A DNA stretch of 64,000 nucleotides, taken from Paenibacillus tundrae. GTDB taxonomy: Bacteria; Bacillota; Bacilli; Paenibacillales; Paenibacillaceae. Positions 1 to 64,000 of the stretch are shown here, piece by piece. The notes beneath the pieces are model-generated. The model saw only the letters and a list, made by a program, of their open reading frames with translations, was not told the origin of the DNA and ran no database searches. Each line of letters begins with the position of its first letter. The stretch's first letter is position 1. Both the position numbers and the translations under genes were made by a program. The stretch lies in the NCBI RefSeq assembly GCF_036884255.1, contig NZ_CP145605.1, positions 5,208,001 to 5,272,000 of the forward strand, in the 5' to 3' direction.

Positions 1-1241
1 CCTACAAGCTCTAGCCCAATCCCCAATTCTTTTGCTGCATGTTGGATTAATTCGGCTTGAATTTTCTGTGAGGAGGAGTTGCTGTCATAGTATAGTTTCA
101 TCGTCAAAGGCTGACCGTTCTTCGTTCTTACAGCTCCTCCTTCTGCTGCTGTCCAGCCTGCTTGATCCAATAGTGCTTTTGCCGTTTCTGGATTATACTC
201 TCGCAGCTTCAGATCAACATTCGCGTAGTTAACGTTGGATGAGAATAGTGTGTTCGCTACCGTCTGGGTTCCATTGAAAATATCGTTACTGATCGTCTCC
301 CGGTCAATCGCATACCAGAGTGCTTCGCGAACAGCCGTTTCTTGCACTGGGCTGCCTTGTCTGCTGCTGTTAGCAACGATCATACTTGTATTCATCGCCT
401 CACTTCGAACGACCTGATAATCACCAGATTCAGCTAATCGTTCCATCGCTTCAACATCGATGCTGTCCGCACCCCGATCATCTGTGAACACAACGTTGAT
501 TTCTCCCTTTTGCAGTGCCAAAAATGTGGTCTCTCCTGCCGGGAGAACTTTAGAGGTGATTTTCTTAATTAGGGGTGCTCCTGCCCAATATTCTTCATTG
601 GCTTCAAAAGTAGCGTTCTCTTCAACCTTATGTGCTGTAAGCTTGTATGGTCCTGTGCCATGGTAACCGCTCACGCCGTCTTTGGTTCCACCGTCAACAA
701 AATCCTTCGGTGAGATGAACACATAAGGTCGGGTCATAGACAATTCGACCAATGCTGGATAATAGGCATCTGACAGTGTCAACGCCGCGGTGTATTCATC
801 AATGACTTCCACATTCGTAATTTTGGTGGACAGTTTAATCCAGGCATGCTTTTCAGCGTTGGCCTGCACGGCTTCAATGTTCTGTTTCACGGCCTCTGCG
901 TTAAAGGGCTCACCATCATGAAACTTCACCCCTTGGCGCAAATGAAATGTATAGGTCTTACCGTCCTCTGAAATGTCCCAAGTTTCAGCCAACAATGGCT
1001 TAATTCCGTCCGGTGTGTTCTCCACCAAAGACTCGTATACCATGCCTTGGGCAGGCATCGAGCCTGTATATAGATGAGGGTTCATATCGTTAATATCTTT
1101 GGCTGACGCATAGATTAATTCGCTTTGGACTTCAAGGTTGGCAGGCTCTGTCGAAGCCTCATTGGGTTGCCCGCAACCAGCAATAAGAACCAGAACAGAT
1201 ACCAGCATCAACATATAAATGAACGGACTACTCTTCTTCAC
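1..1241 (-). CDS. cntA: Metallophore-type ABC transporter substrate-binding lipoprotein (CntA-like), 3' end cut by window
   Basis: This is a family 5 (nickel/oligopeptide) extracellular solute-binding lipoprotein that would capture the metal-opine complex at the outer membrane face. The reading frame starts at a GTG with a GGGGGAAATATT ribosome site before it, encodes a hydrophobic signal ending in the lipobox LIAGC, and remains open to the window edge. Family hallmarks such as GVKFHDGEPFNAEAV and GTGPYKL are visible. It follows cntK, cntL and cntM on the same strand, so it is most likely the receptor of the same metallophore system; permease and ATPase genes would lie beyond position 1. The assignment to CntA rather than a generic nickel/peptide receptor comes mainly from this context. 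The C-terminus is not in the window. Confidence 0.85.
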   Translation of the reverse strand, partial: MKKSSPFIYMLMLVSVLVLIAGCGQPNEASTEPANLEVQSELIYASAKDINDMNPHLYTGSMPAQGMVYESLVENTPDGIKPLLAETWDISEDGKTYTFHLRQGVKFHDGEPFNAEAVKQNIEAVQANAEKHAWIKLSTKITNVEVIDEYTAALTLSDAYYPALVELSMTRPYVFISPKDFVDGGTKDGVSGYHGTGPYKLTAHKVEENATFEANEEYWAGAPLIKKITSKVLPAGETTFLALQKGEINVVFTDDRGADSIDVEAMERLAESGDYQVVRSEAMNTSMIVANSSRQGSPVQETAVREALWYAIDRETISNDIFNGTQTVANTLFSSNVNYANVDLKLREYNPETAKALLDQAGWTAAEGGAVRTKNGQPLTMKLYYDSNSSSQKIQAELIQHAAKELGIGLELV

Positions 1242-1356
1242 AATATTTCCCCCTGATGATAAAAATAAAAATGTGCGAATCCATATCACAATAGCTTTAG
1301 TTGCTTTAATCAGAACTAGATATGGATCCAAAATCGGTTTGATTCATGTGCGCATT

Positions 1357-1372
1357 CATGCCAGCCGGCATG
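1357..1372. other. Small hairpin between cntM and cntA
   Basis: CATGCC and GGCATG arms close a four-base loop in the 166-bp spacer between cntM and cntA. A second pair (TCCATATC / GATATGGA) flanks a longer loop nearer cntA. No T-run follows, so these may be processing or partial attenuation structures that change the ratio of receptor to biosynthesis enzymes. This role is inference. Confidence 0.3.
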
Positions 1373-1407
1373 CTTCGTAACTATACAGCGGACTCTTTGA
1401 AGCAAGG

Positions 1408-2727
1408 CTACACATCGTGATGTATCGCATCCCTGTGGTTTGCAATTCCTTGGCAGATCATCTCAATGTCCTCAGCAAAGGATTGAATGACAAAGGCATC
1501 GGATAAGCGCTGACCACTATGAGCTTGAGCTACTTGCTGAAGCTTCGCCTCATATGTAGCAATAAATTGATCAATCGTCGGACAGCTTACCTCCATATGT
1601 CTTGCGATACCCTGAATAATTTTGATGCGATAATAATCTTCTTTGGGCATGCGGGGGATATCCACATATCCCTCATGATTCACAAACATTTTCCGAAATG
1701 GCACGGCTGAAAAGTCAAAATAGGTTCCTTCTGGACTTGGCTTAGAAAAAGGATCAATTAATAATGAGGTGTATCGTATGTACAATAAATACTCTTGATG
1801 TATGGGTTGCAATTGATTAAAATTCTCGATATCGTAGCGGGATAAACTCTCTAATCGCACCGGATAATTATCATCGGTCATGAATTGCAACAGGTTGATC
1901 CCCTGAATATGGAGTTTGTCTGTAATTTGCATGATCTCTTGCCACTGAGCCCGCAGATCCCGAATCAAATATTGGGTAACCGGGCCTTCTGGATATATCT
2001 TGTACACATAGGTTTGGATATCCGATTCCCCAAAGATCGCCTCAAGTGAGAAGTCATTCATAAACAGAGCCGGGTGCACATATAGAGATATATTTCTCGT
2101 TTCTGCCTCTAGCGGGGATGCCATGACCTCCATATGAATTCCTATTCGCTCGTACAACCGGCACAGGTTGTGTACATTTTCAGAAGCAGATCGGGTGGAA
2201 CCGATATAAACCTTCCGCTTCACTCCTGTCGTAATGACATGATTGGACGGTTGCTCGTGCATCCAGCGGGTATCTCCAAGATACGTAGAGAAGCTGATCA
2301 CTTCTGGATTCGCATTTCTCTGTTTCATATACTGGGTTACCAGACGATTGGAACCAAAAGTAGGCGACACCAAAATGATACATTTCACTTGTTTAACGAA
2401 GTGTTCCTTCATTTCTCGCAATACGTCGATGTAAGCATCTGCTGTGACAGCCAAAATCAGCGTATCCCATTCACCCTCCATGGTATCGTAGCCGTGAAAC
2501 ACCTGATCAACAGTGCACTTAACAGCTAGCGGTTGATGCTGTTCATTTTGGATACTTGCTTGAATGCGTTGGTCGTTCTGTTCCAGTGCTGCAAATATCG
2601 ATGCCGATCGAACGGATTCTCTGCCCACAATTCCGATGGAGCAGTTGAGATACGTTTGGAACAGTACGGCAAGCTGAATGGATACAGGACCTGTTCCAGA
2701 TATCAGAATTCGCTGAAAACCTCCCAT
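1408..2727 (-). CDS. cntM: Opine metallophore dehydrogenase (staphylopine dehydrogenase family)
   Basis: This 439-residue protein should catalyse the last step of opine-metallophore synthesis, the NADPH-dependent reductive condensation of the CntL product with a 2-oxoacid. The N-terminus carries a Rossmann nucleotide-binding loop (SGTGPVSIQLA), and family segments such as SPTFGS, ISFSTYLGDTR, HAETRN-like EAETRN, YVHPALFMNDFSL and YPEGP are all visible. Residue 152 (the Asp of YLGDTR) aligns with Asp150 of S. aureus CntM as I recall it. That residue is reported to favour pyruvate over 2-oxoglutarate, so a staphylopine-type product is predicted. A clean AAGGAGG ribosome site precedes the ATG. 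The gene is third in a cntKLMA order, 128 bp behind cntL. Confidence 0.93.
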   Translation of the reverse strand: MGGFQRILISGTGPVSIQLAVLFQTYLNCSIGIVGRESVRSASIFAALEQNDQRIQASIQNEQHQPLAVKCTVDQVFHGYDTMEGEWDTLILAVTADAYIDVLREMKEHFVKQVKCIILVSPTFGSNRLVTQYMKQRNANPEVISFSTYLGDTRWMHEQPSNHVITTGVKRKVYIGSTRSASENVHNLCRLYERIGIHMEVMASPLEAETRNISLYVHPALFMNDFSLEAIFGESDIQTYVYKIYPEGPVTQYLIRDLRAQWQEIMQITDKLHIQGINLLQFMTDDNYPVRLESLSRYDIENFNQLQPIHQEYLLYIRYTSLLIDPFSKPSPEGTYFDFSAVPFRKMFVNHEGYVDIPRMPKEDYYRIKIIQGIARHMEVSCPTIDQFIATYEAKLQQVAQAHSGQRLSDAFVIQSFAEDIEMICQGIANHRDAIHHDV

Positions 2728-2855
2728 ATGAGCCTCCTTATGTTCAATATACTACCTGTAAATTGGAATCACCTAAGCTCTTAGCTCCTAGCTCTAATGA
2801 AGTAAGATCAACCTCTGTTCGATTTAATCGTTTTCGTGAAAAGTGGTTGTAACGA

Positions 2856-3650
2856 CTATGCTTTTTGATACAGCGCAATATCAAACACATCGTCAGGGCG
2901 TAACACCGTGTCAGCGAGCTTCCATTTCCGACTGTCCGTTTCCAGCATGGGATAATTGAACAGGGATTTTAATTGATCGCCATATCTCATCGCCACAACG
3001 ACATGATCATTCGTCAGATCATGCAATTGATCAAGCAAATCGTACTTATTCGCTACCGTAGAGCTGAAAATAATATGTGTTGCTTCTTGCGTGTAGTCCA
3101 GCTGTTCCAGCAATAGGCGTTCCAGACGAATGTTCAAACCAGCTCCTAGGATCTCCACAACCTTCTGTCCCAGCGTAATCGCCTCTTCATCAATATCGAT
3201 ACCCACGACTTCGGCTCCTGTTCGCTTGGCGATGTACAAGGGAGTCATGGGATATGAACCCGAGCCTACCAACAATACCTTGGACTGCGCTGTGACGTGG
3301 AAGCTGCCAAACTCCTTATCAATGCATTCTTCGATGTTCTTGAAGTAATCCGCGACCTGCACATCACCACGCTGTAATCGCAATGCACGATATTTCTCCA
3401 TAATCGCTACACAGTAGGCTGATTGGTGCCTTAGTTCCTCCACGAGAGGATGAAGGCTGTCCAACTCTTGTTCTGCAAGCTGTTCCCAGGCTGCCTTGTT
3501 CTCCGGATCTGTCACGAACCTGGAATAATGATCGATCAGCGCTTCAAGCTCTGAACTATGATGCAGCGTATGATCATACTTGCTTCCCAGCTCATTGAAT
3601 TTCATCGCGTATTCACGCAAACAGGTTTGAAAATGAACCAATGTGACCAT
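2856..3650 (-). CDS. cntL: Nicotianamine synthase-like aminobutyrate transferase CntL
   Basis: CntL transfers an aminobutyrate group from S-adenosylmethionine to histidine (D-histidine in the staphylopine pathway). The 264-residue protein has the class I methyltransferase-like SAM fold: a VLLVGSGSYPMTPL glycine loop near residues 126-139, followed by GIDID (about 150-154) and a late FSSTVANKY segment. Its length matches bacterial CntL and is shorter than plant nicotianamine synthase. GGGGGAT lies before the ATG. It sits 29 bp behind cntK and is presumably co-transcribed from the Zur-boxed promoter upstream of cntK. Confidence 0.92.
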   Translation of the reverse strand: MVTLVHFQTCLREYAMKFNELGSKYDHTLHHSSELEALIDHYSRFVTDPENKAAWEQLAEQELDSLHPLVEELRHQSAYCVAIMEKYRALRLQRGDVQVADYFKNIEECIDKEFGSFHVTAQSKVLLVGSGSYPMTPLYIAKRTGAEVVGIDIDEEAITLGQKVVEILGAGLNIRLERLLLEQLDYTQEATHIIFSSTVANKYDLLDQLHDLTNDHVVVAMRYGDQLKSLFNYPMLETDSRKWKLADTVLRPDDVFDIALYQKA

Positions 3651-3679
3651 TTCTTATCCCCCTACATCTTGTCATCGTC

Positions 3680-4546
3680 TTACATATGATGTGCCTGTAA
3701 AAGTGCGCTTGCTGGGTCATCGATAAATGCTCTGCCTTGTGCCACAATGCCGACAGTTCCTTCAATGGTAATACTCTCAATTTCTGCTTCATGCCACCCG
3801 ACCATCACCTTAATGGCACCACCAGGCTGCTTGATGTAATGCGAAATTTCGCGTTGCTGGCTCCAAGCAAGGTAAGCTCCTAGGGAGGCCGTTCCTGAAC
3901 CACATCCTCGTTCCCAGATCAGACTATCCAATGGAGGTACATAGATGAGTGGAGCTAGCTCTGCTGACGAAGATTTATATAACATAATACCGATCAGCTT
4001 ATCCCCCATCGTTAATCCGAGTAAGCGAGCCAAGGCTTGAGCCCTTCTCTTCATCGTTTCATCGAATTCTTCAACCTCGATCACAATATGGATAAATTCT
4101 TGATAGCGCACGATGATGATATCTAGATCCATACCTTCATACTTAATGGATCGTTGCTCAATCTGCTCAGGGATTGGCATAGACACCTGGCAGTCATATC
4201 CGCTGGTTTGCCTTTTCACGTGACACACGATTAATTGCTCTGTTCCGGAAGCCGTAAGCACAACGTGCATCTGATCATGTTGTTCCAACTTAGCTTCTGC
4301 TGCGATATGTGCAGCGAGTGCCATACAGGCATTGCCACAGAACTCTCCTCCCGCCATCTGTAAATGTGCAACGGCTCCCTGCTGCATGGATCTCTCAATG
4401 AATCCCACCTGTTCAGCGTACACATGTTCATACGACATTAGTTGGGATGCAATGTGTGGGTAGCTCTCGGCTGGATGATTCGTCTGAACCAGAATCGTCA
4501 TGTTCTGGGTCGGATTAAATTTGATAAATTCGATCTCCTGTTTCAT
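3680..4546 (-). CDS. cntK: Histidine racemase of the DapF family (CntK-like)
   Basis: This 288-residue protein belongs to the diaminopimelate-epimerase fold family, and by context is the cofactor-independent racemase that makes D-histidine for the metallophore. Both catalytic cysteines are visible in the two pseudo-symmetric halves, in GGEFCGNA (Cys70) and ERGCGSGT (Cys216). A longer frame opens 66 bp upstream, but the later ATG was chosen. It has AGGAGT ten bases before it, and the protein then begins KQEIEFIKFNPTQNMTILV, which matches the start of S. aureus CntK as I recall it. The upstream alternative would begin almost inside the operator. Its place directly before cntL and cntM argues against an ordinary DapF. 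Confidence 0.9.
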   Translation of the reverse strand: MKQEIEFIKFNPTQNMTILVQTNHPAESYPHIASQLMSYEHVYAEQVGFIERSMQQGAVAHLQMAGGEFCGNACMALAAHIAAEAKLEQHDQMHVVLTASGTEQLIVCHVKRQTSGYDCQVSMPIPEQIEQRSIKYEGMDLDIIIVRYQEFIHIVIEVEEFDETMKRRAQALARLLGLTMGDKLIGIMLYKSSSAELAPLIYVPPLDSLIWERGCGSGTASLGAYLAWSQQREISHYIKQPGGAIKVMVGWHEAEIESITIEGTVGIVAQGRAFIDDPASALLQAHHM

Positions 4547-4612
4547 CGCAGCGATTACTCCTATTCTTATCCTCAGAATATAAAGGTGAGCTAATTTTCC
4601 TCCATTCGACAT

Positions 4613-4633
4613 TAATCGTAATTATTACGATTA
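4613..4633. promoter_or_regulatory. Perfect 21-bp Zur-type operator
   Basis: A perfect palindrome centred at 4623 has the half-site TAATCGTAAT, a central T and the exact reverse complement. It matches the Bacillus Zur box (core TCGTAATNATTACGA) and is not the Fur-type GATAATGAT repeat. It lies just downstream of the expected transcription start of the cnt promoter, where a bound Zur-Zn repressor would block transcription. The match is seen directly; zinc control is inferred from family knowledge. Confidence 0.88.
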
Positions 4634-4645
4634 GTAGACGAGAAA

Positions 4646-4674
4646 AATATAGCATAGCCATTTCAGATCGTCAA
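4646..4674 (-). promoter_or_regulatory. Sigma-A promoter of the cnt operon
   Basis: On the minus strand TTGACG and TATATT are separated by exactly 17 bases. The predicted start of transcription is near 4639, only a few bases before the Zur-type palindrome. The 5' leader to the cntK start would be about 90 nt. Confidence 0.75.
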
Positions 4675-4797
4675 CAAATATTTCCATTTTAGAAAAAAGA
4701 GTTCTATCCGTTATGAAACAATCCATTTTCCTGTGCATTGATGTATCCGGCTAACGCTCAACTTCAATCCATAGTATTCAGAACAGAGGGAATTCTC

Positions 4798-4825
4798 TTG
4801 TCCGAGAATAGGTTCATGTTATAAT
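4798..4825 (+). promoter_or_regulatory. Sigma-A promoter of the biotin ligase gene
   Basis: TTGTCC and a consensus TATAAT are spaced by 16 bases, about 50 bp before the biotin ligase start. The region between this promoter and the divergent cnt promoter (about 120 bp) shows no other recognised element. Confidence 0.6.
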
Positions 4826-4875
4826 TCAATCGTTAGTTCAGGTGCGTTGCATCAGACATGATTGGGGGATCTTCC

Positions 4876-5604
4876 ATGGACATATTACAATACGACACCA
4901 TTGATAGTACCAATATAGAAGCGAAGCGACTGATCCAAAGCGGTAAGTCTCCGGGCTTTGCCGTCATGTCCCAGAATCAGACTGCGGGTAAAGGACAATA
5001 CGGTCGGGTATGGCAGACACCTCCGGGAAATCTCGCACTTACCACCGTTTGGCCGCTATCCACCAATCTGGCTCTTCGACCAACCATCGCATTGATGGCA
5101 GGGCTTGCGATTCATGATGTCATTGAGCCGTATCTTACAGCCAACCAGCGTCTGCAGATCAAATGGCCTAATGATATCCTTATTAACGGAGCTAAACTAT
5201 CCGGTACGCTCGTTGAAGCTGATCACTCCGCTATGTACATCGGAATCGGTATCAATGTGGCATATCGACCAGAACATGTGCCTTACTCCACCATATGTTT
5301 ATCCGAATTCGCTGAGGTTCGTCCTGACGTAATCGCAGAGCAGCTCGTGCAGAGCCTAGTGGACTATCACCAATCTTGGATTACAGATGGATTCGAGCCA
5401 CTGATTCCGCTGTATCAAGAACGAATGTTTAACTTTGGAGAAGAAATTCAATTCATGGTTGACCGTGAGAACAGCGAATGGATTGAAGGGCAATGCCTAG
5501 GGGTCGACAGTCATGGACGTTTGCTCATTGAGCAGGCGGATGGGCAGGTCACTGCGCATGCAAGTGGGGACGTTGTCATTAAGAAATCGAATGCTTCAAG
5601 CTAA
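4876..5604 (+). CDS. Biotin--[biotin carboxyl-carrier protein] ligase, monofunctional
   Basis: This 242-residue enzyme activates biotin with ATP and attaches it to acetyl-CoA carboxylase or pyruvate carboxylase. Family motifs appear in order: STNIEAK near residue 13, the biotinyl-AMP loop AGKGQYGRVW, the catalytic KWPNDI segment and the GIGINV strand. There is no N-terminal helix-turn-helix, so unlike B. subtilis BirA it should not act as a biotin repressor (a group I ligase). The chosen ATG follows GGGGGAT; an ATG 18 bases earlier in the same frame lacks a ribosome site. It is a single-gene unit with its own promoter and terminator. Confidence 0.9.
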   Translation: MDILQYDTIDSTNIEAKRLIQSGKSPGFAVMSQNQTAGKGQYGRVWQTPPGNLALTTVWPLSTNLALRPTIALMAGLAIHDVIEPYLTANQRLQIKWPNDILINGAKLSGTLVEADHSAMYIGIGINVAYRPEHVPYSTICLSEFAEVRPDVIAEQLVQSLVDYHQSWITDGFEPLIPLYQERMFNFGEEIQFMVDRENSEWIEGQCLGVDSHGRLLIEQADGQVTAHASGDVVIKKSNASS

Positions 5605-5674
5605 GGAGTTGTATTTCGAAGTAATATTTTGAAATAATCATAAGGATCACGCGGTGCGGTGATCGAGTAACACA

Positions 5675-5713
5675 AAAAGGCTTTATGGGAACCCTTAGTC
5701 CATAAAGCCTTTT
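5675..5713. terminator. Bidirectional terminator after the biotin ligase gene
   Basis: AAAAGGCTTTATGG and its exact complement form a 14-bp stem around an 11-base loop, with A and T runs on both sides. It can serve the biotin ligase gene on the plus strand and the amidohydrolase gene arriving on the minus strand. The remaining bases up to 5902 show nothing else. Confidence 0.85.
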
Positions 5714-5902
5714 GGCATGACCTTTTGCAAGAAAACGTAAAGTAAACAGGCAGATTCCCTACTTCGAACAGGTTAATTTGCCTGCAAAGTCGTTCTTTTT
5801 AACATTTATTCTTTGGCAGCTGTTCTTTAAAATCTATTCTTTATCGGCCACTCTATTGCCATCTGTTTTCTAACATTTCGTGCTATTCCTTTAGTCAAGC
5901 AA

Positions 5903-7159
5903 TTAGTCACCCACTTGCTGTTGTGCCTGTAGGTTCTCAAGAGTCTGTTCTGCAAGAGCTGCTAGGAGATGTGCTCCAAGCGGGAGTGCTCTTTCATCGA
6001 GATCGAATGCCGGGTGGTGCCATTCATGGCGTCCGGATGTGCCGAGGAAGAGAAATAGACCCGGAACTTCTTTTTGATAAAAGGCAAAATCTTCACCTGC
6101 CGGAGATGGCAATGGTCTAACACTTTTCAACCCGACTTGGCTAGCCACCCGTTCTGCTTCAGCCGCTAACGAGGCATCATTCACAACTGCCGGTGGACCT
6201 TGTATCCAGCGTACCGATGCACGTGTTCCATAAGCCGCCGCTACACCTGAGACGACCTGATTAAAGCGTTCCCGAATCCGCGCCCGTACCTTCTCATCAA
6301 AAGTACGCACCGTTCCATCCAGAATCGCTTCATCAGGAATCACATTCCATGCAGTTCCACTATGAATTTTAGTTACACTGACTACGGCACTCTCCTGCGC
6401 ACCAACATTTCGACTTACGATTGCTTGCAGTGCCGTGACGATGTGTGAAGCAACGACGATTGGATCGATGCCCGCCTCTGGCACTGCCGCGTGAGTCCCT
6501 ACACCCTCCACCTTGACAACAAACCCATCTGCTGATGCCATAAGTGCACCCTCGCGAATGCCCACTGTACCTACCTGCAGATCCGGTTTGTTATGCAAGC
6601 CAAATATGGCGCCAACGTCGGTAAGTGCACCACTCTGAATGACTTGCCTTGCACCTGTTGCCTTCTCTTCAGAGGGCTGGAATACAAGTCTCACCTTGCC
6701 CCGAAGCTGGGCTTCACGCTGCTTGAGCAGCCGTGCCGCACCGATGAGAATAGCCGTATGCGCATCGTGACCGCAGGCATGAGCTTTGCCATCAACCTGG
6801 GATGCATATTCAAGTTTCGTCTCTTCTTGTAAAGGCAGAGCATCAATGTCCGCACGCAGAGCAACGATTGGACCATCGCCCTCCCCGATCTCTGCGATCA
6901 ATCCAGTACGCAGTTTATAATCCGTCGCAACGGTTATCCCCTCTTCTTCCAACCAGCCTTGAATGGCTGCGGTCGTTTCGAATTCCTCTCCGGATAACTC
7001 CGGATTACGGTGAAGCTGACGCCGGATTTCGATCAAGCGAGCAGCCAATGTTTCGTCCTGTTCTGTAGGAGCTACTGGCTTGTGATCGAGATGAGGCTCT
7101 GGCTCCACTTGCTGTAATTCATGCCCTGTTCGCTGTTCAGACAGTTTCAGATCACTCAT
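5903..7159 (-). CDS. M20 family amidohydrolase (N-acyl-cysteine deacetylase candidate)
   Basis: This is a 418-residue M20D-type metallopeptidase/aminoacylase. The metal-binding segments CGHDAHTAILIG and QPSEEKATGA, the HNKPDL region and a late PSPAGEDFAF are visible. In the Bacillus ytm and yxe operons similar enzymes remove the N-acetyl group from S-modified cysteines after oxidation. Its position as last gene of a sulfur-salvage cluster suggests the same task here. The start follows GGGAGCG; the N-terminus then has about 38 extra, mostly polar residues before the conserved core, which is unusual. The exact substrate cannot be told from the sequence. Confidence 0.8.
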   Translation of the reverse strand: MSDLKLSEQRTGHELQQVEPEPHLDHKPVAPTEQDETLAARLIEIRRQLHRNPELSGEEFETTAAIQGWLEEEGITVATDYKLRTGLIAEIGEGDGPIVALRADIDALPLQEETKLEYASQVDGKAHACGHDAHTAILIGAARLLKQREAQLRGKVRLVFQPSEEKATGARQVIQSGALTDVGAIFGLHNKPDLQVGTVGIREGALMASADGFVVKVEGVGTHAAVPEAGIDPIVVASHIVTALQAIVSRNVGAQESAVVSVTKIHSGTAWNVIPDEAILDGTVRTFDEKVRARIRERFNQVVSGVAAAYGTRASVRWIQGPPAVVNDASLAAEAERVASQVGLKSVRPLPSPAGEDFAFYQKEVPGLFLFLGTSGRHEWHHPAFDLDERALPLGAHLLAALAEQTLENLQAQQQVGD

Positions 7160-7239
7160 GTCATCGCTCCCTCTCTCCATGATCGTGTACGAATTCTGTA
7201 ATAATTAGGACGTGTCTGAAAACTCGCCCTAGCTATAAG

Positions 7240-8298
7240 CTATATCACTGACTCCGCAACATTTGCGCTTTCGACATCTTCCAATAATCCTTGCTCCTCC
7301 AGAGCTTCCCGCAACAATTCAAACGAACGGATTCGTTTCGAAAAATCACGTGTAGCCGTCGTTACGATCAGCTCATCCACAGCAAATTTTTGCTGGAAAT
7401 CACGTAGCGCTTTACCCACAAATTCCTTTGTACCTCGGGTCACGCTTGGTTCCAACACTTCGGTTCGATAGGATTCGTTCGTTTGTTTAGCAAATTCAGC
7501 TACCTGTTCCTCTGAAAGTACCGTCAGCGTCTTACCACTTTCCAAAAAAATCTTGATCGGTCTATGCTCACCAATCAGCTCCTCGGCTTCTTGCTCACTC
7601 TCTGCCACAATTAACGATAGAGCAAGCGCCGTATATGGCTCACGCCCCGTAGAACGGTCGAATTGTTCACGATAGATTCGGAAGGCTTCTTGAGCCACCT
7701 CTTGATTACTATTAATAAACAGGGAGAACACATAGGGTAATCCAAGCTCTGCTGCCATACCAGCACTGTCAGGACTTGCCCCGAGTACATACAACTCGGC
7801 TGGAATTTCGGATACAGGTGAAGCTTTCAATCCAGCTAAAGGATGGGACGGATCTTGTTCAGGCTCGTTATGAATAAATTTCCTTACTTGAGCGATCTTC
7901 TCTTTAAGCGAGGGTGCATCTTGGATGCCCTGTTGCAGCGCTTGGGTTGAGCGGGGCAGTCCTCCAGGTGCACGACCAATACCCAGATCAATTCTTCCCT
8001 CTCCGAGTGCCGCTAAAATATTGAAATTCTCGGCCACTTTGTAAGGGCTGTAATGCTGAAGCATCACACCTCCGGAGCCCAAGCGAATCCGCTTGGTATG
8101 AGCAATCAGATGGGCAATGAGCACTTCCGGTGAAGAGCCTGCCACATGCTCTGAATCATGGTGCTCTGATACCCAAAAACGATGAAATCCGAGCGCTTCT
8201 GCCCGCTGAGCAAGCTCAATCGTATGCCGAAATGCATCCGCCGGCTTTTCCCCTTCATAGATTGGAGTCTGATCCAATATCCCAATACGAATGCCCAT
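7240..8298 (-). CDS. Luciferase-like flavin monooxygenase (LLM class, YtmO/CmoO-like)
   Basis: This 352-residue protein belongs to the bacterial luciferase-like family, whose members use reduced FMN and oxygen. It shows the family features ILDQTPIYEGEKP at the start, the WVSEHHDSEHVAGSSPEVLIAHL strand-helix and GVMLQHYSPYKVAE, then IDLGIGRAPGG. Enzymes of this subgroup (YtmO, YwcH) sit with sulfur operons in Bacillus. Here it lies between a LysR regulator and an amidohydrolase in a cluster with an FMN reductase that could supply FMNH2. The likely role is oxidation of an S-alkylcysteine or related thioether; the substrate is inferred. Confidence 0.82.
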   Translation of the reverse strand: MGIRIGILDQTPIYEGEKPADAFRHTIELAQRAEALGFHRFWVSEHHDSEHVAGSSPEVLIAHLIAHTKRIRLGSGGVMLQHYSPYKVAENFNILAALGEGRIDLGIGRAPGGLPRSTQALQQGIQDAPSLKEKIAQVRKFIHNEPEQDPSHPLAGLKASPVSEIPAELYVLGASPDSAGMAAELGLPYVFSLFINSNQEVAQEAFRIYREQFDRSTGREPYTALALSLIVAESEQEAEELIGEHRPIKIFLESGKTLTVLSEEQVAEFAKQTNESYRTEVLEPSVTRGTKEFVGKALRDFQQKFAVDELIVTTATRDFSKRIRSFELLREALEEQGLLEDVESANVAESVI

Positions 8299-8365
8299 GT
8301 GAAGTTCCCCCTAAATTAATCATTCGAGTTCAAACGTACGATCCGCAGTACGAATATCCAAAATG

Positions 8366-9238
8366 CTATAGCTGCCGCAACAGTTCCCCAAAAGGTTCTG
8401 CAAACGGAGAATGTTCTTCTTTTAACGTAACGACACTAATTTGTAAGGAGACCCCAGCAACCTCGTGTACCTGAATAGGGAATAGTTGTTGCTCTTCCAC
8501 TTCCTTCTTCACCGTGAGTGCAGGCAAAAAGGCAATTCCTGCGCCCTGCATAACGAGTTTCTTCGCCGTTTCCGAATGATCTACATGGTATGTAATATCC
8601 GGCGGGTGTTCCAGTGAGTCAAAAGCTCTGTGAATACGTAGCCAGTCCAATGATCCGCATTCGAAGAAGACCAACCTCTCCTCTCGAATTGCCTCCATAC
8701 TGACATGCCCACGTTCAATAAACGGATGCCCTTTGTAGACATACAACTGGATCGGATCTTCATAAAAAGCAACTGTCCGAATCGCCGGATGCATGACCTT
8801 ACGTACAAAAGCAAGATCAATTTCTTGATTCAATAACTTGGCGACCAACTGGTCGGTCGGAGCCGTCGTTAGTTTAATGCTGACTTCCGGGTAGGCTTCC
8901 TTAATCTTGGGCAGGAAATCGGGTATGACATAATTCGAGACAGAAACGGTGCTCCCCAGACGCAGCGCATCAGGTGTAGTGCGGCGTTGCTGGATTTTCT
9001 GTCTACCCTTCTGGATCACTTGCAGCACCTGCTGTGCATAAGGGAGAAATTTACGCCCCTCCTCCGTTAGCACAATCTGCTTGCCCAATCGGTCAAACAA
9101 CTTGCATCCGAGTTCACGTTCGAGTGACTGGATACGTGCGGTCACGGAAGGCTGGGACAAAAAGAGTACTTCGGCAGCCTTATTGAAGCTTCCATAGTGA
9201 TTGATGTATACAAATGCTTCAATATTTTCAATATTCAT
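8366..9238 (-). CDS. LysR-type transcriptional regulator of the sulfur cluster
   Basis: This 290-residue regulator has an N-terminal winged helix-turn-helix (GSFNKAAEVLFLSQPSVTARIQSLE, residues about 15-40), a linker helix and a periplasmic-binding-like effector domain. It resembles the YtlI/CysL group that activates sulfur operons in Bacillus. The chosen ATG has GGAGG seven bases before it; the upstream ATG in frame has none and would add 13 residues. Unlike ytlI, which is divergent from its operon, this gene is embedded in the cluster between the FMN reductase and a monooxygenase. Its ligand is unknown; O-acetylserine is a typical one for the group. Confidence 0.85.
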   Translation of the reverse strand: MNIENIEAFVYINHYGSFNKAAEVLFLSQPSVTARIQSLERELGCKLFDRLGKQIVLTEEGRKFLPYAQQVLQVIQKGRQKIQQRRTTPDALRLGSTVSVSNYVIPDFLPKIKEAYPEVSIKLTTAPTDQLVAKLLNQEIDLAFVRKVMHPAIRTVAFYEDPIQLYVYKGHPFIERGHVSMEAIREERLVFFECGSLDWLRIHRAFDSLEHPPDITYHVDHSETAKKLVMQGAGIAFLPALTVKKEVEEQQLFPIQVHEVAGVSLQISVVTLKEEHSPFAEPFGELLRQL

Positions 9239-9327
9239 AAGTGCCTCCGTATCCACGTCACTGACGCTTTGCTCCAATCAGTTGACCTTCAAAATTTATT
9301 TTATTTTACCGATCTAATTACTTGGTT

Positions 9328-9876
9328 TTAGGCTATCGTAATACCATCCTTTTCCACTGTCAATCTTAATTCTTCGAGTGACCGATCCAAACGTGTTGTA
9401 ATCTCAGCCGATAATACATACTTATCTCCATCCAACCGTTCGATACCTTGATCGACTGCGTACACTCCACCAAGAATATGCCTACCTCCAAGAGCTGTCA
9501 GTACAGGCTTCAATGCATAATCAATTGCAAGCAGATGTGCAATAGACCCACCAATCACTAATGGAAGCGACACTTTGCCTCGTAGTCCTTCTTGGGGAAT
9601 GAGATCCAAGAACAACTTCAATACGCCTGAGTATGCAGCCTTGTAGACCGGAGTAGCCACAATCACTGCGTCTGCCGCTTCAACTACCGCTAGAGCATCC
9701 CGAATGAACGTGCTATCGAATCGAGCCTGCACCAAGTCTTCCGCAGGTAGGTCTGCCACATGAATAATTTCAACCGTAATGCCTGCCTCGCTTAGCTGGC
9801 TTACACTGTAATCAATTAGCCCCGTCAGACGTGAGCGTTTGGACGGAGAACCTGCAATAATAACGACATGTGACAT
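9328..9876 (-). CDS. ssuE: NADPH-dependent FMN reductase (SsuE-like)
   Basis: This 182-residue flavodoxin-fold reductase supplies FMNH2 to the two-component monooxygenases in the cluster. The GSPSKRSRLTGLI loop binds the FMN phosphate, and VIVATPVYKAAYSGVLKLFLDLIP is the typical SsuE helix region. A perfect AAGGAGG precedes the selected ATG. A 20-residue longer frame upstream consists of sequence from an interspersed repeat that ends next to this ribosome site, so the longer start is unlikely. Confidence 0.88.
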   Translation of the reverse strand: MSHVVIIAGSPSKRSRLTGLIDYSVSQLSEAGITVEIIHVADLPAEDLVQARFDSTFIRDALAVVEAADAVIVATPVYKAAYSGVLKLFLDLIPQEGLRGKVSLPLVIGGSIAHLLAIDYALKPVLTALGGRHILGGVYAVDQGIERLDGDKYVLSAEITTRLDRSLEELRLTVEKDGITIA

Positions 9877-9897
9877 GATGAATTCCTCCTTATGGAT

Positions 9898-9940
9898 GTT
9901 GTTCAAAAAGTCCAAACCGACCTTTTTAACACGCACTTAT
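9898..9940. repeat. Internally deleted copy of the GTTCAAAAAG interspersed repeat (copy D)
   Basis: The two ends of the element (GTTGTTCAAAAAGTCC and CCTTTTTAACACGCACTTA) are joined with almost the whole interior missing. It lies between the second permease gene and the FMN reductase ribosome site. Confidence 0.7.
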
Positions 9941-10002
9941 ACATAATGTATGTTCAATTACCTGCAGTCTTTGGTATCAAAAAGATAGAATAACGTTAGT
10001 GT

Positions 10003-10920
10003 CTATGCCGCCCCGTTCACTTTGGGATCAAGTCGATCACGGATATCGTCTCCAATCAGATTAACCGCCAAGACAAACAACGTAATAGCCAGCCCTGGGA
10101 AAGTACAGATCCACCAAGCCACCGTCAAATAACCTCTTCCTTGGGAGAGTAAAGCTCCCCAATCAGGGATTTCCTTTAACACCCCGAGGCCTAGAAAGCT
10201 AAGCCCAGATCCGGTCAAAATGGACGTTCCCACTCCAAGCGTTGCCATAACCAGCAACGGTGATAAGGAATGCGGAAGCACATGACGCCAGAAAATACGT
10301 GCATTGGAACCACCCAGCGAGCGTGTTGCGGTGATAAAAGGAAGTCCTTTGACCGACATCACCTGCCCACGCATAACCCGTGCGTACCCCGGAATAGAGG
10401 CTACCGCGACTGCCAAAGCAATGTTAAGCAGTCCTGGCCCCAGAGCGGCCGCCACAGACAAAGCAAGCAGCACACCAGGTACAGCCATTAATATATCTAC
10501 TGCACGCATGATGATTGAATCTACAATACCGCCGATATAACCGGATATAATGCCGAGCGCGCTACCTGCAAGACCACCTACGAGAACAGAAGCGAAACCA
10601 ATCAGCAACGAATCTCGGCTACCATACACAACCACACTAAAAATATCTCTGCCGAAATAATCCGTTCCGAACAAGTGAGCTATAGAGGGAGCCTGAAGGA
10701 TGGCATCGGTCAACATCTCCGTTGGTGAATAAGGTGCAATCCAGCCCGGTACAATGGCACAAGCAATCGTAAATACCACAATCAGTAATGCAGCATAGAA
10801 GAATGATCGCGAGATAGCTAGCGAGAAGCGTGCCTGCCATGAATGGCGATTCCATATGCGAATACGTCCCCGACGCCCCAACCATGCTTTTTTGTCACCA
10901 ACCAATGGTTTCATGCTCAT
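10003..10920 (-). CDS. ABC transporter permease, DppC/OppC type
   Basis: This 305-residue inner-membrane permease has an N-terminal cytosolic segment, a first membrane helix (residues about 37-58) and a core of five more helices. The EAA-like loop ARVMRGQVMSVKGLPFITATRSLGGSNARIFWRHVLPHSLSPLL would contact an ATPase. The LFGTDYFGRDIFS signature is typical of the DppC/GsiD group. It pairs with the adjacent DppB-type permease 18 bp upstream. In this cluster the cargo is probably a sulfur-containing peptide or S-modified cysteine derivative rather than ordinary dipeptides (inference). No ATPase gene is next to it. Confidence 0.9.
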   Translation of the reverse strand: MSMKPLVGDKKAWLGRRGRIRIWNRHSWQARFSLAISRSFFYAALLIVVFTIACAIVPGWIAPYSPTEMLTDAILQAPSIAHLFGTDYFGRDIFSVVVYGSRDSLLIGFASVLVGGLAGSALGIISGYIGGIVDSIIMRAVDILMAVPGVLLALSVAAALGPGLLNIALAVAVASIPGYARVMRGQVMSVKGLPFITATRSLGGSNARIFWRHVLPHSLSPLLVMATLGVGTSILTGSGLSFLGLGVLKEIPDWGALLSQGRGYLTVAWWICTFPGLAITLFVLAVNLIGDDIRDRLDPKVNGAA

Positions 10921-10938
10921 GAAGACTCCTCCTTCCGA

Positions 10939-11898
10939 TTAAGCTCGCACTGCACGTCTTACTCTTGGATCGATGTACGCATACGATATGTCCACGAGCA
11001 AGTTCAACACTACATAGATGATTGCTGTAAAGAATACGACACCTTGCACCACGGGCAAGTCTTTAGACATAAGGGCATCTGCAATAATTCGGCCAATTCC
11101 TTGTCTCGAGAAGACCGTCTCAACGACAACGGTTCCTGCAAGTAAATCACCAATAAGCATACCGATAACCGTTACGGCCGGGATCAATGCATTTCGTAGT
11201 GCATGACCATACATGATGACCCGTTCCGAGAGCCCCTTGGCTCGCAATGCCACGATAAACGGTTCATTGATCACTTCCAGCATACTGTTACGTACCATTC
11301 GCACGATAAACCCCGCACCCACTAAACCTAGTGTTGCCGCTGGCAGCACCAGTGAACTGAATCCATCTGAACCCATCGCCGGAAACCATCCAAGCTGTAC
11401 GGAGAACAAAAGGATGAGCAGAATTCCCGTCCAGAAGGTAGGCATCGAAATCCCGAATAATCCTACAAGGCGAGCAACAAAGTCAATCACTCCATTACGA
11501 TGAATGGCTGACAATACACCTAGAGTAATGCCAATTGTGATTGCAATTAGAGAACTAAGCGCCGTCAGAGCAAGTGTTGCAGGGAAATGCTCCAAGATTT
11601 TAGGCAGCACCGGGTCGGAATTGATCATCGATTTACCAAAATCCCCACGGAGCATATCTCCAAAATAATGTGCGAACTGGACGTAAAACGGCTGATCCAG
11701 ACCTAGCTGAACCCGCAAGTTCTGGATCATTTCCGGTGTAGCAGAGGATGGGTCTAACATCAGCAGGACCGGATCACCCGGCAGAAGATACATGATGCAG
11801 TACACCAGCACCGAAGCTCCGAAAATAACGAAAAGTGATGTTGCTAGCCGTGTCAGTACCGTTTGAACCATACCCGGTCGTCTCCTTCCTGAGTACAT
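10939..11898 (-). CDS. ABC transporter permease, DppB/OppB type
   Basis: This 319-residue permease has the DppB pattern: an N-terminal helix with the YLLPGDPV motif, the GLDQPFYVQFAHYFGDMLRGDFGKS loop, and a six-helix core with the ALRAKGLSERVIMYGHALRNALIPAVTV EAA loop. It forms the heterodimeric channel with the following DppC-type permease. The start is 15 bp behind the substrate-binding protein gene, so the three are one transcription unit. The ATPase partners are not encoded nearby and must come from elsewhere. Confidence 0.9.
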   Translation of the reverse strand: MYSGRRRPGMVQTVLTRLATSLFVIFGASVLVYCIMYLLPGDPVLLMLDPSSATPEMIQNLRVQLGLDQPFYVQFAHYFGDMLRGDFGKSMINSDPVLPKILEHFPATLALTALSSLIAITIGITLGVLSAIHRNGVIDFVARLVGLFGISMPTFWTGILLILLFSVQLGWFPAMGSDGFSSLVLPAATLGLVGAGFIVRMVRNSMLEVINEPFIVALRAKGLSERVIMYGHALRNALIPAVTVIGMLIGDLLAGTVVVETVFSRQGIGRIIADALMSKDLPVVQGVVFFTAIIYVVLNLLVDISYAYIDPRVRRAVRA

Positions 11899-11913
11899 AT
11901 AATGCTGAACATG

Positions 11914-13554
11914 TTATGGCTGAATGGTTACATCGTTGAACAATGGATATCCCAATGCATCAAACTTCACCCCTTGAACGGTCTTGGATGCAGCGACAGT
12001 ATAAGGGAAGACGTATATAGGCAAAATGACTGCCTGATCAATCAAATATTGCTGAACCTGATGGTAGATTTCCACCCGTTTGTCCGGATCGGTCTCAACC
12101 GCTCCCTGCTCCAGCAGTTTGTCAATTTCAGGGTCTGCCAGGCCAGACAACGTTGGCCGTTCTCCTTCTGCACTCGTATGATAGAAGGCATACAAGGCAT
12201 TAGGATCGGAATTCACCTGACTATTACCGTATAGATCATAATCCCAGTTCTGATATATGACCGTGGCAATATCTTTTGTAATCTCTACCTCAACAGCAAT
12301 GCCCACCTGTTTCAACTGTTGTTGAATAATCGCAGCGATATCATTGCGTTTTTCCCGGTTAGGCGAACCATCCACATAACGAAGTGTCAGCTTCTTCCCA
12401 TCCTTAGCACGGATACCGTCCGTTCCTTTAACCCATCCCTCTTCATCCAGCAATTGATTCGCCTTGTTGATATCCGGATTAATGCTACCTTCTAACGAAG
12501 AATCGTATCCCAAAATTCCTGGAGATAGCGCAGACCAAGCACGTTCGTAGTTGCCTAGGTACAGCGTTTTGACAATGGTCTCCACATCCACGGCAGATTG
12601 AACGGCCTGACGAACTTTCACATTATCCCAAGGTGCTTTGCGTAGATTGAAAAAGAGGGTGTAAGGCAGCCCCACGGTATTCGCCTGCAATAGCTGTTGA
12701 TTCGGATCACCCTTCAGTGCCGCAATATTTTGCGGTGGAACCGTCTCGGCCGCGAGCACCTGACCACTTTGTACACTTCCGATGCGCGTCGCTTCTTCAG
12801 GTACAATTTTGAAGGTAATCGTATCTAGGTGAGGTGCAGCCTGATTCTCTACGGTCTCAGGTGCCCAGGCATAATCTTTATTTTTGGCAACAACGATATC
12901 CGCATTTTCATCCCATTTTACAAACGTGTACGGCCCGGTACCTACTGGGTTTTTCCCCAATTGATCACCATATTTCTTCGCAGCAGTTGGAGACACAATG
13001 CCGAGCAATGCTTGACTTAGGTTACCAAGGAATGCCTGTGATGGCTGTGCCAAATTAACTTTAATTGTGTATTCATCAATGACCTCGGAGGAGCTATACG
13101 GTCTAATGAGAGCTAGAGAATTGGCAGCTTTGGTAGCTGGATCGATAACGCGATCCAAATTATACTTGACCGCTTCCGCATTAAACGGCGTGCCGTCATG
13201 GAATTTCACATCATCACGTAGCTTGAACGTGTAACTTGTGCCGTCGTCCGATACGCTCCACTCTTTGGCTAACCAAGGCTTAATGGAGCCGTCTGGTAGT
13301 TGAACCACCAGGTTGTCATAGATCGTCCGAATTGCACGTACCGTTACCGCTAACCCGCTTCGATGAGGATCAAGCGTATCAGGAGATGTAGCCAGTGCAT
13401 ACGTCAGATTGCCGCCTTCTGCTGGTGCAGACTGCTCGCCACCCGAAGCTTGAGCAGCTCCGTCTGATGTGCTGCCAGCTCCGCATCCGGATAATACCAG
13501 TATTAGTGCTGCTGCCAAAGCCATATATTTCATCCATCGAATAGACCTGCTCAT
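11914..13554 (-). CDS. Peptide-type ABC transporter substrate-binding lipoprotein
   Basis: This 546-residue family 5 binding protein has a lipoprotein signal (hydrophobic segment, then LSGC as lipobox near residue 23) and a Ser/Gly/Ala-rich linker. The conserved core includes DVKFHDGTPFNAEAVKYNLDRV and GTGPYTFVKW. It should present a substrate to the two permeases encoded downstream. Being in a cluster of sulfur-salvage enzymes, it may bind glutathione-like or S-substituted cysteine peptides, but the ligand cannot be read from the sequence. GAGGGGGAAGCG precedes the ATG. It is only distantly related to the CntA-type receptor at the window start, sharing family motifs only. Confidence 0.9.
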   Translation of the reverse strand: MSRSIRWMKYMALAAALILVLSGCGAGSTSDGAAQASGGEQSAPAEGGNLTYALATSPDTLDPHRSGLAVTVRAIRTIYDNLVVQLPDGSIKPWLAKEWSVSDDGTSYTFKLRDDVKFHDGTPFNAEAVKYNLDRVIDPATKAANSLALIRPYSSSEVIDEYTIKVNLAQPSQAFLGNLSQALLGIVSPTAAKKYGDQLGKNPVGTGPYTFVKWDENADIVVAKNKDYAWAPETVENQAAPHLDTITFKIVPEEATRIGSVQSGQVLAAETVPPQNIAALKGDPNQQLLQANTVGLPYTLFFNLRKAPWDNVKVRQAVQSAVDVETIVKTLYLGNYERAWSALSPGILGYDSSLEGSINPDINKANQLLDEEGWVKGTDGIRAKDGKKLTLRYVDGSPNREKRNDIAAIIQQQLKQVGIAVEVEITKDIATVIYQNWDYDLYGNSQVNSDPNALYAFYHTSAEGERPTLSGLADPEIDKLLEQGAVETDPDKRVEIYHQVQQYLIDQAVILPIYVFPYTVAASKTVQGVKFDALGYPLFNDVTIQP

Positions 13555-13660
13555 ATCGCTTCCCCCTCTGTGTATACAGGTGTCATTGAATCATTAATCA
13601 ATATAACCTATAAGATAACTTGGTTTTAATCTGTTAAAAAATGGCCTGTCGGCTTGCCGC

Positions 13661-13694
13661 GTAATCAAAAGCGAACTTTTTGAACTTCCTCTAA
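13661..13694. repeat. One-ended fragment of the GTTCAAAAAG interspersed repeat (copy F)
   Basis: GTAATCAAAAGCGAACTTTT followed by TGAACTTCCTCTAA matches the right end of the full copy near 15.6 kb. It begins directly after the stop codon of the monooxygenase gene; no opposite end was found. Confidence 0.55.
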
Positions 13695-15038
13695 TTAGGC
13701 TTGTTGTGGTTCGGCTTGTTGGCGGGCTACAGTGTACCGATTAGCTGGAATCTGCACGCCCAAATTACCGCGCAATGTATTATGCTCATATTCAGTACGG
13801 TAGAGGCCACGCTCTTGCAGAATGGGGACAACGAGTTCTACGAAGTCAGACAGTCCGCTTGGTAGCTCAGAAGCGATAATAAATCCATCTGCCGCTTCGG
13901 CTTCGAACCATTCTTGAACTTTGTCTGCCACCTGTTCAGGTGTGCCAATAAACTTACTTTTAGGTGTCGCTGCTCGCAGGGCTACTTCACGCAAGGTAAG
14001 CCCTTGCTCTTTGGCATTCTGCTTAATTTTATCTGTACCGCTGCGGAAACTGTTGCTTCCAATGCCGTGCAGCTCAGGGAATGGCTCATCAAGTGGATAT
14101 TGGGAGAAGTCATGATGCTCGAAGAAACGACCTAAGTAATCAAGTGCTTTCTCAATCGTAACTAGATTTGCAATTTCCTCATATTTACGCTCCGCTTCTT
14201 CCTCAGTACGTCCCACAATGGGATTAATTCCCGGAAGGATCACGATATCTTCTGGTTTGCGACCATAGGAAGCAGCACGAGTTTTGACATCCTTATAGAA
14301 TGCTTGAGCCTCTTCAATCGTATCATGCCCAGTGAAGACTGCATCCGCCTCTTGTGCGGCTAGTGTCTTGCCGTCTTCGGAAGAACCTGCTTGGAAAATG
14401 ACAGGCTGACCTTGACGTGAACGGGCAATATTGAGTGGACCTTGAACGGAGAAGAACTCGCCCTCATGATTGAGCGTATGCAGCTTGGATGAGTCGAAGA
14501 ATACGCCACTTTCTTTATCCCTTACAAATGCATCATCTTCCCATGAATCCCACAGCCCTTTAGTCACCTGCAAATACTCTGTAGCAATCCGATAACGCTC
14601 GGGATGGGTTGGATGATTGCTTTTACTATAGTTTTTGGCGGAGCCTTCCAGCGGGGAAGTTACAACATTCCATCCAGCACGGCCATCACTGATGAGATCC
14701 AGAGAACCGAACTGTCTAGCAACCGTAAAAGGATCACTATATGAAGTCGATAGGGTTCCAACTAGACCAATTTTGGACGTAATTGCAGCGAGCGCAGACA
14801 GAATGCTAATTGGCTCAAAGCGATTTAGAAAATGGGGAATGGATTTCTCAGTAATGTACAGACCGTCTGCGATGAATACCAGATCGAACTTGCCTTCTTC
14901 TGCTTTTAGTGTTTGGCGTTTATAAAAATCAAAGCTCACACTTGCATCCGCCTGCACATCTGGATGTCTCCAAGTCGTCATGCTACCTCCAACACCATGT
15001 ACGATTGCTCCAAATTTCAAACTGCGTTTTGCCGTCAT
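13695..15038 (-). CDS. NtaA/SnaA/DszA-type flavin monooxygenase (YtnJ/CmoJ-like)
   Basis: This 447-residue FMNH2-dependent monooxygenase is of the nitrilotriacetate/dibenzothiophene-sulfone type. Typical segments are [20 protein letters not shown] at the start, [44 protein letters not shown] and [13 protein letters not shown]. In the Bacillus ytm/cmo operon the equivalent YtnJ acts on oxidised S-alkyl-N-acetylcysteine to cleave the C-S bond. The start was set at MTAKRSLKF, where the family begins; 14 extra upstream residues are possible. It is separated from the glutaredoxin gene by an inserted repeat element and by 140 bp from the transporter genes. Confidence 0.87.
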
Positions 15039-15080
15039 ATCCGCTTCCGCCTCTCTCTGATTAAATGATGGGATAACCAC

Positions 15081-15433
15081 TTATATTCGTTAATCTAGAA
15101 GTTATTGATATTGACCTACGTTCGCAGAGCAACCGTCCCAAACACTGTTCTCTCAAGCTTTCCGACTATTCATCCGTATGAGAAAACAATAAAAGTTAAC
15201 TATTCCTATGAGTTTGGTTTGTTTTAATTTCACAAATCTTATCACTGCCCTGCTAATGGGTCAACTGTGTTTCTTATAGAACTTTTCTATATGTGCATTG
15301 GATAATCCAAAGGAACACTTTACCTTAGCCGTGTTTAGATCAAAATTAACTCTCCCGACTACTCTATGCCGTGATGACAGCCCATCGCAGCTGGGAAAGT
15401 TGCTTTACAAAAGGAGCCATTACGATCCAACTT
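15081..15433. other. Spacer between glutaredoxin and monooxygenase genes, non-repeat part
   Basis: About 350 AT-rich bases with no convincing open frame. A second promoter for the monooxygenase and transporter part of the cluster may lie here, but no clear -35/-10 pair was found. Confidence 0.35.
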
Positions 15434-15657
15434 AAAGTGCGTGTTCAAAAGGGTCGGTTTTCAGTACCGAGAAAAGGGGGATGAAGATAGAAATGGAGTA
15501 GCGGAGCGTAGGCAAAACTACGTGAGCAACTACATTGTTTCCGGAGGAAACAAACTTCGTAAGCATCCACTTATTTCGGCTGAATCCCATATTCGAAGCT
15601 GAGATGCCGCTCGCGCATCCTTCGTAATCAAAAGCGGACTTTTTGAACAACCTCTTA
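15434..15657. repeat. Full-length GTTCAAAAAG interspersed repeat (copy A)
   Basis: This 224-bp element has imperfect terminal inverted repeats (GTGCGTGTTCAAAAGGG at the left, CGGACTTTTTGAACAACCTC at the right). Its interior has internal dyads and is recognisably the same as the inverted copy near 60.4 kb: the segments ATAGAAATGGAGTAGCGGAG and CTACGTGAGCAACTACAT are shared. No transposase is encoded. Its right end supplies the TAA stop codon of the glutaredoxin gene. Open frames of 60-85 codons inside it are not considered genes. Confidence 0.85.
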
Positions 15658-15933
15658 AACGGCTGCTGCTTCGTCCTGGCGTTCAAGAAGCTCTGCCAGT
15701 TTTTCCAAATCTGCCTCTAGCAAGGCTTCATACTTTCCGTCTCTGCCTACCTCAATAACAGGTACATGACGGATCCCATACTTGGCTTCCAATACATCTC
15801 TCAATACGTCGTTGCCTTGTACTTCAATGTTCTCAAAAGGCTGATTCCGCTCGGTCAAAAATGCCTTAACCTCCCCACAGAAATGACAACCAGTTTTGCT
15901 CCAGAGCACGACTTTTTTGGATGAAGAAGACAT
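15655..15933 (-). CDS. Glutaredoxin/thioredoxin-like protein (YtnI-like)
   Basis: This 92-residue thiol-disulfide protein has the active site CHFC at about residues 16-19, the cis-proline strand HVPVIEV and a C-terminal helix, so it is a complete glutaredoxin fold. Bacillus ytnI, in the equivalent sulfur operon, encodes such a protein, presumably acting as reductant for an oxidised sulfur intermediate. AGGAGGT lies six bases before the selected ATG; another ATG two codons earlier touches the ribosome site. It is the first gene after the cluster promoter. The stop codon lies inside the end of the repeat element. Confidence 0.85.
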   Translation of the reverse strand: MSSSSKKVVLWSKTGCHFCGEVKAFLTERNQPFENIEVQGNDVLRDVLEAKYGIRHVPVIEVGRDGKYEALLEADLEKLAELLERQDEAAAV

Positions 15934-16026
15934 CGACATACCTCCTGATTGGATTCAAGGTTATGATCAGGGAATCAGCATCCCAGACCATTAATTCCTA
16001 TCTGTTAAATAAGAATTATGGCTATA

Positions 16027-16055
16027 AATGTACTCCCGCACCTATCAGGCGTCAA
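16027..16055 (-). promoter_or_regulatory. Sigma-A promoter of the sulfur cluster
   Basis: TTGACG and TACATT are spaced by 17 bases on the minus strand, about 95 bp before the glutaredoxin start. A LysR site would be expected nearby, but none was identified with confidence. No S-box or T-box leader was recognised in the leader. Confidence 0.55.
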
Positions 16056-16280
16056 TCCATCTGCTAATAGAATAAACCTATAACCGGATAGAAAGATTAA
16101 ATTTAAAATTTTAATTTTTGGCTCTTTTGCAAAAGAAGGGCTACCTTATCGGCATATATAAGACGGCTTCACCCGTTCTCGGGAACAGGACAGATTCTGA
16201 TTCCTACGGGGATTAGATCCACAAGCTTGCATACATTTGAACGGTCTGTTGAGCGTAATAACCTTACGAAAACAAGCATA

Positions 16281-16311
16281 AAAAAAGACTAACCCGTCAT
16301 TACGGATTAGC
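16281..16311 (-). terminator. Terminator of the glycosylation operon
   Basis: On the minus strand CTAATCCG and CGGGTTAG (one G-U pair) close a six-base loop and are followed by CTTTTTTT. It lies about 180 bp behind the last glycosyltransferase gene. The bases between it and that gene hold nothing recognised. Confidence 0.8.
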
Positions 16312-16487
16312 CTGTTCATACAAGAATGTACCTTTCCAGCTAGCTGCAGTAAGCCGTCTTCATCGCAACTAGTTACTGTATGTAGTCATTGAATGTGGAA
16401 TGAAGGCGGCATAATTCGATAGCCGTGCGCACCACACTTCACCCCACATCAAGCGAACCAACAACCCCACAAGCGCTACTCGAATCA

Positions 16488-18059
16488 TTACAAATCTTCG
16501 TTCAAGAGCTGCGGCGGGGCAATAATCGGCCAGCCTTCTTCGATCAAGCGTAATTGTTCTGCAGGCACGTGCACAATATGTGCAGAATGTACACCCCAAC
16601 GCTCGAATGCATAGGTCGTTACAAACCTTCTACGTTTGCCACCGCTAATCTGGTAACAGGTCTCAGGTGCATCTGCTGCTGCAACAATCGTTCCATTCGG
16701 CCAAAGATTTCCTGAGCCCTCCATGGATGAGCTCCGCAGCTGATGAGCTTCCAGCGGCCACGCCTGTATTTCGTTTGTTGATTCAACTGCCTCTCCCGAA
16801 GGCATGCTGAGCAATTCAGGTTTGGCAATCTGAACGGGAGAAATACCGCGTGGGACAGGGACATTTAATTTGCGGCGATGTCCACCAACTACGGTATAGA
16901 CCTCTCCTTTGGCATCCGATATGAACGAACCCTCTGGATAGAATACGCTGCTACGTCTAAATGATATTGCAGGGTCAGCGCTTCCCTGAGTGGATATACG
17001 CTGCCTTGAATCCATTTGCTTCTTGCTCTGCGAGCCGGCTGGAAGCATTTCACGAAGCGCAAGTTTGTTTGTTTCTGCAACGAGCGCATAAGGATTTCCC
17101 CATTTCTTCGAGAAAAATTGCTCGTTGTCTTGATTTACGACCACGTAATCCTGCTCACCTAACGCCTTCATGCTCACACTTCCGAAATGATGGATGAATG
17201 CATCCCCAGCTACTGCAAGTTCATATCCCGCCAGCTTCACACGAATGATCCAATCATCGTCCTCGAAATTGCCAACGGCATAGCCTTCATCCAGATAACC
17301 GACACGCTCCCACAATTCCCGCGTGAACAGCCAACAGAACCCAACCAGACGATCCGTTAACCGATGCTTCTTCGCATCCGGACGATTATGTTTACTCGCA
17401 AATGACCACATATCCTCCACTTCACGATAAGGAACCTCGATCTGCTGATCGCCGCCGATGTAGTTCGTTACAGGCCCAACCACACCAATCTTCGGATCAC
17501 TATCCAGACATGTCATCATGTTATCAAGCCAGCCAGGTGTGACCAGGGTATCATTGTTCAGCACTACGATATGTCTTCCTCTTGCCATCATCAAGCCATA
17601 GTTTACCCCGCCAGCAAATCCACGGTTCACATCCAATGCAGCAACTCTAACCACACCACCAATGCGAAGCAAGGCTTGTGCTGTGCCGTCTTTGGAAGCA
17701 TTATCTACGACGATAATCTCGTAGGGAGCTGGTGTATGCTTTTCAATGCTCGCAATACATTTCAGTACATAATCTCGTTGATTGTAAGTAGGGATAATGA
17801 TGCTTACTCCTTCAAAAACTAGACCGAACGAGCTCTGCCCCTGCGCTAATCCTTGATCGTATCCTCTGCGATAACCCTGTTTATATAATTTCGCACCTTG
17901 GGCGGCTCGTCGCCCGGTACCTCTGCGCTTAGACTTTTGCCTTACACGTTTGTTTACCGAGTGTAGAGTAACATGTTCCGACTCCAGACTGCGCGTAGCT
18001 GCGGTCATTCCGACAGCACTTTTCCCTGAACCGCTAGATGTATGACTATTGCTCCTCAT
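16488..18059 (-). CDS. GT2 family glycosyltransferase with basic N-terminus and C-terminal repeat pair
   Basis: This 523-residue protein begins with a very basic, Ser/Arg/Lys-rich segment and the motif QGYRRGYDQGLAQGQ (about residues 61-75). A GT2 catalytic domain follows: VSIIIPTYNQRDYVLKCI, EIIVVDNASKDGT, VVLNNDT as the metal-binding acidic site, and GNFEDDDW as the acceptor loop. The last 150 residues hold two copies of a PEGSF/PNGTI...GGHRRK/GGKRRR unit of unknown role. GGAGGGG stands before the chosen ATG; a start eight codons earlier is possible. It is the last gene of a six-gene operon. The rhamnosyl- or glycosyl-acceptor is unknown; a spore surface protein is a reasonable guess. Confidence 0.85.
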   Translation of the reverse strand: MRSNSHTSSGSGKSAVGMTAATRSLESEHVTLHSVNKRVRQKSKRRGTGRRAAQGAKLYKQGYRRGYDQGLAQGQSSFGLVFEGVSIIIPTYNQRDYVLKCIASIEKHTPAPYEIIVVDNASKDGTAQALLRIGGVVRVAALDVNRGFAGGVNYGLMMARGRHIVVLNNDTLVTPGWLDNMMTCLDSDPKIGVVGPVTNYIGGDQQIEVPYREVEDMWSFASKHNRPDAKKHRLTDRLVGFCWLFTRELWERVGYLDEGYAVGNFEDDDWIIRVKLAGYELAVAGDAFIHHFGSVSMKALGEQDYVVVNQDNEQFFSKKWGNPYALVAETNKLALREMLPAGSQSKKQMDSRQRISTQGSADPAISFRRSSVFYPEGSFISDAKGEVYTVVGGHRRKLNVPVPRGISPVQIAKPELLSMPSGEAVESTNEIQAWPLEAHQLRSSSMEGSGNLWPNGTIVAAADAPETCYQISGGKRRRFVTTYAFERWGVHSAHIVHVPAEQLRLIEEGWPIIAPPQLLNEDL

Positions 18060-18126
18060 ACTTTCCCCTCCATTTCTCTTCAATGAGAGCCGAGTGCAGT
18101 CAATCCAGCGCTGCCCTCGGCATCCA

Positions 18127-19644
18127 TTAGAGATGAAGCTCTCCCGTAACCAATTTGTCTGCTAAATGTCCAAAATCCAATGCAACCTTGCCAAGTTCCC
18201 CTGCAATTCGGCGACACAATATAACGGCCGGAATCCCGGCTGCGACGAGCGCAATGTCAAAAGCGACCTCTGCTGTCTGCTGCATCACTCTCTGAATATC
18301 TGAATATCCCGCGACAGAACCGATAACCCCCGCAACATGTACGCCATGAGTTTGAAGCAGTCCCCCTAGCTCATGAGCCTTGCTGCCGATTAACAGTACA
18401 CGTCGCCCATGTAGGATAGGCAGTAATAGACCTGACTGATGCAATCCGTAATTGATGGTGGAGCTGGTCAGCTTCAGACGTGACCAATCGATCCCAAAGT
18501 GCTGTAAGACAGGAAAAAGTAACCCTTGGAATGTCGGCGCCCGCGAGATCGGAACTCCGACACAATCTGCACCTTGAATGGCTTCGGCGAGCGAAGCCCG
18601 AATCTCAGGTGTAGAACGCGGCACCCCTGCATAAGGCAGAAACGGTGCCAGTTCCTGCACCTCCTCGCCGGGCAGCACCGTATCGGCTGCCAGAGCCAAC
18701 AGTTCGCCATCGCCTAGGCGAACGACGGAAAACGGGCGCTGGGCATCCAATGCGCCCACAAGCTGTTCAGCCACCTCATGGGGGCTGGACAGCCTTGCCA
18801 GGCTGGGCGCGTACTGGCGGAATCCCGCCGCGATCAGATCTGCCGCCGCAACGGCAGGCAGAATATGATCCGGCGGGATGTGCTGCGCCACCAGCGCCTC
18901 CCCGCCCGCGAACACACCGTCGCGGTAGCCCTCGGCATAGCCGCCGGGCACGGCCGCCGCCTGCACTGCGTGCTGCGCTGGCGGCAAGCCCTGTGCGCTG
19001 CCCATACCTGGGGCAGCGCCTTCCCGCCCCGCGGCGGCGACACCCTGCGGAGGTGTCGCTTGCGGGGCGGCGCCAGCATCGCCGGCAGGCAACGCCCATG
19101 GCGTGCTGGCCTGCGGTGCTGGCGTAAGCGCACGGCGCGAAGCCGTGCGCTGGGTGCTGCGGGCGGCGATGGCTCGCCCGCTTGGCGCTGCTCCGGGCTT
19201 GCGCCCTGCGCTTGCCCGTGAGCCAGGGCGCGAGCGTGCAGCAGCTCGCCCGCCTGCGGGCTTGCGCGCAGCCCGTCTGCGACCTGGCAGCGCAACGCTG
19301 GTGCCCCGCACTTTGGTCGGGGCACCAGAACGAGCGCTCGCGTCAGCCTTGCGCTTGGGCTTCTTTACGGCTCTGCTCCTTACCGTGACTTCTCCAGTCG
19401 AACGCTGTTCGCGAGGTTCGCCATGGTGGAGAGAAGCACCTGCTTGTGCATGGAACAGCGTCTCCACTGATCGGTTGACTGTCGTTCGCCCCATAGCGTT
19501 GCTCATCCCCACACGTGGGCTAGTAGATATGCTATTTCCTGTGCCTATTCGATGTCCTTGACCCTGAAATGCTGCCGGATGGGTACCCCTGGACTTGCCG
19601 GTTACCCAGGCTCCAGCCAGCCTGTTGCGTTTGGCTACTTTCAC
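18127..19644 (-). CDS. GT-D-fold glycosyltransferase-like protein with GC-rich basic/Ala-Pro N-terminal half
   Basis: The C-terminal 220 residues carry features of the GT-D glycosyltransferase fold, including FSVVRLGDGELLALA, a DCVGVPISRAPTF loop and a late VLLIGSKAHELGGLL. The N-terminal half is low complexity (Arg, Ala, Gly, Pro) and is encoded by DNA clearly richer in GC than anything else in the window, roughly 18850-19330. The motif GGYAEGYRDGVFAGG sits at the junction and echoes the one in the neighbouring GT2. The start is a GTG with GGGGAGG before it; a longer ATG frame upstream has no ribosome site. Sugar and acceptor are unknown. Confidence 0.78.
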   Translation of the reverse strand: MKVAKRNRLAGAWVTGKSRGTHPAAFQGQGHRIGTGNSISTSPRVGMSNAMGRTTVNRSVETLFHAQAGASLHHGEPREQRSTGEVTVRSRAVKKPKRKADASARSGAPTKVRGTSVALPGRRRAARKPAGGRAAARSRPGSRASAGRKPGAAPSGRAIAARSTQRTASRRALTPAPQASTPWALPAGDAGAAPQATPPQGVAAAGREGAAPGMGSAQGLPPAQHAVQAAAVPGGYAEGYRDGVFAGGEALVAQHIPPDHILPAVAAADLIAAGFRQYAPSLARLSSPHEVAEQLVGALDAQRPFSVVRLGDGELLALAADTVLPGEEVQELAPFLPYAGVPRSTPEIRASLAEAIQGADCVGVPISRAPTFQGLLFPVLQHFGIDWSRLKLTSSTINYGLHQSGLLLPILHGRRVLLIGSKAHELGGLLQTHGVHVAGVIGSVAGYSDIQRVMQQTAEVAFDIALVAAGIPAVILCRRIAGELGKVALDFGHLADKLVTGELHL

Positions 19645-19751
19645 GGCATTTCCTCCCCTGATCTTCGTTAGGAGTGCCACTGCGCAAAGCTCCGGCGCAG
19701 GATCATCTGCTCTCCCATAGGGCACCGCACAGCAGCATCAGAAGCATCATT

Positions 19752-20483
19752 TTATGGCAGTTGACCTTTCATTCGAACCGACGCTTCCTGTAGTGATTCA
19801 AACGTACCCGCATCGCTCCAATATTTTTGCAAAATATCGTACTCAAGCCCACCTGCGGCGGCATAATGATTATTCACATCAGTGATTTCAAGCTCACCAC
19901 GCGCAGAAGGCGCAATGTTACCAATGAGGTTGAACACATGATCATCGTACATATAAATTCCAGTGACACAATAGGATGTCTTTGGATGACTCGGTTTTTC
20001 TTCAATATGCGTAATACGTTCTGGGTGCTGGGGATCAAATTCCGGTACGCCATATCGTCTGGCGTCATCCACCTTCTTCAGCAACACACGGGCTGTTCCT
20101 TCAGGTTGTTGTACATATCGATCAACATACGGTTTCAGATCATCGCTGAACAGATTGTCACCCAGCAGCACAACAAATCGTTCTCCCGGTAAAATAAAAG
20201 ATCTCGCCAAGTCCAAAGCCTCTGCAATGCCGCCTGCTTTCTCTTGGATACGATAAGTCAAACGAACACCCAGCTCCGCCCCGCCACCTAAGAAATCGGT
20301 ATATAGACCGGCCGACTGTTTACCCATCACGATCAAAATATCTTCAATCCCCGCCTGACGGAGCCTGTCGATTCCATACACAATCATCGGATGTTTACCG
20401 ACTGGAAGCAGATGCTTGTTGATCAGCCGCGTCAGAGGGTACAATCTTGTTCCTGTTCCGCCAGCAAGAATAACACCTTTCAT
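19752..20483 (-). CDS. Sugar-1-phosphate nucleotidyltransferase (RfbA/RmlA-like)
   Basis: This 243-residue enzyme would make an NDP-sugar, most likely dTDP-glucose, from sugar-1-phosphate and NTP. The N-terminal signature KGVILAGGTGTRLYPLTRLINKHLLPVGKHPMIVY, the LLGDNLFSDD metal-site strand, ITHIEEKPSHPKT and TGIYMYDDHVF are all present. It is shorter than E. coli RmlA, as is common in Gram-positive relatives. It overlaps the preceding glycosyltransferase by four bases. No rmlB, rmlC or rmlD follows, so a complete rhamnose pathway must be finished elsewhere or another sugar is used. Confidence 0.9.
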   Translation of the reverse strand: MKGVILAGGTGTRLYPLTRLINKHLLPVGKHPMIVYGIDRLRQAGIEDILIVMGKQSAGLYTDFLGGGAELGVRLTYRIQEKAGGIAEALDLARSFILPGERFVVLLGDNLFSDDLKPYVDRYVQQPEGTARVLLKKVDDARRYGVPEFDPQHPERITHIEEKPSHPKTSYCVTGIYMYDDHVFNLIGNIAPSARGELEITDVNNHYAAAGGLEYDILQKYWSDAGTFESLQEASVRMKGQLP

Positions 20484-21253
20484 TTCACGTTGCCTCCTTC
20501 ATCGGATGTCTCAATATATTCAAGAGGATCGACCTGCCATTTGTTAATAAAAATCGAGCGATTACGCTCTAGTAGCTGTTTCCATGTATCCGGATCCGTC
20601 TTCAGAAAACTTGCACTACCTTGATGATGAACTAGAACATCACCGCATACCCGCAAGCGAAAGCCCTTCATCCGGGCGCGATAACAATAATCATCATCCT
20701 CATAATGTCCCGGCGAATACGCCTCGTCAAGCAAGCCAATCGAATCGAGTACTCGTCTCCGAATAAGCATACATAACCCAACGATCCGTTTAACCTCTAT
20801 CCACTTCTGTGGATCGCTTATATTGTTCTCTCTCGCTAGCTCCTGAAAATGCTCCATGCTGTGAAAATCCACCTTCACCTGTTGAATACCGCTGGCGTAA
20901 TTAGTGACAGGGCCTGTAATTCCAACCTGCTCATCACTATAGAGGGCAGTTCGTAAATTTTCGAGCCAGCAGGAAGTCACCGTAACGTCATTATTCAAGA
21001 GAAGAAGCTCATCTCCGATAGCTACACGCAGCCCTGCATTGCAGGCAGCAGGAAATCCACGATTTACAGGCAACCGGACAAATCTTAGATGTTCCTTGGC
21101 ACAATAAGCAGCCGTACCATCTGTTGAACCATTATCCACAACAACAATCTCGTAAGGGGTATGAGCACCTGTATATTGACGGATCGACGCAATGCAGGAT
21201 TGCAATAAATCTAATCCGTTATAGGTTGGAATTATAATACTCGTACATGTCAT
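20480..21253 (-). CDS. GT2 family glycosyltransferase
   Basis: This 257-residue enzyme consists almost only of a GT2 catalytic domain: TSIIIPTYNGLDLLQSCI at the start, EIVVVDNGSTDGTAAYC, LLLNNDVTVT as the acidic site and GHYEDDDYCYRARMKG near the acceptor side. The chosen ATG overlaps the stop of the previous gene (TGATG) and has CAGGAGG before it, which implies translational coupling. A longer frame upstream is merely the end of the neighbouring gene in another frame. It resembles the catalytic domain of the last gene of the operon, so both may extend one glycan. Confidence 0.88.
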   Translation of the reverse strand: MTCTSIIIPTYNGLDLLQSCIASIRQYTGAHTPYEIVVVDNGSTDGTAAYCAKEHLRFVRLPVNRGFPAACNAGLRVAIGDELLLLNNDVTVTSCWLENLRTALYSDEQVGITGPVTNYASGIQQVKVDFHSMEHFQELARENNISDPQKWIEVKRIVGLCMLIRRRVLDSIGLLDEAYSPGHYEDDDYCYRARMKGFRLRVCGDVLVHHQGSASFLKTDPDTWKQLLERNRSIFINKWQVDPLEYIETSDEGGNVK

Positions 21254-22332
21254 CAGGTGTTCCTCCTGTAAGCCACTTCGCTTCGGGATAACGTAGGTGC
21301 TAGCACCTCTTGCCCCGCCAAGTTCAGCCACTCGGCTATCGCTTCAAGATGATCTCCAATAATGAGCTTAGCCACCGGATTGCCGCTACCTACATTGGTG
21401 GAACGAAGACGATTGGATCGAATCACGTCGACCTGACTAGGTGCCGTTACTCTTAATCCATGTTGAATGGCGAGAGCCTGTGCTTTAGGTGGAACAACAA
21501 GAGACTCTGGATCTACTGCCTGGATCATACGCCGAGATAATGCATGGGGCACAGCCGTTAGAGAATTCGATTGAAGATCAGCTCTCCCCAGTGTCCGATT
21601 AAGGTATGCCTTCATTCGAGTGACCTCATCTTGTCGTGCAAATGCAGGCAATAAGGAGGTCAGATCGTTAAGCGCCACATCGTCTCCGCGATCAACCGCA
21701 TACAGAAAAGGTGCCAGTTGCTCTGCCGCGATCACCATGTCTCCATCGACAAACAAAACGGATTCTGCTGTCGTTACCTTAGCACCCAGTGCACGGCCAA
21801 CATCATGACCTGCGCGATTCGGCTCATAGACAAGGGTCACTCTTGAATGATCAAGCACCCGCTCCAGACTGTGATCGGTTGTTCCGTTTAATACAACAAC
21901 GATCTCTGTCAGGGGAAGTCGTTTCAGTTGGACAATGACTTGAGCCAACGTGGCCTCTTCGTTACAGGCACTGACTACAGCAGCCGCGCTACGGTGAAGA
22001 TGCAAAGGAACGATATTTAATGAGCGTTCAGACGAATGGGCATACCCCTTCATAAATGCCTTTCCTGCCTGCATTACATCCTCGTAATTACCCAACTGCT
22101 CAGATATAATAGGCCAGCATTTGTGCCAAGCAAGATGCGCCTGTTGCTCCATGGAATCGATATCACCCGAGCTATGCCGCCCCGCTTCTTCACCGTATTT
22201 CCATGACTGTTGGAACACTGCTCGATTCATTTCTAGCTTCGTGATTTGTTTCTTCAACACTTGCCCTCGTCTTCCTCGTATACCTCTCTTTCGTGTTCGC
22301 TGATGGCGAACACCAACGATACGGGCTTTCAT
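21253..22332 (-). CDS. GT2-like glycosyltransferase with Arg/Lys-rich N-terminus
   Basis: This 359-residue protein has a strongly basic N-terminus (RQRTRKRG-type residues in the first 35) and a helical region containing SWKYGEEAGRHSSG. A GT2-type domain starts at about residue 120 with AAVVSACNEEATLAQVIVQL, then TEIVVVLNGTTDHSLE and SVLFVDGDMVI as the acidic site. It is of the processive or dolichol-phosphate-like GT2 subtype (ALNDLTSLL, ALSRRMI) and closely parallels the preceding gene, so they are likely paralogues. GGAGGTG precedes the selected ATG. The sugar is not known. Confidence 0.83.
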   Translation of the reverse strand: MKARIVGVRHQRTRKRGIRGRRGQVLKKQITKLEMNRAVFQQSWKYGEEAGRHSSGDIDSMEQQAHLAWHKCWPIISEQLGNYEDVMQAGKAFMKGYAHSSERSLNIVPLHLHRSAAAVVSACNEEATLAQVIVQLKRLPLTEIVVVLNGTTDHSLERVLDHSRVTLVYEPNRAGHDVGRALGAKVTTAESVLFVDGDMVIAAEQLAPFLYAVDRGDDVALNDLTSLLPAFARQDEVTRMKAYLNRTLGRADLQSNSLTAVPHALSRRMIQAVDPESLVVPPKAQALAIQHGLRVTAPSQVDVIRSNRLRSTNVGSGNPVAKLIIGDHLEAIAEWLNLAGQEVLAPTLSRSEVAYRRNT

Positions 22333-22497
22333 TTTGTCACCTCCAGCATATTGCAGCATTCAGCCTACAAGTTTCCGAATACGATAACTTTAGAGCAAGG
22401 GTATTCTTCGTTCCGCTATTAGCAAGGATCAAGGTGAATACACCTTATGCTCTATCGCGTATCACCTGGAAACCCTCCGTGAATGATTACAACATGC

Positions 22498-23382
22498 TCA
22501 CCTCGCCAGGCTACGTACCCGCTCCAGATCGGAATGTCCTCCACGGGAACCAAGGGTATCTGTCATCCATTTGATGGCCGTTAGATGATCCGTTAAGATC
22601 ACTTGGCTTAATAGATCGGTACTTTTTCGTTTGCGTGATCGAACTGCATTCATTTTTCCTACAGGCACATGGTGCACTGCGCGCACCTGCAACCCACCGA
22701 CCACTGCTTTGGCATGTGCCAGTGGAGGAATCTCTAGACTTTCAGCACCTATAACCTCCAGAGCCTTACGACTTATCGCATGTGGAATGGCTGTCATCGA
22801 GGCTCCATCCAGATCCGGTCTCGTTAACATACTGTTCAGAACATGTTTGGCTTCTACCACCGGATGTATAGGGATTCGTGTAATCGGGCCGTTATAGTCG
22901 TTCAGGGCAACGTCTGTTCCATCCATAATCGCTCGCACATAAGGCGCTAAGTGCTCTGGAGAGATCGGAATGTCTGCATCGGTGAATAATAATATGTTGC
23001 CACGAGCCACCGTCGCGCCCGCTTGACGACCGCCGTCATGACCTAGAGCCTCTGTATAATGGATTACACGAGCACCTGCCGCTCTTGCAACTCTTGCCGT
23101 ACCGTCTGTAGAGCCGTTGACCACTACAATTACTTCCGAATCCCGGCATATACGCCGAGCCAAACGAACCACCTTACCTATCGTTCTCTCTTCGTTCATT
23201 GCTGGAATAATTACCGAAAGTAAAGGGCTATGCTCTGATCGCTCCGTAGCTGGAATGACATACCTATAGGTCTTTGTACCTTTTTTACGCATCGGTTTCA
23301 ATCGCTGTTTCTGCTGCTGTGTCCTATTTCGTTTGGAACTTGGTTTGGTACCCGTCCGAGCGATACTACGGCGGTTTTGCAA
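22498..23382 (-). CDS. GT2-like glycosyltransferase, first gene of the glycosylation operon
   Basis: This 294-residue protein has a basic N-terminus (NRRSIART, KPSSKRNR, RKKGTKT) and a GT2 domain with LSVIIPAMNEERTIGKVVRL, SEVIVVVNGSTDGTARVA and ILLFTDADIPIS. The shared pattern DVALNDYNGPIT and MTAIPHAISRKALEVI shows it is a paralogue of the next gene. A TTG start was chosen because GGGAGG lies eight bases before it; the open frame extends 49 codons further, but that part looks noncoding. It is the first gene of the operon on the minus strand. No convincing sigma-A promoter was found upstream, which would fit sporulation control (inference). Confidence 0.8.
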   Translation of the reverse strand: MQNRRSIARTGTKPSSKRNRTQQQKQRLKPMRKKGTKTYRYVIPATERSEHSPLLSVIIPAMNEERTIGKVVRLARRICRDSEVIVVVNGSTDGTARVARAAGARVIHYTEALGHDGGRQAGATVARGNILLFTDADIPISPEHLAPYVRAIMDGTDVALNDYNGPITRIPIHPVVEAKHVLNSMLTRPDLDGASMTAIPHAISRKALEVIGAESLEIPPLAHAKAVVGGLQVRAVHHVPVGKMNAVRSRKRKSTDLLSQVILTDHLTAIKWMTDTLGSRGGHSDLERVRSLAR

Positions 23383-25679
<2,297 letters not shown>

Positions 25680-25748
25680 TTAATCTCTAACTGTGGTGAA
25701 CGTTCTGATACCCCTCACTGTCCGAACGGATCGACCCTAATGATGAAC

Positions 25749-25785
25749 AAAAGCGGTGTCCTGGACAAATCCGGGAACCGCTTTT
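25749..25785. terminator. Terminator after the neutral protease gene
   Basis: AAAAGCGGT and ACCGCTTTT arms with an extended inner TCC/GGG pairing form a strong stem, with a T-rich 3' side on the plus strand and an A-rich 5' side that allows minus-strand use as well. Confidence 0.8.
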
Positions 25786-25811
25786 GCTTGTTAACATGTA
25801 GAAATATATAT

Positions 25812-25850
25812 AGTACGTGTTCAACAGCGGGCGTTATGAACAACCTCTTA
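25812..25850. repeat. Degenerate short copy of the GTTCAAAAAG interspersed repeat (copy E)
   Basis: GTACGTGTTCAAC and GAACAACCTCTTA retain both ends of the element with most of the interior lost. As in copy A, the end supplies the TAA stop codon of the gene on the minus strand, here that of the giant repeat protein. Confidence 0.55.
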
Positions 25851-28800
25851 TACGGAAGGTCCAGCAGCGATCCATGATAACAAACCATACGTATGCTTGC
25901 AGCCTACCGCACGCGATACCTCCAGCACCGCCTCATCCTCGCTCTGAGACAGCAGGGATACCTGGAACCCACGGTCATTGCTCATCGCAACAATAACATA
26001 ATGCTCTGATGCAAATGACTCTTCGAATGCAACCGTCACCTCTACACATTCTTCATTCTCTGGCAGGATAAATGCTTCCATACCGAATTGTTGCACAACC
26101 AGTTGACGGCTAACACTACGTACAGGTTGGAAGGATAGATGTTGAGGCTGAACCGCTCCTGCCTGTAACTGCTCACTACCTACGATATTTTCACACAAAT
26201 GCGCTTGTTGAACAGACTGTTCACTGAGCTCGAACGTATGATTGCCGCTATCCGTCTCGGCTACACCGGAGAGTTCTCCTTCTGGCTGAATCCATTCGCC
26301 TGTCGATAGATCAGTCTTTGATTCTGTAACAGGCTGTTCTTTCCACTCCTGGACAGATGTCTGAAGTAATTGGATCGCCTCGGCATGTGCGACGGTTTGT
26401 TCTTCCAATCGTGTAAGTTGCTGTTGTTGATCAGCTAACGTAAATTGGGTTTGTTGATCCGACTCGTTCAGTACATTGAGCTGGTTAACAAGATCCAGAT
26501 GTTCTGAGTGGTCGGGTTGATTGATCGAGTTGGGCTGATTCAGGTGATCTTCTTCTACAATTGAAGGTGCTTCCTGCCGTTTGCTGGCTTCAAACTGCTC
26601 TAGCGTCTCTCCACTGACCTGACGAATCGCAGTCCAAATATCCTCGCTTAGATGTGCAGTATTCACACTTCCTACATTTAAATGTTGAGATGTGATGCTC
26701 TGCTCACGGAGCTTACTTCCATCAATGGCACCACCCGCAAGTTTATCTACCGTGATAGCTCCGTCTCGAATGTGAGCTGCGTTAATGCTTTGTGCTTGGA
26801 TGTGATCTCCTTGAACGGCCCCACTCTGAATGTGAGTTGCATTAATGCTTTGCGCTTGGATGTGATCTCCTTGAACCGCACCACTCTGAATGTGATCTCC
26901 GTTGATGCTGTCCGTTTGGATATGACCTGCTTGGATAGCTCCATCCTGAATATGAGCCGAATGTACGCTCTCTCCCAACAAATGCACACCCGACACTGCT
27001 CCTGGCACCAATTTACTGCCATCCACACTGCCCTCAGCAAGTTTATCCAGCGTCACGGCTCCGCTCTCCAAAGCCTCTGTTGTTACACTTCCCACTTCCA
27101 GATGTGACGCGTGAATGCTCTGTTCTTGAATGTGTTCTCCGTTGATGCTTTGCTCCTGGATGTGGTCTCCTTGAACGGCACCACTCTGAATGTGGTCTGC
27201 ATTAATACTTTGTGCTTGGATATGATCTGCTCGAATGGCTCCGTCCTGAATATGAGCCGACTGTACGCTCTCTCCCAACAAATGCACACCAGATACGGCT
27301 CCCGGCACCAATTTGCTGCCATCTACACTGCCACTTGCCAACTTAGAGCGAGTAACGGATTCCTCTTGCAAAATAATCGTGCTGACCGATTCTTCTTCTA
27401 GATGAGCTGTGCCAATACTCCGTTCATGGATATGATGGGCAAAAATAGCTCCATCATGAATATGGCGTGATTGTACTGCGTCTTGCTGAAGCTGAACGGT
27501 GCTAATTGAATCGGCCTTGAGGTGCAAACCACTAATTAAGCCTGGTTGCAGGTGCGCTTCTGTTACCGATAACGGTGCCAGATGATCCGTCTGAACGGAT
27601 CCGGGTAGGATATGATGGGATGTAATGGCCTGCTCGTTGATATGTTCCCCATGAACACTATCTGCCTTCAGATGTTGTGAATGAATGACTTGATTGCTCA
27701 GATGATCCGACTTGATGCTGCCATCAGCCAGATGAATGGATGTTACTGCGGATGGCTGCAGATGCTCACTGCTCACTGAATCATGCTGTAATGTGTCCGA
27801 AGATACAGAATCCGCAACCAGATGTTCTGCATTGACTGATCCTGGACGTAATTTATTGCCTGTAATACTTCCATCTGCAAATAATTCTGGTGACCGGATC
27901 TCATCTGCCAGATGCTCCAGTGACACCGAGTGCTGCTTCAGATGATAACCACGAATCGTTCCCGCCGGAATATGCTTAGCCGTAATACTCTCAGCCATGA
28001 TTTTACTGGATGTGACGCTACCATCTGCGAGCTTAGCTGAGGTCACAGCCAAATCTGCTAATTTATCTGTAGCAACGCTCTCAGGTGATAATTTTGGTGA
28101 AGTAACCGAATGATCTGTGAGATGTGGTGGAAAGATGCTGCCTCCAGCGATCTGGCTGGAAGTCACGCTTCCCGGAGCCAATTTATCTGTAGTAACCGCA
28201 CCACGAGATATGGCATCCGTTTGCACACTTCCTGGCTGTAGATGAGGTACGCCTACGGCGTGCTCGGTTAAATGCTCCGCTTTCACTGCATATGGTCGAA
28301 GAGCATCGGAACCCACGCTACCTGGCGCAAGATGAGCACCCGTCACTCCGCCGTGAGCAAGATGAGATGATGACACACTTCCTGGAGCAATGGCTCTGCT
28401 ACTGATCGATGCCGAGCCTAATTTTTCTTCCGTTATACTTTCATCCGCAAGCTTCGTGTCGGTTACCGCACCGTCCTGCAGCTCATACGTACCTACCGCA
28501 GACTCCGTCAGATGCGATGTGGAGACAGCCCCGGGTGCAATCGCATCTGCAGACACACTGTCTGTGGCTAAATGCGTAGCCTCGATACTTCCACTCGCAA
28601 TATGGATGGAATGGATCGCTGCATTATCCACATGCACAGGCGAGATCCCCCGGTTGGCAATATGTTCTGCACGAATAGAGCCTTTGGCGATATGCTTCCC
28701 ATGCACTGCCTCATCGGCAATTTTGGAAGCAACGATACTCTGATCTGCAATCTTCGAAGCTGTAATGGACTGTTCCAGCAGTTTGGCTGTCCCTACAGAT

Positions 28801-30152
28801 TGATCTGCCAATTTACTGCTGGTCACGGCACCATCCACCAGATGTTCATTGGTCACTTCGCCCGTACCGATCTGTTCCCTACCTACAGCAGCAGTCCGAA
28901 GCTGATTAGATCCAATGGCGCCATCCACCAGATGTCTTCCGCTCAGCGAGCCTTCAGCCAGATGTCTTGCTTCAATTGCACCGTCTTCAATCTGCTCACT
29001 TCCAATACTACCTGCCGCGAGCTGAGAACGATTAATTGCCCCTTCAGCCAGATGGGTCTGCTTGATCGCACCTGACTGAATATGACGAGATTCCACCGAT
29101 TGTTCTTCGATTTTGCTGCTAGTAACCGCTCCCTCACGAATTTTAGCTGTTGTCACTGCTTCGTCCGCTAACTTGGATGTATGCACCGCTCCGCCTGTCA
29201 GATGGCGAGTATCTACACCGCTGATAGCAATTTTATCTCCAGTAACAGCTTGGTTTTTAATTAACTCCTCCGTGACAAGCATGCGACTAAGATGCCTTGT
29301 GCCAATCGAACCATCCGCAATTTTGGCTGCATCAATGACCTGGTTGCCCAGCTTTTGCGATGTGATACTGCCATCTCTTATTTTCTCTCCGCCAACAGAA
29401 GCATTGCGTATTTTGTAACCAGATACCGAGCCATCAATTAAATGTTCCTCTGATACAGACGCCTCGGCAAGTTTAGCAGATACAATCGCGCCATCTGCGA
29501 TATGAATGCTGGTCACTGCGTAATCTTGTAACGCCTCGCTGCCAACAGCTCCAGGTTTCAATTTGGATGCATCTACCGAGAACGGTGCAAGTCTACTCTC
29601 TGTTACCGCATATTCACTTAGGTCATCCGTATAGATGTATGCCCCCGTTGAGCCTGGCATCTGATTCTGATTCAAAATATATCGGCGATCCTGACTTGTC
29701 GTTTCCTTCAATTCTTCTAGAACACTAGGCGCTACACTGCTCACTTGAATTTGCTTGGTTTGTTCTACGGGTGCTGGCACCTCTGGTACCTTTGCCACTT
29801 TGGGTTCAGGTTGTACTGCTTGTGGCTCAGGTTGTACTGCTTCTGCTTTTACTTCTGATTTGGCTTCTGCTTCTGCTACTGCTTTTGCTTCTGCTTCCAC
29901 TTCTGGCTTAACTTCTTTCGCGTTTGTTCCATCTGCAGCTTGATCCGCTGATACTGGCGAAGTTTCTACAGGTGTCTGATTTTGAATGGCTCTAGGAGCC
30001 GGTACAGATGTCTCCAGCCGTTCTTCCTTGTGCAAGAACGGATCCGATTTTATCGAGCCGATACGGCGATCCGTCAGTTCCAATTCCTTAAACTTCGGGC
30101 TCACATGCCGCAGTTTCGGCGTAAGAACCTTCTTTTTGCCTCTTTTACTCAT
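25848..30152 (-). CDS. Giant decapeptide-repeat fibre protein (1434 aa), possible spore-surface component
   Basis: A basic N-terminus (residues 1-50) leads into an Ala/Glu/Val/Pro linker (about 75-135). Residues 181-1170 are 99 consecutive decapeptides without a single insertion or deletion, of the form G-[SA]-[VI]-x-x-x-[HK]-[IL]-x-x. Hydrophobic residues at positions 3 and 8 recur every five residues, which suggests a beta-solenoid. Similar SAKIADGAV strings are common in phage tail fibres. Next come a Gln/Leu-rich probable coiled coil (about 1200-1285) and a beta-rich C-terminal domain ending SWIAAGPSV, resembling what is annotated elsewhere as a WIAG-tail (recollection). No signal peptide or membrane segment is visible. 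With the divergent YheC/YheD-type gene and the glycosylation operon, a spore-coat fibre is likely, though not proven. Confidence 0.8.
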   Translation of the reverse strand: MSKRGKKKVLTPKLRHVSPKFKELELTDRRIGSIKSDPFLHKEERLETSVPAPRAIQNQTPVETSPVSADQAADGTNAKEVKPEVEAEAKAVAEAEAKSEVKAEAVQPEPQAVQPEPKVAKVPEVPAPVEQTKQIQVSSVAPSVLEELKETTSQDRRYILNQNQMPGSTGAYIYTDDLSEYAVTESRLAPFSVDASKLKPGAVGSEALQDYAVTSIHIADGAIVSAKLAEASVSEEHLIDGSVSGYKIRNASVGGEKIRDGSITSQKLGNQVIDAAKIADGSIGTRHLSRMLVTEELIKNQAVTGDKIAISGVDTRHLTGGAVHTSKLADEAVTTAKIREGAVTSSKIEEQSVESRHIQSGAIKQTHLAEGAINRSQLAAGSIGSEQIEDGAIEARHLAEGSLSGRHLVDGAIGSNQLRTAAVGREQIGTGEVTNEHLVDGAVTSSKLADQSVGTAKLLEQSITASKIADQSIVASKIADEAVHGKHIAKGSIRAEHIANRGISPVHVDNAAIHSIHIASGSIEATHLATDSVSADAIAPGAVSTSHLTESAVGTYELQDGAVTDTKLADESITEEKLGSASISSRAIAPGSVSSSHLAHGGVTGAHLAPGSVGSDALRPYAVKAEHLTEHAVGVPHLQPGSVQTDAISRGAVTTDKLAPGSVTSSQIAGGSIFPPHLTDHSVTSPKLSPESVATDKLADLAVTSAKLADGSVTSSKIMAESITAKHIPAGTIRGYHLKQHSVSLEHLADEIRSPELFADGSITGNKLRPGSVNAEHLVADSVSSDTLQHDSVSSEHLQPSAVTSIHLADGSIKSDHLSNQVIHSQHLKADSVHGEHINEQAITSHHILPGSVQTDHLAPLSVTEAHLQPGLISGLHLKADSISTVQLQQDAVQSRHIHDGAIFAHHIHERSIGTAHLEEESVSTIILQEESVTRSKLASGSVDGSKLVPGAVSGVHLLGESVQSAHIQDGAIRADHIQAQSINADHIQSGAVQGDHIQEQSINGEHIQEQSIHASHLEVGSVTTEALESGAVTLDKLAEGSVDGSKLVPGAVSGVHLLGESVHSAHIQDGAIQAGHIQTDSINGDHIQSGAVQGDHIQAQSINATHIQSGAVQGDHIQAQSINAAHIRDGAITVDKLAGGAIDGSKLREQSITSQHLNVGSVNTAHLSEDIWTAIRQVSGETLEQFEASKRQEAPSIVEEDHLNQPNSINQPDHSEHLDLVNQLNVLNESDQQTQFTLADQQQQLTRLEEQTVAHAEAIQLLQTSVQEWKEQPVTESKTDLSTGEWIQPEGELSGVAETDSGNHTFELSEQSVQQAHLCENIVGSEQLQAGAVQPQHLSFQPVRSVSRQLVVQQFGMEAFILPENEECVEVTVAFEESFASEHYVIVAMSNDRGFQVSLLSQSEDEAVLEVSRAVGCKHTYGLLSWIAAGPSV
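26643..29612 (-). repeat. 2970-bp array of 99 in-frame 30-bp repeats
   Basis: The array codes residues 181-1170 of the giant protein with strict 30-bp phase. Most units differ at the DNA level, but the 3' part is nearly homogeneous. The stretch around 26941-27060 is almost identical to that around 27241-27360, an exact 300-bp (ten-unit) offset, which points to a recent segmental duplication. Within 26780-26900, 60-bp units are also near-identical. Confidence 0.95.
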
Positions 30153-30186
30153 GCAGCTTGCTCCTTCCTCTCACGTTCGTCTCCGG

Positions 30187-30195
30187 CATCATATG
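30187..30195 (-). promoter_or_regulatory. Possible mother-cell sigma -10 element before the giant repeat gene
   Basis: CATATGATG on the minus strand is one base from the sigma-K -10 pattern CATANNNTA and lies 35 bases before the start codon. A matching -35 was not found, so the call is tentative. Confidence 0.3.
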
Positions 30196-30353
30196 CTTCA
30201 ATCTAGGCATCTGCCACTTTTAATCTGGACTTTTATCCATACCGAGCCATCATGTACAAGTAAGAACGGATCAGATGAACCCCATGAAGTGAAATAGGCT
30301 GCGTACGGTTACAACGAAAAAGGCAGCTGTCCATGCCCTCCGAGCAAAACTGT

Positions 30354-30368
30354 CATACGATATCGTAT
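30354..30368 (+). promoter_or_regulatory. Palindrome and possible mother-cell sigma -10 before the YheC/YheD gene
   Basis: CATACGATA fits the sigma-K -10 pattern and overlaps the perfect 14-bp palindrome ATACGATATCGTAT. It lies about 65 bp before the start codon. Either a promoter or an operator is possible; no -35 was recognised. Confidence 0.3.
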
Positions 30369-30430
30369 AAGTACGGGTATGCCATGAACGGACGAACCAG
30401 TGCCTTGATAACTTTGAAGGAGGAGCGGTC

Positions 30431-31561
30431 ATGCCACAAGAGACGATCGGCATTATGTTCGATTCACGCATGTACCGAGGGATACCGGCCGGAAGAACCG
30501 GTCAGGAATCCCTCGCGAATTATGAGCAGGCAGCAGCTAGCCACGGATTGATCCTTTGTTTTTTGCGGCTCGAAGATATTGATTTCAACACAAAAACCTG
30601 TATAGCCTATGTAAAAAAAGAAGACGGATACGTCCGCCAAAAAATGCCCTTACCCACAGTCATTCACAACCGTGCACTTCAGCTCCGCCGAGCGGAACAG
30701 CATCAAGTTACTACCTTACTTTTGCAAGGTATTCAGGTATATAACGTTCGTAATCGTTACCGTAAGGATCACATTCACGACATGCTCCGTCAGGAGCCTT
30801 TACTGAGAGAGCATCTGCCTCATGCTGTGAGAGCCACACCTGAGTCGTTAACGGATATGATGGAGCAGTATAATGATCTGATCATTAAGCCATGTAGCGG
30901 AAGTATTGGGCATGGCATTATCCGAATATTCAAGCAAGACGGGCATTGGAAATTAACCCGTGAAACGAGAGCTTCTCGCAAAGGCTGGGCTACCTTTCGA
31001 CTAACCAAGGGGCAGCTACCCTCAGCGATCCTGCGCCGAATTTTCCGCTATGCACACCTTATTGAAGAACGTATTCCTCTCATCCGATATGAGGGAAGAC
31101 CGGTGGATCTGCGTGTTTCCGTACAACGTGGAATGGATGGTTTATGGGGAATGACTGGACTATTCGCCAAAGCCGCTCCGACACATACCTTTGTCACTAA
31201 TATCGCTCAAGGCGGTAAGGTCATGACGTTGGGTGAGGTGTTAGGCTCTGATGTGAATAGCTACGAGCTCGCACAACTGGAATCCAGAATCTGCTTAGTC
31301 TCGCTGCGTATCGCCAAAACGCTGGCGGCAAGCCTACCTCATCTTGCGGATCTAGGTCTTGATTTAGGCATCGCCCGCGACGGACAGATTTATTTTATTG
31401 AATGTAATGGACGGGATCAGCGTTACGGTTTCCGTAAAGCCGGTCTGGTGGAACAATGGAGGGCAAGTTACCACGAACCGATGGCATATGGGCGTCTTCT
31501 ACTGGAGCAGAATTCGCGTATCCCTAGACAACCACAGACGTACCGTAAGTACCCGTATTGA
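30431..31561 (+). CDS. YheC/YheD-type endospore coat-associated ATP-grasp protein
   Basis: This 376-residue protein belongs to the ATP-grasp family found in YheC/YheD of Bacillus, which are linked to the spore coat. Visible features are the N-terminal GIMFDSRMYRGIPAGRTGQESLANYEQAA, the nucleotide-binding IIKPCSGSIGHGIIRI, a VDLRVSVQRGMDGLWGMTGL strand and the metal-binding end FIECNGRDQRYGF. Such enzymes ligate a carboxylate to an amine using ATP; the substrate of this group is unknown to me. AAGGAGGAGC precedes the ATG. It is divergent from the giant repeat gene, and its stop overlaps the frame leading into psd, so the two probably form one transcript. Confidence 0.85.
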   Translation: MPQETIGIMFDSRMYRGIPAGRTGQESLANYEQAAASHGLILCFLRLEDIDFNTKTCIAYVKKEDGYVRQKMPLPTVIHNRALQLRRAEQHQVTTLLLQGIQVYNVRNRYRKDHIHDMLRQEPLLREHLPHAVRATPESLTDMMEQYNDLIIKPCSGSIGHGIIRIFKQDGHWKLTRETRASRKGWATFRLTKGQLPSAILRRIFRYAHLIEERIPLIRYEGRPVDLRVSVQRGMDGLWGMTGLFAKAAPTHTFVTNIAQGGKVMTLGEVLGSDVNSYELAQLESRICLVSLRIAKTLAASLPHLADLGLDLGIARDGQIYFIECNGRDQRYGFRKAGLVEQWRASYHEPMAYGRLLLEQNSRIPRQPQTYRKYPY

Positions 31562-31647
31562 TTTCGGAGGCATTCTGTGTCAATATTATGCAGAACGGCC
31601 GGGTCCTACCGGCCTTGATGTTCGCACTAACCCTAAGGGGGATATTC

Positions 31648-32439
31648 ATGGCAAAAACGCTGTTACGGTTAATGACTGAGCTTTCTTCTCGCAAATGGAT
31701 CTCGCGAACTGTGGGAGCCTTCTCCAAGAGCAGAGGAAGCAAGGCATTTATTCCTTATTTTGTCCGGACCTACGACATCCCTGTTCAGGAAGCAGAGAAA
31801 GACTGGAAGGAATACCGTTCACTGAATGATTTTTTTACTCGCAAATTAAAACCAGGCATGCGCCCATTAGACCTTTCGGAACATGCGCTAATTAGTCCAG
31901 TAGATGCCAAAATTACGGCAGCGGGTCCAATATCCGCAGGAACACTCCTGAATGTTAAGGGACAAAACTATACACTTGCTGAATTGTTGAATCACTCACC
32001 ACATCTGGAGAAATACAAACATGGTTATGCCTTCGTCCTGTACCTCAGCCCTCGCGACTATCACCGCATTCATGCACCTGTTAGCGGACGCAGGATTGAG
32101 AGCGAACATATCAAGGGTAAAGTTTACCCCGTGAATGATTTTGGTCTGACACATATGAGAGCCGTGCTGAGTCGCAACGAACGGCTAATTACGTACATCG
32201 CCCATGATTATGGAGAAGTAGCTGTAGTTAAGGTCGGTGCGATGAATGTGAGCAGCATTCAGTATGCTGATGCAGACACCAGCACATGGGCACAGGGAGA
32301 TGATTTAGCCTATTTTGAATTCGGCTCTACGGTGGTTCTCCTAACGCAAAGTGGTACATTCGAACCTACACCTGGCTTACAGCCAGGAGATTCCGTCAAA
32401 ATGGGAACATTGCTCGGCCGTTTGAAACCAATTCACTGA
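31648..32439 (+). CDS. psd: Phosphatidylserine decarboxylase proenzyme
   Basis: This 263-residue proenzyme converts phosphatidylserine to phosphatidylethanolamine at the membrane. It has SLNDFFTRKLKPGMRPLD, the SPVDAKITAAG strand, the active-site His in YLSPRDYHRIHAPVSG, and the FGST motif (about residue 227). At this motif, self-cleavage before Ser produces the pyruvoyl cofactor. AAGGGGGAT stands before the selected ATG, 30 codons inside a longer frame that overlaps the upstream gene. No pssA gene is adjacent. A terminator follows. Confidence 0.93.
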   Translation: MAKTLLRLMTELSSRKWISRTVGAFSKSRGSKAFIPYFVRTYDIPVQEAEKDWKEYRSLNDFFTRKLKPGMRPLDLSEHALISPVDAKITAAGPISAGTLLNVKGQNYTLAELLNHSPHLEKYKHGYAFVLYLSPRDYHRIHAPVSGRRIESEHIKGKVYPVNDFGLTHMRAVLSRNERLITYIAHDYGEVAVVKVGAMNVSSIQYADADTSTWAQGDDLAYFEFGSTVVLLTQSGTFEPTPGLQPGDSVKMGTLLGRLKPIH

Positions 32440-32476
32440 TACTCATAAGACAGGCGGCAACTCTCATGCACAATTA

Positions 32477-32522
32477 AAAAGGATGGCGGAACACCTGTAA
32501 TCAGGGTCTCCGCCATCCTTTT
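32477..32522. terminator. Terminator after psd
   Basis: AAAAGGATGGCGGA and its exact complement form a 14-bp stem with an 18-base loop, with A and T runs on the outer sides for use on either strand. Confidence 0.85.
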
Positions 32523-32845
32523 TAGATTAGTCTATGTATCATGCTAGCATGATACAGCCATTTCACTGCATGTATACAAGCATTACGAAGTCTCACTCCG
32601 TAATTCATTGATCGACTGATATCGCCTCAAAACCATACATCCTGCAACTCATCTGCGGGTTTCGATCGACGCAGACGGTTCCGGAAAATAAGGCATCCTT
32701 TTGTAGAGCATCCCCGGTTGCGGATCCGCCGTTTTCCGTTCATCCCAAGTCCCCCCTTCGTTTGTTCATCTGGAATGCTTTTTACTTACCCCTCACTCCC
32801 AGACTTGAAACGCTATGCTGTATCCTGGCATGAAGACCTAACGCC
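32523..32845. other. Intergenic region with a perfect 20-bp palindrome
   Basis: The palindrome with half-site GTATCATGCT lies at 32536-32555, just after the psd terminator. The rest of the region shows no open frame or further recognisable signal. Confidence 0.5.
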
Positions 32846-33631
32846 CTAACGAATCTCGGAAGGACTTTTGCCTGTATACTGCTTGAACTGACGACTGAAA
32901 AAGAAGATATCCCGATAACCTAAAGCATCCGCCACTTCGGTGACATTCATGCCAGTATGCACGAGCAGATGCTCTGCACGTTCAATACGCATACGAATGA
33001 TATACGATTGTACAGAAGAGCCAACTAACTCTTTAAACTTAATCGAGAAATAACGTGGAGATAGCCCCGCACGTGCAGCCAAATCCTCCACTCGATGCGT
33101 GATCCCCGGATGCTGACGAACATAATTCGCCACTTCCTGAATCACATCCGATAGCTGGTTACTCACCTTTTTCTCGACAGGTGCTTCCGTATCCGCACGC
33201 AATAGATGAATCATCAACTGCTTCAAGATCAACCGACTCTCTTCGGTGCGACCGTATACGTCAGACAGGAACAGTCTTACATACCGTGCGAGCAAATGTT
33301 CAAACTCCACCGTCTCCTGGACTTCACGATAGGACTGAGGCACATCCGTCACGTCCACATCCACATCAAAATGGATATACGTCAGTACAAGCGGTTTCTG
33401 TCTATTATGTGTAGCACTTGTATGATCTCCTGGTCTAAATAGGAAACAACTGCCTTTACCCACCTCGTAAGGCTGGTCATTCAGCACAACAGTCCCTTCA
33501 CCGCTCCACACATAAAATAAATCATAATTCTGCATCGGTTTTTCCCGCTTCTGCCACTTCCATCCCGGTTCGCAGACTATTTTGGCGACAGCGGGCAAAA
33601 TAACAAATGATGACGGCGATGCCTGCAGCAT
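32846..33631 (-). CDS. AraC family transcriptional regulator
   Basis: This 261-residue regulator has an N-terminal cupin-like AraC effector domain (YDLFYVWSGEGTVVLNDQPYEVGKGSCFLFRPGDHTSATH). Its C-terminal double helix-turn-helix contains VEDLAARAGLSPRYFSIKFKELVGSSVQSYIIRMRIERAEHLL and VTEVADALGYRDIFFFSRQFKQYTGKSP. Such proteins often sense a sugar and control a transporter or glycosidase, but no such target is adjacent. GGGGGAG stands before the ATG. It is a single gene. Confidence 0.88.
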   Translation of the reverse strand: MLQASPSSFVILPAVAKIVCEPGWKWQKREKPMQNYDLFYVWSGEGTVVLNDQPYEVGKGSCFLFRPGDHTSATHNRQKPLVLTYIHFDVDVDVTDVPQSYREVQETVEFEHLLARYVRLFLSDVYGRTEESRLILKQLMIHLLRADTEAPVEKKVSNQLSDVIQEVANYVRQHPGITHRVEDLAARAGLSPRYFSIKFKELVGSSVQSYIIRMRIERAEHLLVHTGMNVTEVADALGYRDIFFFSRQFKQYTGKSPSEIR

Positions 33632-33832
33632 GTCGCCACTCCCCCTTGAATGTTAATCTCTAGCTATTGCATCGTACCCATTCCTATCGTTTGGAGCATA
33701 GGCTTACGAATTGTTCATCTCAGGTTACCCGATCCGTGTACGCAAATCCTCGTTGAAATGATGCAATATGCTCATATATATATTCTCTGCCCCTATGGGA
33801 GCAAAATGTCTTATTCTATTATACAGCGGAAT

Positions 33833-35284
33833 TCATCGAAACGAAAATGTACTCTTCTCCCAAGCGATCCGCATTCGGTTAATGCCCTCCGTAATCTCAT
33901 CCTCCTCCAAATGTGCGAAGCCAAAACAGACTGCAGGATGGCCTGGTGTGAGCTGATAACGTGCCGCATCACGGAATATTACACCATCCTCCTGAGCTAA
34001 CGTTTTGAACCGAATATAACGCTCCCGATCATCATTCCAAGAAGCATAGATATGCAGTCCTGCATCCCCTGGCTGCATGGTAAAAGCTTGGGGCAAATGC
34101 TGCTGCATCTCACGAACAAAAAAGGCATGTCGCTCCCCATACAATCGGGTTAAACGTCGTAAATGCCGCAAATACCCTCCCCGCATCATCCACTTTGCAA
34201 GTGCACGCTGTTCGAGCAGTGCAGGTGGCACAGGTTCATACAACGCTTTAGCCGCGAGAAGGGGATCTACGAGCGATGGAGGCAGCACTGCATAACCAAG
34301 CCGGAACGAAGCTACCATCGTCTGCGAGAAGGAGCCTACGTAGACAACGCGTTGTTCCCGATCAAGCACTTTGAGTGGTTCAATCGGTCTTCCTCCCCAT
34401 CGAAATTCGCTGTCATAATCATCCTCAATAATGACGGCATTTCGTTTACTTGCCCACGTCAGTAATGCCTTACGCCGTTCAAGGCCGAGAACAGCGCCTG
34501 TTGGAAATTGTCTGGTAGGTGTTACGAATAACACCTGTGCTCGCCAATCCTGAGGAATAATACCTTGAGCATCAATGTCCGCTGGAATAATCACGCCACC
34601 GCAAGATTTCACAGCATGAGCTATGCCTTGGTATCCTGGGTTTTCTAATACGGCTGCTTCTCCCTCCGAGATCAGTAACTGCGCTAGCAGTACAATCCCC
34701 TGCATGGAACCGCTGAATAATACGATCTGAGAGGCATCCGCATCTATGCCCCGTGTCCATCTAAGATGAGAGGCAATCGCTTCTCGCAGCTCTAGGTCTC
34801 CTGCGGCACTGCTATGTTCACGCCAATCGCTGCGATGAACAGCCGCCAATGCACTCTTCCACTCAGACTCCGGGAAATGCTCTGCTGGCATGCGCTGCAC
34901 CTGAAAGTTAATGATGGATTTCCCGTGTGCCAGGGCAGGCGTATCTCCCTTTTGAGTATCCAATGCTGCCACTCGCTCTCCCCATGCAGACAGGACAATT
35001 TTGGCTTCCGTACCCTTCTTAGTCGCTGTCGTTAATGTGTCTGTTACAAATGTGCCTTTCCCCCGATAAGCCTCAACGTAACCATCTGCAAGCAGCATAT
35101 CATACACCTGTGCTACAGAACCGCGTGACATACTGTACTGAACCGCGAGTTCACGTGTGGAGGGCAGTCTTGTTCCTCCGGTCAACGTGCCTGCATGTAT
35201 AGCATCACGCAATGCATGGTATAGTGCGACATATTTGTATCGGTGCTGCTGCTCATATGTATCCATCGGTAACCAGAGTTCCAT
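33833..35284 (-). CDS. MocR/PdxR family regulator (GntR HTH fused to aminotransferase domain)
   Basis: This 483-residue protein joins a GntR-type winged helix (RLPSTRELAVQYSMSRGSVAQVYDMLLADGYVEAYRGKGTFV, residues about 40-80) to a fold-type I aminotransferase domain. That domain contains the PLP-phosphate and ring contacts (GSMQGIVLLAQLL, ENPGYQGIAHAV, VIIEDDYDSEFRW). Instead of the usual Ser-x-x-Lys it reads VGSFSQTMVASFRLGY, so the PLP lysine position appears to be Thr or Met. That deserves checking because MocR proteins normally keep the lysine. AAGGAGAC precedes the ATG. It is divergent from a flavin-binding PNPOx-like gene that is probably its target. Confidence 0.88.
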   Translation of the reverse strand: MELWLPMDTYEQQHRYKYVALYHALRDAIHAGTLTGGTRLPSTRELAVQYSMSRGSVAQVYDMLLADGYVEAYRGKGTFVTDTLTTATKKGTEAKIVLSAWGERVAALDTQKGDTPALAHGKSIINFQVQRMPAEHFPESEWKSALAAVHRSDWREHSSAAGDLELREAIASHLRWTRGIDADASQIVLFSGSMQGIVLLAQLLISEGEAAVLENPGYQGIAHAVKSCGGVIIPADIDAQGIIPQDWRAQVLFVTPTRQFPTGAVLGLERRKALLTWASKRNAVIIEDDYDSEFRWGGRPIEPLKVLDREQRVVYVGSFSQTMVASFRLGYAVLPPSLVDPLLAAKALYEPVPPALLEQRALAKWMMRGGYLRHLRRLTRLYGERHAFFVREMQQHLPQAFTMQPGDAGLHIYASWNDDRERYIRFKTLAQEDGVIFRDAARYQLTPGHPAVCFGFAHLEEDEITEGINRMRIAWEKSTFSFR

Positions 35285-35316
35285 TATGCGTCTCCTTTGT
35301 ATCTCTCAGCTTTACT

Positions 35317-35349
35317 AAATTGGACTATAAATTCGAATGTAAATTGGAT
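35317..35349. promoter_or_regulatory. Direct repeat in the MocR divergent region, candidate operator
   Basis: AAATTGGAC and AAATTGGAT are repeated 24 bp apart in the 145-bp region between the MocR gene and the PNPOx-like gene. MocR proteins are known to bind such direct repeats; binding here is inference. Confidence 0.4.
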
Positions 35350-35429
35350 CTATTTATATGTCAATGTACGCTCTATTGTTAGGATAAAGCAACCTTTTCG
35401 ATTAAAAAACCAATTCAGGGGGAACAACG

Positions 35430-36047
35430 ATGAGACGAAAAGAATTTACAGTAGAAGAAGAACAAGAGATCATTACCTTTCTAGACCAGTGCTCCTTTGG
35501 TTTTCTGGGAACGATCAGCCCGGATGGACAGCCTCGGGTGACGCCACTGAATTTTGTTTATATGGACGGCTGTTTTTATTTTCATGGCAGCCTTGCTGGA
35601 GAGAAAATGAAACAGATTAAGCAGAATACTTCGGTTAGTTTTACAGTTGCCGAGGAGTTTTCGCTGATCCCTTCCTATTTTACTGATCCAGAGCTGGCTT
35701 GTCCGGCAACCTCCTTTTTCAAAAGCGTTATGGCGTTTGGTCAAGCAGAGCCGGTAAAAGACTTAGAAATAAAAGGTAGGGTTCTACAACGATTTATGGA
35801 GAAGCTCCAGCCACAAGGTGGCTATGTCCCTATCGATGCAGCGGACTCACGTTACACTGGGCAGCTCAAAGCTGTAGCCGTTGTGCAAATTACGCCAGAG
35901 CGACTAACCGCCAAGTTCAAATTTGGTCAAAATCTCTCGTCTGAAGAGTTCGAAGATCTCAGTAATAAACTGGAAGCTCGAAACGAAGGAAGGGATACAG
36001 AGACCGCTGAAATGATGCGAAAATACTGTCCTTTTCATCAGCAATAA
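35430..36047 (+). CDS. Pyridoxamine 5'-phosphate oxidase family flavin-binding protein
   Basis: This 205-residue split-barrel protein is of the NimA/PNPOx-like superfamily. The segments CSFGFLGTISPDGQPRVTPLNFVYMDGCFYFHGSLAGEKMKQIKQNTSVSFTV form the FMN-binding barrel. The C-terminus has HGxxxxxEDLSNK-like residues but no second typical substrate domain, so true pyridoxamine-phosphate oxidase activity is doubtful. GGGGGAAC precedes the ATG. Its position opposite a MocR regulator suggests a link with vitamin B6 or amino-group metabolism (inference). Confidence 0.85.
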   Translation: MRRKEFTVEEEQEIITFLDQCSFGFLGTISPDGQPRVTPLNFVYMDGCFYFHGSLAGEKMKQIKQNTSVSFTVAEEFSLIPSYFTDPELACPATSFFKSVMAFGQAEPVKDLEIKGRVLQRFMEKLQPQGGYVPIDAADSRYTGQLKAVAVVQITPERLTAKFKFGQNLSSEEFEDLSNKLEARNEGRDTETAEMMRKYCPFHQQ

Positions 36048-36180
36048 ACCTCTATTTTCAATCCACAACAACGCGGTGAAGTGTTATAACTGTCATTATG
36101 CGTAATTTCCGTGACGGGGGGATGTCAAGGTGTTATAATGTTAGGCAGTTGAATCCCAAAGACTTGGAAGGATGAAAAGA

Positions 36181-37479
36181 ATGAATCCACTGGCTGAACA
36201 GTTGAACGAAAGTATTCAGGCAGGCAGCAGTCACGTCTACTCGATGCTGTCGCAGCTCGGCAAAGAAATTTATTTCCCGAAAGAAGGTATCTTGAGTCAG
36301 TCTGCTGAAGCAGCAAGTCTGGCCAAAACCTATAATGCCACGATTGGTATCGCCCTAGAAGGCGGAGTGCCTATGCATCTACCTGTTATTCAGGAGAAGC
36401 TGTCCGCATTCCAACCAAAGGATCTGTACCCATACGCTCCTCCTGCAGGCAAGCCTGAATTACGGAGTGTTTGGAAAGAGAAGATGTTGAAAGAGACCCC
36501 TTCATTGGCAGGTAAGTCTTTCGGCAACCCAATTGTAACGAATGCATTAACTCATGGACTCAGTATTGTAGCCGATTTGTTCGCAGATGAAGGCGACGCT
36601 GTTATATATCCAGATAAAAACTGGGAAAATTATGAGCTGACTTTCGGAATTCGCCGTCATGCTCAGTTGGTTCATTATCCACTGTTTGATGATCAGTTAA
36701 ACTTCAACAGTGCGGGGTTGCTCGAAGCGTTGCTTGCTCAGAAAGACAAGGGCAAAGCCATCGTATTACTCAACTTCCCGAACAATCCAACAGGTTACAC
36801 GCCAGGCCCCGAAGAAGCAGATGCGATTGTGAATACGATTCATCAAGCAGCTGAAGCAGGTGTCAATGTAGTCGTTGTAACAGATGATGCTTACTTCGGA
36901 CTTTTCTTTGAAAATTCGATTCACGAATCCTTGTTTGGCAAACTCGCAGGCATACATCCACGTGTGCTGACCATCAAAATCGATGGCGCAACGAAAGAGG
37001 AATTCGTATGGGGCTTCCGCGTAGGCTTCATCACGTATGCCCACGAAGATGCTGCTGTGCTACATGCCATGGAACAAAAGACTCTCGGTATTATCCGGGC
37101 GACCATCTCCAGTGGGCCGCACCCTTCTCAGACATTTGTACTCGATGCATTGAAAGCACCAGAGTTCGAAGCTCAGAAGCAGGAGAAGTTTGAAATTATG
37201 AAAGGCCGTGCCAACAAGGTGAAGGCTCTTCTCGATAGCGGCAAGTATGGGGATGTATGGGAGTACTATCCGTTCAACTCCGGATACTTCATGTGTCTGA
37301 AGCTGAAAGAAGTCAGCGCTGAGGCACTCCGTACCCATTTGTTACAACAATACGGTGTCGGAACAATTGCGCTGGGTGAGACTGATCTGCGAATCGCGTT
37401 CTCTTGTATTGAAGAATCCAACTTGGAAGATCTCTTCGATACCATTTACCGTGGAGTTCAGGAATTACAAGCCACTTAA
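36181..37479 (+). CDS. Class I/II PLP-dependent aminotransferase
   Basis: This 432-residue fold-type I aminotransferase has NALTHGLSIVADLFADEGDAVIYPDKNWENYEL (PLP phosphate and ring region), VLLNFPNNPTGYTP, VVTDDAYFGLFF for the Asp-Tyr pair, and a Schiff-base lysine in KIDGATKEEFVWGFRVGF. It may be a tyrosine/aromatic or alanine-type aminotransferase; the substrate is not clear. The ATG was set three codons inside the frame, as GGAAGG is then nine bases away. It lies near the PNPOx-like and MocR genes, but with its own upstream spacer of 130 bp. Confidence 0.88.
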   Translation: MNPLAEQLNESIQAGSSHVYSMLSQLGKEIYFPKEGILSQSAEAASLAKTYNATIGIALEGGVPMHLPVIQEKLSAFQPKDLYPYAPPAGKPELRSVWKEKMLKETPSLAGKSFGNPIVTNALTHGLSIVADLFADEGDAVIYPDKNWENYELTFGIRRHAQLVHYPLFDDQLNFNSAGLLEALLAQKDKGKAIVLLNFPNNPTGYTPGPEEADAIVNTIHQAAEAGVNVVVVTDDAYFGLFFENSIHESLFGKLAGIHPRVLTIKIDGATKEEFVWGFRVGFITYAHEDAAVLHAMEQKTLGIIRATISSGPHPSQTFVLDALKAPEFEAQKQEKFEIMKGRANKVKALLDSGKYGDVWEYYPFNSGYFMCLKLKEVSAEALRTHLLQQYGVGTIALGETDLRIAFSCIEESNLEDLFDTIYRGVQELQAT

Positions 37480-37511
37480 ATTAGCATATTATTGTCGTGT
37501 GACTATAAATA

Positions 37512-37585
37512 GGTTAGGTTCATAATGAACCTAACCTTCCTATAAGCCCCCCCTCTCGGTGATGTATTCATCATTTAGAGGGGTA
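37512..37585. terminator. Two hairpins behind the aminotransferase gene
   Basis: A perfect 12-bp stem (GGTTAGGTTCAT and complement) ends at 37536, and a second nested hairpin (CCCCTCT / AGAGGGG with inner GATG/CATC) spans 37551-37585. Neither has a long T-run, so termination is probable but not certain. The bases from here to 37757 show nothing else. Confidence 0.5.
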
Positions 37586-37757
37586 TTTGGCATATTATCT
37601 GGGTAACAGATTGATAGCAGATCGAACCGTTAGATTCCCCACCGTTCCTACCTCTTTTACTCAACGTTATCGGTTATCTTCTTAGCATACACCGCCCAAA
37701 ATGGTTATTTTCCTCAGGAATACAGGGCAAAGACCCAATCAGCCAACACCCAAGGCA

Positions 37758-37766
37758 CATAATATA
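37758..37766 (+). promoter_or_regulatory. Sigma-K-like -10 before the YjcZ-type gene
   Basis: CATAATATA fits CATANNNTA and lies about 48 bases before the start of a sporulation-type peptide gene. No clear -35 was found. Confidence 0.4.
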
Positions 37767-37813
37767 CGGTGTACGCAAGGGCGTGCCAACAACGAACTGA
37801 GAGGGGAATGACC

Positions 37814-37936
37814 ATGTCTGGAGTTGAAGAAACAAGAGGCGGTTATGGATACGGATTTGGAGGATTTACAAACACAGGTGCGATTCTTGTATTGTTCATT
37901 CTGCTTGTAATCATCACTAAGTCGTTCCTCTACTAG
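37814..37936 (+). CDS. YjcZ family sporulation peptide (40 aa)
   Basis: This 40-residue peptide starts MSGVEETRGGYGYGFGG, then has one hydrophobic segment TGAILVLFILLVIITKSFLY reaching the C-terminus. That is the typical layout of YjcZ-type peptides in Bacillus and Paenibacillus: a Gly/Tyr-rich head and one membrane helix. GAGGGG is spaced seven bases from the chosen ATG; an ATG two codons earlier is too close. It is likely expressed in the mother cell, and its function is unknown. Confidence 0.85.
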   Translation: MSGVEETRGGYGYGFGGFTNTGAILVLFILLVIITKSFLY

Positions 37937-37983
37937 TCCCGATCTGTTGTATTCATTCTGCACGATGAATTCAACCTTACACA

Positions 37984-38180
37984 CGATCTGTCCGTGTTGT
38001 TAGAGGCATAGGAATATGTCAGACAACACGTCGGTAGGCGGCTATCCATTCGTGGGTAGCCGACCTCTCACACCACAGTTTATGTACGATCAATATGCGA
38101 CATTGTCCATGTTGATCTGTAATTGTAGCCGCCCGCACTGCGTAGGGGATGTCAGGACCCCTACCCGTACGGGCTTTTTT
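37984..38180 (+). ncRNA. Structured transcript end or candidate small RNA
   Basis: Several stable hairpins follow each other: GTGTTGT/ACAACAC (37994-38029), GTCGG..CGGCTA/TAGCCG..CCGAC (38030-38064) and a final GTAGGGG/CCCCTAC stem closed by GCCCG/CGGGC and followed by TTTTTT. It may be the 3' UTR of the YjcZ-type gene or an independent RNA; no promoter between them was identified. A 61-codon frame that overlaps the final terminator is not considered real. Confidence 0.4.
38131..38180 (+). terminator. Strong intrinsic terminator
   Basis: The composite stem GCCCG...GTAGGGG / CCCCTAC...CGGGC is followed directly by six T residues on the plus strand. Confidence 0.85.
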
Positions 38181-38261
38181 CATCGTAACCGTGCTGGATA
38201 AATATCCATTTACGATATCGCGATAAAAAAATAAGGAAGTATCCGTAATAGGTACTCTAGA

Positions 38262-38311
38262 TATTCAAGTAAGCCTCTTACGGCAAACACCGCAAGAGGC
38301 TTACTTGAATA
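38262..38311. other. 22-bp near-perfect inverted repeat between convergent units
   Basis: The arms of 22 bases have one mismatch and a six-base loop (arm core AAGTAAGCCTCTT). There is no T-run on either side. It may act as a bidirectional transcription block for the YjcZ region and the ecsB gene. The remaining bases to 38439 hold nothing recognised. Confidence 0.6.
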
Positions 38312-38439
38312 CAAACTATACGATGTAAGCAAGTCATCTAGTAAATGTCGTAGGCAATACGACTACGATTCTAGCTACTGACATTGAGCCTTACACATCA
38401 TTGCTGCTCGTCAGCATCAGGATTACATAAGAGAATATT

Positions 38440-39663
38440 CTACTCCTCTTCTTCTTCCTTCAGCCACTTTTTACTTTGCGAACGTCGCATCAACACAATG
38501 ACCAGCACGCCCAAAATCAACCCTACACCCGCTATCGTGATTCCACCGATCCCACTCGACAGCATCGGCAACCACATCAGCAGAGCAGACAACGCATGTA
38601 GATTCGAAATGAAGCCCAGCACTTGTGAACGGCGGCTCTCACCTGAGATCGGATAGATCATGATCCAGAATGATTCGGCGTGACTACGACGTAGTGCCCC
38701 CAACTGCACACCAACCAGCAACAAGAACACGAAGTATGCCCCGATGCCAAAATAAGTACCTGCCGTCCACCAAGACAACAGCATCCCGAGCACAATTAAA
38801 CGTACAACAATGGAGAATACCTCTGTGCGAATGAACGTCTTCGTAATAAGGTAGCGGTACGCTTTGCCTGCACTCCACGCAAGTCCACTTCCCCATTTGC
38901 TAAGCCAGCGTCTGGAGCTGACCTTTTGTCCTGAGGAAGGTACGTCTACGAACCACCCCAACGTCCGCATCACTCGGCCTGCTTGACCCTGCTCAACCTG
39001 AATCAGACGTTCCCAAGCCACCCGATGCTTCACAGGTATGCGCAGAGCTACTAGATAGACCGCCGCCAGCAACAGCAAAAACCAAATACTGCGCGCTGGT
39101 GGCTGCCATACCCAAGCCGCCACAGCAAGAATGGCGGTTGCCCAGCGAAGCAAACGAAATGCCCTGGATGCACCCACCTGAACCATACGTAGCTCTTGCC
39201 ATGCACCGTAGCTTGATAATCCCTTCCACACGAGTAAGAGCAGGAGAAACCAGGTGAAAGGTTTGGCATTCTGATCTGCCCTTACATAGAGTGGCCATAG
39301 CGTAAAGAAGATGAGCAGCATACCCAACGTTTTGTAGATTACGCCACGGGCAAAGCTGTTCTTCAAATATTCATGCATCCGATGTTCCTGTGGCCGTAAA
39401 AATACGATATCTGCTGGATGAAGATATGTACGATATCCGCTAAATAACACCAAAGGGGTAAGCAGAAGCAATGTAATCCAGCGAATCGGAAAACCTGCAG
39501 GTATGTTCTGTACAAATGAGGTGTACCAAGCGGAAAAGGCAATGATAAGAAATAGAAATACCATCGCTACCCCGCTCTGAATGACATATCCCAGATAAGG
39601 AAGAATTTTATTCCAAAAGCCCGTGCGTCTTTGCTTCCATAACAGCCTCAGATCCATACTCAA
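38440..39663 (-). CDS. ecsB: ABC transporter permease, EcsB family
   Basis: This 407-residue membrane protein has about ten hydrophobic segments, including VAMVFLFLIIAFSAWY, ITLLLLTPLVLFSG, MLLIFFTLWPLY, and the last pair near SALLMWLPMLSSGIGGITIAGVGLILGVLVIVL. The cytosolic loop FLRPQEHRMHEYLKNSF is typical of EcsB. It overlaps the ATPase gene by four bases. In Bacillus, EcsAB affects protein secretion, competence and intramembrane proteolysis; the transported substrate is not settled. The C-terminus is a run of Glu residues. Confidence 0.85.
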   Translation of the reverse strand: MSMDLRLLWKQRRTGFWNKILPYLGYVIQSGVAMVFLFLIIAFSAWYTSFVQNIPAGFPIRWITLLLLTPLVLFSGYRTYLHPADIVFLRPQEHRMHEYLKNSFARGVIYKTLGMLLIFFTLWPLYVRADQNAKPFTWFLLLLLVWKGLSSYGAWQELRMVQVGASRAFRLLRWATAILAVAAWVWQPPARSIWFLLLLAAVYLVALRIPVKHRVAWERLIQVEQGQAGRVMRTLGWFVDVPSSGQKVSSRRWLSKWGSGLAWSAGKAYRYLITKTFIRTEVFSIVVRLIVLGMLLSWWTAGTYFGIGAYFVFLLLVGVQLGALRRSHAESFWIMIYPISGESRRSQVLGFISNLHALSALLMWLPMLSSGIGGITIAGVGLILGVLVIVLMRRSQSKKWLKEEEEE

Positions 39664-40412
39664 TCCCTGCCTTGTACGAGGGAATAGAACATATGCTCAA
39701 GCGTTGTATTCGACTCTCCGTATTGAGAACGCAGCTCCTCCAGAGTTCCATGAGCGATGACCTGTCCACGATGCAGAACAATGAACCGATCACAATAGTT
39801 CTCTATGGTCGAGAGAATATGCGAGCTGAGCAGGATGGATGATCCGGATGCTTTCATCTCCAGCATGAAATCAAGCAATGAACGAATACCAAGTGGATCG
39901 AGCCCCAAGAATGGTTCATCAATGATATACAATGGTGGCCCTGCTACAAATGCACACATAATCATAACCTTCTGCCGCATTCCTTTGGACAAGTGAGTGG
40001 ACAGGCTGGTACTTTTCTCCCGCATACGGAATAAATCTAGCAGTTTCTCCGTACGATGCTTGAAATCGGCTTCCGAGACACCATATGCTCTTGCTGTGAA
40101 TTCCAAATGCTCCATGACCGTCATCTCGTCGTACAATTCAGGTGACTCAGGAACAAAAGCCATCGCGGATTGGTAGATCTGAGCATCCTCTTCCCTTGTC
40201 TTACCCATTACGCGGACTTCACCCTGTTGTGGGGTCATCAAACCTAAGATATGTTTCATCGTTGTACTTTTACCAGCGCCATTTAATCCGATCAGTCCGA
40301 CCATTTCTCCGCGTCCAACTTTCAGATCAATGCCGTGGAGGACAGGCCGCTTGGCACTATATCCTCCACTTAACCCGCTGATTTCCAATACCGGGGATTG
40401 AACATTACTCAT
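39660..40412 (-). CDS. ecsA: ABC transporter ATP-binding protein, EcsA family
   Basis: This 250-residue ATPase has a Walker A motif (GLNGAGKST), Q-loop region FVPESPELYDEMTVMEHL, ABC signature LSKGMRQKV, Walker B IIDEPFLGLDPL and switch His in LLSSHIL. These segments match B. subtilis EcsA closely as I recall it. The ATG at MSNVQSP has AGGTGCAGG before it; a start four codons earlier is possible. It forms a unit with ecsB. Confidence 0.9.
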   Translation of the reverse strand: MSNVQSPVLEISGLSGGYSAKRPVLHGIDLKVGRGEMVGLIGLNGAGKSTTMKHILGLMTPQQGEVRVMGKTREEDAQIYQSAMAFVPESPELYDEMTVMEHLEFTARAYGVSEADFKHRTEKLLDLFRMREKSTSLSTHLSKGMRQKVMIMCAFVAGPPLYIIDEPFLGLDPLGIRSLLDFMLEMKASGSSILLSSHILSTIENYCDRFIVLHRGQVIAHGTLEELRSQYGESNTTLEHMFYSLVQGRD

Positions 40413-40439
40413 GAATTCCTGCACCTCTTTCGTCAGGTT

Positions 40440-41810
40440 TTATTCTTCGGAACGCGGTGTATTCCCCTTGCTCCATTTTGGCGCTCCCTTATTCTTACGA
40501 TCCTGGTTGCGCTCCGTTCTTCCTGTATTACCGGCTGGTTTGTTACCAGCATCACGTTGATTCGATACCGCTGCTCTTGCACCACCATTACGTGTTGCCT
40601 GTCCCGGTTTGCGACCTTTTGCGGAGCCTGGCTTCCGACTGAAGGAATGCCCTTCTGGCCGCGTATCAGGACGTGGATCTGCTTCTAGCACTTTACCACC
40701 GAACAACACACGCTCTGTAAGCTCAAGCCCCAGCTCACGTGCAAATTTACGCATAATAAAGATCTGTGTTTCATCTACAATGGACAGTACAATACCACTT
40801 CGTCCCATACGTCCAGTACGACCTGCGCGGTGAACATAATGCTCTGAATCAAACGCAGGATCATAATTGATAACCATCGGCAATCCTTCGATATCCAATC
40901 CTCTCGCGGCAACCTCACTCGCAATCAACAATTGGATTTTACCGTTACGGAACGCGGACAAGACATTGCTCCGTGTAACCTTATCAGCATCACCGTATAG
41001 CGCGGCTGCGGATAGACCCAAATGATTCATTTTCGCTTCAACTTCACCGATATCTTCCGTAGCATTCACGAAGACAATAGCACGATCCGGATTGTACTGT
41101 CTTACGAGACGACGCAGCATATCAATTTTGTTCCGTGTTTCCTCTACAAAATAAAAATGCTCAAGCCCTGCTGCGGTTGCACGCTCTGGTTCAATTCCGA
41201 TATGAACTGGCTCCTTCATCTCTCGCTTCGCAAGGCCAGCCGTATGTTCATCAATCGTTGCCGATAAGAAAATAAGCTGACGATCGCGGAGTGCACTGCG
41301 CAGAACAAAATCAACGTCACTCACACCACCAAGCTGGAATACTTGGTCTGCCTCATCAATGACAATTGTGGAGACGTTATGCATTTTCAACTTTTTCAAT
41401 GTAATCAATTCTTTCAATCGTCCCGGTGTTCCCACAACGAGTGCTGGATGCTCACGCAACTTCTCAATCTGACGTTTCACCGCTGCGCCTCCAATTAAGC
41501 CTAGCACACCAATTTTACGTTCTTCTCCATAACGCTGTGCTTCACGTACAATCTGCATAGCCAATTCTTGTGTAGGGGCGATAATAAGCTTTTGTGTGCC
41601 CTTTACATCACTTTTGATCGTTTGCAGAAGAGGCAACAAATAAGCAAGTGTTTTGCCTGTTCCCGTCTGGGATTTAGCAACGACATCTCGCCCTTCCAAG
41701 ATCACTGGTATGGTCTGCGCCTGCACAGGAGAAGGTTCATTAATGCCATGTCCGGCAAGTACTTTCTCAAGATCCTCTGCTACGCCAATTGAAGCAAATG
41801 TATTTGTCAT
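40440..41810 (-). CDS. DEAD-box RNA helicase
   Basis: This 456-residue ATP-dependent RNA helicase has all core motifs: Q motif FASIGVAEDLEKVLAGHGINEPSPVQAQTIP, Walker A AKSQTGTGKT, PTQELAMQ (Ia), VVGTPGRL (Ib), IDEADQVF (II), LSATID (III), SEVAARGLDIEGL (V) and HRAGRTGRMG (VI). The C-terminus is a basic, Lys/Arg/Gly/Pro-rich tail of about 80 residues that would bind RNA. It is likely involved in ribosome assembly or mRNA decay, notably in the cold. AAAGGATGG precedes the chosen ATG, nine codons inside a longer frame. Confidence 0.92.
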   Translation of the reverse strand: MTNTFASIGVAEDLEKVLAGHGINEPSPVQAQTIPVILEGRDVVAKSQTGTGKTLAYLLPLLQTIKSDVKGTQKLIIAPTQELAMQIVREAQRYGEERKIGVLGLIGGAAVKRQIEKLREHPALVVGTPGRLKELITLKKLKMHNVSTIVIDEADQVFQLGGVSDVDFVLRSALRDRQLIFLSATIDEHTAGLAKREMKEPVHIGIEPERATAAGLEHFYFVEETRNKIDMLRRLVRQYNPDRAIVFVNATEDIGEVEAKMNHLGLSAAALYGDADKVTRSNVLSAFRNGKIQLLIASEVAARGLDIEGLPMVINYDPAFDSEHYVHRAGRTGRMGRSGIVLSIVDETQIFIMRKFARELGLELTERVLFGGKVLEADPRPDTRPEGHSFSRKPGSAKGRKPGQATRNGGARAAVSNQRDAGNKPAGNTGRTERNQDRKNKGAPKWSKGNTPRSEE

Positions 41811-41916
41811 GTATGTCCATCCTTTAATTTTATTCATTTATTTTTCCGTGGGATAAGCCTCTCATCACATTAACTTTCATTATATGCGAAAAGCAGCTAT
41901 GAACCAAATCTTAACC

Positions 41917-41947
41917 AAAAAAAAAGAAAAGCTCCTCGGCGGAGCTT
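41917..41947 (-). terminator. Terminator of the SDR gene
   Basis: On the minus strand AAGCTCC and GGAGCTT close a small loop and are followed by TTCTTTTTTTTT. Confidence 0.88.
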
Positions 41948-42022
41948 CCCGTAATTCAACCGTGATGTCCATTGCTATATTATACTTGAATACGCTGTCA
42001 CTTGATGTATCCTATTCGTCGC

Positions 42023-42796
42023 TCACTTCTGATTCATGAAACCATGTGACAAGCGATCCGCAAGACGTGGGAACAACTGATACAGCCATATCCCGGCAGA
42101 TGCCATTCGAGGCAAATTCACTTCTTCTTTACGCTTTTTCATCGCCTGAACCATATGTCTTGCAACATCCTCAGGTTTCAACATCATCCAGCGTACATTG
42201 TTGACATAATTGCCAGATGGATCTGCACGATGGAAGAACGGTGTATCAATCGGCCCAGGATTAATGGTGGTCACCTTTACTCCCGTTTTACGCAACTCCT
42301 GACGTAGAGCATTACTGAACCCGAGTACAGCATGTTTGGTTGCTGTATAGGAAGCTGACTTTGCCGTTCCGATTTTGCCAGCCATGGAGGCCACATTCAC
42401 AATCTGTCCCGTGCCACGCTTCAGCATGTGCGGCAACACAGCCTTCGTGCAACGAACAATGCCCATGTAGTTCACGTCCATCATTTCATCGAATTCCTGC
42501 ACGGTCATCTCCGTCATTGCAGCAAACTTTCCATATCCCGCATTGTTCAACAATATATCGATTCGTCCGTACTTCTCTAACATGTTACTTATCGCTGCCT
42601 GCACCTGCTCGTCATTGGTGACATCCAGCGTAAGAAGCTCATGTTGCCCATTCAGCGAAGCACCAATCTCTTCAAGCTTGTCCCGCGAACGGGCAGCCAA
42701 GATAGGAATGGCTCCTTCTTCTATCAGCATCTGAGCACAGAGTGCGCCAATCCCACTCGACGCGCCAGTAATGAATACAACCTGATCTTTCAGCAT
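42023..42796 (-). CDS. Short-chain dehydrogenase/reductase
   Basis: This 257-residue classical SDR has the cofactor motif TGASSGIG (residues about 10-17), NNAGYG, the catalytic Ser in NVASMAGKIG and Tyr-Lys in YTATKHAVLG. The basic residue in AARSRDK after the second strand suggests NADP. The substrate is unknown. GGGAGGAC precedes the ATG. It forms a single unit with its own terminator. Confidence 0.9.
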   Translation of the reverse strand: MLKDQVVFITGASSGIGALCAQMLIEEGAIPILAARSRDKLEEIGASLNGQHELLTLDVTNDEQVQAAISNMLEKYGRIDILLNNAGYGKFAAMTEMTVQEFDEMMDVNYMGIVRCTKAVLPHMLKRGTGQIVNVASMAGKIGTAKSASYTATKHAVLGFSNALRQELRKTGVKVTTINPGPIDTPFFHRADPSGNYVNNVRWMMLKPEDVARHMVQAMKKRKEEVNLPRMASAGIWLYQLFPRLADRLSHGFMNQK

Positions 42797-42852
42797 ATCT
42801 GATGTCCTCCCGTAGTGAACACATATTGCCCCTTGAGGCCTATGATTCTATT

Positions 42853-43311
42853 CTACGAGATCATCACCTGAATATCCATCTCACCAATGCCATCCATCAA
42901 CAATGGAATGCTCAATGCTTTTGTTGCACTAAATGCAGTCAAATGTTCCGATTTCATGACTTGTGGAGGTGTAATATCCACAACCACACCTTGATTGGAC
43001 AAAATGGTACTTGCATTACCACTGATCATATTACCAAGCTCGGAGATTGCACTTTTACTCATATCGTCCATTTCCGTGATCACAAAACCGCCCATCATGG
43101 CTGAAACAATTTTCAAAGCAACCGACTCTTGAATGCCAAATACAATATTTCCGCTCATTTGTCCGGTCATTCCAATGACGATCCAGACATGGTCAGCAAT
43201 GTACTCTACATTTTTCACGCCAAGACTTCCGGTGGAAGGCGAAACCTGGATGAGCTGTTCAAATACATTGCGTGCTGATTCCAGGAAAGGATTAATCACT
43301 TCCGCTTTCAC
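42853..43311 (-). CDS. cheX: CheX-like chemotaxis phosphatase
   Basis: This 152-residue protein resembles CheX, which removes phosphate from CheY. The active helix motif E-x-x-N is visible in ISELGNMISGNA (about residues 90-100), with the CheX/CheC-type beta sheet GQMSGNIVFGI around it. The start is a GTG with GGGGGAC before it. No other chemotaxis gene is near, so it is an orphan; a role in clearing phosphate from a response regulator is inferred. Confidence 0.85.
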   Translation of the reverse strand: MKAEVINPFLESARNVFEQLIQVSPSTGSLGVKNVEYIADHVWIVIGMTGQMSGNIVFGIQESVALKIVSAMMGGFVITEMDDMSKSAISELGNMISGNASTILSNQGVVVDITPPQVMKSEHLTAFSATKALSIPLLMDGIGEMDIQVMIS

Positions 43312-43821
43312 TGTTTATGTCCCCCTCGCACTGGGTTATTGGTCACACACCAAAAGTCCCATATTCTATAAATTTATTATACTTTATCACGTACAAGAAT
43401 ACATCATGAATTCATCAATGAATGTGTACTATAATTTATCGTCATCTGTGTGGCAAATGTTTATAGCTAATTTTGGCGAAATAACAGGGTTTTTTGGATA
43501 ATGTTTAGGTAGTTTTTTCCTCCCTACGCCCACGCAAAGGGGCTTAGGACTATTTTACTGTTTTATTGAAAAGACTAAAAATTAAAATGATATAAATCGA
43601 AAATAAGTTCTTAAGCATTATTTTCGGGAAGATCAGATCAGAAGCCTTTCATTATGAAAAAAACATGACTTCTACCGCCTGCTATGGTATAGAAGAATAG
43701 GAGAGATTTTAACCTTTTCTCGGAGATTTTTTGCTCTCCAGATCGTCGGTCTATAGCGAGGTTCTTATAGATAAGTTCCTCATGAGCCATGCCATCATTT
43801 AACTAGGGAGTGAACCATTGA
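43312..43821. other. 510-bp AT-rich intergenic region
   Basis: No open frame or known riboswitch was recognised. A GGAGAG/CTCTCC pair spans 43700-43739 with a T-rich loop. The VOC gene promoter should lie here, but no good pair of boxes was found. Confidence 0.35.
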
Positions 43822-44202
43822 ATGATTAGCCAAGTCGGTCAAATCATGCTGTACGTCAACAACCAAGAACAGGCTCTACAGTTTTGGACAGAAAAGGCAG
43901 GTTTCCATGTCATCGCAGAAGAAAGTCTCAGCCCGGAAATGAAATGGTATGAGATTGCTGCAACCCCGGATGCTGAAACGAGCCTCGTTCTTCAAGACAA
44001 GCAGGTCGTTGCCAAAATGTCGCCTGGCGTTAATCTAGGCACACCTTCTCTTATGTTTTTCACCCCGAACATCGATCAGCTCTATCAGGACTTCAAAGAT
44101 AAAGAGATTACCGTTGGCGAATTGGTGGATTTGCCTTTTGGAAGAGTATTTAACTTTGCCGATGATGAAGACAATTACTTTGCCGTTATGGAACGCAAAT
44201 AA
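43822..44202 (+). CDS. VOC family protein (glyoxalase/bleomycin resistance-like)
   Basis: This 126-residue protein is a two-module beta-alpha-beta-beta-beta fold typical of the vicinal oxygen chelate family. It has MLYVNNQEQALQFWTEKAGFHVI in the first module and SLMFFTPNIDQLYQDFKDKEITV with FGRVFNFADDEDNYFAVMER in the second. The metal ligands are not all obvious, since the first strand has Gln/Met in place of the usual His, so catalytic activity is uncertain. GGGAGTG precedes the ATG. It is followed by a terminator. Confidence 0.85.
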   Translation: MISQVGQIMLYVNNQEQALQFWTEKAGFHVIAEESLSPEMKWYEIAATPDAETSLVLQDKQVVAKMSPGVNLGTPSLMFFTPNIDQLYQDFKDKEITVGELVDLPFGRVFNFADDEDNYFAVMERK

Positions 44203-44254
44203 CATAGGTTTACCCTTTCACAGATCATGACCTTGATGTCGTAATGATCTTCAG

Positions 44255-44281
44255 GCGGCTGACGCTTAGTCAGTCGCTTTT
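44255..44281 (+). terminator. Terminator after the VOC gene
   Basis: GCGGCTGAC and GTCAGTCGC (one G-U pair) enclose a five-base loop and lead into TTTTCTTATTT. Confidence 0.78.
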
Positions 44282-44457
44282 CTTATTTGAACAACTCCTT
44301 CAATGTATTCCTATGTAATGAAAACTTCGTGATGTTAGATTTATTGCCCTGTTCCCTTGAATCACCTATAATTTAAGATAACGGAACTATGAAACGTTAC
44401 GGATTCCACTCACAAGCTTGATATGTAGTCGATACTTTGCCCGCTAGGAGGAAATAC

Positions 44458-45360
44458 ATGAATATCAGCCAACTGGAGACGCTGATTACGATATCCAAAA
44501 CGATGAGTTTCCGCAAAGCGGGAGAATTGCTGAATCTCACTCAGCCTGCCGTCTCTGCCCAGATCAAAAGTCTGGAGGATGAATTCAACACCGTTCTTGT
44601 AGATCGTAATCAACCTGTCACACTCACTGACCGTGGCCAAGTATTTCTGGAGCATGCTGAGCGCATGCTGGATATTGTGGATGAATTGAAACAGAAGCTA
44701 TCCGATCTGGATGAAACACCGCAGGGAAGGATTGTTCTCGCTACAACGACATCCATCGCCATTCAAATTTTACCAAGGGTATTGTCCTACTTTCAGGATC
44801 AGTTCCCTCTAATCAAAACGAGCATTCAGTCCTTACCGTCCTCACAAATTTATACTCAGGTCGAAAACGGTTTGGTCGACATCGGTATCGGTTATCTTAC
44901 GGAACGTAATCCGAATCTGAATACCGCTGTGTTGTATTACGATACGTTTGAACTCGTCGTTTCTCCTGCCCATCCCCTGGCAAAGCAAAAGCACGCTGCC
45001 GTGGACGTATTGCGTAACACCCCGCTGATTCTATTGTCCCCTGATACTGTGGGGCGACGTTTTACAGAAGCTGTATTCAAAAAGTATGATATTCAACCCA
45101 ATATCGTCATGGAGTTATCGAGTAGTGAAGAAGTCAAACGTATGGTTGAGATCAATCTCGGAGCGGCTGTGATATCTAAGCAATCTGTCGCACATGAGCT
45201 GCGGCAAGGTACGCTGCGAATGATCCCACTAAGTGAATTAGAGGTCAGTCATCCCGTCGGTGTCATTTACAAATCTAGCCGGTACCTCAACTCTGCTATG
45301 CAGCAATTTCTAAGTGATCTAAAAGGTATGCCTGAGACGCAGTTCATCAGTTCTGAATGA
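44458..45360 (+). CDS. LysR-type transcriptional regulator
   Basis: This 300-residue regulator has the winged helix segment MSFRKAGELLNLTQPAVSAQIKSLEDEF (residues about 14-41) and the effector domain with IGIGYLTERNPNLNTAVLYYDTFELVVSPAHPLA. TAGGAGG lies six bases before the ATG; seven codons of longer frame are discarded. A PHP-family phosphatase gene follows after 31 bp on the same strand and may be co-transcribed. Target and ligand are not known. Confidence 0.88.
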   Translation: MNISQLETLITISKTMSFRKAGELLNLTQPAVSAQIKSLEDEFNTVLVDRNQPVTLTDRGQVFLEHAERMLDIVDELKQKLSDLDETPQGRIVLATTTSIAIQILPRVLSYFQDQFPLIKTSIQSLPSSQIYTQVENGLVDIGIGYLTERNPNLNTAVLYYDTFELVVSPAHPLAKQKHAAVDVLRNTPLILLSPDTVGRRFTEAVFKKYDIQPNIVMELSSSEEVKRMVEINLGAAVISKQSVAHELRQGTLRMIPLSELEVSHPVGVIYKSSRYLNSAMQQFLSDLKGMPETQFISSE

Positions 45361-45391
45361 CAAATGAGCTATGAGAAAGGAAGGATTTCTA

Positions 45392-46201
45392 ATGAAATTT
45401 GATCTTCATACACATCATTTTCGTTGTGGTCATGCAGACGGTAATATTCGTGATTATATTGATGCAGGTATTGAGGCTGGACTTCAAGCCATCGGTATAT
45501 CCGACCATACGCCGTACTTTGGCAGTGAAGAGGAGCAGGCGTTTCCGCGAATTGCGATGGCAAAATCGGAATTACGTAACTATGTCGAAGAAGTCCTGTC
45601 ACTGAAACAAGAATATGCGGGCAAAATCGACGTATTACTCGGCATTGAATCCGATTATTTCCCTATCCATGCGAAGCTGTACCGCGATACCCTTGGGCAG
45701 TACCCTTTTGACTATATTATTGGATCTGTTCATCATACCGAGGATGTCAGTATCTTCAATAAGACGCGGTGGAAAGGACTTAGCGACGCACGCAAAGTTG
45801 AAGTGAAAACGAGTTATTATTCCTTGATTCGGGAATCTGCTCAAAGTGGAATGTTTCAGATCTTAGGTCACATTGATGCAATGAAAGGCAACTACCCTTC
45901 CTTCTCCGATATTATTGCAGATGAGGCTATTGATGAGACGCTACAGGTTATTGCCGAATCGAACGTAGCGATTGAGATTAATACGTCAGGCAAAACAAAG
46001 CTTAGCGGAGGCTGGTACCCTTCAGATGCCATTCTCGAACGTGCTCAGCACTACGGTGTGAAAGTAACGTTTGGATCAGATGCTCACAAACCTCAGCGTG
46101 TAGGGGACGAGCTGGAAGAAGTGCGTACTCGCTTGCTGGAGATTGGATTTACCGAATGGGTATATTTCAAACAAAAACAGATGCAGATCGTGCCTTTGTA
46201 A
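45392..46201 (+). CDS. PHP-domain phosphatase, histidinol-phosphatase-like
   Basis: This 269-residue protein has the PHP fold with metal-binding segments FDLHTHHFRCGHADG, GISDHTPYFG, LLGIESDYFP, IGSVHHTE, LGHIDAMKGN and FGSDAHKP. This pattern fits HisK/HisJ-type histidinol-phosphate phosphatase of Gram-positive bacteria, which acts in histidine synthesis. It is not next to other his genes, and some members act on other phosphate esters. AAAGGAAGG precedes the chosen ATG. Confidence 0.85.
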   Translation: MKFDLHTHHFRCGHADGNIRDYIDAGIEAGLQAIGISDHTPYFGSEEEQAFPRIAMAKSELRNYVEEVLSLKQEYAGKIDVLLGIESDYFPIHAKLYRDTLGQYPFDYIIGSVHHTEDVSIFNKTRWKGLSDARKVEVKTSYYSLIRESAQSGMFQILGHIDAMKGNYPSFSDIIADEAIDETLQVIAESNVAIEINTSGKTKLSGGWYPSDAILERAQHYGVKVTFGSDAHKPQRVGDELEEVRTRLLEIGFTEWVYFKQKQMQIVPL

Positions 46202-46228
46202 TGGCACTGCCCGCTTACAGCATGCCAA

Positions 46229-46263
46229 GAACCCCACATGGAGCTTATTCCGTAGTGGGGTTC
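46229..46263 (+). terminator. Terminator after the PHP phosphatase gene
   Basis: GAACCCCAC and GTGGGGTTC form a nine-bp stem around a 17-base loop. The T-run is poor, so termination efficiency is uncertain. Confidence 0.6.
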
Positions 46264-46300
46264 TGTGTTCTCGTAGTGATCTGATTTATATGAGAGCAAA

Positions 46301-46326
46301 AAAAATGAACCCGTTCGCACGGGTTC
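46301..46326 (-). terminator. Terminator of the GNAT gene
   Basis: On the minus strand GAACCCGT and ACGGGTTC close a four-base loop and are followed by ATTTTTTTT. Confidence 0.85.
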
Positions 46327-46463
46327 CAACAGCATAATATATTTATCAAAAAGGGGGTCATGAGATAAGTTTACCCGCTGTCTGTTAGAGTTCAATTGCA
46401 GCTATATTTCATTTGTGTAACAAATAATTTGAAGTGCAAATGAGATGTTTCAACTATCTTATT

Positions 46464-47105
46464 CTATGTCACCTGAGGCTTGTCGAAGACCACGGTCTGG
46501 AGGTTATCCTTCATAGGTACTTGAACCTGTTGCTCTCGGTACATGCTGTATACTTTAACGTCCATCAACGTATTACTTTCACTGGTGGCGTCATTCTCCA
46601 CTGAACCAAAAGAAGGCAACGTCCGTTCATAAGTCATACCGCTTTTGTGTAATACACGCTCAGATGATACGTTAGCTTCGTAACACCGTGCTTCCACTTT
46701 CGACAAGTTTAGCTCCGTAAAACCAAATTCAATCATCCGTCGCAGCGCCTCCGTAGCTATCCCTAATCCCCAACAAGATCTGCTCACGATGTATCCAATC
46801 TGCGCTGTACCCTGCTGTTCATTCCAATGCTGAAACGAAATGATCCCAATGAGCGGTTCTCTACCTTTCCAACATATCCCGTAATGTAGTGATTCAAGCT
46901 TCGCACTACTACTACGAATCTGATTCAATAATCGCCGGGCACGAACCGGTGTTGGCTGGTTCCCCCTGTTCACATAGCGGATAATCTGTGGATCGGAGAA
47001 CAATTCCGACAATGTGCCAAAATCACTCTGACGTAATGATCGAAGCACAAGGCGTTCTGTCCATAGTACAGGCAATCCCTGACTTAGCATTTTTCGGGTC
47101 AGCAT
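46464..47105 (-). CDS. GNAT family N-acetyltransferase (RimJ/RimL type)
   Basis: This 213-residue acetyltransferase has TERLVLRSLRQSDFGTLSELFSDPQIIRYV at the start, GIISFQHWNEQQGTAQIGYIVSRSCWGLGIATEALRRMIEFGF (acetyl-CoA loop) and VEARCYEANVSSERVLHKSGM. These are typical of the RimJ/RimL subgroup that acetylates ribosomal protein N-termini or small amines. The extra 40 residues at the C-terminus have no known role. AAAAGGAGC precedes the ATG. Confidence 0.88.
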   Translation of the reverse strand: MLTRKMLSQGLPVLWTERLVLRSLRQSDFGTLSELFSDPQIIRYVNRGNQPTPVRARRLLNQIRSSSAKLESLHYGICWKGREPLIGIISFQHWNEQQGTAQIGYIVSRSCWGLGIATEALRRMIEFGFTELNLSKVEARCYEANVSSERVLHKSGMTYERTLPSFGSVENDATSESNTLMDVKVYSMYREQQVQVPMKDNLQTVVFDKPQVT

Positions 47106-47266
47106 GACAATCGCTCCTTTTGCCTATCGGGTTTGAGTCCGGTAAGACAAGCATGCTCTGGAGATGATCCGGAAGTATAATATTTGTTATTCAATTCAAA
47201 AACGACGACTACATATCGTGTTGATCCTACACGTCTTACGTTATTATGCCAACACGCGATAAGCTG

Positions 47267-48016
47267 TTATTCCTCAGTCCCGCTTTTCTCCTGTAATCCA
47301 CGGTAAACACCTGTTCGAATCTCTCGAATGTATAACTCAAGTGCTGGTACCCCTGCTTGTTGCGCAACTCGAACTTCCTGCTCAATATCATAGGGAACAC
47401 GGACAAATTGAATATTAATGGCTTGGTTTATATCTCTGTTGCTCTCTCCCTCAAGAATACAATACGAAGCCTGAGGGATATCCAGTGGGTTGCCCACACT
47501 CCCTACATTGAACAGAACTTTCCCATTCAAGTGCTGTAGATACGCATTGTGTACGTCGCCATAACCTATGATATCTGCCTGTCCGAGTTCAGGCTCATTC
47601 GCCGGGGCATCAAACATCGCTATGCGTTTGTCCAGTTCGTCCCATGGTTGTACGCGGTGATATACGCTTTGTGGTGAAGCGTGTACCAAACGAACGGTAC
47701 GACCACTTAACTCGAATTGATGACTAAATGGAAGATTCGCTAAATAGTCTAGTCGTTCCTGCCCAAGCTTGTCTGCTTGCCAAGTAAAGTTCTCATTATC
47801 CCGATTCACGGCAACTAGCTCATCCCAGTTACCCCGAACGACTTGTTCACATGTCTCTCTCACCCGATCAACCACCTGAACTGGATCAGGCCCTTTTCCT
47901 ACGAGGTCGCCAAGACAAAAGATTCGCTTCAGCCCGCGACTCCGAATATCGTTCAATACTGCTTCCCATGCCGTCATATTGCCGTGAATATCGGATACAA
48001 TCGCAATTCGTTCCAT
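47267..48016 (-). CDS. Metallophosphoesterase (YfcE/ApaH-like)
   Basis: This 249-residue calcineurin-like phosphoesterase has the metal motifs SDIHGNMTAWEAVL, CLGDLVGKGPDP, RGNWDE, VHASPQ and GYGDVHNAY. The last of these departs from the usual GHTH, with Asp-Val-His instead of His-Thr-His. It may hydrolyse a phosphodiester or a dinucleotide. TGGAGGTTAG precedes the ATG. It is 58 bp downstream of another metallophosphoesterase gene on the same strand, but the two are of different subfamilies. Confidence 0.87.
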   Translation of the reverse strand: MERIAIVSDIHGNMTAWEAVLNDIRSRGLKRIFCLGDLVGKGPDPVQVVDRVRETCEQVVRGNWDELVAVNRDNENFTWQADKLGQERLDYLANLPFSHQFELSGRTVRLVHASPQSVYHRVQPWDELDKRIAMFDAPANEPELGQADIIGYGDVHNAYLQHLNGKVLFNVGSVGNPLDIPQASYCILEGESNRDINQAINIQFVRVPYDIEQEVRVAQQAGVPALELYIREIRTGVYRGLQEKSGTEE

Positions 48017-48074
48017 CCTGGCTAACCTCCATTCATAACTTGCATATTCATGTAGTCTATTATGTTGATGTATA

Positions 48075-49022
48075 TTATGTTTGATGACTCTGCAAACGAA
48101 ATACAGTGACTTCGGGTCTGCACAAAAAACGAATGGGGAGATGGGTCATTCCGAACCCTCGATTGACATACACCGGCATTTTCGTCCAACCGACATAATA
48201 CAATCCTTTTACAAATTTTTGTGCACCACGAGGAGCAGATAACGCTCCAATCCACGGAAAACGAACCTGGCCGCCGTGGCTATGCCCAGACAACTGTAAT
48301 CCAAAACCATTTGAAGCTGCTCTATCCGCATAGTCGGGTTCATGCATGAGTAACAATTTCCAGATGTCTTCATCCAGACCTTCCATAGCTGTAGCCAAAT
48401 TAGGCTTGCCCGTTAATGCATCATCTAATCCTACGATAGCTATTTGATCCCCATGATGTTGGATAACTACATGAGCATTCCGAAGTAAGGTAAAGCCAGC
48501 CTGCTCAAACATCTTCTCCACTTCTTCTTGCTGCTTCCCCCGGTAATCATGATTACCGAATATTGCAAACTTCCCAAACTTAGCATGCATGGAAGACAGA
48601 GCTGGAATACACTCCCGCATAGGTTCTGCATCTCGCTCCACAATATCTCCCGTAAAACATATCAGATCCGGCTGCTGTTCTTGAATCATAACCGCCAGCT
48701 TCTCGATCTGCTTCACCCCAGTATGGAATCCGATATGAGCATCACTAAACTGAATGAGTCGCAACCCATCAAAGGCACCGGGAAGTTTAGGGAGATTCAA
48801 TTGCACCTGCTTTACTTCCACACGTCGCGGCTCCCATAGCGCATATCCACCTGTAAACACAGTTGCGATCGCTGTCATTAGAATTGTCCGTAACTTTGTA
48901 CTTCGCCGGGAGGGATCATGATCCTTTTCCTGACCAGGAAAAAGGGGCTGCTCTGTCTCATTCTTATCGACTCCACGCCTAATTGGCGTTCCCTTATTGC
49001 TCTTATACGGCACCCTTGCCAT
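48075..49022 (-). CDS. Membrane-anchored metallophosphoesterase (YkuE-like)
   Basis: This 315-residue protein has a polar N-terminus of about 45 residues and one membrane segment (RTILMTAIATVFTGGYALW). The outer calcineurin-like domain has FSDAHIGFHTGV, FTGDIVERDAEP, FGNHDYRG, LLMHEPDY and LSGHSHGGQVRFP. YkuE of B. subtilis is a similar extracytoplasmic enzyme bound to the cell wall; the substrate is unsettled. AGGAGGAGAGGG precedes the chosen ATG. A longer frame upstream lacks a ribosome site. Confidence 0.88.
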   Translation of the reverse strand: MARVPYKSNKGTPIRRGVDKNETEQPLFPGQEKDHDPSRRSTKLRTILMTAIATVFTGGYALWEPRRVEVKQVQLNLPKLPGAFDGLRLIQFSDAHIGFHTGVKQIEKLAVMIQEQQPDLICFTGDIVERDAEPMRECIPALSSMHAKFGKFAIFGNHDYRGKQQEEVEKMFEQAGFTLLRNAHVVIQHHGDQIAIVGLDDALTGKPNLATAMEGLDEDIWKLLLMHEPDYADRAASNGFGLQLSGHSHGGQVRFPWIGALSAPRGAQKFVKGLYYVGWTKMPVYVNRGFGMTHLPIRFLCRPEVTVFRLQSHQT

Positions 49023-49194
49023 GTTCCCTCTCCTCCTTCCGCACGCAATCCATCCCCTCATTATAGCATATTCTGCATCATAAGCTCGGTTCCTTCGCCC
49101 CATTACAAAAAGAAGCCATGTCCCCAAACAACCAAGATCGGAGAACACGACTTCTTATCTATTCCTATTCGATTGAAAGCTGAATTAGTTGCGA

Positions 49195-49959
49195 TTATAC
49201 GCCCAACCAACGTTTGAACATATGTTTCGTTGTTTGTTTGTTCATTTCCGCAATAGAAGTTGTCAATGGAATGCCCTTAGGACAGGATTGCACACAGTTC
49301 TGTGAGTTACCGCAGCCCTCGATTCCTCCATCCTCCATCAACGCTTCCAGACGATCCTCGGCGTTCATCTCACCTGTTGGGTGAGCGTTGAACAGACGCA
49401 CTTGTGAAAGTGCTGCTGGTCCGATAAAATCTGTCTTTTCGTTCACGTTAGGACAAGCTTCCAAGCAAACACCGCATGTCATACATTTGGATAATTCATA
49501 TGCCCATTGACGCTTCTTCTCTGGCATACGCGGACCTGGACCGAGATCATAGGTACCGTCAATTGGAATCCATGCTTTTACCCGTTTCAGGGCGTTAAAC
49601 ATCCGGTTACGGTCAATGACGAGGTCACGCACCACAGGGAATGTTTTCATTGGTTCAATACGAACCGGTTGCTCCAACTTATCGATCAATGCAGCACACG
49701 CTTGGCGCGGCTTACCGTTGATCACCATAGAGCATGCTCCACAAACCTCTTCCAGACAGTTCGATTCCCAACATACTGGAGCAATCGACTTACCCTCTGT
49801 ATTAACAGGGTTCCGCTGAATCTCCATCAGGGCGCTGATCACATTCATATTGGGACGGTACGGAAGTTCGAACTCTTCGTTATACGAAGCTGATTCTGGG
49901 CTATCCTGACGTGTGATGATAAACTTGACGGTTTTGTTCGCTGTTGCTGGTTCCGCCAT
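49195..49959 (-). CDS. sdhB: Succinate dehydrogenase iron-sulfur subunit
   Basis: This 254-residue subunit carries the electron path of complex II from FAD to quinone. The plant-type [2Fe-2S] ligands are in CWESNCLEEVCGACSMVING...C, the [4Fe-4S] set in CMTCGVCLEACP, and the [3Fe-4S] set in CGNSQNCVQSCPKGIPL. AAGGAGGGG precedes the ATG. It is the third gene of sdhCAB, but is separated from sdhA by an unusual 216-bp structured spacer. Confidence 0.96.
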   Translation of the reverse strand: MAEPATANKTVKFIITRQDSPESASYNEEFELPYRPNMNVISALMEIQRNPVNTEGKSIAPVCWESNCLEEVCGACSMVINGKPRQACAALIDKLEQPVRIEPMKTFPVVRDLVIDRNRMFNALKRVKAWIPIDGTYDLGPGPRMPEKKRQWAYELSKCMTCGVCLEACPNVNEKTDFIGPAALSQVRLFNAHPTGEMNAEDRLEALMEDGGIEGCGNSQNCVQSCPKGIPLTTSIAEMNKQTTKHMFKRWLGV

Positions 49960-50061
49960 ATCGTAGTCCCCTCCTTGGTGACGATGATTGTATTGCTATC
50001 GTTATAAGACCAACATGTTACACGTAGCCACTCCGCCGACAGAAGATCCTTCCGATCGCTG

Positions 50062-50112
50062 TTATCCCCAGATTTCTTGATCCACCTTAACAGGGTTAAA
50101 ATCCGGGGATAA
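50062..50112 (-). other. Structured spacer between sdhA and sdhB
   Basis: TTATCCCCAGATTT and AAATCCGGGGATAA form a 14-bp stem with one G-U or mismatch and contain an inner TTAAC/GTTAA hairpin. A second perfect palindrome, GTTAAGGTGTTAAC, lies at 50154-50167 just behind the sdhA stop. It could be an attenuator, an RNA-processing site or a member of another repeat family. Confidence 0.5.
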
Positions 50113-50175
50113 AGGCGAGCGCTTCGCTTCTTCAGTATTCTTCTGTCTTCTCCGTTAAGGTGTTAACTTTACTTA

Positions 50176-51918
50176 TTAATCTTTGGAGTAGTCACGGATC
50201 CGTGGTGGGATCAGGGAAACGTCTACTGGCTCGTACGAGATTTGTGGACCTTCCTTCGACCAGCTTGCGATGGTCGTTTTGAGGAACTCCTCATCGTTAC
50301 GTTCCGTAAACTCAGGTTTGTAATGCGCGCCGCGGCTTTCGTTACGCAACAATGCGCCCAGCGTCATGGCTTCAGCCAATTCAAGCATGTTCCACAACTG
50401 GCGGGTAAATGCCGCACCAGGGTTATTCCAACCTGAAGTGTCATACATGTTGATTTTGCCATAACGTTCTTTCAATTCCTTGATCTTGCCAATGGTTGCT
50501 TCAAGCTTGTCATTGTAACGCACAACCGTCATGTTGGCTGTCATCCACTCGCCAAGCTCTTTATGAATAACGTAAGCATTCTCATTACCTTGCATCTTCA
50601 TGATGCCTTCGTATTTATTCGTTTGTTGTTTCGTATAGTTATCGAAGACGGAGGAAGAAATATCAGCAGACGATTTTTTGAGTCCTTTGATATATTCAGC
50701 CGCTTTTGGTCCAGCGACCATACCGCCGTAAATGGCCGACACCAGAGAGTTTGCACCAAGTCGGTTCGCTCCGTGGTATTGATACTCACACTCACCTGCT
50801 GCAAACAGTCCCGGAATGTTAGTCATTTGGTTGTAATCTACCCACATACCGCCCATGGAATAGTGGACTGCCGGGAAGATTTTCATAGGGATTTTACGTG
50901 GATCGTCACCCATGAACTTCTCATAGATCTCGATAATTCCACCGAGCTTCACATCCAGCTCTTTAGGATCTTTGTGGGACAGATCGAGGTATACCATGTT
51001 CTCGCCATTGACCCCAAGACCCATATCTACGCAGACGCTGAAGATTTCACGAGTCGCGATGTCACGCGGTACAAGGTTACCATAGGATGGATACTTCTCT
51101 TCAAGGAAGTACCATGGCTTACCGTCTTTATATGTCCAGATCCGTCCACCTTCACCACGTGCAGATTCTGACATAAGACGAAGCTTGTCATCACCCGGAA
51201 TAGCCGTTGGGTGAATCTGAATGAACTCACCGTTTGCGTAATTTACACCTTGTTGATACACGGCACTTGCCGCTGTACCTGTGTTAATTACGGAGTTAGT
51301 TGTTTTTCCGAAAATGATACCTGGGCCACCGCTCGCAAGAATAACTGCTTCGGCCGGGAAGGTCTGAACCTTCATCGTTTTCAGGTCTTGTGCTACAATG
51401 CCTCGGCACACACCTTCATCATCGACAACAGCCTGTAGGAATTCCCAGTTCTCATACTTCGTAACTAGCCCCGCTGCTTCCCAGCGACGCACCTGCTCGT
51501 CTAGAGCATACAGCAACTGTTGTCCTGTCGTTGCTCCTGCGAATGCTGTACGGTGATGCTTCGTACCTCCGAAACGACGGAAATCAAGCAAACCTTCCGG
51601 TGTCCGGTTAAACATAACGCCCATTCTGTCCATCAAGTGGATGATGCCTGGCGCTGCTTCACACATCGCCTTAACTGGTGGCTGGTTCGCGAGGAAGTCG
51701 CCGCCATATACCGTATCGTCAAAGTGGACCCAAGGAGAATCTCCCTCACCCTTGGTATTTACCGCACCGTTGATACCGCCTTGGGCACATACGGAGTGAG
51801 ATCTTTTAACTGGTACTAGTGAAAATAAATGAACATGAACTCCGGCTTCAGCCGATTTGATCGCCGCCATCAAACCTGCGAGACCGCCGCCCACAATAAT
51901 TACATTAGATGATGCCAT
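50176..51918 (-). CDS. sdhA: Succinate dehydrogenase flavoprotein subunit
   Basis: This 580-residue subunit oxidises succinate to fumarate with covalently bound FAD. The FAD-binding start VGGGLAGLMAAIKSAEAGVHVHLFS, the FAD-His loop SHSVCAQGGINGA, the HPTAIPGDDKL active-site region, MGGMWVDYNQMTNIPGLFAAGECEYQYHGANRLGANSLVSAIYGG and the C-terminal capping RGAHYKPEFTERND are seen. AAAGGAGTG precedes the ATG. It follows sdhC with a short repeat copy in between. Confidence 0.96.
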   Translation of the reverse strand: MASSNVIIVGGGLAGLMAAIKSAEAGVHVHLFSLVPVKRSHSVCAQGGINGAVNTKGEGDSPWVHFDDTVYGGDFLANQPPVKAMCEAAPGIIHLMDRMGVMFNRTPEGLLDFRRFGGTKHHRTAFAGATTGQQLLYALDEQVRRWEAAGLVTKYENWEFLQAVVDDEGVCRGIVAQDLKTMKVQTFPAEAVILASGGPGIIFGKTTNSVINTGTAASAVYQQGVNYANGEFIQIHPTAIPGDDKLRLMSESARGEGGRIWTYKDGKPWYFLEEKYPSYGNLVPRDIATREIFSVCVDMGLGVNGENMVYLDLSHKDPKELDVKLGGIIEIYEKFMGDDPRKIPMKIFPAVHYSMGGMWVDYNQMTNIPGLFAAGECEYQYHGANRLGANSLVSAIYGGMVAGPKAAEYIKGLKKSSADISSSVFDNYTKQQTNKYEGIMKMQGNENAYVIHKELGEWMTANMTVVRYNDKLEATIGKIKELKERYGKINMYDTSGWNNPGAAFTRQLWNMLELAEAMTLGALLRNESRGAHYKPEFTERNDEEFLKTTIASWSKEGPQISYEPVDVSLIPPRIRDYSKD

Positions 51919-51954
51919 TGCTGTTCACTCCTTTATAAGTCAGCATTTATAAAA

Positions 51955-52027
51955 GTTGTTCAAAAAGTCCGCTTCTCTATCTTCATTCCACCTTCTCGGT
52001 AGTTAAAACCGTACTTTTTGAACACGA
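51955..52027. repeat. Internally deleted copy of the GTTCAAAAAG interspersed repeat (copy C)
   Basis: GTTGTTCAAAAAGTCCGC at the left and CTTTTTGAACACGAATT at the right match both ends of the copy near 60.4 kb, with about 130 bp of the interior missing. It lies in the sdhC-sdhA spacer, starting 17 bases behind the sdhC stop. Confidence 0.75.
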
Positions 52028-52043
52028 ATTGAAAGCTAAATGC

Positions 52044-52712
52044 TTAGATCAGAACTGATTTAACTGCGTCAATCATTGAAGTTGCAACTTGGAAATCAAT
52101 GCTACGGAAAGCAAATAATGAAGCAATAAACATGATAGAAACAATACCGAACAAGCTCATGCATACGTAAGAGGATACACGCTGTGCACGCGGACCAACT
52201 GTAATCCCCCAGCTAACGAGGAACGACCACAGGCCATTGGCAAAGTGATATGACGCCGCAACCACGCTGATCATATATATAGCAAAGGTTATCGGGTTCG
52301 TCACAGCATCATGAATGACGCCGCCAATCTCTTCATGTGTTACGTTACCCAGCGCAATTTGTACACGCGTCTCCCATACGTGCCAGATAACGAATACAAA
52401 CGTAATGACACCACTGATCCGCTGCAAGGTGTAGCGCCAGTTACGTTCATTGCCGTACCTACCCACGTTAGGCTTGGCCTGATAGGCAATATAAAGACCG
52501 TAAACACCGTGAAAGAACAACGGCAGCCAAATGAGTGTAGCCTCAATAACAATAACCAGAGGCAAGCCATTCAGAAATGCAACAGCTTTGTAAAACCCTT
52601 CTGTGCCGCCTTCAACTGCTGTGAAGTTTGTCACCAAATGCTCAAGAAAAAACAAACTGAGCGGAATGACGCCGAGCAAGGAGTGCAGCTTTCTGGAGTA
52701 AAACCCTTTCAT
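52044..52712 (-). CDS. sdhC: Succinate dehydrogenase cytochrome b558 subunit
   Basis: This 222-residue membrane anchor binds two haems and menaquinone in Bacillus-type complex II. It has five hydrophobic segments, with conserved His residues in RKLHSLLG, LEHLVTNF, FFHGVYGLYIAY, VIWHVWETRVQ and SYHFANGLWSFLVSWG acting as haem ligand candidates. The start MKGFYSRKLH was chosen, as AAAGGGGAT lies before it; a longer frame of 13 codons has no ribosome site. No sdhD gene is present, as expected for this single-anchor type. It is the first gene of the operon. Confidence 0.94.
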   Translation of the reverse strand: MKGFYSRKLHSLLGVIPLSLFFLEHLVTNFTAVEGGTEGFYKAVAFLNGLPLVIVIEATLIWLPLFFHGVYGLYIAYQAKPNVGRYGNERNWRYTLQRISGVITFVFVIWHVWETRVQIALGNVTHEEIGGVIHDAVTNPITFAIYMISVVAASYHFANGLWSFLVSWGITVGPRAQRVSSYVCMSLFGIVSIMFIASLFAFRSIDFQVATSMIDAVKSVLI

Positions 52713-52775
52713 AAAATGTCGATCCCCTTTCGCTAAATACAACGTTTTCATAAATTAGTTCACTATCACACACAA

Positions 52776-52797
52776 ACCTTTCCTGTGGGAAAGGTTC
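52776..52797. other. Hairpin in the sdh leader
   Basis: AACCTTTCC and GGAAAGGTT form a perfect nine-bp stem 60-85 bases before the sdhC start. It could influence leader stability; no known regulator is tied to it. Confidence 0.4.
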
Positions 52798-52897
52798 GAC
52801 AAATTGTTCCGTTTTCGTCAGGTGTGAACAACTTGTGTCACAATTCATGTTACTCTTTTTTTTCTTATAAGGGAATTGCAATATAATTATTAATTGT

Positions 52898-52915
52898 TAT
52901 AACCTATAGGTATAA
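52898..52915. promoter_or_regulatory. Dyad in the sdhC-LysR divergent region, candidate operator
   Basis: ATAACCTATAGGTAT is a near dyad that differs by one base from the ATAA-N7-TTAT pattern bound by B. subtilis CcpC, a LysR regulator of citrate-cycle genes. It lies between sdhC and a divergent LysR gene. Function is inference. Confidence 0.4.
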
Positions 52916-53066
52916 GCATTGAAACATTGGACAAGTATTACATACAACATCGAAAATCTTTTTTCAAGGATATGCATCACGCTTAATCACCAAGACAGAT
53001 CTTACCTTCAATATGCACAAGAATTCAGACGTAAAGACATCTGAAATGGAAGCGAGGTTAACGTCT

Positions 53067-53990
53067 ATGTTTGAGGACTTAAACGCCTTTGCGGCGGTCG
53101 TGGAACAATCAAGTCTAAACCGTGCATCCAAGCTGTTGAACCTATCACAGCCCGCTCTTTCTCGTAAAATTGCTAAATTAGAGGATGAACTCGGGGTAGC
53201 TCTCTTTCATCGTCGGGGTAAACGGCTTGAATTAACAAGCGTGGGGCAGCTCGCCTATACTTTTGCCGTTGAACAGAAACAACAGCAACAGAAGTTCCTA
53301 AACATGCTTGCCCAGTACAAAGACGAGGAGCAGAGCACGATCACTCTAGGAGCCAGCCTAACCACCCTTCAAACGACGTTGCCCCCTCTGGTCAATGCAT
53401 TTATGGAGAAACATCCAAACGCAGAGCTTAAGCTGTTAACGGGTAAAACCCATGAAATTGTCTCTTTTGTCCGTGATAAAAAAGCCGATGTTGGTATTGT
53501 CGCTTCTTCCATTAATGAAGCAGGGTTAAACTGCATTCCGCTCTTTGATGACCATCTAGAGCTTGTTGTCCCCTTAACTCATCCGTTGTCTGGACGTGAA
53601 GCAGATATGGAGGACTTGCACGAACTACCGATGATCACCTTTTCTAAAGGCACATGGTATCGCAAACTAACAGACGACTTGTTCCACCGCTGTGCTGTTA
53701 TGCCTGATATTCGTATGGAGATCGATTCCTTCGAAGCGATCGTGCGTCTATTACCTACATGCAAAGCGGCTGCTCTTCTACCCAAATCATATCTTCGTCC
53801 CCAACTGCTTGCGGACAACGACCTGGTATCTGTTTATCTACCTGAGTTGCAGCAAACTAGGCGAACCACGAGCATGATCTATGGGCACAAGGAAGATCTC
53901 AGCAAGACATCCAGACAGTGGGTAAAAGAAACGGCTGCGCTATTTACAGCAAAGACGCCGCTATCCTCTAAGAGAACAACGACGCCTTAG
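53067..53990 (+). CDS. LysR-type transcriptional regulator, divergent from sdhCAB
   Basis: This 307-residue regulator has the winged helix segment SSLNRASKLLNLSQPALSRKIAKLEDELG (residues about 16-44) and an effector domain with ITLGASLTTLQTTLPPLVNAFMEKHPNAELKLLTG. GAGG precedes the chosen ATG by nine bases; an 18-codon longer frame lacks a site. Being divergent from sdhC suggests control of the citrate cycle, in a manner comparable to CcpC, but this is not proven by sequence. Confidence 0.87.
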   Translation: MFEDLNAFAAVVEQSSLNRASKLLNLSQPALSRKIAKLEDELGVALFHRRGKRLELTSVGQLAYTFAVEQKQQQQKFLNMLAQYKDEEQSTITLGASLTTLQTTLPPLVNAFMEKHPNAELKLLTGKTHEIVSFVRDKKADVGIVASSINEAGLNCIPLFDDHLELVVPLTHPLSGREADMEDLHELPMITFSKGTWYRKLTDDLFHRCAVMPDIRMEIDSFEAIVRLLPTCKAAALLPKSYLRPQLLADNDLVSVYLPELQQTRRTTSMIYGHKEDLSKTSRQWVKETAALFTAKTPLSSKRTTTP

Positions 53991-54144
53991 TCCATGTATC
54001 CTATTTCACCTTAATCACGAAAGCCATTTACCAAATCGAATCATCTTTTAACATCTCCAACGGCCAAGGCAATCGCTTTAGTTACATTTCAATCATTTGT
54101 ATCCTTCGTCACATCAATGTGTTAGTCACAGCCATGGGGTAATC

Positions 54145-54816
54145 TTAATCCTCCTGGCTAATTACTTCTTCTTCGAAGCGCTCGATATTGTCGTTGGTAC
54201 CGATAATAACCATAATATCCCCAGTGTGGAGGGAGTCTAGCGCTGTTGGAGCGATGACAACGCCTGCCTCCTTCTGCAACGCAACAATGCTGCATCCAAA
54301 GCGCACACGCGCATTCAGTGAGGACAGCGTCTTGTTATGCAGGCAGTCAGGAACTTTCATTTCAACAATGCTGTAGTTATTGGATAGCTCGATGTAATCC
54401 AGCAGATTCGGAGTAACCAGCTGATGGGCAACCCGTACTCCCATATCCCGTTCAGGATATACGACACGGTCGATGCCGAGTTTATCCAGCGCACGGCCAT
54501 GAAGAACAGAGATAGCTTTTGCCACCACCGTTTTTACACCCAGCTCTTTTAACAAAATCGCAGTCAGGATACTTGTCTGAATATCGTCCCCAATGGCTAC
54601 GATACCACAGTCGAAATTCCGGATTCCGAGGGAGCGCAGCACTTCCTCATCTGTTGCATCAGCTACAACGGCATGTGTAACCAATTCACTGATATCTTCG
54701 ACAACCTCTTCGTTTTTGTCAATACCGAGAACCTCATAACCAAGTTCCATTAATTCCTGTGCCAAGCTGGAGCCAAACCGTCCAAGCCCAATCACTGCAA
54801 ACTGCTGTTTTTTCAT
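54145..54816 (-). CDS. ktrA: Potassium uptake regulatory subunit (KtrA/KtrC type)
   Basis: This 223-residue cytosolic RCK protein gates the KtrB potassium channel. The N-terminal Rossmann part has FAVIGLGRFGSSLAQELMELGYEVLGIDKNEE, then VVADATDEEVLRSLGI, and a C-terminal RCK_C domain (about 140-220) that in relatives binds cyclic di-AMP. It lies 17 bp behind the ktrB-like gene. Its relation to the KtrA or KtrC group is not decided. Confidence 0.92.
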   Translation of the reverse strand: MKKQQFAVIGLGRFGSSLAQELMELGYEVLGIDKNEEVVEDISELVTHAVVADATDEEVLRSLGIRNFDCGIVAIGDDIQTSILTAILLKELGVKTVVAKAISVLHGRALDKLGIDRVVYPERDMGVRVAHQLVTPNLLDYIELSNNYSIVEMKVPDCLHNKTLSSLNARVRFGCSIVALQKEAGVVIAPTALDSLHTGDIMVIIGTNDNIERFEEEVISQED

Positions 54817-54833
54817 CGTTCTTCACGAACCCC

Positions 54834-56174
54834 TTATCCAATAATCATTTTGCCTTCCGGGTACCTGTATAACTCTTTACCCTTTTTCTGCCCAAGTGCA
54901 TACGCTAGCGTAATCGGCCCGAGTCGGCCTGCAAACATGGTAAAACAAATTAATAGCTTGCCAAATGTGGTCAGCTTCAGTGTAAGTCCCATGGATAAAC
55001 CTACGGTGCCAAAGGCCGATGTCGTCTCAAATAAAATCATTAAGAAACTACTATCCTCTGTGGTGCTCAGTATCATCGTTACCGTTATAATGAGCAGCAG
55101 CGCAAGCAGTGTGATCGTAAGTGCTTTGAAGATCCGCTCCTGTACTAGCCTGTATCTAAAGAAGACGATATCCTCCCGACCACGCATCATGGCAATCACC
55201 GCACCGATCATAATCATGAACGTAGTTGTCTTAATTCCGCCCCCTGTTGAACCAGGGGATGCCCCAATAAACATTAATATAATCATGAAAAATTGCGTTG
55301 CCTGCCTCAAACCGGCAATATCCACCGTATTAGCACCAGCTGTTCGAGGTGTGACCGATTGAAAGAACGAACCGAGAATTTTGCCACCCCAATTCAGCCC
55401 ACCAAGTGTTCGCGGATTGTTGAATTCGAAGACAAAGATCACTAAAGCTCCCAATATAATAAGTAGACCCGTCGTTAACAGTACAACCTTGGAGTGCAAC
55501 GAGATCTTACGTGTCTTGTGGTAATCAATCAGGTCGGACAATACCACAAAGCCAATTCCCCCTGAAATAATCAGGAACATTGCCGTAAAGTTCACCAACG
55601 GATCATAGACATAACTCGTCAAACTGCGAAAATCACCAAACATATCAAATCCCGCGTTATTAAAAAGAGAGATCGCATGCCAATACCCGTAATACATAGC
55701 TTGACCTAGTGGCATATCAAATGACCATCGAATGGTGAATAATGTGCCGCATACCACTTCAATAATGAGAGAATATGCCACGACTTTACGAATAAGCCTT
55801 ACAATACCTTCCATCGTGTTCTGGTTCATCGCTTCCTGCAAAATAAGCCGTTCCCGCAAAGAAATTCTACGTTTAAATGCAATAGCCACGAGTGTGGCCA
55901 TCGTCATGAAGCCGAGTCCACCGATCTGAATCAACAAAGCTATAATGACTTGCCCAAGCACGGAGAAATGAGTACCTGTGTCTACAACTACCAGCCCAGT
56001 CACACATACGGCCGATGTTGCGGTGAATAGTGCATCAATAAATGGAAGGCCTTCCCCGCTCTGACTCGATGCTGGAAGCATCAACAGTAATGTTCCTAGC
56101 AGAATAATCCCAGCAAAGCCAAGCACCAGAATTCGAGGCGGGGATAGGTTCAGCCATTGAACATTTAATTTCAC
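54834..56174 (-). CDS. ktrB: Potassium transporter membrane subunit (KtrB/KtrD, TrkH family)
   Basis: This 446-residue protein has four M1-P-M2 repeats of the TrkH/KtrB type. Selectivity-filter-like segments are in ATSAVCVTGLVVVDTG, LFNNAGFDMFG, VTPRTAGANTVD and TSAFGTVGLSMGLT, each with the conserved Gly. The GTG start has AGAGGTGG upstream at a long distance, so its position is a bit uncertain. It forms a unit with the RCK subunit gene. No cyclic di-AMP riboswitch was recognised in the leader. Confidence 0.93.
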   Translation of the reverse strand: MKLNVQWLNLSPPRILVLGFAGIILLGTLLLMLPASSQSGEGLPFIDALFTATSAVCVTGLVVVDTGTHFSVLGQVIIALLIQIGGLGFMTMATLVAIAFKRRISLRERLILQEAMNQNTMEGIVRLIRKVVAYSLIIEVVCGTLFTIRWSFDMPLGQAMYYGYWHAISLFNNAGFDMFGDFRSLTSYVYDPLVNFTAMFLIISGGIGFVVLSDLIDYHKTRKISLHSKVVLLTTGLLIILGALVIFVFEFNNPRTLGGLNWGGKILGSFFQSVTPRTAGANTVDIAGLRQATQFFMIILMFIGASPGSTGGGIKTTTFMIMIGAVIAMMRGREDIVFFRYRLVQERIFKALTITLLALLLIITVTMILSTTEDSSFLMILFETTSAFGTVGLSMGLTLKLTTFGKLLICFTMFAGRLGPITLAYALGQKKGKELYRYPEGKMIIG

Positions 56175-56573
56175 TTATGGATCATCCACCTCTACTAAAA
56201 TGAAAACAACTCCACCATGTGGAGTTTCAACCTAAACGGTATGATTCGTATGAATTTAACGTATACATAGTTGTTGAACTATATTGTATTCGTTCCCTTA
56301 ATACGTTGCAGACATGCGGATTGTTACACATTTGCTTCAAAAATTATAATCGCTCGGACGTTTGCAAAACAAAACGATTTTTGAGTAAATAGCATCGAAT
56401 TTCGCCAAAAAGGGAAAAACTCAGATATCGGGATGGATCGATCTGATTATTTCGATCATTTTCATTCATTTTCAATGATTTACACAGCTTCTCGTTTCCT
56501 TATTGGCGTTCAAGGCTTCGCCTGTGATATCTTTACTTTAATATCCATATTAATAAAGGAGGAAATATACGAA
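56175..56573. other. Divergent intergenic region, ktrB and CPBP protease
   Basis: About 400 AT-rich bases with no recognised riboswitch and no open frame of credible coding character. The 47 codons in frame before the CPBP start have no ribosome site and are left out. Confidence 0.4.
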
Positions 56574-58271
56574 ATGAATCCCTTAGGGCAGCCTTTAGAA
56601 CTCAAAGCGAACTTTAAGCGTTTAGGGTTGCTTGCGGCGATCGGCCTGATTCTGTTTTTCGTTTTTCAGATTTTTCCAGCTACCTCATCTCAAACGACAG
56701 ACATCACGTCCACACCCGTTATAAGCAAGGAACAAGCAACTCAGTCAGCAAGGTCATTTGCTGCTTCCGTAGCCGATTATACCCTTCCTAGCAGTGAGGA
56801 AGAGCCTCTGGTAACGTACCAGACCCATTCGGATATATACGGTTATATGACCAAAACGAAGCAGTTAGATGCTTACAATAAGCAATGGGAGACTACCTAT
56901 CCTTATGATGTATACCGCGTACGTTTGGTAGATAACGATCGAGGCGGTTACTTAAATGTCGACGTACATATGAAGACTGGCAAAGTGGTCGGATTTACCC
57001 GCGAACTTCCTTCTTCCCTCTACGCTTCGGCTAATGTTGAAGAGGATCAACAGAAACGCAATGCGACCATTCGTGTGGCTGAAGGAAATATATCTTTAGA
57101 ACAGAAAGAACGTCTTGCATCAGGTATACTCACCGAATTCGGATATGAAATTCCCAAGCTCCAGTTAGATACACAGGACGGAGATGGTGGACTTAAATAT
57201 ACGGATCTAGATAAACAAATCGGGGACTCCCATCTAGAGTTAAACTTTACGTTTGAAAGTGGTGCGGTTCGTTCCTTTGAAGCTGTGTTCTCCGTGCCTG
57301 ACTCCCATACCCAGTATGTAAAAGATCAGACACGTCAGGCTAACTACATGACGTATGGTGGATACGCATTTTTGACGTTTGTACTCGGCGTACTGGCGAT
57401 CATCTACAGTATTCTAACAAGAGCACACACTTCATTTAAGAGAGGCATTATCTTATCCTTGATTTACTTTGCAGCTTCCGTCATTGGTACGTTGAACATG
57501 CTGCCACTCTTAAAATCTCAAGGATTAAACAGCTTCATGCTCAGCTTCCTCATGATTTTTCAGATTGGAATCACGCTCGTCATGAGTGCCACGATCTATC
57601 TATCGCTCGTTGCAGGTGATGGAATGTGGAGAAAAATCGGGCTGAACCCTTGGCCTCGTGCCAAAGAACCGGGATATGGTAAATATGTACTTCACAGTAT
57701 GTATACAGGTTATCTGTGGGCACTGATCTTGCTTGGCGTGCAGTCCATTCTCTTCTTCATCTTAGAGCGGAGTATTGGAACGTGGTCAACCACATCTGCT
57801 GATCAATCCACATACAATATGAGCTATGCATGGCTCTTCCCAATCATGGCTTGGATGGCAGGGATCGGAGAAGAGACCGTCTATCGTTTATTCGGTATCC
57901 GCATGATGCAGAAGATCGTGCGTAACACCTTTATCGCTTGTCTCATTCCGACCATCATCTGGGCGTTGGGACATACCTTGTATCCGATCTATCCGGTTAT
58001 TACACGTCCAATTGAATTAACTGTTATTGGACTTCTGTTCAGTTTCATTATGCTACGTCATGGCTTTATCGCGGTTGTCTTCAGCCATGTGATATTCAAC
58101 AGCCTCTTGATGGGTCTAAGCCTTGTCTTCATGGGCGACGCCTTCAACGTTTCAGCAGGTATCTTCTGGATTGTACTTCCTGCAATCGTGGGTTATATCA
58201 TCTATAAATGTAATCCAAACAAAAAAGAGAAGCCGTATGTCACGACTCCTCATCACGAAGTGCTGCAATAA
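56574..58271 (+). CDS. CPBP family intramembrane metalloprotease
   Basis: This 565-residue membrane protein has an N-terminal signal-like helix ([19 protein letters not shown]) and a large extracytoplasmic part of about 220 residues. About eight membrane helices follow. The protease motifs are EETVYRLFG (E-E-x-x-x-R), WALGHTLYP and FSHVIFN, the typical four-motif set of CPBP glutamic-type proteases of the CAAX family. AAAGGAGG precedes the selected ATG. The substrate is not known. The 3' end overlaps the convergent uvrC gene by 32 bp. Confidence 0.88.
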
Positions 58272-60351
58272 TCTGTTTTGCCAGCTTGTCACCAATAGAT
58301 AGAGGCCGGAAGTCTTCGACGCTGGCCTCTTTTATTTTGCGTAAAGAGCCGAAGTGCTTGAGTAAAAGCTTACGTCTTTTCTCTCCTATGCCCGGAATAG
58401 AATCCAGACGTGAAGTTACCATTGATTTGCCACGTTGCTCTCGGTGGAACGAAATGGCGAATCGGTGAACCTCTTCTTGAATACGTTGCAGCAAATAAAA
58501 TTCTTGGCTATCTCGCGGTAAAGAAATAACCTCCGGTGGATTGCCGATCATCAGTTGTGATGTTTTGTGTTTGGCATCCTTCACCAGACCACATACAGGA
58601 ATAAATAACCCTAATTCGTTCTCCAGCACATCCACTGCGGCAGAGATCTGTCCTTTACCTCCGTCCACTACGATCAGATCAGGCTGAGTCAGGTTCTCTT
58701 TCAATACACGTTCGTATCTACGACGAATAACCTCTCTCATCGTCTCATAATCATCAGGACCTTCAACCGAACGAACCTTGTACTTACGGTATTCCTTCTT
58801 ATCCGGTTTGCCATCTGTAAACACAATCATAGCGGAAACCGGATTGGTTCCTTGAATGTTCGAGTTATCAAACGCTTCAATTCGGCGTAACTGCTCCAGC
58901 CCGATCCAGCGACCTAGACCTTCTGAAGCTTTGGATGTCCGCTCTTCGTTACGTTCGATTAATCTGAATTTCTCTTCCAACGCCACGCGTGCATTGTCCA
59001 CAGCCATCGTAATCATCTGCCGTTTCAATCCGCGTTGCGGAATGTGAACCTTAATCTCGAGCCATTCTTGTAACGCAGCAGCTGCCTGAGCTGGCTCTTC
59101 CAAACCTGCGGGCTGCAATTCTCGCGGTGCGGAATTTGACTCCAATTCGTTATGCTCGGAACCTTCCGTAGAATCCGTTGACTCTTCTAGCACTGACTGA
59201 TTCTGTGCTGGCTCCAGATTAGTTTCATAGGTTGCTGACGTTTCTGCCACAAGAGGTTCATCGGTGTTCACCTGCCACTGTGTGCTCTCCTCTGTCATCT
59301 CCGTGGTTACTGCCGCAGAGCTCACCACTTCGGAGTCGGCCTCGCTCTGAACATTGTCAGCCACTTCCAGGTCTTTAGGCATGTCAGGCAATAAAATCTC
59401 TTGCGGTAATGCCGGGTTATCGCTGTAATACTGAGTCACGTAGGACATGAAATCACCGTACGCTTCACCGTAAAACGGAAAAGTGGATACGTGACGTTCG
59501 ATCATCTTACCCTGACGCATATATAGAATCTGGACACACATCCAGCCTTTATCAATAGCAAAACCAAATACATCACGGTCTCTAGCGTCCGCCATGGTGA
59601 TCTTCTGTTTTTCCATAATTGCATCAATGGCAATAACCTGATCACGCAGCTCTTTAGCGCGTTCAAAATACAGATCCTCAGCTGCCTCCTGCATTTTGCG
59701 CTGTAGATCCTTCTTAATCTCTTCATGCCCACCGCTTAGGAAGGAACCAATCTCCTGCGAGATCTGATCATACTGCTCTTTGCCAACTTCCTCCACACAA
59801 GGTGCAAGACATTGACCCATGTGAAAATAGAGACAGACCTCCTTCGGCATCACTCCGCATTTACGTAATGGATACATCCGATCCAATAGTTTTTTCGTTT
59901 GATGTGCCGCGTACGAGTTGGGATACGGCCCAAAATATTTGGCTTTATCTTTGAGCACCCGTCGTGTTACCTCAAGCCGTGGATGCTTTTCATTCGTAAT
60001 TTTGAGATAGGGAAAGGTCTTATCATCTTTAAGCAATACGTTATATCGCGGCATATGCTTCTTGATTAGATTACATTCTAGAATAAGTGCTTCCATGTTA
60101 CTGCCAGTTACGATGTATTCAAAATCGCGAATTTCAGATACAAGGCGCTGCGTTTTACCATTATGACTACCCATAAAATAAGACTTAACCCGGTTTTTCA
60201 GAACCTTCGCTTTACCTACATAAATAATCGTACCTTCTTTGTTCTTCATCAGATAACAGCCAGACATATCCGGCAACAACGCCAGCTTGTGACGTATTTG
60301 CTCTAGTGCTTTTTCTTGCTCTTGTAAATCCGTCATAAATTCATCCATCAC
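58240..60351 (-). CDS. uvrC: Excinuclease ABC subunit C with acidic insertion
   Basis: UvrC makes both incisions in nucleotide excision repair. Visible domains are the GIY-YIG nuclease ([20 protein letters not shown], residues 30-49), the Cys cluster C-165/C-173/C-181/C-185, a UVR motif (about 214-240), the RNase H-like domain ([22 protein letters not shown]) and helix-hairpin-helix repeats at the end ([19 protein letters not shown]). At 703 residues it is about 100 longer than usual, because of an acidic Ser/Thr/Glu-rich insertion at about 328-425. AAGGAGG precedes a GTG-ATG pair, so the start is uncertain by one codon. Confidence 0.95.
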
Positions 60352-60387
60352 TTGGTGAATCCTCCTTCCCCGAAAAGTACCTCTTAT

Positions 60388-60607
60388 AGAGGTTGTTCAA
60401 AAAGTCCGCTTTGATTAAGAAGCATGCCTAACGGCATGATCAGCGTCGAATATGGAATTCAGCCGAAATAAGTGGATTCTTACGCAGCTTGTTTCCTTCG
60501 GAAAAATGTAGTTGCTCACGTAGTCTTGCCTACGCTCCGCTACTCCATTTCTATCTTCATCCCATCTTCTTGGTACTGAAAACCACCCTTTTTGAACACG
60601 CACTTAT
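60388..60607. repeat. Full-length GTTCAAAAAG interspersed repeat (copy B)
   Basis: This 220-bp copy is in the opposite orientation to copy A at about 15.5 kb and has the same ends (GGTTGTTCAAAAAGTCCGC; CCCTTTTTGAACACGCACTTA). The same interior segments are present, such as TACGCTCCGCTACTCCATTT and GTAGTTGCTCACGTAG. It lies between trxA and uvrC. Frames inside it are not genes. Confidence 0.87.
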
Positions 60608-60653
60608 AATGAATAGTATACTTTATATTGTCCTATATGATAGCATTCGACGC

Positions 60654-60683
60654 AAAACGCCCCCGGCATATAAACCGGAGGCG
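60654..60683 (-). terminator. Terminator of trxA
   Basis: On the minus strand CGCCTCCGG and CCGGGGGCG (one G-U pair) close an eight-base loop and are followed by TTTT. Confidence 0.83.
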
Positions 60684-60701
60684 AACGTTAAGCCTAATGT
60701 C

Positions 60702-61019
60702 TTATTGGTGTTTCTCAATAATTCCTTTGAGTGCATCTTTGGAGTTCAGACCAACAACTTTATCAACCGGTTGACCGTCTTTGAAGAAGATCAATGTTGG
60801 AATGCTCATTACGCCAAAGCGAGAAGCAGATTCCGGATTTTCATCCACATTGACTTTTGCAATTTTCACTGCATCGCCAACTTCAGTGGACAGCTCTTCC
60901 AGGATTGGAGCGAGCATTTTACAAGGACCGCACCAAGGCGCCCAGAAATCAACAAGAACCGTTCCTTCTCCTTCGACTTCAGTGTTAAAGGATTGATCGG
61001 ATACGTTAACAATAGCCAT
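60702..61019 (-). CDS. trxA: Thioredoxin
   Basis: This 105-residue cytosolic thiol-disulfide reductase has the active site WCGPCK at about residues 28-33, DFWAPWCGPCKMLAPILEEL in full, the cis-Pro strand GVMSIPTLIFFKDG and a last helix. Its length and sequence are typical for TrxA. AAGGAGG precedes the ATG, and it is a single-gene unit with its own terminator. Confidence 0.96.
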   Translation of the reverse strand: MAIVNVSDQSFNTEVEGEGTVLVDFWAPWCGPCKMLAPILEELSTEVGDAVKIAKVNVDENPESASRFGVMSIPTLIFFKDGQPVDKVVGLNSKDALKGIIEKHQ

Positions 61020-61270
61020 GATAATTGTCCTCCTTATATATGCTTACGGTTATTATAACCTGTAACGTCGTGAACGACACTTCCAGTATAACACATGTAC
61101 TCTTGACTTGTGAAATGAACGGAACAATGTTCATCTATCGAACATCAAATCTTCATAATTATTGATTTCAGGTGTAAATGCAAAATCTTTACAAACGCTT
61201 TCTTTTCCAAGTATACTGGACTTACTCCGGGTTTCAGCCTTAGCTGTTTATCCCCAAAGGAGGCAATCAC

Positions 61271-61426
61271 ATGGATGCAAATGTGCGGATCAGTGACCCG
61301 CGTGAACATGTCAACGAAGAACCACGTAACGATCTATTTGATCTGATTGCGGGTGTAGCTGGCATGGGTGGCCTAATGACAGTGATCTTCTTCGGTATGG
61401 TTATCTTCAAATTCCTAACCGAATAG
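61271..61426 (+). CDS. Small single-pass membrane protein of unknown function (51 aa)
   Basis: This 51-residue peptide has an acidic N-terminal half (MDANVRISDPREHVNEEPRN) and one hydrophobic segment of about 25 residues (LIAGVAGMGGLMTVIFFGMV) near the C-terminus. AAAGGAGG is spaced seven bases before the ATG and a strong terminator follows, which supports a real gene. It lies between trxA (divergent) and dnaI (convergent). I do not recognise a family. Confidence 0.75.
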   Translation: MDANVRISDPREHVNEEPRNDLFDLIAGVAGMGGLMTVIFFGMVIFKFLTE

Positions 61427-61451
61427 AACACTGACAGTCACACGCAAGATC

Positions 61452-61492
61452 CAAAAAAGCCTGGCTTTCGCATTGCGAAAACCGGGCTTTTT
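61452..61492. terminator. Bidirectional terminator after the small membrane protein gene
   Basis: AAAAAGCC-GG and CC-GGCTTTTT arms extend into TTTCGC/GCGAAA with a short loop. A and T runs on both sides can also end dnaI transcription arriving on the minus strand. Confidence 0.87.
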
Positions 61493-61530
61493 ACTGAACA
61501 CTTTTTATTCTTAGTTCAAGCAGATCCGAA

Positions 61531-62481
61531 TCAACGTTTACCCCGTTGATTCTCCCCACGAACGGATACAACATCTACAAATGGACGAATCCGATCCATC
61601 AAACGCTGACCTTTGTTCATTTCCTCACCGTCTTTGCTTGTGAAGCTCAGATGTTTCTCTAGCCCCTCCAAGTTATAATTCGATGTGTAGAACGTAGGCT
61701 TGCGATTCATACGGTAGTTCAATATGGAACCCATCACATGGTCACGAACCCATGGATTCAGATTCTCAGCTCCAATATCATCAAAGATCAGTAGGTCACA
61801 GCTCTTCAGAATATCTGTCGTTTCCTTAACCTTCTGTCCATCCGTAATCATCGATTTGAGATCCTCTACAAAATCAGGCATATAAATGATAACACCTGTA
61901 TGACCGGCAACCGCCAGCTCGTGCAACAAATAACACATGAGAAACGTCTTGCCTGTTCCAAATGATCCTTCCAGGAACAGACCTTGAGGAGACAACCCGT
62001 TCTCCTTAGTCTCGTTAATATAACGCAGAACACGATTTACCGCCGGTGCACGCATCCGATCCTTGCCCATAATTTCCACATCATCATAACCCGCATTTAG
62101 GGCACGCTCATCCACATAGAAACTACGTATTCTTTGTTTAATCAGATGTTCATTCTGCCGAGCAATATGTTTGGAGCAAGGTGCTTTTTTATCTATAATT
62201 TCGGGTTTGCCGTTAAAATGCTCTACTTCCAGCTTGCAAAAATGACCCTGAAAATCGTTAGGACAGTTGTCCAGTCCCGGACAATTCGCACAGTTCTTAG
62301 AATCTTTGGCATACTGAAACAGCTTGCTCAGATCAGTCATCATCTGTGTATCTTTCAGTTCAGGATGACTCGCACGGAACTCGCGTACGTATGGATCATC
62401 CATCAATTCTGCCGCAATTCGCCGAGACTGCTCACGAAAGGAAGGGTTAAGCTGCTGAAGCAGTCCTCCCAAGGATTCCAT
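61531..62481 (-). CDS. dnaI: Primosomal protein DnaI, replicative helicase loader
   Basis: This 316-residue AAA+ protein loads the DnaC helicase in Bacillus-type replication restart and initiation. The N-terminal domain has the zinc Cys cluster CANCPGLDNCPNDFQGHFC, and the AAA+ part has Walker A EGSFGTGKTFL, Walker B LLIFDDIGAE and a sensor segment PTFYTSNYNL. The ATG follows AGGGGGCTTGAAGCC. In B. subtilis dnaI follows dnaB; here a mannosidase gene is upstream on the same strand instead, so dnaB is elsewhere. Confidence 0.93.
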   Translation of the reverse strand: MESLGGLLQQLNPSFREQSRRIAAELMDDPYVREFRASHPELKDTQMMTDLSKLFQYAKDSKNCANCPGLDNCPNDFQGHFCKLEVEHFNGKPEIIDKKAPCSKHIARQNEHLIKQRIRSFYVDERALNAGYDDVEIMGKDRMRAPAVNRVLRYINETKENGLSPQGLFLEGSFGTGKTFLMCYLLHELAVAGHTGVIIYMPDFVEDLKSMITDGQKVKETTDILKSCDLLIFDDIGAENLNPWVRDHVMGSILNYRMNRKPTFYTSNYNLEGLEKHLSFTSKDGEEMNKGQRLMDRIRPFVDVVSVRGENQRGKR

Positions 62482-62703
62482 GGCTTCAAGCCCCCTTAAT
62501 GGTGTCTGTATAGAATGAACAATGAAGCGTTATTATACCATTACAATGGCAGAGTAACCTTCAATCGCTTTGTAATTCTACTGTTCATTCTATAGAAAAG
62601 CAACCAATAACTCAACTGAAACTGAGCGGATACCTCTGGAAAATAGCACAATCCCTCTATACGATACAGTTGTCAGATCCTACAAACTAGAAGCCTGCAC
62701 TTA
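62482..62703. other. Spacer between mannosidase gene and dnaI
   Basis: About 220 AT-rich bases, probably containing the dnaI promoter. No clear boxes or terminator were recognised. Confidence 0.3.
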
Positions 62704-64000
62704 TTAACGCCGAAGACCCACGGTTACAATTTCACATGCTCCCGTCTGCATGATCCATTCCTTGCTTGCAAAGGATACAGATGAAGCCCCTTCAATCTGG
62801 CTAGCCTCATACGTCTCTCCCTCTTCCTCCAGTACATTGCTCTTATACATGGCTTCCCATGAAAGTGAGCTTGTCGGAGTTGCAGCAAGTCTCAGTGTAG
62901 TCGCTTCTGTTGTCATGTTGTACCAGCGAAGCATCAGATCTCCTGAATCCGTATTGACCTTGAGTGATGAAAATGCCAACCCTTCCCCTTCCCATGCAAG
63001 TAGGGAATGACTAGGTGTGAGATCACCCGGGTGTACTTCAGTTTGTACCCGTGTCCACGGCACTTGGAACTGATAAGCCTCAATATATGCATCTGCAGAT
63101 GCGGTACGCCCATGATGCGGGATGATCTCCAGTTGAAACGAATGCTCGCCCAGACATTGGGCTTCTGGTGTCGGGAACAATCCCCAGTCTCCGAGTTCAC
63201 CGACAGCTCGCAGTAAGGTAACGGCGATCGTATTACGTCCATCCTGAAGGACTTCATACTCGTTCAGACCCAAGTTGGCAACGACTAATCCGGCCTGGTC
63301 TTCACTCACATTCACAAAGCTCTGCTGATGCTGCGTATTGCTAGGATTTTGCCACTCTGGTGCAGGGATATTGTCCCTTGTAGTGATTTCGAACATAGAA
63401 TCCGCATGGTGCACAGCGGTCTTCAGATCCGTTGGGAAAAGAGCCCGCACCCGATGATCCTTCGCTTGATTGTTAAAGGTCGTTTCCATGTGAATTCCTT
63501 TTCCACTTCGACTGAGCGATACAACCGTACGAATCTTAAACGGGATCATTCTTGCCGAACGTTGCGCTTTGCGGTATGGATAATAGATCAATTCCCGTTG
63601 CTCACGATCCAGTAACTCATCTGCAGACTCAGGAACTTCCCAATGATGAACAATTTCGTAAGAGACACGATAGGCTGTATCCTCAATGACTCGAATCTCT
63701 GCCACAAGATCTTGTGTTGTCCTAGCCACTTCGTTTTCTGGCTGTTTGAACATATACTCATTCCCGATATCGCCAACATCCTCGTATATACCAAGGTCAT
63801 GATATGTGCGACCTGTCTGTTTATCTGTGATCGAGAACGAACCGTTGTCTGCAATGACTACCGACAGATATACATTTTCCATACCACGCTCTTTATGCTG
63901 TAATGTGGCTCCATTTGAAAGTTGTCCATCATAAACTTCTTCATTAGATATCCCTTCACTGCGAACCCAGGCATATGCCTTCAAGCCAAGTGCAGGCACT
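62704..64000 (-). CDS. GH38-type alpha-mannosidase, C-terminal part, 5' end outside window
   Basis: The visible 432 codons are the C-terminal beta-sandwich region of a GH38 alpha-mannosidase: ENVYLSVVIADNGSFSITDKQTGRTYHDLGIYEDVGDIGNEYMF, EYQ-like strand pairs, HMETTFNNQAKDHRVRALFPTDL, and ADAYIEAYQFQVPWTRVQT. The catalytic domain would be beyond the right edge, so activity and start cannot be judged. The frame stays open to the window end. It may take part in degrading plant or fungal mannosides. Confidence 0.85.
   Translation of the reverse strand, partial: VPALGLKAYAWVRSEGISNEEVYDGQLSNGATLQHKERGMENVYLSVVIADNGSFSITDKQTGRTYHDLGIYEDVGDIGNEYMFKQPENEVARTTQDLVAEIRVIEDTAYRVSYEIVHHWEVPESADELLDREQRELIYYPYRKAQRSARMIPFKIRTVVSLSRSGKGIHMETTFNNQAKDHRVRALFPTDLKTAVHHADSMFEITTRDNIPAPEWQNPSNTQHQQSFVNVSEDQAGLVVANLGLNEYEVLQDGRNTIAVTLLRAVGELGDWGLFPTPEAQCLGEHSFQLEIIPHHGRTASADAYIEAYQFQVPWTRVQTEVHPGDLTPSHSLLAWEGEGLAFSSLKVNTDSGDLMLRWYNMTTEATTLRLAATPTSSLSWEAMYKSNVLEEEGETYEASQIEGASSVSFASKEWIMQTGACEIVTVGLRR

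Follow-up and report, generated by a model that had tools for sequence, protein, structure and literature searches.

The bcr1 element and the other group A repeats of the Bacillus cereus group are MITE-like, short and intergenic, and often lie in untranslated regions or inside operons; the parts of the published descriptions drawn on here give 11 to 130 copies of bcr1 per genome, tie its mobility to a TTTAT motif, confine it to the B. cereus group and do not name a dedicated transposase (PMC6542083, PMC3446304). In the accounts of other systems, again in the portions used here, the pneumococcal RUP and BOX sequences are small interspersed repeats of a Gram-positive genome (PMC3049150), and MITEAba12 of Acinetobacter is a non-autonomous MITE found across a bacterial family and described as derived from an insertion sequence (PMC6382973). 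bcr1 is the nearest analogue of the repeat family of the Paenibacillaceae that we report here, the two being compared by description and not by sequence; as far as those partial accounts go, bcr1 has one motif, whereas the Paenibacillaceae repeat is flanked by a range of AT-rich 5-mer duplications. On the same partial basis MITEAba12 has an insertion sequence as its source, whereas our search found no parent for the present family. RUP has been linked to IS630-type ends with TA targets, in contrast to the 5-bp duplication seen here. Miniature elements derived from Tn3 (TIMEs) generate a 5-bp AT-rich target duplication, as does the Paenibacillaceae repeat, which differs from them in its end sequence and in that its richest carriers have no Tn3 transposase. 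The intergenic elements of the REPIN/RAYT system likewise have paired inverted ends, but differ in that the Paenibacillaceae repeat has a clear 5-bp target duplication. No description or name of this family was found in the open-licence papers searched.

The window, that is, the whole 64-kb stretch of DNA analysed, occupies positions 5208001-5272000 of the 6,534,616-bp single contig of its own genome (G000), the first bases of which read like what we take to be dnaA. The original prediction held that at least six copies in the window share inverted ends, two being full-length, three internally deleted and one one-ended. All six were located as claimed, with this anatomy and with refined coordinates, together with a weaker seventh piece (Table 1). 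Matches to the ends GTTCAAAAAG at up to one mismatch number 13 in the window, against 5.6 expected, and none of 100 shuffles reached 13. The inverted ends are 16 bp long and imperfect, the left reading GTGCGTGTTCAAAAAG and the right GAGGTTGTTCAAAAAG.

Table 1. Copies of the repeat in the 64-kb window and anatomy of the copy at 15.4 kb (window coordinates; TSD, target-site duplication)
Feature	Position	Strand	Remarks
Full-length copy, 218 bp (217-bp class)	15437..15654	+	Left end GTGCG at 15437, right end CCTC at 15654
Target-site duplication TTAAA, left	15432..15436	.	One TTAAA in the G064 empty site
Target-site duplication TTAAA, right	15655..15659	.	Overlaps stop codon of minus-strand glutaredoxin-like gene 15655-15939
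Left terminal inverted repeat	15437..15452	+	One mismatch against consensus GTGCGTGTTCAAAAAG
Right terminal inverted repeat GAGGTTGTTCAAAAAG	15639..15654	-	
Central hairpin GTAGCGGAGCGTAG..CTACGTGAGCAAC, helices 2 and 3	15498..15530	+	Compensatory changes
Second hairpin TTGTTTCC..GGAAACAA, helix 4	15535..15553	+	Missing from 178-bp class
Third hairpin GATGC..GCATC, helix 5	15603..15619	+	
Full-length copy, 215 bp, upstream of uvrC-like gene	60389..60603	-	TSD TTATA/TTATA; orientation opposite to the 15437-15654 copy
Internally deleted copy, 78 bp, between sdhA-like and sdhC-like genes	51952..52029	-	No clear TSD
Two ends only, 42 bp	9895..9936	-	TSD 4/5; 40-43 bp in three relatives
Two ends only, 35 bp	25813..25847	+	TSD 4/5
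One-ended (right-end) piece	13644..13691	+	Tandem arrays at same site in G037 and G064
Weak seventh, right-end piece	1357..1402	+	E 0.0015; 47 bp in G037, lost in G034 and G064

The own genome as a whole yielded at least 43 BLAST matches at E<=0.01, a lower bound because only 40 of the 131 first-look candidates were scored. The left-end pattern gave 108 hits and the right-end pattern 88, compared with 2 and 0 for the respective reversed controls. Merging gave 135 clusters, built from the 43 BLAST matches, the 88 right-end places and, of the 108 left-end places, the 100 listed less those that were plainly right ends; some single-end clusters with three mismatches may be due to chance. The stretches fetched from this genome contain 90 pairs of ends, against none when the motifs are read backwards. 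The genome of this soil bacterium carries roughly a hundred copies. They are unevenly placed: the region from 2.75 to 4.0 Mb, around the terminus, holds three of the 135 clusters where 25.8 would be expected. This region has a lower G+C content in the stretches sampled (0.40-0.45) and may be accessory or recently acquired, and the GC skew of the fetched stretches switches sign near 3.25 Mb. The orientation of the copies relative to replication (55 of 90, p 0.045) is too weak for use.

Over all the loci fetched from many genomes, 266 pairs of ends were collected, including some places fetched twice; 244 are distinct in sequence, orthologues being counted apart. These 244 copies fall mainly into two size classes, 80 being 175-179 bp and 82 being 215-219 bp long, and a tail extends over 30-100 bp. 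Of the 244, 96 are flanked by a perfect 5-bp target duplication, compared with 11.4 expected when the right flanks are re-dealt, and the 5-bp flanks match at four or five positions in 170, compared with about 60 expected; the copies in these counts are not independent, because orthologous copies of related genomes are included. A first reading of the duplication as 4 bp was rejected, since symmetric ends give 5 bp. The duplicated 5-mers are AT-rich, usually with T first and A last, the commonest being TATAA, TTAAA, TTATA and TATTA, and a perfect duplication is kept by 18 of the 62 copies shorter than 110 bp. Only 8 of 88 and 14 of 82 full copies keep open the frame that has no stop in the window copy, compared with 1.1% of shuffles; although this share exceeds that of the shuffles, no reading frame is conserved and the family is non-coding.

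The repeat combines several of the features by which MITEs are recognised, namely a non-coding sequence of less than 500 bp, terminal inverted repeats, a 5-bp target duplication, and a high copy number together with empty sites. We put at roughly 85% the probability that a MITE-like family of the Paenibacillaceae is the best explanation of the whole. A DDE-type transposase would have inserted it by acting on the ends in trans, since enzymes of this type usually leave a 5-bp duplication around terminal inverted repeats. Two main size classes, of 217 and 178 bp, spread, and many copies have been inherited vertically after insertion. Such copies lose their interiors in place through deletion, which at the 15.4-kb site in G037 took place between imperfect 8-bp direct repeats, and they decay to pairs of ends of about 33-83 bp.

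Four genomes were compared over about 260 kb, in 26 rows of sites: G000, G034 of the same species, G064 and G037. Over 27 tiles their mean identity to G000 is 96.8% (G034), 95.6% (G064) and 92.9% (G037), and the splits favour the tree ((G000,G034),G064),G037 by 364 sites against 151 and 186. Eight of the 26 rows show precise empty sites as judged by overlap, row 8 with a ragged flank; the empty-site sequences themselves were read for rows 7, 10, 14 and 15, and row 21 (the 25.8-kb site), which resembles an empty site in the comparison table and is none, was left uncounted. The window copy at 15.4 kb has a precise empty site in G064, with a single TTAAA. Within the species, G034 carries the element at rows 14 and 15, where the sites of G000 are empty, and at row 10 the situation is reversed; the duplication at row 14 is TTGAA (TTCAA on the other strand). 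The original prediction had proposed a genome-wide search and a search for empty sites in related strains, and had named the lack of further copies and of empty sites as grounds for abandoning it; many further copies and several empty sites exist.

At rows 10, 14 and 15 the occupancy conflicts with the four-genome tree, since G037 carries the element together with just one of the three more closely related genomes. The flanks group the genomes as occupancy does at 15 of 26 informative sites for row 14, 5 of 27 for row 15 and 4 of 22 for row 10. Since the flanks of row 14 group as its occupancy does, recombination between lineages is indicated there; for rows 10 and 15, where few flank sites agree, one would have to assume that precise loss occurred repeatedly or that the recombined tract was very short. 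The recombination signal at row 15 consists of only two differences adjoining the site, and row 10 has none. Precise excision may therefore contribute to this patchy presence.

Copies also differ in size between genomes, by at least 20 bp in 13 of the 26 rows. This count includes rows 1, 6 and 9, where the difference is partly due to tandem or other DNA, rows 10 and 15, which represent a switch of size class, and rows 0, 17, 18, 20 and 25, which were taken without reading the sequence. Reading the sequences showed loss in place at rows 2, 7 and 8 as well as at the 25.8-kb site. In G037 the site of the 15.4-kb copy holds a form of 61 bp, the deletion ending in imperfect 8-bp direct repeats. The 52-kb copy, 78 bp in G000, measures 178 bp in G064 but 35-36 bp in G037, whereas G034 lacks it and has a ragged flank there. 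At the 25.8-kb site the copy is 87 bp long in G037 and 35 bp in G034 and G064. The 60.4-kb copy is full-length in G034 and G064, and in G037 its site (row 9) holds 89 bp of other content with a stretch resembling a left end in the opposite orientation. The site at 13.67 kb carries tandem arrays of 671 bp in G064 and 598 bp in G037, and 13 bp in G034; the one-ended piece there is probably the remnant of such an array. The deletion series proposed in the original prediction is thus real, but where it can be followed it reflects decay in place rather than mobilised deletion derivatives, and it arises largely in situ. Head-to-tail arrays of two or three copies also occur elsewhere in G000 (at 2308582-2309038, 4356867-4357429, 676129-676516 and 538598-539049), with a period of about 183 bp where measured, and the length of the array at the 13.67-kb site differs between species.

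The two size classes can occupy one and the same insertion: at rows 2, 10 and 15 a copy belongs to the 178-bp class in one genome and to the 217-bp class in another, and at row 10 both forms have in common differences seen in no or few other copies. In the short class GGA(C) replaces a hairpin block, and the same joint is present in P. urinalis and in another genus. This switch goes beyond simple slippage or simple deletion, and may reflect gene conversion between copies.

An internal fold of the element was examined in an alignment of 61 rows, obtained from 177 copies of 160-300 bp by way of 65 representatives; L228, L101, L342, L096 and the P. popilliae copy L131 were left out, and the window copy was added. 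The proposed structure is paired in 98.1% of cells, a percentage favoured by construction because the window copy and the consensus themselves served to define the structure. Two-sided changes, the counts of which are less affected in this way, occur at 11 pairs compared with 2.9 in shuffles, and none of 500 shuffles reaches any of the measures; the relatedness of the rows inflates both the paired percentage and the two-sided counts, and such shuffles do not give probabilities for related sequences. Versions of the structure slid along the alignment have at most six pairs with two-sided changes and 42.4% pairing. The compensatory changes fall in four helices. RNAalifold predicted 28 pairs, six of them with two-sided changes, its covariation term being small (-0.38 of -16.98 kcal/mol). 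Folded as plus-strand RNA, the window copy surpasses 199 of 200 shuffles (z -2.9), and the minus strand gives a z of -1.8. RNA structure prediction had been proposed as a further check. Going by the conserved hairpins with their compensatory changes, the fold appears to have been of consequence in those lineages in which the element spread, whether for its mobility or in RNA.

Gene positions around the copies are those of our own simple predictions rather than of an annotation. Only 7 of the 90 paired copies share more than 30 bp with a predicted gene, which bears out the claim that copies lie between genes. The accompanying claim that most lie within operons holds in the weaker sense of co-directional neighbours, which flank 55 of the other 83 copies; 17 lie between divergent and 11 between convergent genes. 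Of 77 element edges facing a stop codon, 27 are no more than 10 bp away from that codon, compared with 8.7% of 1487 control TWWWA sites in element-free spacers (Fisher p ~7e-10). At L494 (12351-13038), in another genus, the right element end appears to supply the last codons and the stop of a gene, and a neighbouring 293-bp copy carries an extra hairpin-like insert.

The fold and the co-directional setting are also what one would look for in a dispersed regulatory or structural RNA kept by the host, its hairpins acting in the transcripts of neighbouring operons (on stability or by attenuation) and its mobility lying mostly in the past. The compensatory changes in the four helices fit such an element, as does one conserved G-U pair (60 of 61 rows), which would be A-C if the other strand were transcribed. 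However, the copies are oriented at random relative to their co-directional genes (28 the same, 27 opposite, n=55), orthologous copies diverge about as much as their flanks do (96.7% against 94.7% identity), with no stronger conservation found, and the hairpins have been lost in place at several loci; moreover, no Rfam match at the gathering score was obtained in the 64-kb window. We regard a host-kept RNA as unlikely, and return to the reading of the family as MITE-like. A more specific and speculative form of that reading, which we hold to be unlikely, is that the element is a structured parasite whose internal fold would be recognised, together with its ends, by a putative mobilising enzyme of the Paenibacillaceae, and whose size classes would interconvert at fixed loci by replacement of the hairpin block with the short GGA(C) joint, as three orthologous sites suggest.

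The original prediction took the repeat to be a MITE mobilised in trans. Its MITE-like nature is borne out by the data above; mobilisation in trans is inferred. Ends shared with an autonomous transposon, a further mark of MITEs, were looked for among the 140 best-scoring loci with matches to Tn3, DDE_Tnp_1, DDE_Tnp_1_6, rve and Y1 transposases, none of which is convincingly bounded by the family ends. DDE_Tnp_1 (PF01609) occurs in 51 of 75 genomes and DDE_Tnp_1_6 (PF13751) in 46 of 75, both having no match in G000, G034 and G064 and one in G037. The 30 loci scanned for the former gave three single weak end matches, none of them bounding a locus, and the 30 for the latter gave one. The rve domain (PF00665) was matched in 21 of 22 genomes and 11 times in G000, and its 30 scanned loci again gave one single weak end match. 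Nine of the matches in G000 have near-equal scores (contig C1, at 705862, 1219361, 1228222, 1444280, 1667794, 2329728, 5574938, 5868485 and 6025012). The rve elements L396 and L418 of G000 were rejected as partners, having other ends; on reading they represent a 1.3-kb IS3-like element, 98.6% identical between the two.

We also searched outwards from the ends themselves. In 10 low-copy genomes and one plasmid, 20 loci were examined that surround ends chosen, among those listed, for having no listed partner. They contain no enclosing transposase, and none was seen when the open reading frames of L217, L144, L167, L204, L220, L335, L336, L376, L383, L386 and L394 were read by eye; L386, considered as a candidate, is a copy of the ordinary kind whose right end is damaged. 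The 400 kb examined of a distant carrier (G142) likewise contain no enclosing transposase, and a 3.5-kb candidate in it proved to consist of neighbouring genes and an ordinary copy, one end of which is damaged.

Derivation from a Tn3-family transposon, as a TIME with 5-bp AT-rich duplications and inverted repeats extending to about 35-38 bp, would account for the AT-rich 5-bp duplications and for the likeness of the two ends beyond 16 bp in our reading of the alignment. Tn3 ends are typically of the GGGG type and 38 bp long, whereas those of the present family read GTGCG and GAGGT. PF01526, the Tn3 transposase domain, occurs in 19 of 75 genomes and is missing from the MITE-rich G000, G034, G064 and G037, G067 being the only MITE-rich genome among the 19. 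None of the 30 Tn3 loci scanned has two flanking ends at three mismatches or fewer. One of them, L268 in G067, has weak matches on either side of the gene, right-like with four mismatches and left-like with three, a level that is reached by chance at many loci. We consider this origin very improbable. Still less probable are REPIN-like elements moved by a RAYT/IS200-type Y1 transposase, since, although the copies are intergenic and often at stop codons and their own genome has four Y1 matches (PF01797), 10 of the 22 carriers searched have none, none of the 20 Y1 loci scanned is bounded by the ends (L442 merely has an ordinary copy nearby), and Y1 enzymes to our knowledge make no target duplication, so that the 5-bp duplications, perfect in 96 of 244 copies, refute the classical mechanism.

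The MITE-like family is widespread among relatives of its host. At least 159 of 394 Paenibacillaceae genomes have matches, in 12 of 19 genera, with two candidates scored per genome, and within the genus at least 46 of 75 have them. The named genome collection contains 101 exact matches to a stretch of one end, and the 80 among them that were listed are all from Paenibacillus. Plasmid records gave three matches, all from Paenibacillus, and phage records none. A predicted viral contig (L232) has an exact match to an element end at 2303-2324.

A family carried by so many Paenibacillaceae genomes, and without a name in the papers searched, complicates their annotation and assembly, and at the same time offers ready presence/absence markers. 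The missing partner enzyme, in carriers that have no match to Tn3, DDE_Tnp_1 or DDE_Tnp_1_6, raises a concrete question. The compensatory changes make it testable whether an internal fold is needed for the movement of a bacterial MITE. Finally, the three sites polymorphic within the species, together with the size-variable copy in the sdh operon, allow a direct test of the effects of the element on neighbouring genes.
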